47,831 nt of DNA from an uncultured Synechococcaceae cyanobacterium (GTDB lineage: Bacteria; Cyanobacteriota; Cyanobacteriia; PCC-6307; Cyanobiaceae). Numbering within the stretch: the first letter of the stretch is position 1; every line of letters starts with the position of its first letter. Under the pieces are notes generated by a model. That model ran no database searches. It saw nothing but the letters and a program-made list of their open reading frames with translations, and was not told the DNA's origin. Where the stretch lies: contig CACBAW010000003.1 in NCBI GenBank assembly GCA_902537275.1, forward strand, positions 1 to 47,831, in the 5' to 3' direction. This document shows, one piece after another, positions 1-47,831 of this stretch. The translations under genes and the position numbers were made by a program.

Positions 1-2
1 CA

Positions 3-239
3 AACCAAGGTATTTTGCCTTCATTGATAATTACTTTCTCAAGAATTATTTATCCATTATCTATTTTTTGGTTACAAATAAGAATTAAAAAAAGAACCAA
101 TTTTCTGCCTATTGATTCAAAAATGACAACTTCGCAATTGTGGTTCAATTTATTACCCGTTATTGCATCTCTGTTAACTGTAATTTTTTCTTTAACTAAT
201 TCTTTCCTGTATATCCTTGGAAAATTAATTAACTTTTAA
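3..239 (+). CDS. C-terminal part of a membrane protein (5' end outside window)
   Basis: The reading frame is open from the left edge to a TAA, so this is the tail of a longer gene. The visible 78 or so residues contain two hydrophobic segments, one near the start and one near the end, separated by a basic stretch with a run of Arg and Lys. That suggests two membrane passes with a positive loop. The family cannot be named from the tail. A TTG at 15 could serve as a start, but the frame is open upstream of it. Confidence 0.55.
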   Translation, partial: NQGILPSLIITFSRIIYPLSIFWLQIRIKKRTNFLPIDSKMTTSQLWFNLLPVIASLLTVIFSLTNSFLYILGKLINF

Positions 240-353
240 ATAAAATAATTATTATTTATTAGCCTTAGAAATTTTTTTCATAAAAAACATAATGTAAAGA
301 AATTTGTCTTTTACTTATATTTGTTTAAATTTTAAATAGTGATCAATAAAATC

Positions 354-577
354 ATGAAAAATATTTCATTAAAGGGAAATATTAATTTTGATAAAAAAAA
401 AGATATAAATGATTATGAATTATTCTCTTTAAAAATCACAGATAGTTTATATAAAAAAGATATTGGAAAATTTCTTGAGACTCTCTCTTCTCACTTTATT
501 TAGGAAAATATTCTTTTTCTGATCTTCAAATTCAAACAGTCCCATTATTAAATAAGTATTTGAGGGATAATGATTAA
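354..577 (+). pseudogene. Small ORF with possible frameshift
   Basis: An ATG at 354 opens a 49-codon frame (M-K-N-I-S-L-K-G...) that stops at TAG 501-503. Directly over that stop another frame continues with sensible residues (Y-L-G-K-Y-S-F-S-D-L-Q-I-Q-T...) to a TAA at 575-577, 19 nt before the next gene. The two halves together would make a protein of about 73 residues. This looks like one small gene broken by a single-base indel around the pyrimidine-rich stretch 480-500. Alternatives are a genuine 49-aa protein, or a sequencing error. Confidence 0.35.
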
Positions 578-595
578 AACCTTAAGAATACTCCA

Positions 596-913
596 ATGCA
601 ATTATTTCTTGCTGACTGCCAATTCCCAGACATTGAAAATCAAGTGAAAGCTTATCAATTATTTGTAGAAGCTTGGGAAAACGGCGAAATTGCAAAATCA
701 GATAAAACAGATAAATTTGAGATGTTATTTAGAGTTCATGCTCCAGGGGAGGGTAGAGTAGTGTGTTTATGTAAGGCAGGGAGTGATAAAGAAATTTTTG
801 AGCATTTTGCTCCATGGAGAGCCAAATTTGGCATTCATATGGAATTTACACCTGTAATAAGTTGTCAAAATGTTGTTGATTACCATAAAGATTTGTTCAA
901 AACTTTAGGGTAA
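596..913 (+). CDS. DUF3303-like conserved protein
   Basis: Encodes 105 residues with the compact alpha/beta look of a ferredoxin-like fold. There is a central core (F-E-M-L-F-R-V-H-A-P-G-E-G-R) and a conserved segment around H-F-A-P-W-R-A-K-F-G-I-H-M-E-F. It resembles small proteins common in marine picocyanobacteria that are usually grouped with DUF3303. No catalytic motif is visible and the function is unknown. The ATG at 596 gives a full-length product and no in-frame extension looks better. Confidence 0.75.
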   Translation: MQLFLADCQFPDIENQVKAYQLFVEAWENGEIAKSDKTDKFEMLFRVHAPGEGRVVCLCKAGSDKEIFEHFAPWRAKFGIHMEFTPVISCQNVVDYHKDLFKTLG

Positions 914-936
914 TTAACTTAAATTTAAAAATTATC

Positions 937-1116
937 GTGATTAAACCTTTTTCCAATCTTATTTATAAAAAAAAAGATAAAAATTTTTCTTCTCCAAAAA
1001 ATAAGCTCAAGAATGAAGAAAACGTCAAATCTAAACCATTAATAATATTTGGGTTTATCATCTCATTAACTTCCATCTTTTTACTTTTATTCACCATCAA
1101 TAATAAATTTGGATGA
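937..1116 (+). CDS. Small single-helix membrane protein, GTG start
   Basis: A 59-residue frame beginning with GTG, 23 nt after the preceding gene. The N-terminal 33 residues are Lys- and Asn-rich, and residues 35-55 form one hydrophobic helix. It is therefore a candidate single-pass protein with a basic cytoplasmic tail. No family is recognised. Support is length, composition and position only. Confidence 0.5.
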   Translation: MIKPFSNLIYKKKDKNFSSPKNKLKNEENVKSKPLIIFGFIISLTSIFLLLFTINNKFG

Positions 1117-1186
1117 TATATAAGTAATTAGAACTATTACCTAGGAACAAATATGTTCTATTATTAATTTAAAAATAACTAACTAA

Positions 1187-1303
1187 ATGGCGTTTAAAGA
1201 AGGGGGAATGGCATCAGGCCTTCTAATCATCGCAGTATCAATAGTTTTTGCTGCCGGTTTTGGATTTTTAGTCTTGCATTTTGTACCTGGGACTCCATTT
1301 TAG
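1187..1303 (+). CDS. 38-aa single-pass membrane protein
   Basis: Begins M-A-F-K-E-G-G-M-A-S-G and continues with one strongly hydrophobic, Ala/Gly/Phe-rich helix ending in H-F-V-P-G-T-P-F. Size and layout resemble the low-molecular-weight subunits of thylakoid complexes (photosystems, cytochrome b6f, NDH-1), but it matches none that I can name. Codon use looks coding and the surrounding spacing fits a real small gene. Confidence 0.6.
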   Translation: MAFKEGGMASGLLIIAVSIVFAAGFGFLVLHFVPGTPF

Positions 1304-1335
1304 GTTATTAAACTGAATTTGAGTAACAAAATATC

Positions 1336-1605
1336 TTAAACATTAACAGTTTCTAAATCCTGCATTTGATTATCTTCGGAATTAGATTTCTTCTTTAATC
1401 GATAGGCATAAACTAAAGAACCTAAAGCTATGGTGCTAGAGGCAAAAATCCCCGATATAAGTATCAATGCAAAAAGACCTCCTATTAGTCCCCCTTTTAA
1501 TCTAAGCAAATTTGATTTAATTAAAAGTATTGATAAAAAAACAATAGTCGCTTTAAGCGTAGAGATTTTCAAAAAAGTAAATGGATAAAAAGGATTAAAC
1601 AACAT
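1336..1605 (-). CDS. Hypothetical two-helix membrane protein
   Basis: 89 residues. Hydrophobic segments lie at about residues 18-33 and 38-68, the second Gly-rich (G-G-L-I-G-G-L-F-A-L), followed by a basic stretch (R-L-K-K-K) and an acidic tail. By the positive-inside rule the C terminus would be cytoplasmic. No family is recognised. Confidence 0.55.
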   Translation of the reverse strand: MLFNPFYPFTFLKISTLKATIVFLSILLIKSNLLRLKGGLIGGLFALILISGIFASSTIALGSLVYAYRLKKKSNSEDNQMQDLETVNV

Positions 1606-1661
1606 TTCTTTGACGTAACATATTTCATATTTATTCTAAAAATAAATTTTAAAAACCGCAT

Positions 1662-1686
1662 AAAAAAAGACTCAAATGAGTCTTTT
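1662..1686 (-). terminator. Rho-independent terminator of the 45-aa gene
   Basis: A 9-bp perfect stem (AAAAGACTC / GAGTCTTTT, loop of 4) lies 25 nt downstream of the minus-strand gene at 1711-1848. Read on the minus strand it is followed by a run of T residues, as expected for intrinsic termination. Confidence 0.7.
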
Positions 1687-1710
1687 AAAATCTATATTAA
1701 ATATGATGAT

Positions 1711-1848
1711 TTATGCATCAGGGTCAAAATTCTTTAAGTTTGGACCCGCCACAAGACCAACAAGACCAAAAAGGACTAAAGAACCAATTCCAAAGCCTGC
1801 TGCCCATGGATTGAAACCACCTAAAGCAAAAGAAGCTAATAAATTCAT
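1711..1848 (-). CDS. 45-aa single-pass membrane protein
   Basis: Begins M-N-L-L-A-S-F-A-L-G-G-F-N-P-W and has one Gly/Leu/Val-rich helix at about residues 17-35, ending N-F-D-P-D-A. The organisation resembles small thylakoid subunits, but the exact family is not identified. It has its own intrinsic terminator, which suggests a discrete, well-expressed transcript. Confidence 0.65.
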   Translation of the reverse strand: MNLLASFALGGFNPWAAGFGIGSLVLFGLVGLVAGPNLKNFDPDA

Positions 1849-2044
1849 GATTTAAAACATAATATCTCCGAGTAAGCATACAGATTTTTACGAAAAATAT
1901 ACCTATATTGAGACATTTCTTCGTAATTATTAGAGTCGTTTAACTATCCCTTTATAAAAATCCACAAAATTTTTATTATATGTTTTATTATCGAAGAATT
2001 ACTATTTTTTGGCGCACTTCAAGACCTTAAACTGTTTTTTTCTA

Positions 2045-2425
2045 ATGACTTCCAACTATACCTTTATTTATGATGGAGAATGTCCATTCTGCAATCATTT
2101 TGCTGAGCTCCTAGAGATCAAAAGCAAGTTAAATAATATTAAAATTCTTGATGGTCGTAAAAATTTAACTCTAATTAAATCCCTCCTAGAAAGAGGTTAT
2201 GACCTAGATAAGGGAGCTATTCTCCTGAAAGATGAAGAGATCTTTCATGGGGCAAATGCAATTAATACTATTTGCAAACAGATAAATAATCCCTCAAGTA
2301 GCTTACTTTTGTTACTTTCTAGATTGTTTAAATCAAATAAACGCACAAATTTCATATTTCCTTTACTAGTAAGAGCTAGAAGATTCGCATTGGTATCAAA
2401 GGGTATATCAATATCCCTAGTTTAA
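2045..2425 (+). CDS. DCC-family thiol-disulfide oxidoreductase (DUF393)
   Basis: About 126 residues. Near the N terminus is the family signature Y-D-G-E-C-P-F-C, with Cys13 and Cys16 forming a thioredoxin-like CxxC redox motif. This is followed by the mostly helical body typical of DUF393/DCC proteins. The family is predicted to handle disulfides, but substrates are unknown. I place the start at ATG 2045; the longer TTG start at 2009 adds 12 residues that do not look like part of the fold. Confidence 0.85.
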   Translation: MTSNYTFIYDGECPFCNHFAELLEIKSKLNNIKILDGRKNLTLIKSLLERGYDLDKGAILLKDEEIFHGANAINTICKQINNPSSSLLLLLSRLFKSNKRTNFIFPLLVRARRFALVSKGISISLV

Positions 2426-2532
2426 AAATAAAAACTTTCTAAATATTAAATAACATATTTATAAGCTTCTGTATCAATAAATGATAATTAATTATTTCTT
2501 AGCTAGAACTAAGTAGTAACAACAAGTATTAA

Positions 2533-2718
2533 ATGATAGAAAACTTCAATCCCTTCATTTCATTGGGCGGTGAAAACCAAAAAGTTAATCATATGGCTGA
2601 AGCGGCACTTGAAATGAATTTAACTTGTAATGATTTAAAGAAGGATTTAAATTTAACTGATGGTGATGTTGTGGATATGTTGCAACTAGTCATGGATAGG
2701 TTTAAAAATAGTAACTAA
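2533..2718 (+). CDS. Small acidic/helical hypothetical protein
   Basis: 61 residues with no membrane segment. The C-terminal half (C-N-D-L-K-K-D-L-N-L-T-D-G-D-V-V-D-M-L) reads as two amphipathic helices joined by a short turn, like a small helix-turn-helix, but no DNA-binding family is recognised. An internal ATG at residue 21 is an alternative start. Confidence 0.55.
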   Translation: MIENFNPFISLGGENQKVNHMAEAALEMNLTCNDLKKDLNLTDGDVVDMLQLVMDRFKNSN

Positions 2719-2759
2719 GTAAATATCGTAATTAATCACTATATATCTATTATTTTTTA

Positions 2760-3062
2760 ATGAAAACAGTACAAATTGAGTTTTCGAAATATGAATTAGT
2801 CAGCTTTTTATGGCCTGAATTAATAAAAGACTACGGATTTGATAAAGCCAGAAAAATAGTTTCTCAAGCTATTGACTTACAAAAAATGAATGGGACTAAA
2901 AATAACACCATGCCTATCATATTTTCAGGAACAGGAGGATTAGCTCTAATACCAATACAAATGCTAGAAAAAGAAAATTTTCAGATTAGTTGTAAAGATA
3001 ATCAAGTTTTAATATTTAGTCTAAAAAGAAAGTCATTTCAAATCTTAAATGAAGCAAACTAA
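2760..3062 (+). CDS. Hypothetical 100-aa soluble protein
   Basis: A 100-residue frame starting at ATG 41 nt after the preceding gene and on the same strand. It has mixed charge, a middle Gly-rich segment (I-F-S-G-T-G-G-L-A-L-I-P) and no signal peptide or helix of membrane length. No family recognised. Confidence 0.6.
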   Translation: MKTVQIEFSKYELVSFLWPELIKDYGFDKARKIVSQAIDLQKMNGTKNNTMPIIFSGTGGLALIPIQMLEKENFQISCKDNQVLIFSLKRKSFQILNEAN

Positions 3063-3128
3063 TCTAAATTAGTAATTTCTCGATAAAGTCAAAATTACTT
3101 TATAGTCTAATAAAACAATTAATTCATA

Positions 3129-3845
3129 ATGACTTTTGAAGCGACCTACCTTGGTTCAAATGGTTGGCTTATAAAATTTAAAGAAACCAATTTAATTATT
3201 GATCCTTGGCTCAAGGGAGATTTAATTTTCCCTCCAGGTGAGTGGTTTTTTAAAGGATCATTGGAAGAAGAAATCTCAATAGATAAAAAAATAGATATTA
3301 TTTTGTTAACCCAAGGGTTACCTGACCACTGTCATGTTCCAACATTAAAAATGTTCAGAAAGGATATTCATATAATTTGCCCTAAAAGTGCGGTTGAAAC
3401 ATTAAAAAAAATTGGTTTTAATTCAATTAAAGTGCTTAAGCCAACTGAAAAGACAAATCATTTTAATTTAAGTTTTGAAGCAACTGCTGGGGCTCCAGTA
3501 CCTCAAATAGAAAACGGATATATTGTTAAAGACGATCAAGATAATGGGTTTTATATAGAACCCCATGGATATCTTGATGAAAATTTAAACCAGCAAAGTC
3601 TTGATGCAGTAATTACTCCTACAAAAAATTTAGAATTACCTCTAGTAGGTTCTTTTGTAAAAGGTGCTGATGTGATCCCCAAATTGATTAACAAATTCAA
3701 TCCAAAATATATACTTTCAAGTACCATAGGCGGAGATGCAAAATATTCAGGTTTTTTAAATAATTTTATTTCAGTTCAGGATTATGAAGAGGAATTAAAC
3801 TGTAATCTTGTAGATCTAAAAAGTATGCAATCTATTATGATTTAG
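3129..3845 (+). CDS. MBL-fold metallo-hydrolase-like protein
   Basis: 238 residues of metallo-beta-lactamase fold. The N-terminal strand pair (T-Y-L-G-S-N-G-W-L-I) leads to I-I-D-P-W, and the metal-site region reads T-Q-G-L-P-D-H-C-H (residues 61-69). The usual HxHxDH signature is thus reduced to D-H-C-H, with the first two His absent. It belongs with the UlaG-like/YqjP-type hydrolases found in cyanobacteria and plastids, whose substrates are not established. The altered first metal site leaves catalysis uncertain. Confidence 0.8.
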   Translation: MTFEATYLGSNGWLIKFKETNLIIDPWLKGDLIFPPGEWFFKGSLEEEISIDKKIDIILLTQGLPDHCHVPTLKMFRKDIHIICPKSAVETLKKIGFNSIKVLKPTEKTNHFNLSFEATAGAPVPQIENGYIVKDDQDNGFYIEPHGYLDENLNQQSLDAVITPTKNLELPLVGSFVKGADVIPKLINKFNPKYILSSTIGGDAKYSGFLNNFISVQDYEEELNCNLVDLKSMQSIMI

Positions 3846-3915
3846 ATCGAACCTAAAAGATCTTTAATTAAGTCATTTAGCTTGAAAGTAAATCTACTTT
3901 AAAAGGAGCTCAAAA

Positions 3916-4281
3916 ATTCATTTATTTTTTATTACCTCAATGCTTTTATTAGCTTTAAATAGTAGCTATATATGTGAAAATTCAAATCTTAATCTTGTGA
4001 TGAGAAATAATATTAATGGTGACTTTTCCATAGTAGAAAAGATATCTGAGTTAAAACCAGGAGCATTTATAAATATTAATTGGAATAAAAAAAAGCTTAT
4101 GCTTCCATATTCTCTAAGAAAAGATTATATTTCCTTTACAGATAAAAAATGGGACTGGAGGTATCAATTTAATAAGGACGGATCGCCTGATATTAATAAT
4201 CCTTCTTTATACGAACTTCTCCCTTCTGGGGAGATTAAAACACATTTTTGTGAAACAGAAGATAATAAGCCAAACTTATAA
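3916..4281 (+). CDS. Hypothetical secreted protein, probable ATT start
   Basis: The first ATG is at 3940, but the frame is open upstream to 3892. An ATT at 3916 sits 7 nt after a clear GGAG ribosome-binding motif (3905-3908). Starting there gives a short basic N terminus and a hydrophobic stretch (H-L-F-F-I-T-S-M-L-L-L-A-L) that reads as a signal peptide; the ATG start would truncate it. The remaining 100 or so residues have W-N/W-D-W-R and several acidic stretches but no known family. The start choice is inference. Confidence 0.55.
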   Translation: MHLFFITSMLLLALNSSYICENSNLNLVMRNNINGDFSIVEKISELKPGAFININWNKKKLMLPYSLRKDYISFTDKKWDWRYQFNKDGSPDINNPSLYELLPSGEIKTHFCETEDNKPNL

Positions 4282-4331
4282 TTTCAAAATAACTATTCTA
4301 GATTTTTTAACTTCTGAACTTCTTTGTAAAG

Positions 4332-6938
4332 ATGAACAATCCAAAAAAACAAAATAATATTTCAAGATATGTAAAACTTGAAGATTACAAAGTTTTCGAT
4401 TATGAAATTCCAGAAATCTTTTTGGACTTCGTAATTAAGAAAAATGCTGTAAATGTTACGACCAAACTAAAATTGGTAAAAAAAAGTAAGAATACCAGAA
4501 ATCTAATTCTTGATGGTAGGGATATATTATTAAAAAAAATATTTATAGATGATTCTCTATTAGGAAAGGAATACTACAAACAGCAAAATAATAATTTAAA
4601 AATTGAAAATATAAACAAAGATAATTTTATATTAAAAATAGAAGGAATAATTAAACCGAAGGAAAATACATCCCTTTTAGGAATGTATGAGAGCAATGGA
4701 ATTATAACTACGCAATGTGAGGCAGAGGGATTTAGAAGAATAAGTTTTCACTCTGATAGGCCTGATGTTCTAAGCAAATACACCGTGAGAATTGAAGCAG
4801 ACAAGAACGATTACCCTGTCTTACTCTCAAATGGTAACGTCCTAAAAGAAAATAATCTTGCAAATAATCGACATGAAATAATTTGGGAAGACCCATATCC
4901 GAAACCTTCATATCTATTTGCATTGGTAGCAGGAAAACTTAAATGTGTAAAAGACAATTTCATAACAAAATCGAATAAAAAAGTAAAAATAAATATATAT
5001 GTTGAGTATGGCGATGAAAAATATGTTCAACATGCAATAAGTTCCTTAAAGAAATCTATGAAGTGGGACGAGGATAAATATAACCTTGAATACGATTTGT
5101 CATTGTTCAATATTGTTGCAGTCAGGCACTTTAATATGGGAGCAATGGAAAATAAAAGTCTCAATATTTTCAACTCAAAACTAATACTCGCTAATTCTGA
5201 AACAACAACTGATGAAGAATTAGAAAGAATAGAGGGCGTAATCGCTCATGAATACTTCCATAATTGGACGGGGAATAGAGTGACTTGTAGGGATTGGTTT
5301 CAACTATCTCTAAAAGAGGGTTTAACAGTATTCAGAGATCAACAATTCACTGCTGACGTTCATAATCGTGAAATCAAGAGGCTTGATGATGCGAAATTTC
5401 TTAGAAGTAATCAATTTAGAGAGGATTCTGGTCCAACATCACATCCTGTAATGCCTGAAAAATATCAAGAAATAGATAATTTCTATACGACCACTATTTA
5501 CGAGAAAGGAGCAGAAATAATTAGAATGCTTAATAAGCTTGTAAAAGATGAAAATTTCTATAGAGGTTTTAGTAATTACATCTCAACATATGATGGAAAG
5601 GCAGCAACAATAGACCAATTTGTCGATAAAATTTTTGAGCACAACAAGGAAATCGATCCTGAAAAGTTTAAAATCTGGTACAAGCAAAATGGGACCCCAA
5701 AAATTAAATTCAAGAGAATCTGGGATCAAACAGGCGAAAAACTTACAATTGAAGCCTTACAAAGTAATCCAATAAAGAAGAACCCATATAATGATTTACC
5801 TCTAATAATTCCTATAAATCTAGCTATTTTTTGCAGTGATAATAAAACGATAGAAAAAACAGTTGTTTTAAAAACAAAAAAACAAGAATTTATTTTTAAG
5901 AATATAAGAACTAACCACCAAATTCCTTTAGTAACTTATTTTCGCGAATTCTCTTCACCTGTTGAGTGGGAATCAGACACTACCTTGGATGAAAAATTTT
6001 TAATCTTAAAATATGAAAAAGATTTTTTTACACTATCTAATACTGTAAAAGTAATTTATAAAAAAATTATTTTATGCAGATTAGATGAAAAACCAGATCA
6101 TAAAATTGAAAATAAATTAATAAGCACCTTAATATCATTTATAAAAAATAAAGATTTTAATTTATCCCTTTTATCAGAATTACTAAGTATTCCGACATTT
6201 GCTGAAATTGAATCGGAGATAGAAAATATAGACCCTTTAAAGATATATAAAACTATTGACGAATTAAATCATTTATTCGGTACCAAATTAAAAGAAGAAT
6301 TACATTTTAAGCTCCAAGAAATAGAAAAAAATCTAGATAAAGTTTGGCCAGAAGGTAAAAATGAAAGAAAACTTATCGAAACTATTTGGAAACTACTCTT
6401 AAGCAGTGATGACAGGGAAATTAAATGCAAAATAATTAATTATGTCGATAGTAATTCGATGACGCTAGTAAAAGCTGCAATGAATTCATTCAGTAGAATT
6501 AATTGTCCTGAAAGAGAAATTATTTCAAATATATTCTTCCATAAATGGAAAAATAATAGTGTCGTTCTGGATAGTTGGTTCTCATTTAATGCATCTATAG
6601 AAATTGATGAAAAAACAAGCAGCATTGAAAAATTATTTGAAAATAAGTTTTTTGATCCAAAATCACCTAACACTTTAAGAGCTATATTAAATACATTTGT
6701 AACAAGAAACAGTACTTTTCATGCAATTAATGGTTCTGGTTATAAATATATTGCAAAAAAGATAATTGAATTTGACAAATTAAATCCAATAGTAATTTCC
6801 CGTTTTGTAAAAGTATTCAGCAGATATAAGTATTATTCAGAACCTTACAAAAGTAATATGATACGAACGATAAAGCAGATTAAAAAAAATAAACTATCAA
6901 AAAATACTAACGAAGTTTTTGATGCAATAATAGATTGA
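4332..6938 (+). CDS. pepN: Aminopeptidase N (M1 family)
   Basis: 868 residues, the usual length for bacterial PepN. It hydrolyses N-terminal residues from peptides in the cytoplasm. Visible motifs are the substrate-anchoring G-A-M-E-N (residues 270-274), the zinc-binding H-E-Y-F-H (306-310), and the downstream E in L-K-E-G-L-T-V-F that supplies the third ligand about 19 residues later. The C-terminal half is the Ig-like plus helical domain of the E. coli-type subfamily. It is flanked by unrelated genes and appears to be its own transcription unit, probably for recycling peptide nitrogen. Confidence 0.97.
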   Translation: MNNPKKQNNISRYVKLEDYKVFDYEIPEIFLDFVIKKNAVNVTTKLKLVKKSKNTRNLILDGRDILLKKIFIDDSLLGKEYYKQQNNNLKIENINKDNFILKIEGIIKPKENTSLLGMYESNGIITTQCEAEGFRRISFHSDRPDVLSKYTVRIEADKNDYPVLLSNGNVLKENNLANNRHEIIWEDPYPKPSYLFALVAGKLKCVKDNFITKSNKKVKINIYVEYGDEKYVQHAISSLKKSMKWDEDKYNLEYDLSLFNIVAVRHFNMGAMENKSLNIFNSKLILANSETTTDEELERIEGVIAHEYFHNWTGNRVTCRDWFQLSLKEGLTVFRDQQFTADVHNREIKRLDDAKFLRSNQFREDSGPTSHPVMPEKYQEIDNFYTTTIYEKGAEIIRMLNKLVKDENFYRGFSNYISTYDGKAATIDQFVDKIFEHNKEIDPEKFKIWYKQNGTPKIKFKRIWDQTGEKLTIEALQSNPIKKNPYNDLPLIIPINLAIFCSDNKTIEKTVVLKTKKQEFIFKNIRTNHQIPLVTYFREFSSPVEWESDTTLDEKFLILKYEKDFFTLSNTVKVIYKKIILCRLDEKPDHKIENKLISTLISFIKNKDFNLSLLSELLSIPTFAEIESEIENIDPLKIYKTIDELNHLFGTKLKEELHFKLQEIEKNLDKVWPEGKNERKLIETIWKLLLSSDDREIKCKIINYVDSNSMTLVKAAMNSFSRINCPEREIISNIFFHKWKNNSVVLDSWFSFNASIEIDEKTSSIEKLFENKFFDPKSPNTLRAILNTFVTRNSTFHAINGSGYKYIAKKIIEFDKLNPIVISRFVKVFSRYKYYSEPYKSNMIRTIKQIKKNKLSKNTNEVFDAIID

Positions 6939-6952
6939 TTTTTTGATGATAT

Positions 6953-7174
6953 TTAATTAAATTTAATAATAAAGATTGTAAATATTAATAATAAAATAAA
7001 TACAAGATACTTATCAATAAAAATATAATCAAATACATTTTTATTATTATCTTTATTCCACTTTTTATTTACGTATTCCTTAGTTATAAATTTATTAGGT
7101 CTACCACAATATAAACAAGTTGGGGAAGTTTTTAAAATTAAATTTTTACATTGAGGGCACTTTTTTTTTTCCAT
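6953..7174 (-). CDS. Zinc-ribbon membrane protein
   Basis: 73 residues. Two CxxC pairs (K-C-P-Q-C and C-L-Y-C) at residues 6-9 and 20-23 make a zinc ribbon. A Lys/Asn-rich linker follows and then one hydrophobic helix at residues 50-70. This is a generic zinc-ribbon plus transmembrane design; the role is unknown. It lies convergent to pepN with only 14 nt between the stop codons. Confidence 0.65.
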   Translation of the reverse strand: MEKKKCPQCKNLILKTSPTCLYCGRPNKFITKEYVNKKWNKDNNKNVFDYIFIDKYLVFILLLIFTIFIIKFN

Positions 7175-7339
7175 AATTTAATCTTACTGAATAAAATTGA
7201 TTTCAGAAACAATAAATAAAATAAGTAATTTAAATTTTATCTATTATATTTTGATTAATTAAATATCATTGCAAAAACAAAATTGATTCTAACTATTTAA
7301 AAAAATTCAATATAATGAAAAATTAGTATTTGGTTTGAA

Positions 7340-7501
7340 ATGTTTGCTATTGCACTTGGATTGTCCCCTGTCGAAAAAATCACTGTTGCAATATCTGCTT
7401 CAATTTTTATAATCGCGTTTACATGGGTCTCTATTAAGGGAGATTTAAGAAAACTTGCTAATGAACTTATTGAAGATAATGAAAATAAGCAGGATAATTA
7501 A
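7340..7501 (+). CDS. 53-aa single-pass membrane protein
   Basis: Begins M-F-A-I-A-L-G-L-S-P-V-E-K. One helix at about residues 12-31 is followed by an acidic, Asn-rich tail. No family recognised. It ends 14 nt before a convergent gene. Confidence 0.55.
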   Translation: MFAIALGLSPVEKITVAISASIFIIAFTWVSIKGDLRKLANELIEDNENKQDN

Positions 7502-7515
7502 AAAAATCTTTTAAC

Positions 7516-7716
7516 CTACTTTGCATGCAAACTAGGATAATCAATAATATGCCTAATTTCTTTTAAAGAAGAACCATAGATTTTTTGACCATTTAAGTGA
7601 ACTCCAATCCATTTTTCCTTTTGATTAAAAAAGTTACTTTTATAAGTATCGCTCTCGAGATAATGTTTATTATCCCAATTTAAAGTTATATCCCAACCTT
7701 TATAATTTTCTATCAT
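7516..7716 (-). CDS. Small soluble hypothetical protein
   Basis: 66 residues, Trp/Tyr/His-rich, with no membrane helix. The segment W-I-G-V-H-L-N-G-Q-K-I-Y-G-S-S-L-K-E-I reads like a strand-turn-strand followed by a helix. No family recognised. Confidence 0.55.
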   Translation of the reverse strand: MIENYKGWDITLNWDNKHYLESDTYKSNFFNQKEKWIGVHLNGQKIYGSSLKEIRHIIDYPSLHAK

Positions 7717-7809
7717 TCTGAAATAAAGGACATACTCAAATAATAACCAGAGAGGCGTAGAACAAAAACAAAGGAAATAAGTATTTTTTTCGTTATTTTT
7801 ATTTAATAT

Positions 7810-8985
7810 TTATTTAGTACTGACTTTTATTTTAAGAGCAGCTTCATCTGCAATTTTTCTAGCCAAATTAATGTCAGAATTTGATGAGAGAACAACACCC
7901 ATTCTTCTGCCTTTTCTGGAAACTGGTTTACCAAATATGAGCACTTTAGTCTTTTCAAATTCTAATGCTTCATTAAGACCCTCATAAATAGGATTTAGAT
8001 AGTCTTGGTTAGACAGTATAACTCTGGTTGCAGAGGGTTCTATTAGATCTATATGCGGTATTGGTAAATTTAAAAAAGCCCTTAAATGTAATTCAAATTC
8101 ATTAATATTTTGACTAACTAATGTAACCATACCAGTGTCGTGTGGTCTTGGAGATAATTCTGAAAATATAACCTCACTTCCTTTTATAAAAAACTCTACT
8201 CCGTATAATCCAGCTCCATTAAGGTTGTTTAATATTCTACTTGTCATTTTCTGAGCTTCAATAATTAAGGACTCCTTAATCTCCAAAGGTTGCCAACTAC
8301 ATTGATAGTCTCCATTAGATTGAAAATGTCCAATTGGTAAACAAAAAATATTTTCACCATTTTCTTTTCTTACAGACAGAAGAGTAAACTCAAAGTCAAA
8401 ATTAATAAATTCTTCAATAATTACACCTTTAAACTTTCCTCTTGAATTTGCTTGTGCCTGTTTCCAAGCATTTTGTAAGTCATTTTTTGTTTCAACCAAA
8501 CTCTGCCCTTTTCCTGAAGAGCTCATTAAAGGCTTAAGTAAAAGTGGGAAACCAATTTCATCTGCTTTTTTTTCTAAATTTTCAAATTCAAAAATATAAT
8601 CAAACTTTGCAGTTTTAATTTTTAAATCTTTAGATGCTAAGTCTCTAATTTTATCTCTATTCATTGTAATTTCTACAGTTCTGGCGTTGGGAACAATATT
8701 GAATCCTTCATCCTCAAGTTCTTTAAGGGCCTCAATTGAAAGGGCCTCTATTTCTGGGACAACATAGTCAGGCTTAAATTCTTTTATAACATTTTTTAAA
8801 ATATTTTTATCTCCCATATCAATTACTCTTGAATAATCTGCAACTTGCATTGCAGGTGCTCTTTCATATCGATCAATTGCAATGACTTCTAATCCTAATC
8901 TTTTGGATTCTATTACTAATTCTTTTCCAAGCTCACCACTACCAAGCAATAAAATTCTCTTTTTAGAAAAAATTGATTCTTTCAT
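7810..8985 (-). CDS. purT: Phosphoribosylglycinamide formyltransferase 2 (formate-dependent)
   Basis: 391 residues, full length for PurT, which uses formate and ATP to formylate GAR in purine synthesis. The N-terminal Rossmann-like part reads L-L-G-S-G-E-L-G-K-E and D-R-Y-E-R-A-P-A-M-Q-V-A, both hallmarks. The ATP-grasp core has P-L-M-S-S-S-G-K-G and the metal-binding end F-S-E-L-S-P-R-P-H-D-T-G. Its start lies 11 nt from the end of the upstream small gene at 8997-9239, so the two are probably co-transcribed. Confidence 0.97.
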   Translation of the reverse strand: MKESIFSKKRILLLGSGELGKELVIESKRLGLEVIAIDRYERAPAMQVADYSRVIDMGDKNILKNVIKEFKPDYVVPEIEALSIEALKELEDEGFNIVPNARTVEITMNRDKIRDLASKDLKIKTAKFDYIFEFENLEKKADEIGFPLLLKPLMSSSGKGQSLVETKNDLQNAWKQAQANSRGKFKGVIIEEFINFDFEFTLLSVRKENGENIFCLPIGHFQSNGDYQCSWQPLEIKESLIIEAQKMTSRILNNLNGAGLYGVEFFIKGSEVIFSELSPRPHDTGMVTLVSQNINEFELHLRAFLNLPIPHIDLIEPSATRVILSNQDYLNPIYEGLNEALEFEKTKVLIFGKPVSRKGRRMGVVLSSNSDINLARKIADEAALKIKVSTK

Positions 8986-8996
8986 ATATATAAAAC

Positions 8997-9239
8997 TTAT
9001 TCGTCATCACCAGAAGGTTGTGAAGATGTATCATCTGCAATTTTTTTATCTTTAAAATAACTAAATAAAAAATTTCTAACTAAACAATTTTGACTTTGCA
9101 TGTTATTAGTTATTGATCTTGAAATTGCTCCTAAAAAAAAGATTCCAATCATTGCCCAAATAATTCTTTCTAAAGCAATTGCAGGTGAAAAACCTTGACC
9201 GGAATTAATAATTTCAGTAAGTGGGTCTAAAGGGTCCAA
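8997..9239 (-). CDS. Hypothetical small membrane protein upstream of purT
   Basis: 80 residues, with an acidic N terminus (M-D-P-L-D-P-L), one hydrophobic segment around residues 27-42 (I-I-W-A-M-I-G-I-F-F-L-G-A) and a Ser/Asp tail. Its end is 11 nt before purT on the same strand. No link to purines is evident; no family recognised. Confidence 0.6.
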   Translation of the reverse strand: MDPLDPLTEIINSGQGFSPAIALERIIWAMIGIFFLGAISRSITNNMQSQNCLVRNFLFSYFKDKKIADDTSSQPSGDDE

Positions 9240-9349
9240 ATTTAAACTGATTAATAATATTAATTATAAAGGGTTAAATAAATTAAAAATTAAAAATTAT
9301 AAAAGAAATAACCAAAAACCACTATATAAATTAAACACAATAAAGTCTA

Positions 9350-9355
9350 TACAAT
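9350..9355 (+). promoter_or_regulatory. Putative -10 element for the glutathione peroxidase gene
   Basis: TACAAT lies 31 nt upstream of the ATG at 9386 in a spacer with no gene. This would give a leader of roughly 24 nt. No clear -35 is seen, as is common in this kind of genome. Confidence 0.35.
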
Positions 9356-9385
9356 GCTATCTTCAAAGGGTGATTTTTTTTAGAC

Positions 9386-9865
9386 ATGCAAGTTGACGTA
9401 CAAAATACTACTGTTCTTTCCGCAGACGGATCATCCATAAAACTAGGTGAATATTCAGGGGAAGTAATTTTAGTTGTTAATGTAGCTAGTTATTGCGGAA
9501 ATACTGCTCAGTATGAGGATCTTCAAAAGCTACATGATTTATATTCAAGCAAAGGCCTAAGAATACTTGCATTCCCTTGTAATGATTTCGGGAAGCAAGA
9601 ACCCGACTCTCTTTCAGAAATAAAAGATTTTTGCACAACAAAATACGGAGTTAAGTTTGAAATCTATGAAAAAGTTCATGCCAAAGGCAACACCACAGAA
9701 CCATACACAACCCTTAACAAAGTTGAACCCGAAGGAGATGTTGAATGGAATTTCGAGAAGTTTCTGATAGGGAAAGATAGTAAAGTAATTGCAAGATTCA
9801 AGCCAGGTGTTAAACCGTTTGACGAAAACTTAATAGCAGCTATCGAAGTAGCTTTAGAGTCATAA
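9386..9865 (+). CDS. Glutathione peroxidase family thiol peroxidase
   Basis: 159 residues of the GPx fold. The catalytic triad is visible: Cys37 in N-V-A-S-Y-C-G, Gln71 in F-P-C-N-D-F-G-K-Q-E-P, and Trp121-Asn122 in E-W-N-F-E-K-F. Cys65 and Cys83 are candidates for a resolving cysteine; most bacterial members are thioredoxin-dependent. It reduces hydrogen peroxide and lipid peroxides, fitting an aerobic phototroph. It is cysteine-based, not a selenoprotein. Confidence 0.95.
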   Translation: MQVDVQNTTVLSADGSSIKLGEYSGEVILVVNVASYCGNTAQYEDLQKLHDLYSSKGLRILAFPCNDFGKQEPDSLSEIKDFCTTKYGVKFEIYEKVHAKGNTTEPYTTLNKVEPEGDVEWNFEKFLIGKDSKVIARFKPGVKPFDENLIAAIEVALES

Positions 9866-10000
9866 AAACCTTCTTATAATTCAAATTTGAATATTAAAAA
9901 TAAAGACACTTTAAAAAAAAAATAAACAAATTATTCTAAGAAATATCCTTTTTTAGTTATTAAGCCTGTCTAGTAATATTAAATTTAATTTAAAATCTTA

Positions 10001-10465
10001 TTAATTATCAGAATCAACTTCTACGTCTATTATTTCATCTTTAACAGTTCTTTTTTTAGGTTTAATTGATTTTACTTCTGACTCTACTGTTTCTTCTATA
10101 ACTTCACTTTCCTCTACTTCCTCTGCCTTTACTTCTAACTTTACTGTTTCTTCTTTAACTTCACTTTCTTCTACTTCCTCCGCCTTTACTTCTGACTCTA
10201 CTGTTTCTTCTTTAACTATACTTTCCTTTACTTCCTCTGCCTTTACTTCTGACTCTACTGTTTCTTCTTTAACTTCACTTTCCTCTACTTCCTCTGCCTT
10301 TACTTCTGAATTTGCTAAGCTTTGATCTTCTTCTTCACTTAAAAGGAATTTTAATAGTTTTTTAAATAATAAGAAACCTTTTTCAATTCTTTTTGGACCT
10401 AAAATTAAAAGCAAAATTACTAAAATTATGAATATTTCAGGTGAATTTAAACCTAATAGTTTCAT
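10001..10465 (-). CDS. TatA/Hcf106-like protein with a repetitive acidic tail
   Basis: 154 residues. The N terminus matches the Tat A/B module: S-P-E-I-F-I-I-L-V-I-L-L-L-I-L-G-P-K-R followed by an amphipathic Lys/Leu helix. From residue 53 four tandem 19-residue units built on S-E-V-K-A-E-E-V-E-E follow, almost entirely Glu, Val, Lys and Ser, then a basic end. Such a tail is not part of standard TatA. It may be a second, specialised TatA-like component, or a membrane protein that borrowed the module. Confidence 0.75.
   Translation of the reverse strand: MKLLGLNSPEIFIILVILLLILGPKRIEKGFLLFKKLLKFLLSEEEDQSLANSEVKAEEVEESEVKEETVESEVKAEEVKESIVKEETVESEVKAEEVEESEVKEETVKLEVKAEEVEESEVIEETVESEVKSIKPKKRTVKDEIIDVEVDSDN
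10082..10309 (-). repeat. Four tandem 57-bp coding repeats
   Basis: Four head-to-tail copies of a 57-bp unit encode the 19-residue Glu/Val/Lys repeats of the TatA-like tail. Copies differ at a few positions (for example E-E-S-E versus K-E-S-I and V-I-E-E), so the array is not freshly expanded. It is a likely site of copy-number variation. Confidence 0.85.
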
Positions 10466-10512
10466 AAAATTTTATATTCTGTTTATATTTTAGTACATGC
10501 TAAAAATTTAAT

Positions 10513-10947
10513 CTAATTATTCTCAAAAGTTGGTAAATAGAGTTCCCTATTTGATGCAATTAAACCTTCTTCTTTAAAAAAATTCTCAAGGTCTTTTAGA
10601 TCATTTAAATCTACAAATTCACCACAATTATCTAAAATATTATTATGAGTGAAATTCCATAAATTATCCAAATATTCGTCATCGTCTGGAAATGCTACAA
10701 ATTTTAAATATGTATTATTCAAAGCATATTCACTAGCAAAATCAGAATCTAATCCTTCCCTCTTAGCATCACAAAAAACTTTAGCAAATCTTTTACCTAC
10801 TGAAGTTTGAGCACTCGATAAATCTAAATTACCTTGAATAGCTTTTACATTTATTGGCGCAATAAAAATAATTATTGGGAGAAAAATAGATACTAATATA
10901 AACAAAAAAATTCCTTTTTTAAAATTTAACTCAATATAAACTAGCAA
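10513..10947 (-). CDS. Hypothetical exported protein
   Basis: 144 residues. The N-terminal 35 contain a Lys pair and a long hydrophobic run ending V-K-A before I-Q-G, which reads as a signal peptide or anchor. The mature part has two Cys (F-C-D-A-K and D-N-C-G-E) and many acidic residues, with a helical look. It could form a disulfide outside the cytoplasm. No family recognised. Confidence 0.6.
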   Translation of the reverse strand: MLVYIELNFKKGIFLFILVSIFLPIIIFIAPINVKAIQGNLDLSSAQTSVGKRFAKVFCDAKREGLDSDFASEYALNNTYLKFVAFPDDDEYLDNLWNFTHNNILDNCGEFVDLNDLKDLENFFKEEGLIASNRELYLPTFENN

Positions 10948-11074
10948 AAAAATAAATCAATTAGGCTTATTTAAGTAAAAGCACTTATTATAAATTAAGA
11001 AATAGATAGAAAACATAAAATCAGCTCATTAACTGAATTTATAATAAAGAATGATTAAATAAATTTAAAATTAC

Positions 11075-12082
11075 ATGTCTTCAAATATAAAGCTAAAAGG
11101 AAGGGGAGTTAACAGGATCATTACGAGTAAGGTCATGCTATCGCCATTAGCAGGAGTTACAGATAACATTTTTAGGCGACTTGTACGTAAATGGGCTCCA
11201 AACTCTTTACTTTTTACAGAAATGATAAATGCCACAAGTCTTAAAAAAGGATTTGGGACACAAAAAATCAATCAAATTGATTTAGAAGAAGGTCCAGTTG
11301 GAGTACAAATATTTGATAATAGGCCATATGCTGTTTCTGAAGCCGCGAAACAAGCTGAGGACTCTGGAGCTTTCTTAATTGATATAAATATGGGATGTCC
11401 AGTAAAAAAAATTGCAAAGAAAGGTGGGGGCAGTGCCTTAATTAAAGACCGAAAACTTGCTATAGAATTAGTCAAAAATGTTGTAAAAGCTGTTAGGGTT
11501 CCAGTAACAGTAAAAACGCGGCTCGGATGGGATAGTAAAGAAGAAAATATAGAGGATTTCTTATTTAAACTTCAAGATGCGGGAGCAACGATGATCACAC
11601 TTCATGGAAGAACTAGAAAACAGGGTTTTTCAGGCAAGTCAGATTGGGAAATGATCGGGAGACTTAAAAAGTTGTTGGAAATTCCAGTAATTGCTAATGG
11701 AGATATCAAAAATCCAAATGACGCTCTTAATTGTTTAAAAAAAACAAATGCTGATGGTGTAATGATTGGACGAGGAATTTTAGGATCCCCATGGAAAATA
11801 GGAGAAATAGATTATGCCCTTAGAGAAAATAAAAATTTTAATGAACCAAACACAGAAGAAAAACTATATTTAATTATTGAGCATCTTGATGAATTAATAA
11901 AAGAAAAGGGAGATCACGGATTGCTAATTGCAAGGAAACATATCTCATGGACATGCAAAGACTTTAAAGGAGCATCAAATTTGAGAAATAATTTGGTTAG
12001 AGCTGTTGATAAAAATGAAGTTAAAAATTTAATAATTAAAATGATTAAAACTTTGAATAATGAAAAAAATACATTATGTTAA
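11075..12082 (+). CDS. dus: tRNA-dihydrouridine synthase (DusB-like)
   Basis: 335 residues, TIM-barrel flavoenzyme that reduces uridine to dihydrouridine in tRNA D-loops using NADPH. Motifs seen: L-S-P-L-A-G-V-T-D (23-30), the catalytic loop D-I-N-M-G-C-P-V-K-K with Cys108 as proton donor, V-K-T-R-L-G-W-D, T-L-H-G-R-T-R and G-R-G-I-L-G-S-P-W. The pattern fits DusB better than DusA or DusC. The short DUF2470 gene follows after 19 nt, so the two may be co-transcribed. Confidence 0.93.
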   Translation: MSSNIKLKGRGVNRIITSKVMLSPLAGVTDNIFRRLVRKWAPNSLLFTEMINATSLKKGFGTQKINQIDLEEGPVGVQIFDNRPYAVSEAAKQAEDSGAFLIDINMGCPVKKIAKKGGGSALIKDRKLAIELVKNVVKAVRVPVTVKTRLGWDSKEENIEDFLFKLQDAGATMITLHGRTRKQGFSGKSDWEMIGRLKKLLEIPVIANGDIKNPNDALNCLKKTNADGVMIGRGILGSPWKIGEIDYALRENKNFNEPNTEEKLYLIIEHLDELIKEKGDHGLLIARKHISWTCKDFKGASNLRNNLVRAVDKNEVKNLIIKMIKTLNNEKNTLC

Positions 12083-12101
12083 AACAAATTTATTTTTTTA
12101 A

Positions 12102-12359
12102 ATGAAAATTATTAGTAAACAAACAAGTAAAAGAGTTTGTGATCACATGAACAATGATCACATAGATTCAGTGCACAAATATCTTATTCATTATGGGAAG
12201 GTATCAAGATTTGAGAATGCTTATATGGAAGAAATTAATAATAGTTATATAAAAATCAATTACGATGGCCAATCAGCAATTATCAATTTTAAAAATGAAA
12301 TATCTGAAGAAGAAATTCATTCAACTTTAGTATCAATGATTAAAGACATTAAAAAATAA
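12102..12359 (+). CDS. DUF2470 domain protein
   Basis: 85 residues carrying the DUF2470/HugZ C-terminal module: the helix D-H-M-N-N-D-H-I-D-S-V followed by H-Y-G and a beta-rich second half (I-N-Y-D-G-Q-S-A-I-I-N-F). In other bacteria this module is fused to a split-barrel domain for heme or flavin chemistry; here it stands alone. In phototrophs, DUF2470 proteins have been tied to tetrapyrrole handling, which would suit this organism, but that is inference. Confidence 0.85.
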   Translation: MKIISKQTSKRVCDHMNNDHIDSVHKYLIHYGKVSRFENAYMEEINNSYIKINYDGQSAIINFKNEISEEEIHSTLVSMIKDIKK

Positions 12360-12377
12360 AATAATTTATAAAAAATT

Positions 12378-12542
12378 CTAATTTTTATTTTCATAGTAAT
12401 CAGTTATCTTTTTACATTCTTCAAATGAAAGCATGCTTAATCTAGATGTGGCTTTTATTTTTAGAATTGCACAAACAACTAACAAGTCGGAGCTATCAAC
12501 ATCAAGTGCTTCAGAAAGCTCTAGGACCCTAAGACCTTTCAT
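12378..12542 (-). CDS. 54-aa protein resembling an IF2 N-terminal subdomain
   Basis: Reads M-K-G-L-R-V-L-E-L-S-E-A-L-D-V-D-S-S-D-L and continues with L-L-V-V-C-A-I-L-K-I. This is the helix-turn-helix pattern of the small domain that repeats at the N terminus of initiation factor IF2 (R-V-Y-E-L-A-K-E-L-x-I-x-S-K-E-L). Here it is free-standing. Role unknown. Confidence 0.6.
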   Translation of the reverse strand: MKGLRVLELSEALDVDSSDLLVVCAILKIKATSRLSMLSFEECKKITDYYENKN

Positions 12543-12586
12543 AAGTATTAAAAAAATCTTTTTCTAAATTTTCAAGAACCTTGAAA

Positions 12587-12823
12587 TCAATGGGCAGCAT
12601 TTTTCCCTAAACCTGCTACGAATGGAAAAGTTTGTTCATCTCCAAAAATATCTTCTGCTGAAGAATTAGAATTATTATTTTTTTTATTATCAGGCTTAAT
12701 TTCTTCAATTTCATAAGAAATATTCTCTTTAATATTATTTTCAATTTCTTTTGCTAATAAATTATTCGTATTAGAAAATATTGAAAAAACTAATACACAT
12801 AAAAACAAAATAATTCTTTTCAT
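12587..12823 (-). CDS. Small exported hypothetical protein
   Basis: 78 residues. A classic signal peptide (M-K-R-I-I-L-F-L-C-V-L-V-F-S-I-F-S) ends around L-L-A-K. The mature part is acidic, Asn-rich and probably disordered, ending F-P-F-V-A-G-L-G-K-N-A-A-H. No family recognised. Confidence 0.6.
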   Translation of the reverse strand: MKRIILFLCVLVFSIFSNTNNLLAKEIENNIKENISYEIEEIKPDNKKNNNSNSSAEDIFGDEQTFPFVAGLGKNAAH

Positions 12824-12919
12824 AAAAAAAATTTATCTAATTCTATTGTCATATGCCAATAAGGTTATTTAGAAAAACTAGATAACTTTAAAACAAATTT
12901 AAATAAATCAAAAAAATAT

Positions 12920-13156
12920 TCATCTTCCCAACTTATTTCTATTTTTAAATCTAAATAAAAAATAAAGACCTAGTAACAAAAGAATTGCCAAGGAGTACTG
13001 ATTAAGAAAAACATAAACTATATAGACGAGAAATGGGAATAAGCAAGCTCTCTTGAAATTTAATTTTTGTTCCTTTGACATATTTTTCCAATTTAAATAT
13101 TCTTCCCATTGAAAAATCTTCTTCATTTTTCTACTTCTATTTTTACGATTAAACAT
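12920..13156 (-). CDS. Hypothetical membrane protein, basic N terminus
   Basis: 78 residues. The first 35 are very basic (N-R-K-N-R-S-R-K-M-K-K), followed by two close hydrophobic segments at about 36-52 and 54-68. ATG codons at residues 11 and 25 are alternative starts. No family recognised. Confidence 0.5.
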   Translation of the reverse strand: MFNRKNRSRKMKKIFQWEEYLNWKNMSKEQKLNFKRACLFPFLVYIVYVFLNQYSLAILLLLGLYFLFRFKNRNKLGR

Positions 13157-13263
13157 AACTTTATAAATATAGTCCTGATGATTCTTATTTTAATAAAGAA
13201 AATTAATCTACAATATCAAAATAAATTTTTTTTCATTGAATAAAAATATTTTTTACATAAAAG

Positions 13264-13707
13264 ATGAACTCAAAACCAGTTTGGAAAATTGAAAAAATTG
13301 TTTTACCTCAACATGTAGATCATGCAGGTGTAATGTGGCACGGTAAATATTTTAATTGGCTTGAAGAAAGCCGAATAAATGCACTTTCAGAAGTAGGTAT
13401 AAGTTATTTCGAACTAACTAAAAAGGGCTTAGATTTACCTTTAATTAATACTTCAATAAAATATAAATCTCCTTTATTCCTTGGTGAAAAAATAATAATC
13501 GAGAGCGAATTCAACATTGATAAAAGTCCTAGGATTAACATAATTTCAAAATTTCTTAAAAAGAAAAATGAAATCTTAACGATTGCTGAAGTCAATTTAG
13601 TCTTAATAAATAAACTGAATTTTTCTATAATAAGAAAAAGGCCAGATTTCCTATCGGAAGCCTTTAGTAAGTTAAATGGTAGAAATTATTATCCTCCAAT
13701 TGAATGA
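13264..13707 (+). CDS. Hotdog-fold acyl-CoA thioesterase (YbgC/4HBT type)
   Basis: 147 residues with the 4-hydroxybenzoyl-CoA thioesterase pattern: V-D-H-A-G-V-M-W-H-G-K-Y-F-N-W-L-E-E-S-R at residues 18-37. This corresponds to the family's D-x-A-G-V-V-Y-x-x-x-Y motif, with His in the usual Asp/Thr region. In cyanobacteria one member of this family is the DHNA-CoA thioesterase of phylloquinone synthesis. That role is possible, but the sequence alone does not separate it from general acyl-CoA thioesterases. Confidence 0.85.
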   Translation: MNSKPVWKIEKIVLPQHVDHAGVMWHGKYFNWLEESRINALSEVGISYFELTKKGLDLPLINTSIKYKSPLFLGEKIIIESEFNIDKSPRINIISKFLKKKNEILTIAEVNLVLINKLNFSIIRKRPDFLSEAFSKLNGRNYYPPIE

Positions 13708-13725
13708 TTTATTAAATTATTAATT

Positions 13726-13923
13726 ATGAATATATTTCAAGTTATTGATTCTTATCAATATGAAATGGAATCAAGATATCAAGAAAAATCAATGCTTACA
13801 AATCTTTTTACAGAGCACAAATTTATAGGATGGTTAGGGTTGTTCATAGTATTTTTCTCTATCTTTGCAATTTTTGTATTTCAATTTCTTGAGTGGGAAA
13901 GTAATGACAATGATAAAAGTTAA
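13726..13923 (+). CDS. 65-aa single-pass membrane protein
   Basis: Follows the thioesterase after 18 nt on the same strand. The N-terminal half is polar (Y-Q-Y-E-M-E-S-R-Y-Q-E-K), then comes one hydrophobic helix at about residues 34-53 and an acidic tail. No family recognised. Confidence 0.55.
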   Translation: MNIFQVIDSYQYEMESRYQEKSMLTNLFTEHKFIGWLGLFIVFFSIFAIFVFQFLEWESNDNDKS

Positions 13924-13963
13924 TAAGATTTAATGCTTATAATTCAACTGAATGATTTAAAAA

Positions 13964-14215
13964 ATGGCTATCTACTTAAAAATAACTAACCCTACAGAGG
14001 TTGTAAAAAAAAAGACCTCAAAATGGCTTACAGATATTACACCTGAAAGAATTGATAGAAAATTGGTCGAGGATGAAGTTATAAAAGGCATTATCGAGCA
14101 ATTAACATTAGAAGGCATAAAAGGAGAAATATCAGCAATTAATGGGTTTGAAGTAAATGAATCTTCAGTAATAACAAAAAATAATTTTGTTATTAGAAAA
14201 ACAAAAACTTTTTAA
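13964..14215 (+). CDS. Hypothetical 83-aa soluble protein
   Basis: Begins M-A-I-Y-L-K-I-T-N-P-T-E-V-V-K-K. Charged, no membrane helix, with a predicted beta-alpha-beta layout. It sits 19 nt before the Mrr-like nuclease gene and may share its transcript. No family recognised. Confidence 0.6.
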   Translation: MAIYLKITNPTEVVKKKTSKWLTDITPERIDRKLVEDEVIKGIIEQLTLEGIKGEISAINGFEVNESSVITKNNFVIRKTKTF

Positions 14216-14234
14216 ATCGAAAATCAATTTTTAG

Positions 14235-15104
14235 ATGAAAATTTTTTTTATTTTAATTATTTTTATCATTTTTTTAATTTTTATAATTGCAAGGGATTAT
14301 CAAATTAAAAAGAAAAAGTTTAAATTAAATAATGCCTTAAATTCCAATTTCTTTATTCAAACAATTAATAATTTAATAGAAGAAAACAAATACAACTTGT
14401 TAGAGGAGAGGATCAGATTAAGGGAAATAGATGCCTACGGTAACGAGGATTATAAAAAATGGATTGGCAATCCACCTCTTGATGAAAAAGCTATTGAGAA
14501 AAATATATTAAATGGATCCAAGCGATTTAAAGAGGGTATACCATACTTCTGGGAAAAAGTAATTTTAAAAAAATTTGGCAGTATGGAATTATTCTTCGAA
14601 AAGTGGAGATCATATTGTAATGAAAATCCTACTATTGATGATGAGATAATTGGATCTATTAGAAAGCTCGAGACTGAAGATTGGTTCGTATTCATAGCAA
14701 GTCAAATAGAGAAATCATGCTTAAACTTAGTAGAAAAAAACTACTCAAGTAAAAACAAAGAAAACTACAAAAAAGGTATTAGATTTGAAAATCATTGTAT
14801 GGAAATTCTCAAACAAAATGGCTGGGAAGTAAAAGAAACCCCTTATACAGGAGATCAAGGGGTTGACTTAATCGCATCAATAAATGATTTGAGAATATGT
14901 ATTCAATGCAAAGATCATGAAAAAGCCATTGGGAATAAAGCAGTTCAGGAGATTTCAGCTGGTAAATTATTTTGGAAAGGTACACATGCAATAATAGTCT
15001 CAAAATCTGGCTTTACAAAGTCTGCTCATCAACTAGCAAAATCGAATAAAGTGGAACTAATCAATGAATATCAATTAAAAGATTTAGAAAAGTTTATTGT
15101 TTAA
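14235..15104 (+). CDS. Membrane-anchored Mrr-like endonuclease
   Basis: 289 residues. Residues 3-20 form a single N-terminal hydrophobic helix. Residues about 181-280 are an Mrr_cat restriction-endonuclease domain with the PD-(D/E)xK core: Glu185 in R-F-E, Asp211 in G-D-Q-G-V-D-L-I-A and Q-C-K (Gln224, Lys226), in the usual spacing. Mrr-type enzymes cut methylated or otherwise unusual DNA. No methyltransferase or other restriction gene lies nearby. The 160-residue middle region is charged, helical and unidentified. Confidence 0.85.
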   Translation: MKIFFILIIFIIFLIFIIARDYQIKKKKFKLNNALNSNFFIQTINNLIEENKYNLLEERIRLREIDAYGNEDYKKWIGNPPLDEKAIEKNILNGSKRFKEGIPYFWEKVILKKFGSMELFFEKWRSYCNENPTIDDEIIGSIRKLETEDWFVFIASQIEKSCLNLVEKNYSSKNKENYKKGIRFENHCMEILKQNGWEVKETPYTGDQGVDLIASINDLRICIQCKDHEKAIGNKAVQEISAGKLFWKGTHAIIVSKSGFTKSAHQLAKSNKVELINEYQLKDLEKFIV

Positions 15105-15109
15105 ATAGT

Positions 15110-15514
15110 TTATATCAATTGTGTTAAGCCTTCTTTGTAAAGCAAAAGTGTTGTAAAAATTCCTAAGGCCCACATTAAACCTCTAGCAGTTGGGATATTA
15201 AATACATATGCACCAATATATAAAAAACGAAAAATAGGATGAATCAATGCTGCAATTATTGCAATATTAGATTCAGTTAAAGTAATCAAACAAAGAAGAC
15301 ATGCGGGTGCATGCAGGGAAATACTTTCCCAACAATTTTGATGACACCAAACTGCTCTTTTTCCAAAAGAAGGTAATTCATCGAATAAAGCCCTTGGAGC
15401 AGACATATTTTCAACAGAATATCCCGCTTTAACTCTCCCTATAGTTAATGGAATAATTGATAATAAAACAATCCCAACTGATAGACAAAGGCTCCAGGCA
15501 AAAGCTACTTGCAT
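15110..15514 (-). CDS. MAPEG family membrane protein
   Basis: 134 residues with four hydrophobic segments. The segment A-P-R-A-L-F-D-E-L-P followed by Q-N-C-W-E matches the MAPEG family, which includes membrane glutathione transferases and leukotriene synthases. In cyanobacteria these proteins are usually uncharacterised. It is convergent with the nuclease gene (5 nt apart). Confidence 0.85.
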   Translation of the reverse strand: MQVAFAWSLCLSVGIVLLSIIPLTIGRVKAGYSVENMSAPRALFDELPSFGKRAVWCHQNCWESISLHAPACLLCLITLTESNIAIIAALIHPIFRFLYIGAYVFNIPTARGLMWALGIFTTLLLYKEGLTQLI

Positions 15515-15632
15515 ATGATTTTAATTATATTATTAGCTTAATAATTGAAGCTCATTATCGTGATAAATGAAAAATCATTACCATAGATAAAACTTTGCAA
15601 AAAATGTTGTAATTTATGTTAAAAAATCTTTT

Positions 15633-15758
15633 ATGAATATTTCAAAGATAGTTTTAATTTTTGCCACAAGTTTACTAATATATTTTGCTTTTCTGTTTTT
15701 AGGATTTTTTCTAAAGAAAAAAAATCTAAAGGCACAGAATCTTAAAAAAGAAGAATAG
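15633..15758 (+). CDS. 41-aa single-pass membrane protein
   Basis: Begins M-N-I-S-K-I-V-L-I-F-A-T-S-L-L. A hydrophobic helix to about residue 27 is followed by a very basic tail (F-L-K-K-K-N-L-K...K-K-E-E). No family recognised. Confidence 0.5.
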   Translation: MNISKIVLIFATSLLIYFAFLFLGFFLKKKNLKAQNLKKEE

Positions 15759-15888
15759 ATTATTATTCCACAAAAATTTACTATTTTCTCATTATTTTTA
15801 TATCTTTTTGGATATATTTCATGGAAATAAAATTTGATCTTAATAATAATAAGGGTTATTAGAAATTCAATAAGACAGTTGATGGTAT

Positions 15889-16182
15889 ATGAAAAAATTT
15901 TATAAATTTCTTAAAAGTTTTATATTTATATCACTTTGGCTTATTTTATCCTCATTTTTAACCAAATATTGGAATACCTTTCATTGGGAATATATTTACT
16001 TAAACTTCAGAATTATATTTGATAAAGAATTTTGGTTTGTTGTAGAAAAAATTCTTTTAGGATTTGATATTGGTTACTGGTTAGAAGAAGCACTAAAATT
16101 CTTAAGTTATGAAATACCTAAAGAATCTTTTAAATATTTACCAATTTATTTCGTATTAAAGTCTATTTGGATAAAGAATTAA
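15889..16182 (+). CDS. Hypothetical membrane-associated protein
   Basis: 97 residues, aromatic-rich (many F, W, Y). One clear hydrophobic helix lies at about residues 9-25 and a weaker segment near the end. A region with W-N-T-F-H-W-E-Y-I-Y suggests an interfacial helix. No family recognised. It is convergent with the fibrillin-like gene. Confidence 0.55.
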   Translation: MKKFYKFLKSFIFISLWLILSSFLTKYWNTFHWEYIYLNFRIIFDKEFWFVVEKILLGFDIGYWLEEALKFLSYEIPKESFKYLPIYFVLKSIWIKN

Positions 16183-16191
16183 TTTATATTT

Positions 16192-16734
16192 TTAATAGAT
16201 TTTAATAAATTCCTTAAAATTCTTGAATAAAGTCGGTGAATTTATTTTTCTTAAAACAAATAAAGTTCCTTTATCACCTCTGCAGATTCTAAGCTTATTA
16301 CTTAAAAAAGTTATCTCTAACCACCCTAATTGTTCATTATTTATTTCTTTTATAGCCTTTATATTTTTTCTTCCGAATTTAGGACCTATAACACCAGCAT
16401 GTGTAAATTTGACCCCAATTTTTTTTTCATTTATGTAATTAAGTCTTATTAAAATACCAGTACCAATAATTGATTTTATTCCTCTAGGTTTAAGTAAATT
16501 AAGACCAGTTAAATTTAAGGGATCAAGAATTTGAAGATTATCAATAAAAGGAGAATATTTTAAAAAGGGATTATTAGAACTACTCCACCTAAGCTCCCAA
16601 ACACCCTGTAAATCATTTCTATCTTTGCTAAAAGAAAAATTATGATCAATTTCAAGTTTTTCGGCAATAGACTGTATACTCTTTGAATTTGGTGATTTAA
16701 GAAGTAAATTTAATAAATCATCTTCGGATTCCAT
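16192..16734 (-). CDS. PAP/fibrillin family protein
   Basis: 180 residues. The plastid-lipid-associated protein pattern is visible: an N-terminal helix, then L-Q-G-V-W-E-L-R-W-S-S-S (the family's G-x-W-x-L-x-Y-T-S), a beta-barrel-like body, and the C-terminal L-R-I-C-R-G-D-K-G-T-L-F-V-L-R (family D-x-L-R-I-x-R-G-D-x-G-x-x-F-V-L). Fibrillins bind lipids or prenylquinones at thylakoids and plastoglobules. A second member is at 19165-19935. Confidence 0.88.
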   Translation of the reverse strand: MESEDDLLNLLLKSPNSKSIQSIAEKLEIDHNFSFSKDRNDLQGVWELRWSSSNNPFLKYSPFIDNLQILDPLNLTGLNLLKPRGIKSIIGTGILIRLNYINEKKIGVKFTHAGVIGPKFGRKNIKAIKEINNEQLGWLEITFLSNKLRICRGDKGTLFVLRKINSPTLFKNFKEFIKIY

Positions 16735-16812
16735 TTAATAACCTCTGAGTATATATCTAAGGATAAATACTTACCTCCATGTGCTATATTCTACCCAGAA
16801 TTTGTTGATTTG

Positions 16813-17097
16813 ATGACAAAGAGCTATTGGCTAAAGAAAATTTCAATTCCAAATGCTGATTTATTTCTGGAATACATAAGGACAGTATTGCCTTGGATTA
16901 AATCTGTTGGAGGAGTAATAGTAAAAAGAGATTTGATACAAGAATCAACCTCAAATGAATGGGACGGAGGGCAGCTTGGATTAGTAATAGAATTCGAATC
17001 AAAATTAGCTGCTAAAAAGGCATTTTATTCTGAAGTATTTCAAAAATATCTGCAGTCCAGAGATTTAATGGAACTAGTTACTATAAGTACTCTTTAA
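16813..17097 (+). CDS. DUF1330 family protein
   Basis: 94 residues from ATG 16813 (an upstream TTG at 16810 adds one residue). The pattern K-S-Y-W-L-K-K-I-S-I, P-W-I-K-S-V-G-G-V-I-V-K-R, L-V-I-E-F-E-S-K and A-F-Y-S-E-V-F-Q-K matches DUF1330, a small ferredoxin-like dimeric alpha/beta-barrel fold related to antibiotic-biosynthesis monooxygenases. Function unknown. A TATATT at 16784-16789 could be its -10. Confidence 0.78.
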   Translation: MTKSYWLKKISIPNADLFLEYIRTVLPWIKSVGGVIVKRDLIQESTSNEWDGGQLGLVIEFESKLAAKKAFYSEVFQKYLQSRDLMELVTISTL

Positions 17098-17234
17098 AAA
17101 AATCAACCACTAGCGATCTCATACAAACAACTTATAAGTATTTATTACTATTAAATTATTTATGTAATATTTATAACTTCACCAACAAAAGCATATTTTG
17201 CAAAATTTAATTGTAAAAGTAATCCGTTAATCAA

Positions 17235-17414
17235 ATGAACTATTCAACAGAAAAGGACGATTATTTGATGACAACTCCATATACAAAAAAAATTCAGCAA
17301 AAATTTGAGAAGGTTAAATCTTTTTTAGAGCAAAATGGATTCAATCCTTCATCAGAGAGCTTAATGCAAGATATAGTAAGCTCAGAAGAATATATTGCTA
17401 AAAATGGCTTATAA
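17235..17414 (+). CDS. 59-aa soluble hypothetical protein
   Basis: M-N-Y-S-T-E-K-D-D-Y-L-M-T-T-P-Y, then two amphipathic helices (K-I-Q-Q-K-F-E-K-V-K-S-F-L and S-L-M-Q-D-I-V-S-S-E-E-Y-I). No membrane segment and no family recognised. A second ATG lies at residue 12. It is convergent with the Psb34-like gene, 4 nt between stops. Confidence 0.5.
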   Translation: MNYSTEKDDYLMTTPYTKKIQQKFEKVKSFLEQNGFNPSSESLMQDIVSSEEYIAKNGL

Positions 17415-17418
17415 AATA

Positions 17419-17598
17419 TCAGAATATATTTAGAGTCCTTAAATAATAAAAACCTCCTATTAGAAAAGGTAATAATATTCCAATAAATAAAAATATGGAT
17501 TTCTTTGATTCGCCTTCTGATATGGGATTAATTTCTGGCTCAATTGCAAAACCATTTTGTCTACCACCGCTTTCGGTTGTATAACCTTTTTTATTCAT
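17419..17598 (-). CDS. Psb34-like photosystem II assembly factor
   Basis: 59 residues. The N terminus carries G-Y-T-T-E-S-G-G-R-Q-N-G-F-A-I-E-P-E, very close to the Hlip-like N-terminal motif (G-G-R-x-N-x-F-A-x-E-P) that defines Psb34 and is shared with high-light-inducible proteins. One transmembrane helix follows at about 34-52. Psb34 binds CP47-containing photosystem II intermediates and competes with Hlips. The helix lacks the chlorophyll-binding E-x-x-N-x-R motif, which argues against a true Hlip. Confidence 0.72.
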   Translation of the reverse strand: MNKKGYTTESGGRQNGFAIEPEINPISEGESKKSIFLFIGILLPFLIGGFYYLRTLNIF

Positions 17599-17683
17599 AA
17601 GAAAAATAATCTAAGGAGATTATCTCATGTAAAAAATTATTTAAAAAAATTTTTTACATTTAGAATTAATCTAATTTTAAGAT

Positions 17684-17818
17684 CTAATAATTGATTTCAA
17701 TCTGAGATTTCAATTTGGCAGCTTTTTTTAAAAGACCTACAACTTCCTTACGACCAGTGGCAAACTCGACCTTGTTTAGTAACTCGCTATATTTTTTTGT
17801 GATTTCTCTATGATTCAT
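17684..17818 (-). CDS. 44-aa basic soluble protein
   Basis: M-N-H-R-E-I-T-K-K-Y-S-E-L-L-N-K-V, then E-F-A-T-G-R-K-E-V-V-G-L-L-K-K-A-A-K-L-K. Two Lys-rich amphipathic helices joined by a T-G-R turn. No family recognised. The codon pattern looks coding. Confidence 0.5.
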   Translation of the reverse strand: MNHREITKKYSELLNKVEFATGRKEVVGLLKKAAKLKSQIEINY

Positions 17819-17904
17819 TTTGAATATTATTTAGCAATAATTATAAAATTGTTATAAATATTTTTTGTATAAAAGATATCAAAATAGAGTTTAAGTACCT
17901 TTAC

Positions 17905-18207
17905 CTATTTAAACCAGCCTTTTTTCTTTGGTTTAATCTCTTCTTTAATAACTTCTTTTTTTCTCCCAAATAATCCCTTTTTTTGGACTGGTAAATTCTC
18001 TTCAACAGGTTTAGATTTTCTGTTAAATAAGCCTTTTTTAGGTTCTTTTTTAATTGATTCTTTTATATCGGAAATCTTCGTTTTTTTAGGATTTGATTTT
18101 GGATTTTTGAGTTTTCTATCTGCGAATAAAGTTTGATATACAAAAAAACCAAAAACAGCAAAGAAGCCTAATGCCTGTACTAGAGCAGTTCCAAGATTAT
18201 CAAACAT
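17905..18207 (-). CDS. Single-pass protein with a basic G-L-F repeat tail
   Basis: 100 residues. A hydrophobic segment at about residues 8-28 is followed by a strongly basic, low-complexity tail. The tail has three related units: K-K-G-L-F-N-R-K, K-K-G-L-F-G-R-K and K-K-G-W-F-K at the very end. Such Lys/Arg plus aromatic repeats could bind a membrane surface, nucleic acid or a partner protein. It starts directly at the stop of the upstream gene (no gap), suggesting coupled translation. No family recognised. Confidence 0.6.
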   Translation of the reverse strand: MFDNLGTALVQALGFFAVFGFFVYQTLFADRKLKNPKSNPKKTKISDIKESIKKEPKKGLFNRKSKPVEENLPVQKKGLFGRKKEVIKEEIKPKKKGWFK

Positions 18208-18393
18208 TTAGGCCTCAACTTTGTATAGTGATTCTTTTTCTTTCGCTTCTATACATTTTTCATCATCAGACAAGCATTCAATTTCTACCATCTTCTCAGT
18301 ATAAGAACTGCAACCACTTGCATTTGCATTAGATATTGAAAACAAGGTTAGTAACCCTAAAATTAAGGCGCATGAAGTGTTAATCGGTTTCAT
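18208..18393 (-). CDS. Small exported Cys-containing protein
   Basis: 61 residues. A signal peptide (about 25 residues, ending A-N-A-S) precedes a mature part with four Cys (G-C-S-S, E-C-L-S, K-C-I-E plus one in the signal region) and acidic stretches. It probably acts in the lumen or periplasm. The next gene starts at the base after its stop codon. No family recognised. Confidence 0.55.
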   Translation of the reverse strand: MKPINTSCALILGLLTLFSISNANASGCSSYTEKMVEIECLSDDEKCIEAKEKESLYKVEA

Positions 18394-18478
18394 GAATTTT
18401 TATTTTCATTATGGAAAAATAATTTCGCAATTGCGAAGATATGTTCTCTTCTGCTAAAAGTGTCCCCTTTTTATGTAT

Positions 18479-18658
18479 CTATTTGTAGTAATTAACTAAA
18501 TCGATAATTAATATTGCTAGTAATAAAAAACCTAAAATGAAAGGTAAATAAGGATATTTGTTTAAAATTTTGTTTAGTTGATTTTTCGATGTTTGATTTT
18601 TCTTTTTCTTTTCTCTAGGTGGTAAGCCTAACTCTTCCCTTCTCTTAGCTTCTCCCAT
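18479..18658 (-). CDS. DUF2839-like small membrane protein
   Basis: 59 residues. The N terminus M-G-E-A-K-R-R-E-E-L-G-L-P-P-R-E is characteristic of the cyanobacterial DUF2839 group. It is followed by a Lys-rich linker and one helix (P-F-I-L-G-F-L-L-L-A-I-L-I-I). Function unknown. Confidence 0.65.
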   Translation of the reverse strand: MGEAKRREELGLPPREKKKKNQTSKNQLNKILNKYPYLPFILGFLLLAILIIDLVNYYK

Positions 18659-18784
18659 AATTTTTTAAACTATTTAAGACTATCTTATACACTTAGAAAA
18701 AGTAGTGTATTTTTCTTGATTTAAATTATTAACCGTTAGTATAGTTGAAATTTTGGATATATTAAAAATATACAAAAAAATTAC

Positions 18785-18892
18785 ATGATAGAAGTAGTTT
18801 GGTCAGTAAATATAATGATTGCAATTCTGATTATTGGTGTTGCCTGGGTTCTTTATTACATATTTACTTATGATCAAAAATTTACTTCCTAG
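18785..18892 (+). CDS. 35-aa single-pass membrane protein
   Basis: M-I-E-V-V-W-S-V-N-I followed by a hydrophobic helix and a short polar end (Y-D-Q-K-F-T-S). It stops 4 nt before the Nif11-like gene on the same strand, so the two are likely co-transcribed. Similar in size to low-mass photosynthetic subunits but not identifiable. Confidence 0.5.
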   Translation: MIEVVWSVNIMIAILIIGVAWVLYYIFTYDQKFTS

Positions 18893-18896
18893 ATAA

Positions 18897-19079
18897 ATGT
18901 CAGATAAAGATCTAAGTAATTTTCTAAAAAAAATAGAGCAACTTAATCAAATTGCTGAGCTAATAAAAAATAATCCTAGTAAAAAATTATCCCTTTCAAA
19001 ATGCAAGAATCATGATGAAGTAATTAGATTAACCACTGATTGGGGTTTTGATATTGGTAAAAGGTGGGGAGAATATTAA
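18897..19079 (+). CDS. Nif11-like domain protein
   Basis: 60 residues. The layout M-S-D-K-D-L-S-N-F-L-K-K-I (helix 1), I-A-E-L-I-K-N-N-P (helix 2), C-K-N-H-D-E-V-I-R-L-T-T-D-W-G-F-D-I follows the Nif11 pattern (a-x-x-x-G-F-x-I near the end). In Prochlorococcus, Nif11-type domains also serve as leader peptides of lanthipeptide precursors, but this protein ends shortly after the domain (K-R-W-G-E-Y), with no core rich in Cys, Ser or Thr. It is thus probably not a precursor peptide. Confidence 0.7.
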   Translation: MSDKDLSNFLKKIEQLNQIAELIKNNPSKKLSLSKCKNHDEVIRLTTDWGFDIGKRWGEY

Positions 19080-19164
19080 TTGATTTTACTACCAGCATTA
19101 TTAAAATTGCCATCAACATTAAATTATATTCCTAAGATTAATTAGTATTTCTTGTATTTGAGTT

Positions 19165-19935
19165 ATGAAAGAAATTGGAGAGATAAAGTCAAATATATAT
19201 AAAATAGCTGCCGTTACTGATAGAGGGCAAAGATTAAATAAATTAATTTCTCCTATGTATGAGGAAAAAGCTAATGAAATGGATGAATTGATTGATGCTC
19301 TTAAAGACTTTAGTTTTGAAATATCAGAAAAATTATTGTCTGGAGAGTGGGAATTGATTTTTTCTAATGTTGAATTATTTCGAAGTTCTCCTTTCTTCCT
19401 TGCTATTGAAAAGGCATTAAATGATGAATTTAAAAGTAATCTTTTTTTTAAATTACATCAATTGCAAGTAGGATCCTTTGGCATATCCACTATTGGGAGA
19501 ATTGCTCAAAAGATTGATTTTGAAAAAAAAGAATTTATATCTACTTTTGATACTACAATATTTGGGCTTACAACTATTCCTATCTTAGGTTGGTTCAAAC
19601 TATTGCCTACTTTTGGTGGAAGGGTAATAACCCTAGCAAGTGATTTAGTTTTAAGAAATAATTTACTTGATATGAACTTACAAAAGACAAAAGTTTCCAA
19701 AGTTGATGGACTTAATAAGATTCCATTATTTAGTGAATTACTTATGGATAGATGGTATCCAGTTAAAGAGGTATGGAATAAGTTACCTTGGAATAAAGAA
19801 TCACCAAATTGCCAGGTTTCAATTGTATATTTAGACGATGAAATGAGAATTATGCAGGATATGTATGGGTCTATTTTTATTTATATAAGGCCTTCAATAT
19901 CCTTGTTGAATTCAAATTCAATCTCTAATGATTAA
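19165..19935 (+). CDS. PAP/fibrillin family protein (second copy)
   Basis: 256 residues. The N-terminal helical segment (I-A-A-V-T-D-R-G-Q-R-L) leads into L-L-S-G-E-W-E-L-I-F-S-N-V, the entrance to a lipocalin-like barrel. The body contains two long hydrophobic strands (T-T-I-F-G-L-T-T-I-P-I-L-G-W-F) and the C terminus has V-Y-L-D-D-E-M-R-I-M-Q-D-M-Y-G, the equivalent of the fibrillin D-x-x-L-R-I-x-R-G-D. It is longer and more divergent than the member at 16.2 kb. Probably thylakoid or plastoglobule associated. Confidence 0.78.
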   Translation: MKEIGEIKSNIYKIAAVTDRGQRLNKLISPMYEEKANEMDELIDALKDFSFEISEKLLSGEWELIFSNVELFRSSPFFLAIEKALNDEFKSNLFFKLHQLQVGSFGISTIGRIAQKIDFEKKEFISTFDTTIFGLTTIPILGWFKLLPTFGGRVITLASDLVLRNNLLDMNLQKTKVSKVDGLNKIPLFSELLMDRWYPVKEVWNKLPWNKESPNCQVSIVYLDDEMRIMQDMYGSIFIYIRPSISLLNSNSISND

Positions 19936-19969
19936 TTAAAACACTGAATAATACTACCAGCAGTTAAAT

Positions 19970-20131
19970 TCAAGCTAATAATCCAGATTCTTTCAAATAA
20001 TATTTAAATAAAAGAATCACTAAAAGGTTTACTATTGCTAAGGCTACTAAACCATTTCTGTTTTTTACATCTAATTTCTTGACTAAATTAGAAAGATAAA
20101 CTACTGGATTTTCTGGCTCTTTATTATCCAA
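19970..20131 (-). CDS. 53-aa membrane protein with TTG start
   Basis: Begins at TTG with D-N-K-E-P-E-N-P-V-V-Y-L-S-N-L-V-K-K-L-D-V and has a helix (A-L-A-I-V-N-L-L-V-I-L-L-F) near the end. No ATG in frame and an in-frame stop just upstream of the TTG. The sequence looks like a real small protein, but the start rests on inference. It fills most of the gap between two longer genes. Confidence 0.45.
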   Translation of the reverse strand: MDNKEPENPVVYLSNLVKKLDVKNRNGLVALAIVNLLVILLFKYYLKESGLLA

Positions 20132-20227
20132 ATTTTATTTAAATTTTAATTTGACAAGAAAATATCACAGTTTCATTTGAAGAATCAAAATTGTAAAGAT
20201 GAATATCCAAAAAGAAATAAATAATTT

Positions 20228-20602
20228 TTAACCCATAATTCCTGCATTTTTTAAAAACGCTTTACCCATATTGCCAATTACAAAAAATAGAGACAGATTA
20301 ATTAAAAGGACTATCAATAATGCCAACATTTTATAGTTTGGATTAGTTGAGATGCCATCAAATCCATTATTAAGAAATCTTTTAAAAAGTGATTTGTTAA
20401 TTTTTAGTTTTTGTTGCTCAGAATCAAGTTTTACTTTTTCTTCTGAAGAATCTTGCTTACTTGCTTTCTCTAGAAATTCTGTAAATGCCTTAACATTTTC
20501 TTCTTTTTTATTCCCCTCATTAAGATCTTTATTGTCTTCATTCAAATTGGGGGACGATTCGATTGAATTATTTTCCTCAGGATTAAGTTTTGAATCTTCC
20601 AA
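20228..20602 (-). CDS. Tail-anchored acidic protein
   Basis: 124 residues. The first 65 are highly charged and disordered-looking (runs of Glu, Asn, Lys, Ser). A basic patch (K-S-L-F-K-R-F-L) follows and a single hydrophobic helix lies near residues 92-110, close to the C terminus. A TATACT-like -10 is found about 20 nt upstream on the minus strand. No family recognised. Confidence 0.6.
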   Translation of the reverse strand: MEDSKLNPEENNSIESSPNLNEDNKDLNEGNKKEENVKAFTEFLEKASKQDSSEEKVKLDSEQQKLKINKSLFKRFLNNGFDGISTNPNYKMLALLIVLLINLSLFFVIGNMGKAFLKNAGIMG

Positions 20603-20633
20603 ATTAATAGTATATGCTAGGAGTATATTACAC

Positions 20634-20672
20634 CATAAAAAAAACCCACTCGATCAATTGAAGAGAGGGTTA
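20634..20672 (-). terminator. Hairpin with T-run on minus strand, upstream of the tail-anchored gene
   Basis: Read on the minus strand: AACCCTCTC, loop, GAGTGGGTT, then eight T. The stem pairs except for one A-A mismatch. It lies 5' of the gene ending at 20228, and no minus-strand ORF ends just before it. It may terminate a short RNA from the 20.67-20.76 kb spacer, or read-through antisense to the 20758 gene. Confidence 0.5.
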
Positions 20673-20757
20673 GCTAAGGTTAAAGTTCTTAAACTAATAA
20701 TAATTTATTTTAATTAAATTTGCGGTGGTAGCATAATGAAGTTTTAATTTAGATTAT

Positions 20758-20988
20758 ATGCAAGGTGATTTTTTCGTACATATGTTAGATGCAAATACTA
20801 AAAAAGCATGTAAAGATGATCCCTCAATAAGAGAAATTAAAATTAGAAATATAGAACATGCTATTGAACAAGCAGAATTGATGATAAAAGAATCAAAAAT
20901 GAGCCAAGAAGAATTAATTTTTTTAAAGAGAAAAATATCGGACTCAAGACAAGATTTAGAGATACTTTATTTAATGAAAATTCAATGA
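20758..20988 (+). CDS. Small helical (coiled-coil-like) hypothetical protein
   Basis: 76 residues, no membrane segment. From residue 22 on it reads as two long charged helices (I-R-N-I-E-H-A-I-E-Q-A-E-L-M-I and Q-E-E-L-I-F-L-K-R-K-I-S-D-S-R) with a heptad-like spacing of hydrophobics. Internal ATG at residue 9. No family recognised. Confidence 0.58.
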   Translation: MQGDFFVHMLDANTKKACKDDPSIREIKIRNIEHAIEQAELMIKESKMSQEELIFLKRKISDSRQDLEILYLMKIQ

Positions 20989-21103
20989 ATATAAATTTGT
21001 TAATTTTTAAAAGGATTGAATTTATGCAAAGAAATTTAATTTGTATATTTGAAGACTTATAAAGTTTAAAGGGAATGTAATTATTTATATAAAGGTTCTA
21101 GTT

Positions 21104-21205
21104 ATGTCTAAAAATAATCTATATATACCTTTAAAGGTTGTTCCATACATTTTCATTTCAATTACTGCCATAGCAATAACAGCAGCTACATATGTAATTA
21201 CTTAG
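21104..21205 (+). CDS. 33-aa single-pass membrane protein
   Basis: M-S-K-N-N-L-Y-I-P-L-K-V-V-P, then one helix rich in Ile, Ala and Thr to the end. A short frame, but with coding-like codons and the recurring small-protein design of this window. Not identifiable. Confidence 0.45.
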   Translation: MSKNNLYIPLKVVPYIFISITAIAITAATYVIT

Positions 21206-21269
21206 TTCTATAAGCTATGTAAAGTTTTTAGATATTAAATAAATTAAAGTATTTACAATAACTAATTGT

Positions 21270-21512
21270 ATGAATAAATTCAAAATTGCAATTTTTATAA
21301 TATCAATAATCATATTTTCCCTAATTGGGATTAAAAAATTAATTCATATAAATCAAGTTAAAGATATAAAAAATAAAGAAGAATCATTTCTAAATGAATC
21401 TATACGTGTTTTAAATGAATGTTTCGATCTAGAAAATAAAAATAAAAGAACTCTTAATAAATCAATTGAATTAATTGAGTATTGCTTAAAGGAATATGGA
21501 TATAAAAACTGA
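21270..21512 (+). CDS. N-terminally anchored small helical protein
   Basis: 80 residues. One N-terminal hydrophobic helix (I-A-I-F-I-I-S-I-I-I-F-S-L-I-G-I) is followed by a charged helical domain with two Cys (N-E-C-F-D-L-E and E-Y-C-L-K-E-Y) about 20 residues apart. The Cys pair could form a disulfide across a helical hairpin. No family recognised. Confidence 0.55.
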   Translation: MNKFKIAIFIISIIIFSLIGIKKLIHINQVKDIKNKEESFLNESIRVLNECFDLENKNKRTLNKSIELIEYCLKEYGYKN

Positions 21513-21639
21513 TTTCAAAACTAGATTGATGAATTTCCTTAATACTCCACTAATATGCAAATAAAAATTTCTCATCAATAATCTTGTTATGTTCCATAAT
21601 TTTTTATTAATAATATTTTGCTAATTTAATTTTTTTAAA

Positions 21640-22047
21640 ATGACTAAAGTTAAATGTTCTTATTTAGGAAATTTAAACTGTGAGGCTATTCATCTACAAT
21701 CTGGAAGTCTTATTAGAACTGATGCACCTTTAGATCACTGCGGTAAAGGTGAAAGTTTTTCCCCAACTGATTTATTAGCAACATCTCTAGGTACTTGCCT
21801 GCTAACCATCATGGCAATCAAAGCCAAATCGAAAGGATTTGATTTGAAAGGTATATATTTAGATATTGAAAAAATAATGACACAAAATAGCGAGAGGAAG
21901 ATAAAAGAACTAATAATAGATATTTTTATACCAGAGAGCACTTCTAATGAAACTATTGATTTTTTGAAAAAAGCTTCCAAAGAATGTCCAGTTACAAGAA
22001 ATTTATCTCAAGAAATAGATATTAAAATTAGTTGGCATCATGAATAA
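21640..22047 (+). CDS. OsmC family peroxiredoxin-like protein
   Basis: 135 residues of the OsmC/Ohr fold. Both redox cysteines are in place: Cys53 in S-L-G-T-C-L-L-T-I-M and Cys116 in K-E-C-P-V-T-R. The lead-in G-K-G-E-S-F-S-P-T-D-L-L-A-T-S is typical. Members reduce organic hydroperoxides; this one is closer to the general OsmC/YhfA group than to Ohr. Together with the GPx at 9.4 kb it adds to peroxide defence. Confidence 0.92.
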   Translation: MTKVKCSYLGNLNCEAIHLQSGSLIRTDAPLDHCGKGESFSPTDLLATSLGTCLLTIMAIKAKSKGFDLKGIYLDIEKIMTQNSERKIKELIIDIFIPESTSNETIDFLKKASKECPVTRNLSQEIDIKISWHHE

Positions 22048-22076
22048 ATCTCAAACATAGTTATTACAAAAATATA

Positions 22077-22187
22077 ATGAAATACTTTATTGGAATAATC
22101 ATTCTTTTATTTGGAATTTATATAATGACAGATTTGGCATTAAAGACTAGGTATACAAGAAAAAGACTTTCAAAAGGAAAAAAATAA
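22077..22187 (+). CDS. 36-aa single-pass membrane protein
   Basis: M-K-Y-F-I-G-I-I-I-L-L-F-G-I-Y-I-M, then a basic tail (T-R-Y-T-R-K-R-L-S-K-G-K-K). Thirty nucleotides after the osmC-like gene and on the same strand. Not identifiable. Confidence 0.45.
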   Translation: MKYFIGIIILLFGIYIMTDLALKTRYTRKRLSKGKK

Positions 22188-22262
22188 ATCTTTTAAATTT
22201 TAATGTTGCAGATAAAGTTAATAGATTTATTTTTGCACTAAGAATTCAGTCATATTTTAGTC

Positions 22263-22547
22263 TTATTTTTTTACTATTTTTTGGTCAATCAAACTAATCA
22301 AAGGAATCATGAAATTTACATTTATTCCAACAGTGCACCATGCATAAATAATAAGAAAAAATATTTTTATAAATAAATTAGGGGGTAAGGTGAAAAATAT
22401 TTTGAAAAACCCTCCAATGAATAAAACTAATATTCCAATTTGAAAAAGACCTTTGATTATCCATTTAAGTCCATTTTTTTTAATGTTTATATAAAACCAG
22501 AAAAAAACAAAACTAAATAACAATAAATATACAAAATTTATGATCAT
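22263..22547 (-). CDS. Hypothetical three-helix membrane protein
   Basis: 94 residues, almost entirely hydrophobic, with three segments at about residues 2-22, 33-50 and 57-85 and short basic turns (N-I-K-K-N-G-L-K-W). A 12-bp palindrome at 22592-22603 lies 44 nt upstream. No family recognised. Confidence 0.58.
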   Translation of the reverse strand: MIINFVYLLLFSFVFFWFYINIKKNGLKWIIKGLFQIGILVLFIGGFFKIFFTLPPNLFIKIFFLIIYAWCTVGINVNFMIPLISLIDQKIVKK

Positions 22548-22687
22548 CTTTTTGGAGAAAATCTAATAAATTTGCCATTATCAAGGCATGATGATAATTA
22601 TCACTTTTTTATCTGCTAATTTTTTTTAAAAAAGGAAAAGTTATACAAAAAAAAATAAAAACAAATTATTTTTTTTAACTTTTTATC

Positions 22688-23071
22688 TTAAAACATTTTG
22701 GATTTTAGTAAATCAACTCTTTTTTGATTCACTCCCAAATCACTATCTCCAACTCTTGATTCTGATCTTATTGATAAGATGTTTGATTCAGGTAAAAAGG
22801 ATACTTCTAAGTCGTCTACATACTTCATCCATTTACTGGTTGCCTCAGCATGAAGATAATCGCCATCAATTTCTACAATCTCAGTTCTTGGAGTGTTTTC
22901 GATAAATGTTTTAATCTCTTCAAAAGGTTTTTCAATATTATTTACCTCCCACTCTTCTCGTACACAATGAGCAATCTCTACACAAGGTCTTAGTTCTATA
23001 TGTGAGGCAAATGATGAAGAAGGGAATATAAAGCTTGAACAAATTAAAATTGCTAAAAAAAGTATTTGCAT
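22688..23071 (-). CDS. DUF1499 family exported protein
   Basis: 127 residues. A signal peptide (L-F-L-A-I-L-I-C-S-S-F-I-F-P-S-S-S-F-A-S) precedes a DUF1499 domain with P-C-V-E-I-A-H-C-V, I-D-G-D-Y-L-H-A-E-A-T-S, and the signature R-S-E-S-R-V-G-D-S-D-L-G-V-N-Q-K-R. Such proteins occur in chloroplasts and cyanobacteria; the biochemical role is unknown. Probably in the lumen or periplasm. Confidence 0.88.
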   Translation of the reverse strand: MQILFLAILICSSFIFPSSSFASHIELRPCVEIAHCVREEWEVNNIEKPFEEIKTFIENTPRTEIVEIDGDYLHAEATSKWMKYVDDLEVSFLPESNILSIRSESRVGDSDLGVNQKRVDLLKSKMF

Positions 23072-23199
23072 TAACAGAAGAATTTAACGACTTATAATCT
23101 AACTAATTTAATTACTAATTTGTAATGACGACCTAATTATTTTGTAAGTAAGCATATATGTTTTTATATTCAGAATTTAATATGCATTTCTAATAATCC

Positions 23200-23231
23200 A
23201 AAAAAAAAGATCTCTCAAAGAGAGATCTTTT
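23200..23231 (-). terminator. Strong intrinsic terminator on the minus strand
   Basis: A 12-bp perfect stem (AAAAGATCTCTC / GAGAGATCTTTT, 3-nt loop) followed on the minus strand by nine T. It ends the structured transcript from 23246-23330. Nothing on the plus strand needs it, since the nearest gene upstream reads the other way. Confidence 0.82.
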
Positions 23232-23245
23232 AAAATTGATTTAAA

Positions 23246-23320
23246 TTAAGTGTTTCCTTGTTTCCACTGAAATAAATCAATTCCTCCTACACACCACCCT
23301 AATATCACACCTAAATTCAA
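23246..23320 (-). CDS. Possible 24-aa peptide, TTG start
   Basis: The frame reads N-L-G-V-I-L-G-W-C-V-G-G-I-D-L-F-Q-W-K-Q-G-N-T after a TTG, with an in-frame stop four codons upstream of it. The composition (a short Gly-rich hydrophobic helix with Trp, then a polar end) is that of a small membrane peptide. There is no convincing ribosome-binding site. It may be a coincidental frame within a structured RNA. Confidence 0.3.
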   Translation of the reverse strand: MNLGVILGWCVGGIDLFQWKQGNT

Positions 23321-23370
23321 AATATGTAATGCTTAATAGACCTCTATCTTAACTGTCACATGGCAAAAAA

Positions 23371-23476
23371 TACAAAAAGTACTCAAACATCGAGGTCGAG
23401 TACTTTTAAAGTTATCAGAAAAAAGTGTGTGAGGAGTTTCTGATTTATTTAATTTACTCCGTAGGTAATTTAAAAG
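23371..23476 (-). ncRNA. Candidate sRNA carrying the Yfr1 core motif
   Basis: Read on the minus strand: a hairpin with stem ATCAGAAA / TTTCTGAT (23414-23444) displays ACTCCTCACAC (23427-23437), identical to the 11-nt conserved core of Yfr1. It is followed by a second hairpin, AAAAGTACTC / GAGTACTTTT (23375-23407), and a T-rich tail: a typical sRNA plus terminator. Upstream is a TATACT -10 element. In classical Yfr1 the core is single-stranded between two hairpins and the gene lies near trxA/guaB, which are not here; this one shows it mostly in a loop. The opposite strand would carry the perfect antisense. Confidence 0.6.
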
Positions 23477-23481
23477 GCTAC

Positions 23482-23487
23482 AGTATA
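23482..23487 (-). promoter_or_regulatory. Putative -10 element of the Yfr1-motif sRNA
   Basis: TATACT on the minus strand. Transcription would begin about 7 nt downstream and give an RNA of roughly 100 nt ending at the T-tract near 23371. No clear -35. Confidence 0.4.
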
Positions 23488-23560
23488 AATTACTAATTAT
23501 TTAAATCTTTAAGAAAAATTGGGCGTTGATGAAAAAAATAATTAAAAACATAAAATATTC

Positions 23561-23707
23561 ATGAAAAGTATTTACAAAAAAATTATTTTTATTATTTCGG
23601 CAATTGTTCTTTTTTCAGTAATAGTGGTTGTTGTCAAATATTCGCTTACTTATATTGAAAATAATCCCGATAAATACCTACCTACACAAAAGAAAGACAA
23701 AAATTAA
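23561..23707 (+). CDS. 48-aa single-pass membrane protein
   Basis: M-K-S-I-Y-K-K-I-I-F-I-I-S-A-I-V, one helix rich in Ile and Val, then a polar tail (E-N-N-P-D-K-Y-L-P-T-Q-K-K-D-K-N). Not identifiable, but in the same style as its neighbours. Confidence 0.5.
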   Translation: MKSIYKKIIFIISAIVLFSVIVVVVKYSLTYIENNPDKYLPTQKKDKN

Positions 23708-23772
23708 GTATAAATTCACTTCAAAAAATCTATAAAGTGTCTTAAGAATGTTCTAAATAGACAGCTTGAGTT

Positions 23773-23868
23773 ATGAAAATCAAAAATACTTCAGTTCTTA
23801 ATCAGAACAATATTAATTTAAATCAATTCAAAAATAAGGATAAATATCAAATACTTGAGAATTACTGA
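23773..23868 (+). CDS. Possible 31-aa peptide
   Basis: M-K-I-K-N-T-S-V-L-N-Q-N-N-I-N, rich in Asn, Lys and Gln. No hydrophobic segment and no family. Frame is clear of stops by only a short length, so chance is quite possible. Confidence 0.25.
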   Translation: MKIKNTSVLNQNNINLNQFKNKDKYQILENY

Positions 23869-23930
23869 AAGAAAAGAAAGAAAGAATGTGAAAAAATCTT
23901 TCAAAATTTTGCTAACCGAATAATTTAATT

Positions 23931-24179
23931 ATGAATTTTATTTTTTCTTTTTTATTAGCATCTGTCATGTGGGTACAAGTTCCACAGTGGGAAGCTGACT
24001 GGTCAAAATGTGCTGTAGATGTTCCCGATTCATCATGTCACTGGTACGTAGCTGCTCCCGATAATACGTTTGGGGAAGGATTTAATTGGGAAAACGCTCC
24101 TTGGTTTGATGCTAATGGATTACAGGATGTAGCTAAAATTGAGAAAGAATCTGTAGTAGAAAAACTTCAAAATAACTAA
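23931..24179 (+). CDS. Small exported Trp-rich protein
   Basis: 82 residues. A short signal-like start (M-N-F-I-F-S-F-L-L-A-S-V-M-W) is followed by a mature part with six further Trp and two Cys (S-K-C-A-V-D, S-S-C-H-W), including W-Y-V-A-A-P-D and F-N-W-E-N-A-P-W-F. The Cys pair could form a disulfide outside the cytoplasm. Not recognised. Confidence 0.6.
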   Translation: MNFIFSFLLASVMWVQVPQWEADWSKCAVDVPDSSCHWYVAAPDNTFGEGFNWENAPWFDANGLQDVAKIEKESVVEKLQNN

Positions 24180-24262
24180 AGTTTCTATTTCATCAATTAA
24201 CTTTTAAAAGTATTTAAATCTAGTTGCTTAGTGGTTAAATTTTGATTAATTAAAAAATTTTT

Positions 24263-24409
24263 ATGCGTTTCAAAGTAAGTCTCAAAAAAAATGAAAAGGA
24301 ATTTGATGAAGTTGTCATAGCTAATAATAAAAAAGAGGCTATAGAAGTAGCTTTAAAAAACAATCCAGAAGCTCAAGTATTAAACTCTGATTGGACATTT
24401 AAGATTTAA
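24263..24409 (+). CDS. 48-aa beta-alpha-beta protein
   Basis: M-R-F-K-V-S-L-K-K-N, E-V-V-I-A-N-N-K-K-E-A-I-E-V-A-L-K-N-N-P-E-A-Q-V, then N-S-D-W-T-F. The layout (strand, strand, helix, strand ending in a W-x-F) recalls a small conserved cyanobacterial protein of unknown function. Its stop codon touches the end of znuB, which converges on it. Confidence 0.6.
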   Translation: MRFKVSLKKNEKEFDEVVIANNKKEAIEVALKNNPEAQVLNSDWTFKI

Positions 24410-25195
24410 TTATTTACGAAGTTTAGGAATCAAAAGAGATGCAACACAAATAACACTAATTGCAGGTCCAGGCGACAGATTAAAGACTATAGAAAGAATA
24501 AAGCCCATAAGTGAGATGCATAATCCAAAAAATGAAGACCTCATCATTGCAATTCTTAAACTATGAGCCTTATTTAGCCCTAACAGAGTTGGGGTAGAAA
24601 GAAGAGCAATAACAAGAATTACTCCCACGGCTGACATTGAACTAACAATTACTAATGCCGTTGTAAAACTCAAAGCAAGATTTAATAAAGATACGTTTAT
24701 ACCACTTGCGGATGCACCTTCTGGATCTAATCCAACATAAACAACCTTTTCATATCCAAAAGTCATTAAAAGTATAAATACTAAAAAAGCAATTATTGTT
24801 CTAAGTAAATCTCCAAAATTTGCTGTCAATAAATCGCCAAATAATACTGCCTCCAAATCAATCCTTATTCCGAGTAGAGGGATTATAAGGACTCCAAACC
24901 CAAGCATTCCAGCAAGAATAGTATTCATAACTGCTTCATAATTTTCACTTTTTCTATTAGTTAAACTTTCCGCAATTACTGAGCCCAGAAGACCACTTAT
25001 AACACCACCAATTGAGGGGTGAATTCCAAGCGCTAATGCGAGAGCAAGTCCAGGCAACACACAATGAGAGATTAAATTAACTTGTAATAATCTCTTATGA
25101 GTGATTAATACAGTTCCCATAGCTGGGCATAAAATCCCAGAGAATATAGTTATTATTAATGGAACCAGCCACCAGTTGTTATAAATAAAAGACAT
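24410..25195 (-). CDS. znuB: Zinc ABC transporter permease
   Basis: 261 residues of the ABC-3 family with about eight hydrophobic helices. Typical motifs: C-P-A-M-G-T-V-L-I-T-H-K-R-L and I-S-H-C-V-L-P-G-L-A-L-A. It would pass zinc (or manganese) across the inner membrane. Neighbouring znuC, znuA and a Zur-type regulator make zinc the best guess. It lies downstream of znuC on the same strand, but the regulator gene sits between them on the opposite strand. Confidence 0.93.
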   Translation of the reverse strand: MSFIYNNWWLVPLIITIFSGILCPAMGTVLITHKRLLQVNLISHCVLPGLALALALGIHPSIGGVISGLLGSVIAESLTNRKSENYEAVMNTILAGMLGFGVLIIPLLGIRIDLEAVLFGDLLTANFGDLLRTIIAFLVFILLMTFGYEKVVYVGLDPEGASASGINVSLLNLALSFTTALVIVSSMSAVGVILVIALLSTPTLLGLNKAHSLRIAMMRSSFFGLCISLMGFILSIVFNLSPGPAISVICVASLLIPKLRK

Positions 25196-25199
25196 TATT

Positions 25200-25210
25200 C
25201 GAATGATTCG
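25200..25210. promoter_or_regulatory. Palindrome between znuB and the Fur/Zur gene
   Basis: CGAATGATTCG, a perfect 11-bp palindrome about a central G, sharing the AAT-G-ATT core of the Zur box upstream of znuA. It lies in the 17-56 bp space between the divergent starts. It could be a degenerate operator for autoregulation. Confidence 0.35.
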
Positions 25211-25212
25211 GT

Positions 25213-25647
25213 ATGATCAAAAATACGGGACAAAAAAAGATTTCGGAAACAATGGTAACTAAGTCTGACATTACCAAAAGACAAGAACAACTTCTTGAAG
25301 AACTTAATAAATGTGAGGATGAATTGACTGGTCAAGAATTGCATAGACAATTGATAGAAAGCGGAAAGGCTATGGGACTGACGACTGTTTACAGGAATCT
25401 TCAAGTTCTGATAAAGCATGGCTTAATACGTTCTAGACATCTCCCAACTGGAGAGGTACTGTACACTCCCGTAGATAGAGATATTCATCATTTGACCTGT
25501 GTTCAATGTGGTGAGACATCAAAAATGGAAGGATGCCCAGTAAAAAATATTCATACACCCAAAACAAATCCAAAGAAATTCCAATTGTTGTTTCATACCC
25601 TCGAGTATTTCGGGCTTTGCCAAAACTGCTATCAAGCTCAGAATTAA
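25213..25647 (+). CDS. zur: Fur-family regulator, probable Zur
   Basis: 144 residues. The winged-helix part includes G-Q-E-L-H-R-Q-L and G-L-T-T-V-Y-R-N-L-Q-V-L. The metal-binding part has I-H-H-L-T-C-V-Q-C-G (Cys96, Cys99) and G-L-C-Q-N-C-Y (Cys136, Cys139), the structural zinc site. The genes around it encode zinc uptake, hence Zur rather than Fur. Starts at 25213 or ATG 25252; the later start keeps the whole fold and leaves room for a promoter. Its gene lies opposite-stranded between znuC and znuB. Confidence 0.88.
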   Translation: MIKNTGQKKISETMVTKSDITKRQEQLLEELNKCEDELTGQELHRQLIESGKAMGLTTVYRNLQVLIKHGLIRSRHLPTGEVLYTPVDRDIHHLTCVQCGETSKMEGCPVKNIHTPKTNPKKFQLLFHTLEYFGLCQNCYQAQN

Positions 25648-25660
25648 AAAGGAACATTCT

Positions 25661-26431
25661 CTAATCACAGAAATTATTTTCGTTTATAGAGCCAATGTTT
25701 ATAGCTTCTAATTTATCTTTTATTTGGTCAGGACTACCAACTGCCAAGACACTTTTATCAAGAACGATTACTTGATCATAGTTATTTAAAGAATCGCCCC
25801 AATCATGGCTACTTACTAGCAAAGAAAGTCCCGCATCCGCAAGTTGACGAACAATTTTAAGAAAATCCTCCTTTGCAGGAGGGTCCAAAGCTGCACAAGG
25901 TTCATCTAAAAGAAATATTTTTGCCGGGGACATAAGAGTTTTTGCTAATAGTGCTCTTTGCTGCTGTCCTCCTGAGAGAGAATCGAGTCTTCTGTTAGCC
26001 AAACTTGCAATGCCTACTCTCTGCATTGTCGCCTCTAATTCACAACATTTATTAATCCAAGAATTAGGATATGCTAGAAGAGTCTTAATTTGAAATGGGT
26101 TATTACTTCTTGATTTTGAATACTTTATTTGACCAAGAGATACCAATTTTTCAACTGTAATGGGAAACTTCCAATTCATAGAACTTCTTTGAGGCATAAG
26201 TGCCACAAGAGCTCTAGATCTATATAAATTTTCACCGTCAATTTTTATTTCGCCTTTATCTGGAGTATTTTGTCCTTGCAATATTCTCAAAAGAGTTGAT
26301 TTACCTGCGCCGTTTGGGCCAACTAACGCTGTTAGAGTTCCAGATTTAATCTCAACCGATACCTTATTTAAAACTGGCTTACTTTTTTTTCCGTATGTAA
26401 AGGTTAAATTTTCAGCGACTAAAGTAGCCAT
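25661..26431 (-). CDS. znuC: Zinc ABC transporter ATPase
   Basis: 256 residues. Walker A G-P-N-G-A-G-K-S-T (38-46), signature L-S-G-G-Q-Q-Q (152-158), Walker B L-L-D-E-P (174-178) and a switch His in S-S-H-D-W-G. Energises ZnuB. It is divergent to znuA with 134 bp between starts. Its transcript would have to cross the antisense of the regulator gene to reach znuB. Confidence 0.95.
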   Translation of the reverse strand: MATLVAENLTFTYGKKSKPVLNKVSVEIKSGTLTALVGPNGAGKSTLLRILQGQNTPDKGEIKIDGENLYRSRALVALMPQRSSMNWKFPITVEKLVSLGQIKYSKSRSNNPFQIKTLLAYPNSWINKCCELEATMQRVGIASLANRRLDSLSGGQQQRALLAKTLMSPAKIFLLDEPCAALDPPAKEDFLKIVRQLADAGLSLLVSSHDWGDSLNNYDQVIVLDKSVLAVGSPDQIKDKLEAINIGSINENNFCD

Positions 26432-26528
26432 TAATTAATCTTTTAAAAAAGTCACTTTACAAGCTTACCAATAATACAAGTTGCGTATTAATTTCATAAC
26501 ATTTAATACTTTTACTTGTCAGAGATAA

Positions 26529-26543
26529 TGAAAATGATTATCA
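26529..26543. promoter_or_regulatory. Zur box upstream of znuA
   Basis: TGAAAATGATTATCA fits the cyanobacterial Zur-box pattern TGANAATNATTNTCA exactly, and lies inside a 17-bp perfect palindrome (26531-26547, AAAATGAT-T-ATCATTTT). It is 22 bp before the znuA ATG and about 98 bp before the znuC start, so it may control both. A TATAAT at 26557-26562 is too close to the ATG to be an ordinary -10, so the true start of transcription is unclear. Confidence 0.75.
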
Positions 26544-26565
26544 TTTTTAAATATTATATAATTTT

Positions 26566-28107
26566 ATGACCATTTTTAAAAAACTTTTAACAAATAAAAA
26601 AGGTTCGAATAAATCAATTATTAAAAATTCAGTAATCGCTGGAACGATTATATTTTCTGGTTTTGGGCAGGATGTTATGGCTAAAGGAAAGTCATATGTA
26701 GCAGTAGAACCACTAGTTTGTGATTTAGTTAAATCAATTGCATTACCATCTGACGAAGTTACATGCTTAGTAGATAGAAAACAAGATGTTCATGACTTAA
26801 AGATCAATCCAAGGCAAGCTCAATTACTAAATAGCGCAGATAAAGTATTTACTCTTGGTAAAGAAATGACTCCAAGTATGAGAAATTGGGAAAATAAAAA
26901 GACTACTGTTGTTGTAGGTGTTAGTGCAATAGACGTAGATGATCATTCTGATCATGGAGGTCATGATGATCACTCAGACCATGGTGGACATGACGATCAT
27001 TCTGAAAATTCAGCTAAAGTAGATGATCATTCTGATCATGGAGGTCATGATGATCATTCAGACCATGGAGGACATGATGATCATGCTGAAGGTGCTTTCG
27101 AATGGGCAGGCAAATTTCAACTTTCTAAGGGCTCTTACAAATGGTCATTTGAAAAAGTCGATGGCGAATATGCAGATCCTGCAATGAAGATGGTGATTCT
27201 TAAATCTAATGACATAGAAGGGTCTGAAGATTTAGCCAAAGAATTATTAGGATCTAAAGACTCAATAAGCAGAAAAAATGATGGTACTTTGATAGCAAGT
27301 AATAAAGCTTTTGTTCTTAACTTTGATCAAAGAAAAGAAAGTACTGTTTTTAACGTGGATATCAAAGAAGATGGTCAATATATATTTTTTACTGAACACA
27401 TGCCTTTTGAGTTTGAAGCAACTCAACACTTTTTTAAAGACGTTTCAAATAGTGATGTAGAACCAATAGCACAAGTTCCAGACGAAGGAGAGGGGCATCA
27501 TCATCATGACCATGGAGGTCTAGATCCACATGTATGGCATGATCCGCATAACATTATAAAAATGGGAGATCTTATAAGCAAAAGTTTAAAGAAAGATATT
27601 TCAGTTTTTAATAGAGGTGACAGAAAACTAATTAATGAAAGATTCGAAAAAGCTGATTCTCTCTTAGAAGGCTTAGATAGTTGGATCGTCGAACAAGTAA
27701 GCTCTATTCCTGAGGAAAACAGAGTAATTGTCTCTAAACACAAAGCATTGGAATACTACGGGGATGCATTTGGTTTTGAAACCATTAGTTTACTTGACTT
27801 TCTTGGAGACTCCTCAAGCTTAAGGCCAGAAAACATAAGTTCTACTTTAAAAATGTTAGATGAAGAGAAAGTTCAGGCAATATTTCCTGAACAAATTCCA
27901 GCATCTAAGTTATTAAGGAACTTAAGTAGACAAAGTTCAGTCCCTTTAGCTTCTAATCAAATATTCGTTGATGGATTGATGATGGATGGTAATACGGTTT
28001 CAGTAGCTGTTCACAATACTTGTACAATTGTTGACTCATTAGGTGGAAGCTGTGATAAGGAATCTGGCTCCAATCTTGAGTCTGAATGGTACAAACTTTC
28101 AGATTAA
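26566..28107 (+). CDS. znuA: Zinc-binding periplasmic protein with inserted domain
   Basis: 513 residues, far longer than the usual 300 or so. A signal segment (to about residue 39) is followed by the first lobe (Y-V-A-V-E-P-L, V-H-D-L-K-I-N-P-R-Q). Then comes a His/Asp-rich repeat (125-173), an unidentified domain (about 177-293), a second His run (311-316), and the canonical D-P-H-V-W-H-D-P-H-N (320-329). The second lobe has K-H-K-A-L-E-Y-Y-G and I-F-V-D-G, with a Cys pair (N-T-C-T-I, G-S-C-D) near the end. His runs are normal in ZnuA; the extra domain is not. Confidence 0.94.
   Translation: MTIFKKLLTNKKGSNKSIIKNSVIAGTIIFSGFGQDVMAKGKSYVAVEPLVCDLVKSIALPSDEVTCLVDRKQDVHDLKINPRQAQLLNSADKVFTLGKEMTPSMRNWENKKTTVVVGVSAIDVDDHSDHGGHDDHSDHGGHDDHSENSAKVDDHSDHGGHDDHSDHGGHDDHAEGAFEWAGKFQLSKGSYKWSFEKVDGEYADPAMKMVILKSNDIEGSEDLAKELLGSKDSISRKNDGTLIASNKAFVLNFDQRKESTVFNVDIKEDGQYIFFTEHMPFEFEATQHFFKDVSNSDVEPIAQVPDEGEGHHHHDHGGLDPHVWHDPHNIIKMGDLISKSLKKDISVFNRGDRKLINERFEKADSLLEGLDSWIVEQVSSIPEENRVIVSKHKALEYYGDAFGFETISLLDFLGDSSSLRPENISSTLKMLDEEKVQAIFPEQIPASKLLRNLSRQSSVPLASNQIFVDGLMMDGNTVSVAVHNTCTIVDSLGGSCDKESGSNLESEWYKLSD
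26938..27084 (+). repeat. His/Asp-rich coding repeat in znuA
   Basis: Two near-identical blocks, each D-D-H-S-D-H-G-G-H-D-D-H-S-D-H-G-G-H-D-D-H, separated by a short S-E-N-S-A-K-V linker. Each block is built from 9-residue sub-repeats. Likely flexible zinc-collecting loops and a candidate for length variation between strains. Confidence 0.9.
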
Positions 28108-28117
28108 TTTTTTCTAA

Positions 28118-28132
28118 TAAAAACGATTTTCA
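28118..28132. promoter_or_regulatory. Weaker Zur-box-like site before the CobW gene
   Basis: TAAAAACGATTTTCA matches TGANAATNATTNTCA at ten of twelve defined positions and lies 52 bp before the GTPase start. It would put the CobW-WD40 pair in the zinc regulon. Weak on sequence alone; the context raises it. Confidence 0.4.
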
Positions 28133-28184
28133 TTTCTTATTATTACTATTAATAAACTATTGTTTATTTAGTAAAAATCAGTAA

Positions 28185-29534
28185 ATGAGCATCAAAGACA
28201 AAGTTCCCGTAACCATCCTCACTGGATTTTTAGGTTCAGGGAAGACTACCTTGCTTAATAGAATTTTAAGTGAAGAGCACGGAAAAAGAATAGCCGTAAT
28301 TGAGAATGAATACGGTGAAGTAGGTATAGATCAAGGGCTCGTAATTAATGCCGATGAAGAAGTGTTTGAGATGTCAAACGGGTGCATTTGTTGTACTGTT
28401 CGTGGTGATTTAATAAGAGTCCTTGGCAACCTTATGAAAAGAAGAGATAAGTTTGACTATGTTTTAGTAGAAACGACAGGATTAGCAGATCCTGGACCAG
28501 TTGCTCAGACATTTTTCATGGATGAAGAGATAAGTTCTGAATTCACTCTTGATGGAATTGTAACTTTAGTTGATGCTGCCCACATTGATCAGCAACTAGG
28601 CAGGAGTGATGAAAGTTCAGAACAAGTGGCATTTGCAGATGTTCTTGTCCTTAATAAAACAGATTTAGTCTCTGATGATGCACTAGATACTCTTGAATCG
28701 AGATTGAGAGATATGAACCGAATGACCCGAATTATTAGAGCCGAGAATGCCAAAGTACCAATTGAAACAGTCTTAAATCTAAGTGCATTTGATCTTGATC
28801 AGATCCTTAAACGCAGGCCAACATTCCTTGAACCAGAATATCCTTTTGAATGGACAGGTGTTTACGATCTTGATGCAGGTAAATATGAATTAATGCTAGA
28901 AGAAGGACCCGATCCAGAAATGTCCTTGGTAGCCCTCGCTAACCAAGGAGAGAGTGAAGAGGAACTTAAAGATGGTGCTGAATCCTCTGTGAGACTTTAT
29001 GCAGAAAAAGCTAATAGTTTAGATCCTGGAAATACCATCCCATATGGAGAACATGTAAATCTCAAATTGGAGGATAAAGGAAATAAATCCTTCATCCTGA
29101 ACATAGAAAAACCAACAAAAATAGGTTTGTTTACACAGCACACCGCTGAAGAATTCAATATGAAAGTCATTAAAAGTGACGAAAATAAAGAGATTTCATT
29201 TAATACTGAAAGATTCTGGCAAGCAGAGCACGAACATGATGATGAAGTAGGCTCAATTGCTATAGAGCGTTTTGGAGATGTTGACCCAGAAAAACTAAAT
29301 ACTTGGATGGGAAGACTTCTATCAGAAAAAGGAGTGGATATATTCAGAACTAAAGGTTTCATAAGTTACTTAGGTAACCCAAGGAGAATAGTTTTTCAGG
29401 GAGTTCACATGTTATTTACTGCACAACCTGATAAAGAATGGGGTAACGAACCTCGTAGAAATCAACTTGTTTTTATCGGTAGAAATTTAAATGAGAAAGA
29501 GATGCAAGAAGGCTTTGATAAATGCCTGATATAG
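28185..29534 (+). CDS. COG0523/CobW-type GTPase, putative zinc chaperone
   Basis: 449 residues. Walker A G-F-L-G-S-G-K-T-T (14-22), metal-binding C-I-C-C (67-70) in S-N-G-C-I-C-C, V-E-T-T-G-L-A-D-P, and N-K-T-D. The C-terminal CobW_C domain ends with F-L-S-K-G-F-type strands, and an H-E-H-D-D-E stretch lies before it. COG0523 proteins deliver metals, and those beside Zur genes are implicated in zinc allocation under deficiency. It is longer than average because of an insert between the two domains. The WD40 gene overlaps its end by 13 nt. Confidence 0.93.
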   Translation: MSIKDKVPVTILTGFLGSGKTTLLNRILSEEHGKRIAVIENEYGEVGIDQGLVINADEEVFEMSNGCICCTVRGDLIRVLGNLMKRRDKFDYVLVETTGLADPGPVAQTFFMDEEISSEFTLDGIVTLVDAAHIDQQLGRSDESSEQVAFADVLVLNKTDLVSDDALDTLESRLRDMNRMTRIIRAENAKVPIETVLNLSAFDLDQILKRRPTFLEPEYPFEWTGVYDLDAGKYELMLEEGPDPEMSLVALANQGESEEELKDGAESSVRLYAEKANSLDPGNTIPYGEHVNLKLEDKGNKSFILNIEKPTKIGLFTQHTAEEFNMKVIKSDENKEISFNTERFWQAEHEHDDEVGSIAIERFGDVDPEKLNTWMGRLLSEKGVDIFRTKGFISYLGNPRRIVFQGVHMLFTAQPDKEWGNEPRRNQLVFIGRNLNEKEMQEGFDKCLI

Positions 29535-30595
29535 AACCATTTAGTCCAAGAGGCATGTTCCATGAAGGATGGACTGCTGAAGTTAATGATTACGCCATAG
29601 CATGTGGCTGGGCTCTTAAAGGAAAACAATTTATTGTTGGCGACGTGGCAGGAGGTCTTTTTTCGTTCGAAGGAGATACTGGAAAAATTATTTGGGAAAA
29701 AGAAAATACACACTCCGGTGGTCTATTAGCAATGGCCATTCATCCAGAGGGTGAGATTTTTGCAACATCAGGTCAGGATGGAAATGTTCAAATTTGTAAT
29801 TGCCACGAAGGTAAAGTAATTAAAACACTTAATCTTGGTAAGGGTTGGGTAGAACACCTCAAGTGGTCTAATGACGGTTTATTTCTAGCGATAGCTTCCT
29901 CAAAAAAAGTATATGTTTTTAATGAAATTGGAGAAGAGAAATGGATCTCAGAAGACCATCCAAGCACAGTAAGTGCAATAACATGGTCAAATAAAAATGA
30001 GCTCGCAACTGCATGCTACGGCAGAGTGACATTCTTTGACATTATTAATAATAAAACGAATCAAAAACTGGAGTGGCAAGGATCATTGGTCTCTATGGAA
30101 TTAAGCCCTGATGGAGATATAGTCGCCTGTGGGAGTCAAGACAATTCAGTTCATTTTTGGAGAAGATCAACAGGAATGGATGCTGAAATGACTGGATACC
30201 CTGGAAAACCAAGTCACCTTTCTTTTGATGATAGCGGAAAATTATTAGCGACTAGCGGCAGTGAAAGAATTACAGTATGGAGCTTTATAGGCAATGGTCC
30301 AGAAGGGACTATGCCAGGAGAACTATGTCACCATACAGAACCTATTTCGAGCTTAGCCTTTTCAAATAAAGGTATGCTTGTAGCCTCAGGATCTAGGGAT
30401 GGTTCTGTTGTCGCAAGTTTCCTAAAAAAGGACGGCAATGGAGACCCAGTTGGGGCTGCATTCGCCGGAGATTTGGTAGGGGCAATATCATGGAGACCTG
30501 ATGATTGTGCACTTGCAGCAGTTAATGCAAAAGGTGTTGTAAATGTATGGAAATTTAAAGTTCGTACTAACCTTTTTTCAAAGGGATTTAAGTAA
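29522..30595 (+). CDS. WD40-repeat protein linked to the zinc GTPase
   Basis: 357 residues with about seven WD40-type blades: repeated patterns such as A-M-A-I-H-P-E-G-E-I-F-A-T-S-G-Q-D-G-N-V-Q-I, L-K-W-S-N-D-G-L-F-L-A-I-A-S, M-E-L-S-P-D-G-D-I-V-A-C-G-S-Q-D-N-S-V and L-A-F-S-N-K-G-M-L-V-A-S-G-S-R-D-G-S-V. No signal peptide, so probably a cytoplasmic propeller acting as a scaffold. Start ATG overlaps the GTPase gene by 13 nt in another frame, which suggests coupled translation and a shared job. Confidence 0.92.
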   Translation: MPDIEPFSPRGMFHEGWTAEVNDYAIACGWALKGKQFIVGDVAGGLFSFEGDTGKIIWEKENTHSGGLLAMAIHPEGEIFATSGQDGNVQICNCHEGKVIKTLNLGKGWVEHLKWSNDGLFLAIASSKKVYVFNEIGEEKWISEDHPSTVSAITWSNKNELATACYGRVTFFDIINNKTNQKLEWQGSLVSMELSPDGDIVACGSQDNSVHFWRRSTGMDAEMTGYPGKPSHLSFDDSGKLLATSGSERITVWSFIGNGPEGTMPGELCHHTEPISSLAFSNKGMLVASGSRDGSVVASFLKKDGNGDPVGAAFAGDLVGAISWRPDDCALAAVNAKGVVNVWKFKVRTNLFSKGFK

Positions 30596-30613
30596 AAAGT
30601 AGAAATTTATTAA

Positions 30614-30769
30614 TTACCAATAGTTAGCTTTTAAATGTCTTTCCATACAAATGACCTCACAGTCATTATCTATACCTTTTGGGTGAATATCGCAATATGA
30701 GAGACATTGAAAATATTCGTCTATGGGATTTGATTTATCAGTTTTAATAACTTCTTTCGAATGATGCAT
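30614..30769 (-). CDS. 51-aa protein with a twin CxxxC motif
   Basis: M-H-H-S-K-E-V-I-K-T-D-K, then F-Q-C-L-S-Y-C (Cys-x3-Cys), a turn rich in Asp and Asn, and C-E-V-I-C (Cys-x3-Cys), ending H-L-K-A-N-Y-W. Two CxxxC helices joined by a loop resemble twin-CX3C proteins, which form two disulfides or bind a metal. Several His are also present (H2, H3, plus H in D-I-H and R-H-L). It lies just beside the zinc locus. No family recognised. Confidence 0.58.
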   Translation of the reverse strand: MHHSKEVIKTDKSNPIDEYFQCLSYCDIHPKGIDNDCEVICMERHLKANYW

Positions 30770-31055
30770 AAAAGATTTCCTCAATTATTTAAAATTAAGA
30801 TAGACGAATTAAATATCAAAAGAAATAAGCAAAACTTACTAAAAATATCTCAAAAAAATTAGCACGATTAATTACTACTCTCGGACATTTTTAATTAAAA
30901 AGCAATGCGTATAAAAACGGATTGTCTTTAGAGAAATATTTTCCTAATTTTATATTGTTGAGTTCTAGGAGGTCTTTCAAAATGATCGATAGCCTGCCAG
31001 AAATTTCGGAATAAACCGAACTAATTTAATTAACTGCTCCAATTATTTTTTATTA
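30770..31055. other. Intergenic region, no long gene; short frames and a small hairpin
   Basis: AT-rich spacer. Notable items are a ribosome-binding-like TAGGAGG at about 30967-30973 followed after 8 nt by ATG 30982 (10 codons, I-D-S-L-P-E-I-S-E, stop 31012-31014), and a hairpin TTCGG-AATAAA-CCGAA (31005-31020) that overlaps the end of that peptide. Together with the gene after it and the terminator at 31244-31272 this may be one leader/RNA unit. Confidence 0.45.
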
Positions 31056-31145
31056 ATGTCTAAGCTTCCTTCTTCTGCATCGTTTAGGTGCCCTTTAAGA
31101 AACAAGCTTAATTCTAGAGTTTTTGCCCCAGTTAAAGACAATTAG
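31056..31145 (+). CDS. Possible 29-aa basic peptide
   Basis: M-S-K-L-P-S-S-A-S-F-R-C-P-L-R-N-K-L-N then S-R-V-F-A-P-V-K-D-N. Unlike most small proteins here it has no membrane helix and is basic. It lies in a region that ends in a strong terminator, so the DNA is transcribed. Could be real or part of an ncRNA. Confidence 0.35.
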   Translation: MSKLPSSASFRCPLRNKLNSRVFAPVKDN

Positions 31146-31243
31146 TTAATTTTGGTGTGCATTAGCTTAAAAGAAGTTAGCAACAAGGATCCATGATTTA
31201 GGTGCGTTAATAACTTCATTAAAAAATATAAGTAAGAGATAAA

Positions 31244-31272
31244 AGAGGGCTTAAATTAGCCCTCTTTTTTTA
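31244..31272 (+). terminator. Strong intrinsic terminator
   Basis: An 8-bp perfect stem (AGAGGGCT / AGCCCTCT, 6-nt loop) followed by seven T and a purine. It terminates a plus-strand transcript from the 30.8-31.2 kb region. The nearest long plus-strand gene upstream is the WD40 gene, 650 nt away, so a short separate transcript is likely. Confidence 0.85.
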
Positions 31273-31328
31273 ATAAGATGACTTTCTTCTAGTTTTATAG
31301 ATAATGATTAAAACAATAAAATTTAAAA

Positions 31329-31604
31329 ATGGTTCGATATTATTGCCCATATTGCAATCCTAAATATCAATTTCAAAAACAATCTTCAAGAGGTAGTTTG
31401 ATTTGTGGATTATGCGGAGAGGATCTCGTAAAAAAACCATATATTAGGTTAAACCAGATAATCGCTTTAGTTGCTGCCTCATCATTACTTCTACCTCTGA
31501 TTTATACTTTCATTTTTTTAATTAAAAATAAAATAAATCCTCCTAATAAAAATTATCAAGCAAATGGTACTTTAATGATAATTATCAAAGAAAAAACTTC
31601 TTAA
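31329..31604 (+). CDS. Zinc-ribbon membrane protein
   Basis: 91 residues. Y-Y-C-P-Y-C and I-C-G-L-C-G (two CxxC) form a zinc ribbon, followed by a hydrophobic helix (I-A-L-V-A-A-S-S-L-L-L-P-L-I-Y). It resembles the design of the 6953-7174 protein but is not a close copy. A 12-bp palindrome (TGATAATTATCA) lies inside its 3' end. No family recognised. Confidence 0.62.
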   Translation: MVRYYCPYCNPKYQFQKQSSRGSLICGLCGEDLVKKPYIRLNQIIALVAASSLLLPLIYTFIFLIKNKINPPNKNYQANGTLMIIIKEKTS

Positions 31605-31626
31605 AACAATTAAAAATCTCGAGAGG

Positions 31627-31848
31627 TCAACCTCTACAAAGTGATTTATTTAAACAAGAATTCTTACTTTCAATATTTATTTGATCATCAATACTTTTTA
31701 ATTTGTTTATATTACTTGTTACTTTAACTTTTTGCTCACAATGATCTTTGCAACCACCATTAAATAAATTGTGTGCATATAAATTTGAAATATTCGTAAG
31801 TAATAAAAGAAAAATTATTTTATTAATTTGATAAAAATAAGAATTCAT
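31627..31848 (-). CDS. Small exported Cys-rich protein
   Basis: 73 residues. A signal peptide (I-I-F-L-L-L-L-T-N-I-S-N-L-Y-A) is followed by H-N-L-F-N-G-G-C-K-D-H-C and, near the end, N-S-C-L-N-K-S-L-C. Four Cys and two His in the mature part suggest disulfides or metal binding. The gene is near the zinc locus, but no regulatory site is visible. Not recognised. Confidence 0.58.
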   Translation of the reverse strand: MNSYFYQINKIIFLLLLTNISNLYAHNLFNGGCKDHCEQKVKVTSNINKLKSIDDQINIESKNSCLNKSLCRG

Positions 31849-31891
31849 TTTTATTATGTTATTCCCCGAATTAGTAAATAAATAGTATCAG

Positions 31892-32128
31892 TTAATTCCA
31901 AGGAGTGTTTATAAGTCCCCAGATATCGAAAAAGAAAAATAAAACTGCAATAACAACAAGATCCCATGCTCTTTCCCTAAAAGCCCAAGGCGCAATAAAA
32001 ACTTCGCCAAGTCCGTGAAGTGCCGCCCCTATCGGTAGATGATCAAGAACCAGCAAACTATGAGAGAGGATAAAAAGAAAGCTTGCGAAATATCTAAAAA
32101 AAACAAATTGCCAATTACTAGAACTCAT
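31892..32128 (-). CDS. Small two-helix membrane protein
   Basis: 78 residues from the ATG at 32128 (a longer frame starts at 32167 but adds a charged, unlike segment). Hydrophobic helices at about residues 7-24 and 55-71 flank G-A-A-L-H-G-L-G-E-V-F-I-A-P-W-A-F. Rich in aromatic residues. Not recognised. Confidence 0.58.
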   Translation of the reverse strand: MSSSNWQFVFFRYFASFLFILSHSLLVLDHLPIGAALHGLGEVFIAPWAFRERAWDLVVIAVLFFFFDIWGLINTPWN

Positions 32129-32257
32129 GCTTTTTAGATTTTTCAAGAAATATACTTCAACGATCAAAATAATGATATAGATCGAGTCAAGGGATATTAT
32201 TTTTGGTATCCATAAATACGAATAAAGATATAAAGCTAAAGTAAAAGTTACTAAACG

Positions 32258-33700
32258 ATGAAATATATGTTTTCAAGTTATCAGCCTAAAAATAGTTTTG
32301 ATGAATACTTTAAGGATAATGTTAACTCTGCCAGAGAAATATTGATTCCACTTCTTTCATCTTTGGATAATATGGGACTTGAAGAATTAAATAGAAATCA
32401 CTCTGCCGCAAAAAAATTATTACTAAGACATGGTGCAACTTTTAGATTAAACGATACTGGTTTAAAAGGTACTGAGAGAATATTACCTTTTGATCCACTT
32501 CCCAGAATAATTAGTAAAGATGATTGGGTAACATTAGAAAAAGGGCTAAAACAAAGGCTTGAGGCAATTGATTTATTCCTAGATGATATTTATAATTCTC
32601 AAAAAATAATAAATGATGGAATAATTCCAAGAGAATTAATAGAGAGCTCAGAAGGCTGGAGACCTCAGATGATAAATTTCAAACCTCCACTAAATAAATG
32701 GTGTCAAATTTCAGGGCTTGATTTAATAAGGGATAGAAAAGGAGATTGGCATGTTTTAGAAGATAATTTAAGGTGCCCTTCTGGGGTTGCTTATTTTTTA
32801 GAAAATAGATTAGTTATGAAAAATATTTTTCCTAATCTTTTCTCAGGAAGAATAGTAAAACCAATTGATGAATATCCATCATATCTTTTAAAAACGCTTC
32901 AAGAACTTGCTGTTTGGACTGATACTCCCAAGATAGTTCTACTAACTCCAGGAATTTTTAATAGTGCTTATTTTGAACATAGTTATCTAGCTCAAGAAAT
33001 GGGCATCCAACTAGTTCAAGGTCATGACTTAGTTTGTAATGACGATTATGTATATTTAAAAACTACCTCTGGATTAAAAAGAGTAGATGTTATTTACAGG
33101 CGAATTGATGATGATTTCTTAGATCCTCTTAATTTCAGAAAAGATTCTTGCCTTGGTGTTAACGGATTACTTGATGTTTTTAAGGCAGGTCATGTTGCTT
33201 TAGCAAATGCACCTGGGACTGGAATAGCAGATGACAAAATGATTTATTCTTTTGTTCCAAAAATGATTAAATATTATCTTGATGAAGAAATTATTATTAA
33301 AAATGTAGAAACGTATATTTGTCATTATCAAAAAGATCGAGAATATGTTCTAGAGAATTTATCAAAACTTGTTGTTAAGTCTGTCGCAGAAGCTGGGGGT
33401 TATGGAATGTTAATTGGCCCTCACTCAACAACGAGTGAGATAGAAGAATTCTCTAATAAAATTAAAAATAATCCCAGAAATTTCATAGCACAACCAACAT
33501 TAGAATTATCTACTGTGCCATCGTTATGTGAAGGAGAACTATATCCCTGTCATGTTGATTTAAGACCATATATCTTAAGAGGAAAAGATTCATGGGTTAG
33601 CCCGGGCGGGCTTACGAGGGTAGCATTAAAAAAAGGCTCATTAGTCGTTAATTCTTCTCAAGGTGGAGGATGCAAAGATACATGGGTCGTAGGCGAATAA
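32258..33700 (+). CDS. Circularly permuted ATP-grasp protein
   Basis: 480 residues of the CP_ATPgrasp family (DUF404/DUF407). Motifs include G-L-D-L-I-R-D-R-K-G-D-W-H-V-L-E-D-N-L-R, V-I-Y-R-R-I-D-D-D-F-L-D-P and A-G-G-Y-G-M-L-I-G-P. It is predicted to catalyse ATP-driven peptide-like bond formation, and is found with alpha-E and transglutaminase partners. It is followed after one base by the alpha-E gene. The product of the cassette is not known in this organism. Confidence 0.93.
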   Translation: MKYMFSSYQPKNSFDEYFKDNVNSAREILIPLLSSLDNMGLEELNRNHSAAKKLLLRHGATFRLNDTGLKGTERILPFDPLPRIISKDDWVTLEKGLKQRLEAIDLFLDDIYNSQKIINDGIIPRELIESSEGWRPQMINFKPPLNKWCQISGLDLIRDRKGDWHVLEDNLRCPSGVAYFLENRLVMKNIFPNLFSGRIVKPIDEYPSYLLKTLQELAVWTDTPKIVLLTPGIFNSAYFEHSYLAQEMGIQLVQGHDLVCNDDYVYLKTTSGLKRVDVIYRRIDDDFLDPLNFRKDSCLGVNGLLDVFKAGHVALANAPGTGIADDKMIYSFVPKMIKYYLDEEIIIKNVETYICHYQKDREYVLENLSKLVVKSVAEAGGYGMLIGPHSTTSEIEEFSNKIKNNPRNFIAQPTLELSTVPSLCEGELYPCHVDLRPYILRGKDSWVSPGGLTRVALKKGSLVVNSSQGGGCKDTWVVGE

Positions 33701-33701
33701 T

Positions 33702-34643
33702 ATGCTTTTAAGTCGTGTAGCAGAATCCCTTTATTGGATCAATCGTTATTTAGAACGGGCAGAAAACATATCTCGTTTCGTGGAAGTAAGTGAAGCAATG
33801 TCATTAGATTGTCCGCCAGGAAGTGCAGAACCTTGGCTCCCCTTAATTGATGCTTCAAGTGATAGAGAATCTTTTGATAAAAGATTCCCAGAGAAAAAAC
33901 CTGATGACGTTATTAATTTTTTAATAAGAGATCGTTTAAACCCAAACAGTATAATTTCTTGCATTCAAATGGCAAGAGAAAATGCGAGACAAATCAGAGA
34001 TGTCATGACCACTGAAATGTGGGAACAAATAAATATTTTATATTGGAATATGCAAGAAGGAGAGGCAATATGGAATAAACCAAGACAAGAACAATTAAGT
34101 GAAATAAGGAGGGAATGTCAGCTTTTTTATGGAATTACAGATGCGACGCTTAGCAAAGACCTCGCCTGGAGATTTAGCATTCTTGGAAGATTGATCGAAA
34201 GAGCTGACAAAACATCAAGAATTTTAGATGTTAAATACTATTTACTTCTACCCAGCTTAGATGAACTTGGAGGAGTTCTTGATGAGCTGCAATGGATTGC
34301 ACTTTTACGCTCAGCTGGAGCTTATCAAATGTTTAGGAAAGCAGTACAAAATTCTATAAAGCCTAATTCAGTTGCGAGATTTCTTTTACTTGATCCAATT
34401 TTTCCGAGATCAGTAAGATACTGTCTTGATGGGATAAGCAATACACTTAAAACGATAGATACCTTACCATCTACTGAAAATCCTTCAGAATTAGAATGCA
34501 TGAGAGGTTTGCTTAAAGCAAAGTGGAGTTATATCAGAATTGAAGATATAATCAATGATGGTTTACATGAGGCAATCGATTCATTGCAAATGGATTTAAA
34601 TAAATTGAATGATCTCATTCAAGAAAAATATTTTATTAATTAA
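33702..34643 (+). CDS. Alpha-E domain protein (DUF403)
   Basis: 313 residues, almost all helical. The start M-L-L-S-R-V-A-E-S-L-Y-W-I-N-R-Y-L-E-R-A is the hallmark of the alpha-E family, followed by R-E-N-A-R-Q-I-R-D and L-G-R-L-I-E-R-A-D-K-T-S-R. It acts with the ATP-grasp protein. One base separates their frames, so translation is probably coupled. Confidence 0.93.
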   Translation: MLLSRVAESLYWINRYLERAENISRFVEVSEAMSLDCPPGSAEPWLPLIDASSDRESFDKRFPEKKPDDVINFLIRDRLNPNSIISCIQMARENARQIRDVMTTEMWEQINILYWNMQEGEAIWNKPRQEQLSEIRRECQLFYGITDATLSKDLAWRFSILGRLIERADKTSRILDVKYYLLLPSLDELGGVLDELQWIALLRSAGAYQMFRKAVQNSIKPNSVARFLLLDPIFPRSVRYCLDGISNTLKTIDTLPSTENPSELECMRGLLKAKWSYIRIEDIINDGLHEAIDSLQMDLNKLNDLIQEKYFIN

Positions 34644-34654
34644 TAAGTTTATTA

Positions 34655-35512
34655 ATGAGAATTAAATACATTCACAAACTTGAATATAAATACGAAGACC
34701 CTGTTCAATTAGGCGAGCATAGATTATGTATAAAGCCAAGGTCAAATGGCTTTCAAAAACTAAGGAATTTTGAATTAAAAATAACCCCAGAACCAGAAAT
34801 TATTTATCCATTACTTGCTGCTAGCGGAGAAGAGATTAATAGAATCAGATTCAATGGATTTACAGATAATTTAATTATTGAATCAATCAGCGAAGTTGAA
34901 ACTATAAAACATCCAAATATTATTGATGGAGTTAAAAATAGAGATTTAACATTACCTTTTTGTAGAAGCATTATTAACAGAGATTTACAGGGAGCATTAG
35001 AGGGATGGATGCCAAATGGACAACATGATCCGTCTGCCGTAGAACTTGCCCAAGAAGCCTTAGCAGGAAGCATTAATAACGCATTATCATTTACCTACCA
35101 ACTTATAGAGATTATTCAAGATCGAGTTAAATATACCAAAAGACATACTGGTCCAGCATGGCCGGCCAGCAGAACACTTAGAGAACGTATAGGTTCATGC
35201 AGAGATTTAGCAATGCTGATGGTTGAGTCTTGCAGGTCTATAGGTATCCCAAGTAGGTTTGTAAGTGGTTATCATTTTGAAGATCCGTTACCCTCTGAGT
35301 TGGATTTACACGCTTGGGCTGAATTATATATTCCAGGAGCTGGTTGGAGAGGTTTTGATCCAAGCGGAAAAGGGTTAATAGATGATAGATATTTAACATT
35401 GGTATCCTCTTCAAAATCTAATTTAACTTCTGTAATTACGGGAAACTTTATAGGGAAAAATAATTTAGAAAATTCTTTATCCTGGGAAATCAAACCTCTT
35501 GACATTAAATAA
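34655..35512 (+). CDS. Transglutaminase-like cysteine protease-fold protein
   Basis: 285 residues. The N-terminal beta domain (Y-K-Y-E-D-P-V-Q-L-G-E-H-R-L) precedes a transglutaminase core with the triad: Cys in R-E-R-I-G-S-C-R-D-L-A-M-L, His in D-L-H-A-W-A-E-L-Y and Asp in G-F-D-P-S. Eleven nt after the alpha-E gene, completing the three-gene cassette. Predicted to cleave or join peptide amides; no signal peptide. Confidence 0.93.
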   Translation: MRIKYIHKLEYKYEDPVQLGEHRLCIKPRSNGFQKLRNFELKITPEPEIIYPLLAASGEEINRIRFNGFTDNLIIESISEVETIKHPNIIDGVKNRDLTLPFCRSIINRDLQGALEGWMPNGQHDPSAVELAQEALAGSINNALSFTYQLIEIIQDRVKYTKRHTGPAWPASRTLRERIGSCRDLAMLMVESCRSIGIPSRFVSGYHFEDPLPSELDLHAWAELYIPGAGWRGFDPSGKGLIDDRYLTLVSSSKSNLTSVITGNFIGKNNLENSLSWEIKPLDIK

Positions 35513-35635
35513 ACACTTAATTTTTAATCTTTTAAATAACAAAAAAATAAATAATAATATGTTTCTTTTTTAGTGTTAATTGATACGTTCTTAGATATAT
35601 ATATCTGTTTTCATTTGTTTAATCTTTAAAGAAAA

Positions 35636-36157
35636 TTGAACTCAAGTTTAGAAATTCCAGTTATCAAATCAAATAAATCAAAAATGTTTGAATTGATAAG
35701 TTATGAAAAATTTCGCGATACAAAAGATGTCAGATTTTTTGATATTAGTGTTAATGAATCAAATTATAGAGATCTAGTTATTCACAGTGGTCCTGCAGTT
35801 AGTCCTCCAAATGATGAAGATTTTAATAATTGGCAATTTTACATACATCACAATCAAGAAGATAATTTATTAGCTATCTCTGGGGGTAGAACGTTTTTTC
35901 TTGTCAACTTTGGTTGGGATTATCCTTTTTATAAAGTTAGATTAGAATCTTGTGGATATATTTTAAGGATACCTAGAGGAACTTTTCATAGATCGGTATC
36001 TGATGAAAACGGTTCCATCGTTTTAAATCAAGCCATAAGGGATGAAGGCGGTACAGTTGAATCTGAATTCAAAGTTACAAATAGCAAAGATAACAAAAAA
36101 CTTCTAGATTGTATAACTAACTTAGAGCCTAGATTTAAAATTTATAGTGTTAAATAA
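35636..36157 (+). CDS. Cupin-like protein
   Basis: 173 residues from a TTG start; an ATG at residue 17 (35684) is the alternative. A beta-rich core reads W-Q-F-Y-I-H-H-N-Q-E-D-N, then F-F-L-V-N-F-G-W-D-Y, and L-R-I-P-R-G-T-F-H-R-S-V-S-D-E-N-G. The last has the P-x-G-x-x-H pattern of cupin motif 2, and I-H-H provides possible metal ligands in motif 1. Function unknown. No gene pairing is evident. Confidence 0.72.
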   Translation: MNSSLEIPVIKSNKSKMFELISYEKFRDTKDVRFFDISVNESNYRDLVIHSGPAVSPPNDEDFNNWQFYIHHNQEDNLLAISGGRTFFLVNFGWDYPFYKVRLESCGYILRIPRGTFHRSVSDENGSIVLNQAIRDEGGTVESEFKVTNSKDNKKLLDCITNLEPRFKIYSVK

Positions 36158-36240
36158 TCTTAAAAAGGGATTCTAAATTTATTCACCGATTTTAAAAATT
36201 ATCTATTTGTTATAAAATAAAATGAATCAAATTTTTCAAA

Positions 36241-36759
36241 ATGAAATTTTTTAGGTTTTTAAAATATTTTTTATGCATAACTTTTTCTTTCTTAGTGTTA
36301 TCCTCTCCAGTTTTTGCTGGGGCGAATGTTGCTGTTAAAGGAGAAGGAGATGAAGTACCAAGTTATGTAAGATCTAATATTACAGGATATAATTTCCATG
36401 GTGAGGATCTTCATTTGTCTTCTATAGCTGGAGCAGTGGCAAGAGACGCAGATTTTAGTGATGTTGATTTACATGGGACAACCTTAACCCTATCTGATTT
36501 AAAAGGTTCTAATTTAAATGGAATCGATCTGACCGATACTCTTTCTGATCGAGTTAATTTCCAAAAAACAGATCTTAGAAATGCTGTTTTAATAAATATG
36601 ATCGCCTCAGGTAGCAGTTTTGCGGGAGCTCGAATAGAAGGAGCAGATTTTTCTTACGCTATTCTTGATAGCGAAGACCAAAGAAATCTTTGTAAAATTG
36701 CTGATGGGATCAATCCAACAACAGGCGTTTCAACCAGAGAAAGTCTTGAGTGTAGTTAG
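36241..36759 (+). CDS. Pentapeptide-repeat protein, probably lumenal
   Basis: 172 residues. A signal peptide ([18 protein letters not shown]) is followed by a run of pentapeptide units (A-D-F-S-D, L-N-G-I-D, T-D-L-R-N, A-D-F-S-Y). The C terminus [19 protein letters not shown] is typical of thylakoid-lumen pentapeptide proteins, with two Cys that may form a disulfide. Role unknown. Confidence 0.87.
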
Positions 36760-36782
36760 AACAAAAACTATAAGTAAACTTT

Positions 36783-37136
36783 TTATAAATAAACTTTCTT
36801 ACCATTATTAAATTTATAAATCCTTTGTTCATCATCTTGAAATATCATTTCACCATTTAATTTTGATTTCTTAAATTTTGAAAGCCTTGCTCTGTGAATA
36901 TTAGATTTCCTATTAATATTGTCTTCGTTATCATAACTCCCAATATAGATATTTATATTAGGGTTTGAAAAGGTTTTTTCTTCCTCTCTTAAAAAAATTC
37001 TTTCAATATTTGTTTGCGTGCTTTGAAGTTTATTTTTAAATTTGTTTAATTTTAAGTTCTTTGATTTTTTAGATTTAATTTTTTTGTATACCAAAAAAAT
37101 AACTCCTAAAATTAGAAAAAATAAAAATATATTCAT
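36783..37136 (-). CDS. N-terminally anchored basic protein
   Basis: 117 residues. One helix at residues 2-17 (I-F-L-F-F-L-I-L-G-V-I-F-L-V-Y), then a Lys-rich segment and a charged body ending in a beta-rich stretch (I-Y-K-F-N-N-G-K-K-V-Y). Follows the next minus-strand gene by 3 nt. Not recognised. Confidence 0.58.
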   Translation of the reverse strand: MNIFLFFLILGVIFLVYKKIKSKKSKNLKLNKFKNKLQSTQTNIERIFLREEEKTFSNPNINIYIGSYDNEDNINRKSNIHRARLSKFKKSKLNGEMIFQDDEQRIYKFNNGKKVYL

Positions 37137-37139
37137 TAA

Positions 37140-37331
37140 CTATTTAATTTTTATTTTAATATCTACGCCTAAGTTACTTTTAGTAGTTAATATTTCTTTT
37201 TTTAAGATTCCATAAGTAAAAATTCTAGATAAAGTTTTCAAAGATTTAAAAACCAAAAAAACAGTAAATAAAAAGAAAACAATAATATTTTCTACAAGAA
37301 TATTTTTATTTTTACTATCTAGATTGCTCAT
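37140..37331 (-). CDS. Small single-pass membrane protein
   Basis: 63 residues, one helix (I-I-V-F-F-L-F-T-V-F-L-V-F) near the N terminus and a basic tail (K-I-K-I-K). It lies between the PfkB gene and the 36783 gene on the same strand with very short gaps (16 and 3 nt), so the three may form one transcript. Confidence 0.52.
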   Translation of the reverse strand: MSNLDSKNKNILVENIIVFFLFTVFLVFKSLKTLSRIFTYGILKKEILTTKSNLGVDIKIKIK

Positions 37332-37347
37332 GTAATTATTAATTCAA

Positions 37348-38217
37348 TTATTTTTCACCATTATTTGCATATGGTCCGAAAAATTCACTAGCGTCTCTTC
37401 CCATTACTTTAGCAAGATTTAAACTTTTATCTATATCCCATTTAGATGCCATTCCATAAAGAATACCCGCAGCAAAAGAATCACCACATCCATAAGAATC
37501 AACCTTTAATTTTTTGTTTTTAAGTGCCTCATATCTTCCTCCTGGGAATATTATGCCTCCCTTCTCTCCCTCGGTTTTAATAGTATATTTGGGTTTTAAC
37601 GATAATTCAGAAAAAGAAAAAACTTCTCCGGGATCAAGATTGCTGCCTATTAATCCATCTAAAAGAACATTTGAATTATTAATTATATTTAATCCTACCC
37701 TTGGTGTTGTACACAGTATTGAAGCTGATCTAGCCATTTTAAAAATCTCTGAATCAGATGCAGTAATAAAAATTCCGTCCATTTTTTTTAAAATATTCCA
37801 TTCTAAATTGTCTTTATGATTTGGAGCTAACCTTTCTCCAATAACTGTTATTGCTCTTTCACCTTGAGAGTCAATTAAACTAAATCCTCTTCTAGTTGGT
37901 TTATCACGCCAAGCTACATGCAACTTAATTCCCATATTTGAGAGAATCTTGAAACACTTATCTCCATAATCATCATTACCTAATGACGTAAAAAAATGAA
38001 TTTGGTTTAAAGTTAAATCAGAAAGTATTTTCGCGATAATAGATCCACCACCAGCTGGATACTCAATAGACTTTTCAGAATGAGAAATGACTCCGGGTTT
38101 TGGTAATCGATCAACCTTTAAAAAATTTATCCACTCAACATGACCAACAACGGCAAAATTTAAATTTCCTTTTTTAAATTTACAGTCTTCAACTTTATTA
38201 TTCTTTTCAACAACCAT
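37348..38217 (-). CDS. PfkB-family sugar or nucleoside kinase
   Basis: 289 residues of the ribokinase fold. The N-terminal G-G-G-S-I-I-A-K substrate loop, R-G-F-S-L-I-D-S-Q-G-E-R-A, and the catalytic D-S-Y-G-C-G-D-S-F-A-A-G near residues 241-250 (Asp246 as base) are seen. PfkB kinases phosphorylate sugars, adenosine and similar alcohols; the substrate here is not clear. Confidence 0.9.
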   Translation of the reverse strand: MVVEKNNKVEDCKFKKGNLNFAVVGHVEWINFLKVDRLPKPGVISHSEKSIEYPAGGGSIIAKILSDLTLNQIHFFTSLGNDDYGDKCFKILSNMGIKLHVAWRDKPTRRGFSLIDSQGERAITVIGERLAPNHKDNLEWNILKKMDGIFITASDSEIFKMARSASILCTTPRVGLNIINNSNVLLDGLIGSNLDPGEVFSFSELSLKPKYTIKTEGEKGGIIFPGGRYEALKNKKLKVDSYGCGDSFAAGILYGMASKWDIDKSLNLAKVMGRDASEFFGPYANNGEK

Positions 38218-38258
38218 AAGCCTTTAAATACTATTATTAAAAGAAATATTTTTGACAA

Positions 38259-38630
38259 GTGAATTCATTTAACATTTTAAAAGATAATAAACAGATACTA
38301 TCTTTCCTTTACCTTTTTCTATCAATTTTGGGGGCAGTTCTGCCAATGTTGGCAAATTTCGAATTTGCTAGGGAATATGGAAACAGCTTTGATATAAATA
38401 ACTTCATTTCTTTAGCGAATGCAAACCCTGCAGCTCAGTCAATTTCTAGAGACTTATTAATAGGTGCAAGCGCAATTTTTATATGGATAGTTAATGAATC
38501 AAAAAAACTAAACATGAAGAATATGTGGGTTGTATACATTGGAACTTTTCTTATAGCCTTCGCATTCTCTGCACCTTTTTTCTTATTTCTAAGAGAAAGA
38601 AGAATTATTGAATTAGAAAAGATTAATTAA
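38259..38630 (+). CDS. DUF2834-type three-helix membrane protein
   Basis: 123 residues from a GTG start. Three helices at about residues 12-30, 66-79 and 87-107, with the family features P-M-L-A-N-F-E-F-A-R-E and A-N-P-A-A-Q-S-I-S-R-D-L-L. Function unknown. Its stop overlaps the end of the convergent MFS gene by 4 nt. Confidence 0.75.
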   Translation: MNSFNILKDNKQILSFLYLFLSILGAVLPMLANFEFAREYGNSFDINNFISLANANPAAQSISRDLLIGASAIFIWIVNESKKLNMKNMWVVYIGTFLIAFAFSAPFFLFLRERRIIELEKIN

Positions 38631-39856
38631 AATAATCTCTTAAGTAGAATTGTAAATGCAATTAAGCAACTACAAGAAATTGAAAGCCAGATTATTGAAG
38701 CATAACCAAATAGATCTAATATGCGTCCTGAAATAAATGGTCCAAAAAAATAACCCATAGCGAAACATTGTGATAGTAGAGCAAGTGCAAAACCTTTTTT
38801 ATTTGAAGGAGCTATTCTGAAAACGACATCTGTTGATGTTGGAAGAAATGAAGCAGTCCCTAAACTTACTAAAATCAATGCCAAAGAAATTAAATAAAAC
38901 GCTGGGATATTTAAATAACTAGAAATAAATAATAAAAATGAAGCGAAAGAGAAATTTATTAAACTAAATTTCAAGCCAAATAATCTTTCTTTCTTGGATA
39001 TCCAAGAACCGACAGGCCATTGTAGAAATAACAATAAAATTAACTGAATAGAAATTATAAGACTAATAATTTCTTTGCTTAATGCAGCTCGATATACTCC
39101 ACCTTTAACAAGATCCAGAGGCAAAGTTACTTGTATCAAGGCTAAAGAGGTAGTTATCAATAAAATAGATAAAATTATTATTGTTGAATTTTTATTCCAT
39201 TTTAGTTGTCCCTGATTAATTGGATCTACTAATTTTTTTTGAAAATTTTCAAAGTTTCTTTTTATAGAAGAACTATTTCTAGATATTAGATACGTGATAA
39301 CTAACATGCAAAATATATCATTTATAAATATTGATTTAGGATACAAAAAATTCGTCATATACCCCCCTAAGAATACCCCTAGAAATATTCCTAAAGCTTC
39401 CGAACTTCTTACAAGGGCATAAGCTTTACGTGTTTCGATAGGATGACAAAAATAGGGTACACCAAACTCGGCAGCAGGCCAATATATTCCTGCAGCAGCC
39501 CCAACAAGTGATTGTCCAATTATGTACAAAAAAGTATCTCTTGAAAAAATGAGGAATAAGCTAGCGGCAATACTTAGTATTGAAGAAGTAATTATCGGAA
39601 ATTGTATTTTTCCCGTTTTATTAAGATAATTACCTGTAAAGAGTCTTGTTACGGTTCCAATTATTGCTGAAATGGTAAATCCCAAGCCAATATCTGTCGC
39701 CGATAATCCTAGGTTATTAAAAATAAGTGATGTTAAATAAATAACACCTCCTGCTCCAAATGCAGCGAAAAATCTTATCTTGGTTATTAACCTCAAATGA
39801 TAAGGAAATTGAATCCACCAATTTTTGCTAATTTGTAAACTATTTGGACTAATCAC
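38627..39856 (-). CDS. MFS transporter
   Basis: 409 residues with about twelve hydrophobic helices. The cytoplasmic-loop motif T-R-L-F-T-G-N-Y-L-N-K-T-G-K between helices 2 and 3 is the MFS signature region, and G-A-A-A-G-I-Y-W-P-A resembles the drug-exporter type. Starts at GTG, with no nearby ATG. Substrate unknown. Its start codon is 2 bp from the divergent hydrolase start. Confidence 0.88.
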   Translation of the reverse strand: MISPNSLQISKNWWIQFPYHLRLITKIRFFAAFGAGGVIYLTSLIFNNLGLSATDIGLGFTISAIIGTVTRLFTGNYLNKTGKIQFPIITSSILSIAASLFLIFSRDTFLYIIGQSLVGAAAGIYWPAAEFGVPYFCHPIETRKAYALVRSSEALGIFLGVFLGGYMTNFLYPKSIFINDIFCMLVITYLISRNSSSIKRNFENFQKKLVDPINQGQLKWNKNSTIIILSILLITTSLALIQVTLPLDLVKGGVYRAALSKEIISLIISIQLILLLFLQWPVGSWISKKERLFGLKFSLINFSFASFLLFISSYLNIPAFYLISLALILVSLGTASFLPTSTDVVFRIAPSNKKGFALALLSQCFAMGYFFGPFISGRILDLFGYASIIWLSISCSCLIAFTILLKRLF

Positions 39857-39858
39857 TA

Positions 39859-41409
39859 GTGAAATACATTTTTATAATTTTTTTTAGTTTTTGTGGTTTA
39901 TTTTTTAATAATGGTTTAAAGGCTGCTGAAAAGATAAATATTAAGTTTGAAGAGATGGAAATCCCTCTTACTATACGACAATTATCAAAATTAGAAAAAT
40001 ACAAAGATGATTCAACAGAATTAATAAATTGGTTAAAAAAAAATGGATTTATAAGAGTTTTTGAATTATCAAAATTTTTAGAATTTCCAGTTTTCAAAGA
40101 AGAGGGATTAAATAGAGAAATATTAAGAAGTTGGATAGGGCGTAAAATTCTTACAGAATTAAGCAAAAGCATTAAAGTTCCAAATGACAATAATGGAACA
40201 GAAATATATAACACCATAGAAAATTTATTAGATCAAAAAAAAGAAGTTTCAACTTTAGACATCATAAAGGCATTACCATCAGAAGAAATTTCACTAGATA
40301 TTGATAATCTAATCTTAATAATTTCATCTTGGAAAAATGAATTATCAATGCAACAAGAACTGTTGTCCAAATTAAATAAACTTGAAAGAACTAAACAAAA
40401 TGCCTTTAAAAATACTGAAAAGAAATCAACTAAAGATCTAATAAAAATTGAAAAAAAAATTTATGCTCCTCACCGAGTGAAACCTTTTGAAATTGAAATA
40501 TGGAAAAGCAATAAAACAAATTTTGATAAAGAATTGATAATATTTATGCCAGGACTTGGAGGCGAAATTAATAATTTCAAATGGATCGGTAACGAATTGG
40601 CTAGAAGAGGCTGGCCAATATTATTCATAGATCATAGAGGGAGTAATTTAGAATCATTCATTCAAGTACTCGATGGTAAGGAAACAATACCAGGAAGTGC
40701 AGACTTTTTCTTATATAGAATTAAAGATTTAGAGGCTGTATTGAAAGCTCATGAAAATGGAGAATTTGGTTTACCTAATAATTCTTATATTTTAATGGGG
40801 CATTCACTTGGTGCTTTAATAGCACTTTTATATGAAGGCAAGAAACCTACTGATCAGCTAAAGGAAATATGTGATTCGGCATTAAAAGACTTTGCGGTAA
40901 CAAATTTATCAAAATTACTTCAATGTCAGTTGAGTGAAATACCATTCCCTAAGAAAAATAACACTAATAAGGCAAGTGCCATAGTAGGTTTTAATTCATT
41001 TGGAAGTCTAGTATGGCCAAAAGAATATAGTACAGGCATTAAAGTACCAACTCTTCTAATAGGTGGTACTTATGACCTTATTACACCGTTAATGAATGAA
41101 CAATTTAGAGTTTTTTATGCTTTAGATAATCCATCAAATAGATTTCTAATTATTAAAGGGGCAAGTCATTTCTCTCCAATAAGAATTAATAAAAGCTATG
41201 AAGAAAATAATGACCTGTTCAAAATAAGTGAATCTTTTATTGGTTCAGAGCCAATATTAGTACAAGATTTATCTACTAAATTTATAGTTGAATTTTTAAA
41301 AAATATTAAAGACCAAAAAATCCCTAAAGTAGTTAAAAACCAAAGAGATTTGGGACTTGACTTCCATCTTTTAGATCTTGAAACGATAAAAGAAATTTCC
41401 GAAAATTAG
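39859..41409 (+). CDS. Exported alpha/beta hydrolase with DUF1400-like N domain
   Basis: 516 residues. A signal peptide from the GTG start (F-I-I-F-F-S-F-C-G-L-F-F...L-K-A-A) is followed by the cyanobacterial DUF1400-like helical domain (about residues 35-110). Then comes an alpha/beta hydrolase core: F-M-P-G-L-G-G-E, D-H-R-G-S-N, the nucleophile elbow M-G-H-S-L-G-A (Ser316), and a late G-A-S-H-F-S with the catalytic His. Probably a periplasmic or lumenal lipase/esterase. Substrate unknown. Confidence 0.87.
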   Translation: MKYIFIIFFSFCGLFFNNGLKAAEKINIKFEEMEIPLTIRQLSKLEKYKDDSTELINWLKKNGFIRVFELSKFLEFPVFKEEGLNREILRSWIGRKILTELSKSIKVPNDNNGTEIYNTIENLLDQKKEVSTLDIIKALPSEEISLDIDNLILIISSWKNELSMQQELLSKLNKLERTKQNAFKNTEKKSTKDLIKIEKKIYAPHRVKPFEIEIWKSNKTNFDKELIIFMPGLGGEINNFKWIGNELARRGWPILFIDHRGSNLESFIQVLDGKETIPGSADFFLYRIKDLEAVLKAHENGEFGLPNNSYILMGHSLGALIALLYEGKKPTDQLKEICDSALKDFAVTNLSKLLQCQLSEIPFPKKNNTNKASAIVGFNSFGSLVWPKEYSTGIKVPTLLIGGTYDLITPLMNEQFRVFYALDNPSNRFLIIKGASHFSPIRINKSYEENNDLFKISESFIGSEPILVQDLSTKFIVEFLKNIKDQKIPKVVKNQRDLGLDFHLLDLETIKEISEN

Positions 41410-42428
41410 TACTCTATTCGTGGATCTAAATATGCAATTAAAATATCCACGAAGAGATTTAGAGAGACTATAAGCATAGAGGTAAAAATTACAATTCCTT
41501 GAACCAAAGTATAGTCTCTTTGAGAAATAGCTTCATGTAATCTTAAAGCTATACCTGGCCATGAGAAAGTCACCTCGAACAACAGAGCACCTCCTGCTAA
41601 AGAGGCCATAGTCAAGCCAGAAATAGTAACAATTGGCAATAGAGCATTAGGCAATGCATGGTTTAAAAATATTTTTTTCCTCGATATTCCTCTACACATA
41701 GCGGCATTTACATAATCACTTTTTAATGTCTTATCCAAATTTACTCTTAATGAGCGGCTGAATATGCCACTCAATAAAAAGCCAAGGGTAATCGAAGGAA
41801 GTGCGAGATGATAAAGACTATCTTTCAAGGCAATAATATTATTTGAAAGAATACTATCTAAAACTAGAAAACCTGTAATTTGGGGTTGTTGCTGAAATAT
41901 AGGGAATCTCCCTCCAATTGGGGAAATATTAAAAAATACAGAAAATAATAATTGAGCTAACATTGCACCCCAAAAAGGAGGTATCGCATATGTAGCAATT
42001 CCTAATATTCTCGCAATATAATCAGTCTTTTTTCCTCTATTTCTTAAGCCAATTAATCCCAATGGAAATCCTATTAGTATGGCACTTAATATTGAGAAGA
42101 ATCCAAGCTCAAGACTTGCAGGCAATGACTTTATAATAATATTAAGGACTGGCTCTTGGGTACTAAGAGATTGGCCAAAATCTAAGTGCAATATATTTTT
42201 AATATATGAAAAATATTGATTTATTAAAGGTTCATTTAGCCCCAATTTATTTCTTAGAAATTCCCTAGAAACCTCATCTGCACCAGATCCAAGTATGGCA
42301 TCGACAGGATCGCCGGGAGCAACTCTTAATAAAATAAAAACTAAGGAAGAAATTATCCATAACATTATCGGTATTAATGAAATTTTTAATAAGGAATAAT
42401 TTAGTAGTTTATTTAAATTTCTACTCAT
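41406..42428 (-). CDS. Oligopeptide/dipeptide-type ABC permease (DppB-like)
   Basis: 340 residues. Typical of DppB/OppB: long N-terminal helix, L-R-V-A-P-G-D-P-V-D-A-I-L-G, and the ABC coupling region (E-A-A-type) with A-M-C-R-G-I-S-R-K-K-I-F-L-N-H-A-L-P-N-A-L-L-P. Overlaps its binding-protein gene by 8 nt. No DppC, DppD or DppF gene is seen in the window. A partner permease and ATPases must be encoded elsewhere if the system is complete. Confidence 0.93.
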   Translation of the reverse strand: MSRNLNKLLNYSLLKISLIPIMLWIISSLVFILLRVAPGDPVDAILGSGADEVSREFLRNKLGLNEPLINQYFSYIKNILHLDFGQSLSTQEPVLNIIIKSLPASLELGFFSILSAILIGFPLGLIGLRNRGKKTDYIARILGIATYAIPPFWGAMLAQLLFSVFFNISPIGGRFPIFQQQPQITGFLVLDSILSNNIIALKDSLYHLALPSITLGFLLSGIFSRSLRVNLDKTLKSDYVNAAMCRGISRKKIFLNHALPNALLPIVTISGLTMASLAGGALLFEVTFSWPGIALRLHEAISQRDYTLVQGIVIFTSMLIVSLNLFVDILIAYLDPRIEY

Positions 42429-43992
42429 TAATTAACTCAAGATCACTCAATGAAATTATTCCTGCGCCATTAAAAATAGGTTTTGATATTTTATTTTGTG
42501 ACCATGCTTTTTGAGAGGAAATCCATATAGGGATATATGGTATTGAACTTGCTGCTATTTTTTCAATTTCAACAAGTTTTTCTAATCTTTTAATTCCACT
42601 TATTTTTTCACTCTCAAGAAATAAACTTTCCACTTTATTAGATCCCCAAAAGCTACCGCTGTAAACTGATTCTCCTTTTTTACATATGCCGTCAACTATT
42701 TCATTACAACTTAAAAGAGGGGTAAGATAAGCCTCTGGATCTGAATAAGCCCCAGTCCAATCGAGAAGAACTGCCGTATAAATTCCTAAACTTAGATTCT
42801 TATAAACTGTTGTAGATTCAACCCCATTGAGTTCAATATCAATACAATCTTTCAAAGAATTCTTAATTTCTTCTTGCCATGTCAAAGCAATTAGCTTGTC
42901 AGCTGGTACATTCGATCTATAAGTAAGGGGTATTTTTAAAATATTTCCATTGCAATAATTTTCTTTTTGCAATAACTTTCTCGCTTCTAAATAATCATAT
43001 TTAGGCCACAGTTCTTGATTATCTTTTTTTAATATCGGAGGAATAATTGATCTAGATGGCTTCCTTAATCCATAACTTACTTTCTCACTAATCAATTTTC
43101 TATTAAGACTTTTTGCCAAAGCCAATCTTAAATTAAGATTACTTAAAGGATAAGAACTAGTTTTGAGGCTTATAAAACTTAATTCAGTGAAAGGGCTATT
43201 ACCTTCATTAAACTGTTTATTTTTGCTTAAATCATTTAAACTTTTTCTCTGACTATCATCAATTGAATTTGATAAAAGCACGTCAATTTGTTTACTTTTT
43301 AAAGCCCCAAAAAGAGAGGACGAATTTGAATAGCCTACAAAATTAACGCCGTTATTTAGGGGCTTTTCACCCCAATAATTCAAATATGGATCAATTGATT
43401 GAACTTCATTAGAAAAACTGGTCAGCACATACTTACCAGTACCAACAAATTTTTCATTTAGAAACTTATCAGAATATTGTTTGTAAAATATAGGGGATAT
43501 TGGAGTTAAATTTACTGATGTAAGTAAACCATTTAAAGAACTTGATGGTTTATTCAAATTTATTATGACTGAATATTCACTTGGCGTCTCTATTGATTTA
43601 ATCTTATTTCCTAAAATATAGTTCATCGTTCCAATTCTTTTGAATCTATCAAAGGTAAACTTCATAGCATTTGAGTTAAATGCAGTTCCATCGTGAAAGA
43701 AAACATTCTTTCTTAAATTGATAGTTATTTGAAGTCTATCCTTTGAAATAACTGGCATCCCCGAAGCTAATTCAGGTATTAATTCTCCATTAGAATTTAA
43801 TTCATATAATGTGTCTCCAAGAGAACTGATTAATTGAATTGCTTTAAGAGTATTTGCTCTAGCTGGATCTAAAGATTCAATTTTTCCAGAACTTGCTACT
43901 ATGATTTTTTTAGATATTCTTTTTGAGCCGCAAGAATTCTGTAAAAAAGAAATTAAAATTATAAATATTGATAAAACAATTTTTTTTTTCAT
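42421..43992 (-). CDS. Peptide/nickel-type ABC substrate-binding lipoprotein
   Basis: 523 residues, SBP family 5. A lipoprotein signal (L-Q-N-S-C, Cys21) tethers it to the membrane. Family 5 features are S-L-D-P-A-R-A-N-T, L-P-E-L-A-S-G-M-P, R-K-N-V-F-F-H-D-G-T-A-F-N-S, and I-P-Y-I-P-I-W near the end. Ligand (peptide, nickel-chelate, other) cannot be read from the sequence. It is translationally coupled to the permease gene. Confidence 0.93.
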   Translation of the reverse strand: MKKKIVLSIFIILISFLQNSCGSKRISKKIIVASSGKIESLDPARANTLKAIQLISSLGDTLYELNSNGELIPELASGMPVISKDRLQITINLRKNVFFHDGTAFNSNAMKFTFDRFKRIGTMNYILGNKIKSIETPSEYSVIINLNKPSSSLNGLLTSVNLTPISPIFYKQYSDKFLNEKFVGTGKYVLTSFSNEVQSIDPYLNYWGEKPLNNGVNFVGYSNSSSLFGALKSKQIDVLLSNSIDDSQRKSLNDLSKNKQFNEGNSPFTELSFISLKTSSYPLSNLNLRLALAKSLNRKLISEKVSYGLRKPSRSIIPPILKKDNQELWPKYDYLEARKLLQKENYCNGNILKIPLTYRSNVPADKLIALTWQEEIKNSLKDCIDIELNGVESTTVYKNLSLGIYTAVLLDWTGAYSDPEAYLTPLLSCNEIVDGICKKGESVYSGSFWGSNKVESLFLESEKISGIKRLEKLVEIEKIAASSIPYIPIWISSQKAWSQNKISKPIFNGAGIISLSDLELINE

Positions 43993-44009
43993 ATTTCCTT
44001 AGTTCTTAA

Positions 44010-44279
44010 TTATTCTGAAGAATTATTTGAGCAGAAAATTTGTAAGGTTATTTGACTAATTTCTAAAGCAAATGTTTTTTTAGAATTACAAGCAAAAGGC
44101 CACTCTCTCACCCAACAAATTTCTTTACCTCTATTTAAACCAATTACTTGAAAAGTCTTATTGCTATTTTTAATTTTTACACAAGCACCTTTATAAAGGT
44201 TTTCAGAAAAAATTAAATTATTACTTTCATTATTATTTAATAGTTTTGAATGAATCATTAAGGTACTAAAACCAAACAC
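44010..44279 (-). CDS. Hypothetical protein between binding protein and homoserine dehydrogenase
   Basis: 89 residues; an ATG at residue 8 is a good alternative start. The segment G-A-C-V-K-I-K-N-S-N-K-T-F-Q-V-I-G-L and I-C-W-V-R-E-W-P-F looks like an SH3-like beta barrel. Three Cys are spread along it. No family recognised. Same strand as its neighbours, 17 nt from the next gene. Confidence 0.6.
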   Translation of the reverse strand: MFGFSTLMIHSKLLNNNESNNLIFSENLYKGACVKIKNSNKTFQVIGLNRGKEICWVREWPFACNSKKTFALEISQITLQIFCSNNSSE

Positions 44280-44328
44280 TTACTTTCTTCGGTTTACCAA
44301 GCTATAAAGAAATTTGCAAACTATTTTT

Positions 44329-45630
44329 TTAAATACAACTTAATTGACTTGCAATAATTTTGACTTCATTTAGCGAATTTATTTCATCTTTCGATCTCTC
44401 AAAATCTCCATTATTCACTTCATGAGTAATAACGACAATTTCAGCTTTGTCCTCACTAGCATCAAGTTGAACAATTGATTCGATTGATACATTATTCTTT
44501 CCAAAAATATCTCCAATCTTTCCTATTACACCGGGACTATCAAGACAAATAATTCTAAGGTAATTTTTTTTATTTATTTGCGAAGATCCTATGATATGAC
44601 AGTTTCTCCAGAAATCAAAAGATAATAATGGATCTATTGAATTATTATTTTTTACTGAGGCGGCATGCAAATTTAATATATCTGATACTACTGATGCTGC
44701 AGTTGGGCCACTTCCTGCACCTGGACCATATAACATTATTTCTCCAAGAGGATCAGCCTCAATCAATAAGGCATTATTAACTCCCTTAACTGTTGACAAT
44801 GGATGAGATTTTGGAATCAAAGAAGGTCCTACCCAAATATTTAAAGCGAGTGAATCATTGCTATTAATTTGTCCCCTTTCAGAGAGCGCTAAAAGTTTTA
44901 TTTCAAACCCTAATTTATTGGCATATTCGATATCCTTTAAATTAATTTTACTAATGCCCTCAGAATGAATCTCCTCTCTTTTAATTTTCCCTCCAAATGC
45001 AAGTTCACTAAGAATTGAAATCTTATCAGCTGCATCATGGCCCTCAACATCTGCAGTTGGATCAAATTCCGCATACCCAAGGCTTTGGGCCAATTTTAAG
45101 GTCTCCTTGTAATCAGCTTTTTCATTTGTCATCTTTGAAAGAATAAAATTTGTTGTGCCATTTATTATCCCAACCATTTTTTTTATGCTGTTACTTTTTA
45201 GTGATCTTTTTAAGGGTTCAATTATAGGAATCCCCCCGCAAACTGCCGCTTCTGACAAAATATAAAGTCCTTCTTTAGATGCAGTTTTATATATTTCATC
45301 TCCATATCTTGCAATGACTGCTTTATTTGCTGTAACAACAGATTTACCTAATTTTAATGATTGCAGAATAATATCTTTCGCCAAATCAACCCCACCCATT
45401 ACTTCAACAATTACATCTATAGAGGGGTCATTAATTAATTTAAATGGATCATCAGTTAATAAATTATTATCAAGTTCAATATCCCTTTTTTTATTAAGAT
45501 CTTTAACTGCTATTTTTGCAATTTCTATTTCTTTTAGAATTGGATGTGAATCAACTTCAGAACTTAATATTTTATAAATCCCTGAACCTACAGTTCCAAA
45601 ACCTACAATCCCAATTTTGCATTTTCTCAT
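44329..45630 (-). CDS. hom: Homoserine dehydrogenase
   Basis: 433 residues. Reduces aspartate semialdehyde to homoserine (threonine, methionine, isoleucine pathway). Motifs: G-F-G-T-V-G-S-G-I-Y (NADPH), V-V-T-A-N-K-A-V-I-A, G-I-I-N-G-T-T-N-F-I-L, and a C-terminal ACT domain (S-P-G-V-I-G-K-I-G-D) for feedback control by threonine. Single-function enzyme (no aspartokinase fusion). Confidence 0.97.
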   Translation of the reverse strand: MRKCKIGIVGFGTVGSGIYKILSSEVDSHPILKEIEIAKIAVKDLNKKRDIELDNNLLTDDPFKLINDPSIDVIVEVMGGVDLAKDIILQSLKLGKSVVTANKAVIARYGDEIYKTASKEGLYILSEAAVCGGIPIIEPLKRSLKSNSIKKMVGIINGTTNFILSKMTNEKADYKETLKLAQSLGYAEFDPTADVEGHDAADKISILSELAFGGKIKREEIHSEGISKINLKDIEYANKLGFEIKLLALSERGQINSNDSLALNIWVGPSLIPKSHPLSTVKGVNNALLIEADPLGEIMLYGPGAGSGPTAASVVSDILNLHAASVKNNNSIDPLLSFDFWRNCHIIGSSQINKKNYLRIICLDSPGVIGKIGDIFGKNNVSIESIVQLDASEDKAEIVVITHEVNNGDFERSKDEINSLNEVKIIASQLSCI

Positions 45631-45674
45631 TTTTTATTTCTTTTAACTTTGAATTTAATTTTATATTATTAGGC

Positions 45675-46094
45675 CTACAAAAATTCATTTGCTTGAGACT
45701 GCATTTTCAATAAAATGTTTAAAAAACCATTTGACCGAGAAGGAGTTAAGCTTGATTTTAAACCAGTATCTTCTATAAATTTCTTATCTATTTCAACAAC
45801 TTCATTTGGTGTTAACTCATTTAATCCACTTATTAGAAAGGCCAATAAACCCTTTGTTATAAGAGCATCAGAATAACCTTCCCAAAATAATTTACCGGCT
45901 TTAATAGTTGCCTTAACAAAAACTTCTGAAACGCATCCCTTAACTTTATTTTCTTCAACAAGGATTTTACTATCTGGTTCTTTTAATTTTTTGCCTAACC
46001 ACAAAATATATTCATATTTTCTCTTTGGATCTTCTGATTTCTTCAACTTTTCTACTAATTTTGATAAATTATTGTATTTTTCCTGATTTTCCAT
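45675..46094 (-). CDS. sufE: SufE-type sulfur acceptor
   Basis: 139 residues. Takes sulfur from the cysteine desulfurase SufS for Fe-S cluster assembly. The active-site Cys54 lies in K-V-K-G-C-V-S-E-V-F-V, and the C-terminal helical hairpin is typical. Located between the folate and threonine genes, not with sufBCDS. Confidence 0.93.
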   Translation of the reverse strand: MENQEKYNNLSKLVEKLKKSEDPKRKYEYILWLGKKLKEPDSKILVEENKVKGCVSEVFVKATIKAGKLFWEGYSDALITKGLLAFLISGLNELTPNEVVEIDKKFIEDTGLKSSLTPSRSNGFLNILLKMQSQANEFL

Positions 46095-46133
46095 TTTTTA
46101 AAACTATAAATTAATCACTTCATGAATTTTCTA

Positions 46134-46691
46134 TTATACAAATATTTCTTTTTCTGTGATAAAGCCCGATAAAGGAATATCCCACTCAGCTCTGGTTAAG
46201 GGAGCCGTACTTACACAATTAGAAGTTAATACTCCAATGCATGGAACATTTCTCCAAGCATAATCTCTCCTTAATTTATCAAAATAACCTCCTCCATAAC
46301 CTAATCTTGTTAAATTTTTATCAACGGAAAGACATGGTACAAATATCATGCTTATCTGCAAATGACTTAATGGGGAAGAGTTATTTGGACTTAGTATCCC
46401 CTCAAAGTCTTTGGTAAGAGGTTTTTCGTCCCATGGATAAAATAACAACTCTTTTTTACCTTTACATCTAGGCAAAGCTAAATTAAATTGTTTCTTAAGA
46501 CTTCTTATATCAACTTCATTTTTTAGAGGCCAATATATGGCTATAAAACCAAAATTTTTATATCCCTTAATAAATGAATCAATATATATTCTTACATTTT
46601 TTTCTACATTTTCTCTTTGATTAAGAGAAATCCCATCTCTTAGTTTTCTAAACGTATCCCTCTCCAATTTCTTATTTTCAAAGATCGTCAT
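46134..46691 (-). CDS. 5-formyltetrahydrofolate cyclo-ligase
   Basis: 185 residues. Converts 5-formyl-THF to 5,10-methenyl-THF with ATP. The signature L-G-Y-G-G-G-Y-F-D-K binds phosphate; the N-terminal K-L-E-R-D-T-F-R-K-L-R is the substrate side. It ends 39 nt before sufE and follows ruvC by 9 nt. Confidence 0.93.
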   Translation of the reverse strand: MTIFENKKLERDTFRKLRDGISLNQRENVEKNVRIYIDSFIKGYKNFGFIAIYWPLKNEVDIRSLKKQFNLALPRCKGKKELLFYPWDEKPLTKDFEGILSPNNSSPLSHLQISMIFVPCLSVDKNLTRLGYGGGYFDKLRRDYAWRNVPCIGVLTSNCVSTAPLTRAEWDIPLSGFITEKEIFV

Positions 46692-46700
46692 ACTAAATTT

Positions 46701-47174
46701 TCAGTTAAAGCCATCTTCATTTAGTTTTGTGAGAGCTATGGCCAAGGCGTCTGCTGAATCATCAGGTTTTGGAGGTTTTTTAAGTTCTAAGCTATACATA
46801 ACAGCCTCAAGAACTTCTTTCTTAGATGCTTTTCCAGATCCAGCAATGGTTAATTTTATCTGTGCAGGAGAATATTCACTAACATGAATTTTTTTTGAGG
46901 CCAATACCATCATAATTACGCCTCTAGCCTGTACCACACTGATGGTAGTACTTGATCTGTAAAAGAAAAATTTTTCTACTGCCGCTGATGTTGGATTCCA
47001 ATTATTTATTAATTCATTAAGATCTTTGTATATCTCATAAAGTCTATCTTCTTCTTTTTTATCTTTACCTGTCTCAATGACACCACAATCTAGTAATATC
47101 TTTTTTTCATTTTCTATTTCAATTATTCCATAACCAACTCTAGCTAATCCAGGATCAATCCCAATTATTCGCAC
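46701..47174 (-). CDS. ruvC: Holliday junction resolvase RuvC
   Basis: 157 residues. Cuts Holliday junctions in recombination with RuvAB. Catalytic acids are in place: Asp7 (I-G-I-D-P-G-L), Glu67 (A-A-V-E-K-F-F-F), Asp139 and Asp142 (K-P-D-D-S-A-D-A). The junction-binding helix Y-S-P-A-Q-I-K is seen. It starts 5 nt after the chlI stop. Confidence 0.97.
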
Positions 47175-47179
47175 TGTAA

Positions 47180-47831
47180 TTAAGCTTCTGCAGACAATTG
47201 AAATTTTGAAAGATTTTCTTTTTCATCTAAATCAAATACTTTACAAAAAGCTTGAATAACTCTTTCACCTGAATCAACTTGTTCTAAGGGATCTTTTCTT
47301 AGTCTGTGTCTTAAAGAGCAAGAAATAACCCTTGCTATGTCATCTTCTTGCACTTCAGTCCTGCCTTCAAAGGCTGCTATTGCCCTTGCCGATCGATTTG
47401 TAACAATATCTCCACGTAAACCATCAACATCTAGTTCTCCGCAGATTGCAGAAATATTCAATCTCAGGTCATCATCCATTTGAACAGAATTTAATATTTC
47501 TTGTGCCTTAATAACCTTTTGTTGAAGTTCATCCTGTTGTTTCTCAACGCTCAATGAAAACTCATCAGGATTATCGTCAAAAGAAGTTCTTTGATCAACA
47601 ACCTGAACTCTTAATTCAGCATCTCTAACTGTCTTAACCTCAACACTCATTCCAAACCTATCTAATAGTTGAGGCCTTAATTCACCTTCTTCTGGATTGC
47701 CTGAACCAATAAGGACAAATCTAGCAGGATGTCGTACTGATACTCCCTCCCTTTCAACTGTATTCCACCCTGAAGCAGCCGAATCTAAAAGTACATCGAC
47801 TAAATGATCATCAAGTAAATTAACTTCATCA
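47180..47831 (-). CDS. chlI: Magnesium chelatase subunit ChlI, C-terminal part (5' end outside window)
   Basis: The frame is open to the right edge, so only about the last 216 residues are seen. Motifs: [20 protein letters not shown] (the ChlI arginine-finger region), [15 protein letters not shown] and [13 protein letters not shown]. ChlI is the AAA+ ATPase that drives ChlD/ChlH insertion of Mg into protoporphyrin IX. Marks the organism as a chlorophyll maker. Followed by ruvC after 5 nt. Confidence 0.96.

Follow-up and report, generated by a model that had tools for sequence, protein, structure and literature searches.

A Yfr1 core motif on a hairpin loop marks a probable yfr18-yfr5 locus in a relative of Prochlorococcus MED4

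Introduction

Does an exact copy of the Yfr1 core motif that lies away from the yfr1 gene mark a second Yfr1-like RNA, and how would such an RNA act? The question arises from an initial annotation of a 47,831-nt stretch of a contig from an uncultured Synechococcaceae cyanobacterium (the whole stretch is referred to here as the window), which proposed a small RNA gene around this motif on the minus strand. We followed up the proposal with RNA folding, covariance models, comparison of genomes and published work on MED4. The features of the locus, and of related hairpins in other genomes, are collected in Table 1.

Table 1. Features of the locus in the window and motif-bearing porin terminators in relatives
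Feature	Position	Strand	Basis or remark
Yfr10-family small RNA, orthologue of MED4 Yfr18	23363..23444 (Rfam-matched body)	-	RF02362 and synteny
Yfr1 core motif ACTCCTCACAC	23427..23437	-	Exact match
Hairpin 1, motif shown in loop	23414..23444	-	RNA folding
Hairpin 2, followed by T-rich tail	23375..23407	-	RNA folding; not flagged by terminator scan
Conserved block TTTATACTGTA including TATACT	23479..23489	-	Alignment of orthologues; promoter role putative
Conserved block TGTGACAGTTA upstream of Yfr5	23350..23360	-	Alignment of orthologues
Yfr2-family small RNA, orthologue of MED4 Yfr5	23205..23294	-	RF01701; 5' end from MED4 mapping, 3' end from terminator
GTGTGTAGGAG, Yfr5 5' end	23284..23294	-	Complements motif with one bulged C
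GGAAACA repeat, Yfr5 hairpin loop	23251..23265	-	Sequence
Yfr5 intrinsic terminator	23205..23231	-	12 pairs and T run
Terminator hairpin behind porin gene (L110)	G107:C5:293671-293688
Terminator hairpin behind porin gene (L106)	G271:C11:20148-20165
Terminator hairpin behind porin gene (L117)	G106:C4:162351-162368
Terminator hairpin behind porin gene (L087)	G037:C12:5328-5345
Terminator hairpin behind porin gene (L118)	G010:C5:2972-2989		One mismatch

Results

The motif is an exact match to the Yfr1 core and the only copy in the window. None of 100 dinucleotide shuffles contained it, and the window's base composition predicts 0.005 copies over its own length and 0.11 over 971 kb of this genome, which upholds the claim that it is not a chance occurrence. 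It is also displayed on a hairpin as described: hairpin 1 has a 15-nt loop on an 8-bp stem; ten of the motif bases are in the loop, and the first, an A, belongs to the pair that closes the stem. The body at 23363-23444 folds at -18.3 kcal/mol (z -4.2), and none of 200 shuffles folded equally well. The initial annotation had further described a second hairpin with a T-rich tail and an upstream TATACT as a -10 element. Hairpin and tail are both present, but the terminator scan did not call a terminator there despite the tail. TATACT (23482-23487) is likewise present and within a conserved block, but the promoter scan gave no hit on the minus strand at this position, and the published MED4 5' end (972388) aligns approximately 25 nt upstream of it in an alignment read by eye.

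A covariance search with the Rfam models identified two RNAs at the locus, both on the minus strand and above the curated cut-offs. The Yfr10 model (RF02362) scored 60.1 bits at 23363-23444 against a gathering score of 43, the Cyano-1 model (RF01701) scored 74.4 bits at 23229-23296, and the Yfr1 model (RF01116) had no match in the window. The sole RF01116 match of the genome is the classical yfr1 gene on another contig (C47:3305-3358), indicating that the window RNA is additional to Yfr1, as had been proposed. In Yfr10 the motif lies in a hairpin loop, and in high-light strains Yfr10 homologues are located upstream of Yfr2 homologues (Lambrecht 2019, PMC6778093). The window RNA has both properties: its first hairpin carries the Yfr1 core in the loop, and 66 nt beyond it, on the same strand, comes the Cyano-1 match.

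The downstream RNA shows the model score, the repeat loop and the 5' complement of the Yfr1 core that characterize the Cyano-1 and Yfr2 RNAs, which we read, from the RF01701 match and the coordinates, as probably one group. It has in common with Cyano-1 and Yfr2 to Yfr5 the 5' GUGUGUAGGAG, the GGAAACA repeat loop and the terminator, and only its sequence has diverged; relative to the Rfam consensus one G is absent from its 5' tail, as it is from the tail of MED4 Yfr5. The terminator of this RNA, on the minus strand, is the only terminator-like site that the scan found in 23050-23650. The block TGTGACAGTTA, which precedes the Yfr5 5' end by about 60 nt, is a possible regulator site, because a GntR regulator reportedly binds yfr2 promoters. 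The GGAAACA loop repeat was described for Yfr2 to Yfr5 in earlier work (PMC1242208).

We next placed the locus by gene order. Around 968-976.5 kb, genome G015 is colinear with the window, and in both the locus is flanked by an 82-aa protein on one side and a DUF1499 protein (PF07386) on the other. Coordinates in G015 agree with those published for MED4: Yfr10 coincides at 346661-346738, the RF01701 match at 972111-972178 corresponds to yfr5 at complement(972088..972176), and ACTCCTCACAC at 1000771-1000781 corresponds to yfr1 at complement(1000744..1000797). From this agreement we infer that G015 is Prochlorococcus MED4. MED4 is reported to carry Yfr18 and Yfr5 at the corresponding place on the same strand (PMC2518516, PMC1242208), which together with the colinearity and the flanking genes identifies the window locus as the yfr18-yfr5 orthologue. 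Both RNAs were detected in MED4 by Northern blots and 5' RACE (PMC2518516, PMC1242208), and Steglich 2008 (PMC2518516) reported three related pairs, Yfr10-Yfr2, Yfr12-Yfr4 and Yfr18-Yfr5. The locus is therefore already known as the Yfr18-Yfr5 pair described earlier in MED4, and the finding is real but ordinary. What stands of the novelty first claimed is that a second RNA with the Yfr1 motif exists; that RNA already belongs to Rfam Yfr10 and by synteny is Yfr18, and its neighbour Yfr5 had been overlooked.

MED4 Yfr18, which is in RF02362, resembles the window RNA in place, strand, flanks, motif hairpin and neighbour, and differs by sequence divergence only, the spacer and second hairpin varying in detail. 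MED4 Yfr10 and Yfr12 have the hairpin stem, the motif loop and the place upstream of a Yfr2-type RNA in common with it, whereas they occupy other genomic places and their second hairpin is of another sequence that cannot be aligned in register. Yfr1 (RF01116) has the identical 11-nt core, but single-stranded between two hairpins rather than in a loop.

Both families are widespread in the genus. RF02362 was found in 96 of 121 genomes and RF01701 in 103 of 121, each in 39 of the 41 near-complete ones, and the bare 11-mer in 112 of 121 and in all 41, with yfr1 and chance copies included. A family-wide draw of 121 genomes under strict filters gave RF02362 in eight, five of this genus and three of other genera, one of these three above the cut-off. 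We then compared the 30 loci with the best Yfr10 scores and the 30 with the best Cyano-1 scores. Both flanking genes were present at 1 of the 30 best-Yfr10 loci versus 29 of the 30 best-Cyano-1 loci, the remaining Cyano-1 locus lying on a short contig with one flanking gene. In all 30 best-Cyano-1 loci CTCCTC precedes the loop by about 170-175 nt, and 29 have the exact 11-mer and 13-mer; among the best-Yfr10 loci an exact GGAAACA loop occurs in 25, and 21 of those 25 carry exact CTCCTC upstream.

Alignment of 34 orthologues showed that the motif is conserved across relatives, with 11 of the 13 columns of the 13-nt motif invariant, compared with 11 of 11 for the anti-motif and 23 of 66 for the spacer; since the set contains the 30 best-scoring orthologues, these figures lean high. 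The exact 11-mer is present in 33 of the 34 and the 13-mer in 32, the exceptions being L053, where the motif reads ACTCCTCATACAT and one stem pair is broken, and L072, where it reads ACTCCTCACACAT. Left out of the alignment were L070, from the same genome as L044, and L073, which has no exact loop match; L001, L002 and L074 duplicate the window. Among 57 Yfr2-type sequences, 44 carry GTGTGTAGGAG and 10 carry GTGTGAAGGAG; like the others, this set consists mostly of top-scoring loci and so favours conservation.

Covariation differed between the two RNAs. In the Yfr5 stem 92.5% of cells were paired and 124 cells had changed on both sides, values that none of 500 shuffles reached, while double changes in 9 of 16 pairs and 19 further pair types were reached by 31 and 414 of 500 shuffles, respectively. 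Two of the five measures are thus unremarkable, and much of the change in this stem may reflect one subfamily split. Covariation in the Yfr18 stems did not rise above the shuffled level (1 cell, reached by 258 of 500 shuffles) because these stems are nearly invariant, with 97.9% of cells paired (75 of 500 shuffles). Covariation of hairpin 2 between paralogues was not counted, these hairpins being out of register. A link to phage was also rejected: 23190-23520 had no match in a phage collection of 50,697 records, and viral contigs contained no exact 20-mer of the motif hairpin.

Discussion

The mapped 5' end of Yfr5, GUGUGUAGGAG, pairs with the loop motif in a duplex of -17.3 kcal/mol with one bulged C, a pairing that Steglich 2008 had already proposed and written out (PMC2518516). 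When Yfr18 is co-folded with Yfr5 the gain is 10.7 kcal/mol, which 4 of 300 shuffled 5' tails also attain; for Yfr1 with Yfr5 it is 16.1 kcal/mol, making Yfr1 the better partner by this measure. Lambrecht 2019 reports that Yfr2 binds Yfr1 and Yfr10 in vitro, that in E. coli Yfr2 relieves the PMM1121 leader of repression by Yfr1, and that Yfr2 titrates Yfr1 and Yfr10 (PMC6778093). We are highly confident that the locus is yfr18-yfr5 in a Prochlorococcus belonging to the MED4 genus, with two tandem minus-strand small RNAs that would neutralise each other. The upstream RNA would display the Yfr1 core in its hairpin loop and act in trans by base pairing with mRNAs, as demonstrated in MED4 for Yfr10 and presumed for Yfr18. 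Yfr5, starting with GUGUGUAGGAG, would pair with the same core, titrate both Yfr18 and Yfr1 and thereby release their targets, a role suggested here by the conserved complementarity.

The targets and conditions of Yfr18 may resemble those of Yfr10, whose level rises 2.4-fold after one hour of darkness (PMC6778093). The initial annotation had suggested targets in common with Yfr1. This agrees in part with MED4, where Yfr10 and Yfr1 have only some of their targets in common (PMC6778093), and by extension it may hold for Yfr18. The case illustrates that a regulatory RNA can be recovered from bare sequence, and naming the locus adds the partner that had been missed. For the study of mutually neutralising small RNAs, the conserved pair offers a compact system.

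Two other readings have to be weighed against this one. The plus strand of 23363-23444 folds too, at -16.2 kcal/mol, and a promoter-like TTAACA-16-TATAAT with 11 of 12 matches (plus strand, 23071-23098) points at both RNA genes, which would suit the antisense sponge, its loop pairing perfectly with Yfr1, that had been offered as an alternative from the letters. However, this site lies at the start of a minus-strand gene (22688-23071) whose leader could explain its conservation, and most of the 34 relatives aligned there read CATAAT, not TATAAT. With both Rfam matches and the only terminator-like site on the minus strand, and MED4 Yfr18 mapped to the yfr5 strand (PMC2518516, PMC1242208), a plus-strand sponge is extremely improbable, and the sponge of the locus is likely the neighbouring Yfr5.

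Yfr18 could instead serve mainly to inhibit Yfr5, its partner on the same transcript, rather than to regulate mRNAs. A 270-nt precursor of Yfr10 and Yfr2 is reported in MED4, as are pieces of 76 and 29 nt for Yfr18 (PMC2518516), which we sum to a 105-nt gene, and binding of Yfr1 or Yfr10 shields Yfr2 from RNase E and neutralises it (PMC6778093). Nevertheless, pull-downs with Yfr10 enriched 253 mRNAs and the ppa mRNA was bound in vitro (PMC6778093), and MED4 Yfr5 has a mapped 5' end of its own (PMC1242208). We consider this role unlikely and retain the reading in which Yfr18 acts on mRNAs and is titrated by Yfr5.

The genome contains a third copy of the 11-mer (L075, G000:C32:1028-1038), antisense to the ferrochelatase (hemH) gene, which gives the hemH mRNA a perfect complement of the Yfr1 core. 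Of nine further copies from relatives, hand-picked among the matches listed, not one is at hemH, suggesting that the antisense copy is probably due to chance. For eight of these nine, at least one reading frame is open throughout the 91 nt inspected, and the ninth is a porin terminator.

Searching relatives for GCAGCCCACTCCTCACAC with up to 3 mismatches gave 42 places in 40 genomes, of which 31 were inspected, the other 11 all having 3 mismatches. In 4 of the 266 genomes searched (G107, G037, G106 and G271), GCAGCCCACTCCTCACAC lies in a terminator hairpin whose loop shows the Yfr1 core, and a fifth (G010) has one mismatch, within the core; the other 26 inspected places had no such hairpin and no porin nearby. 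Each of the five hairpins follows a long open frame, 23-54 nt past its stop codon. The five encoded proteins are mutually 50-77% identical, and the roughly 40-nt hairpin of G107 is 89-95% identical to the others. For the G106 protein there is a match to NCBIfam por_somb (iron uptake porin) with an E of 1.9e-11, below the model cut-off, and none to a Pfam family. MED4 has two genes related to all five, with 29-38% identity, at 1065.0-1066.2 and 1068.3-1069.4 kb. The second is at the place given for PMM1121 by Steglich 2008 (PMC2518516), reported as a porin (PMC2897979) and a proven Yfr1 target (PMC6778093). A 10-kb stretch of MED4 around both genes contains no such terminator motif.

Directly before the start codon both MED4 genes have GTGTGAGG, and exact ATAGTGTGAGGCTAT stands just before the likely start in four of the five porin genes, the fifth having the Yfr1-type binding site GTGTGAG upstream; predicted Yfr1 binding at four start regions is -8.5 to -11.2 kcal/mol. 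The terminators themselves co-fold weakly, at -0.4 to -4.4 with Yfr5 (five cases) and 0.0 to -2.6 with their own start (four cases), by a method blind to loop-loop contacts, and this counts against strong action. Among the titles and abstract openings found, none names a motif in porin terminators; the observation may be new, and may be published even so. It is conceivable, though we think it doubtful, that the loop-displayed Yfr1 core moves as a module, carried by Yfr18 and, in a few relatives, also by porin-mRNA terminators. These terminators are the lead for new work: if the idea were true, the mRNA of a porin target would bear the motif of its own regulator and might act as a sink for Yfr2-type RNAs, through contact with its own start, or as the source of a Yfr1-like RNA derived from its 3' end.
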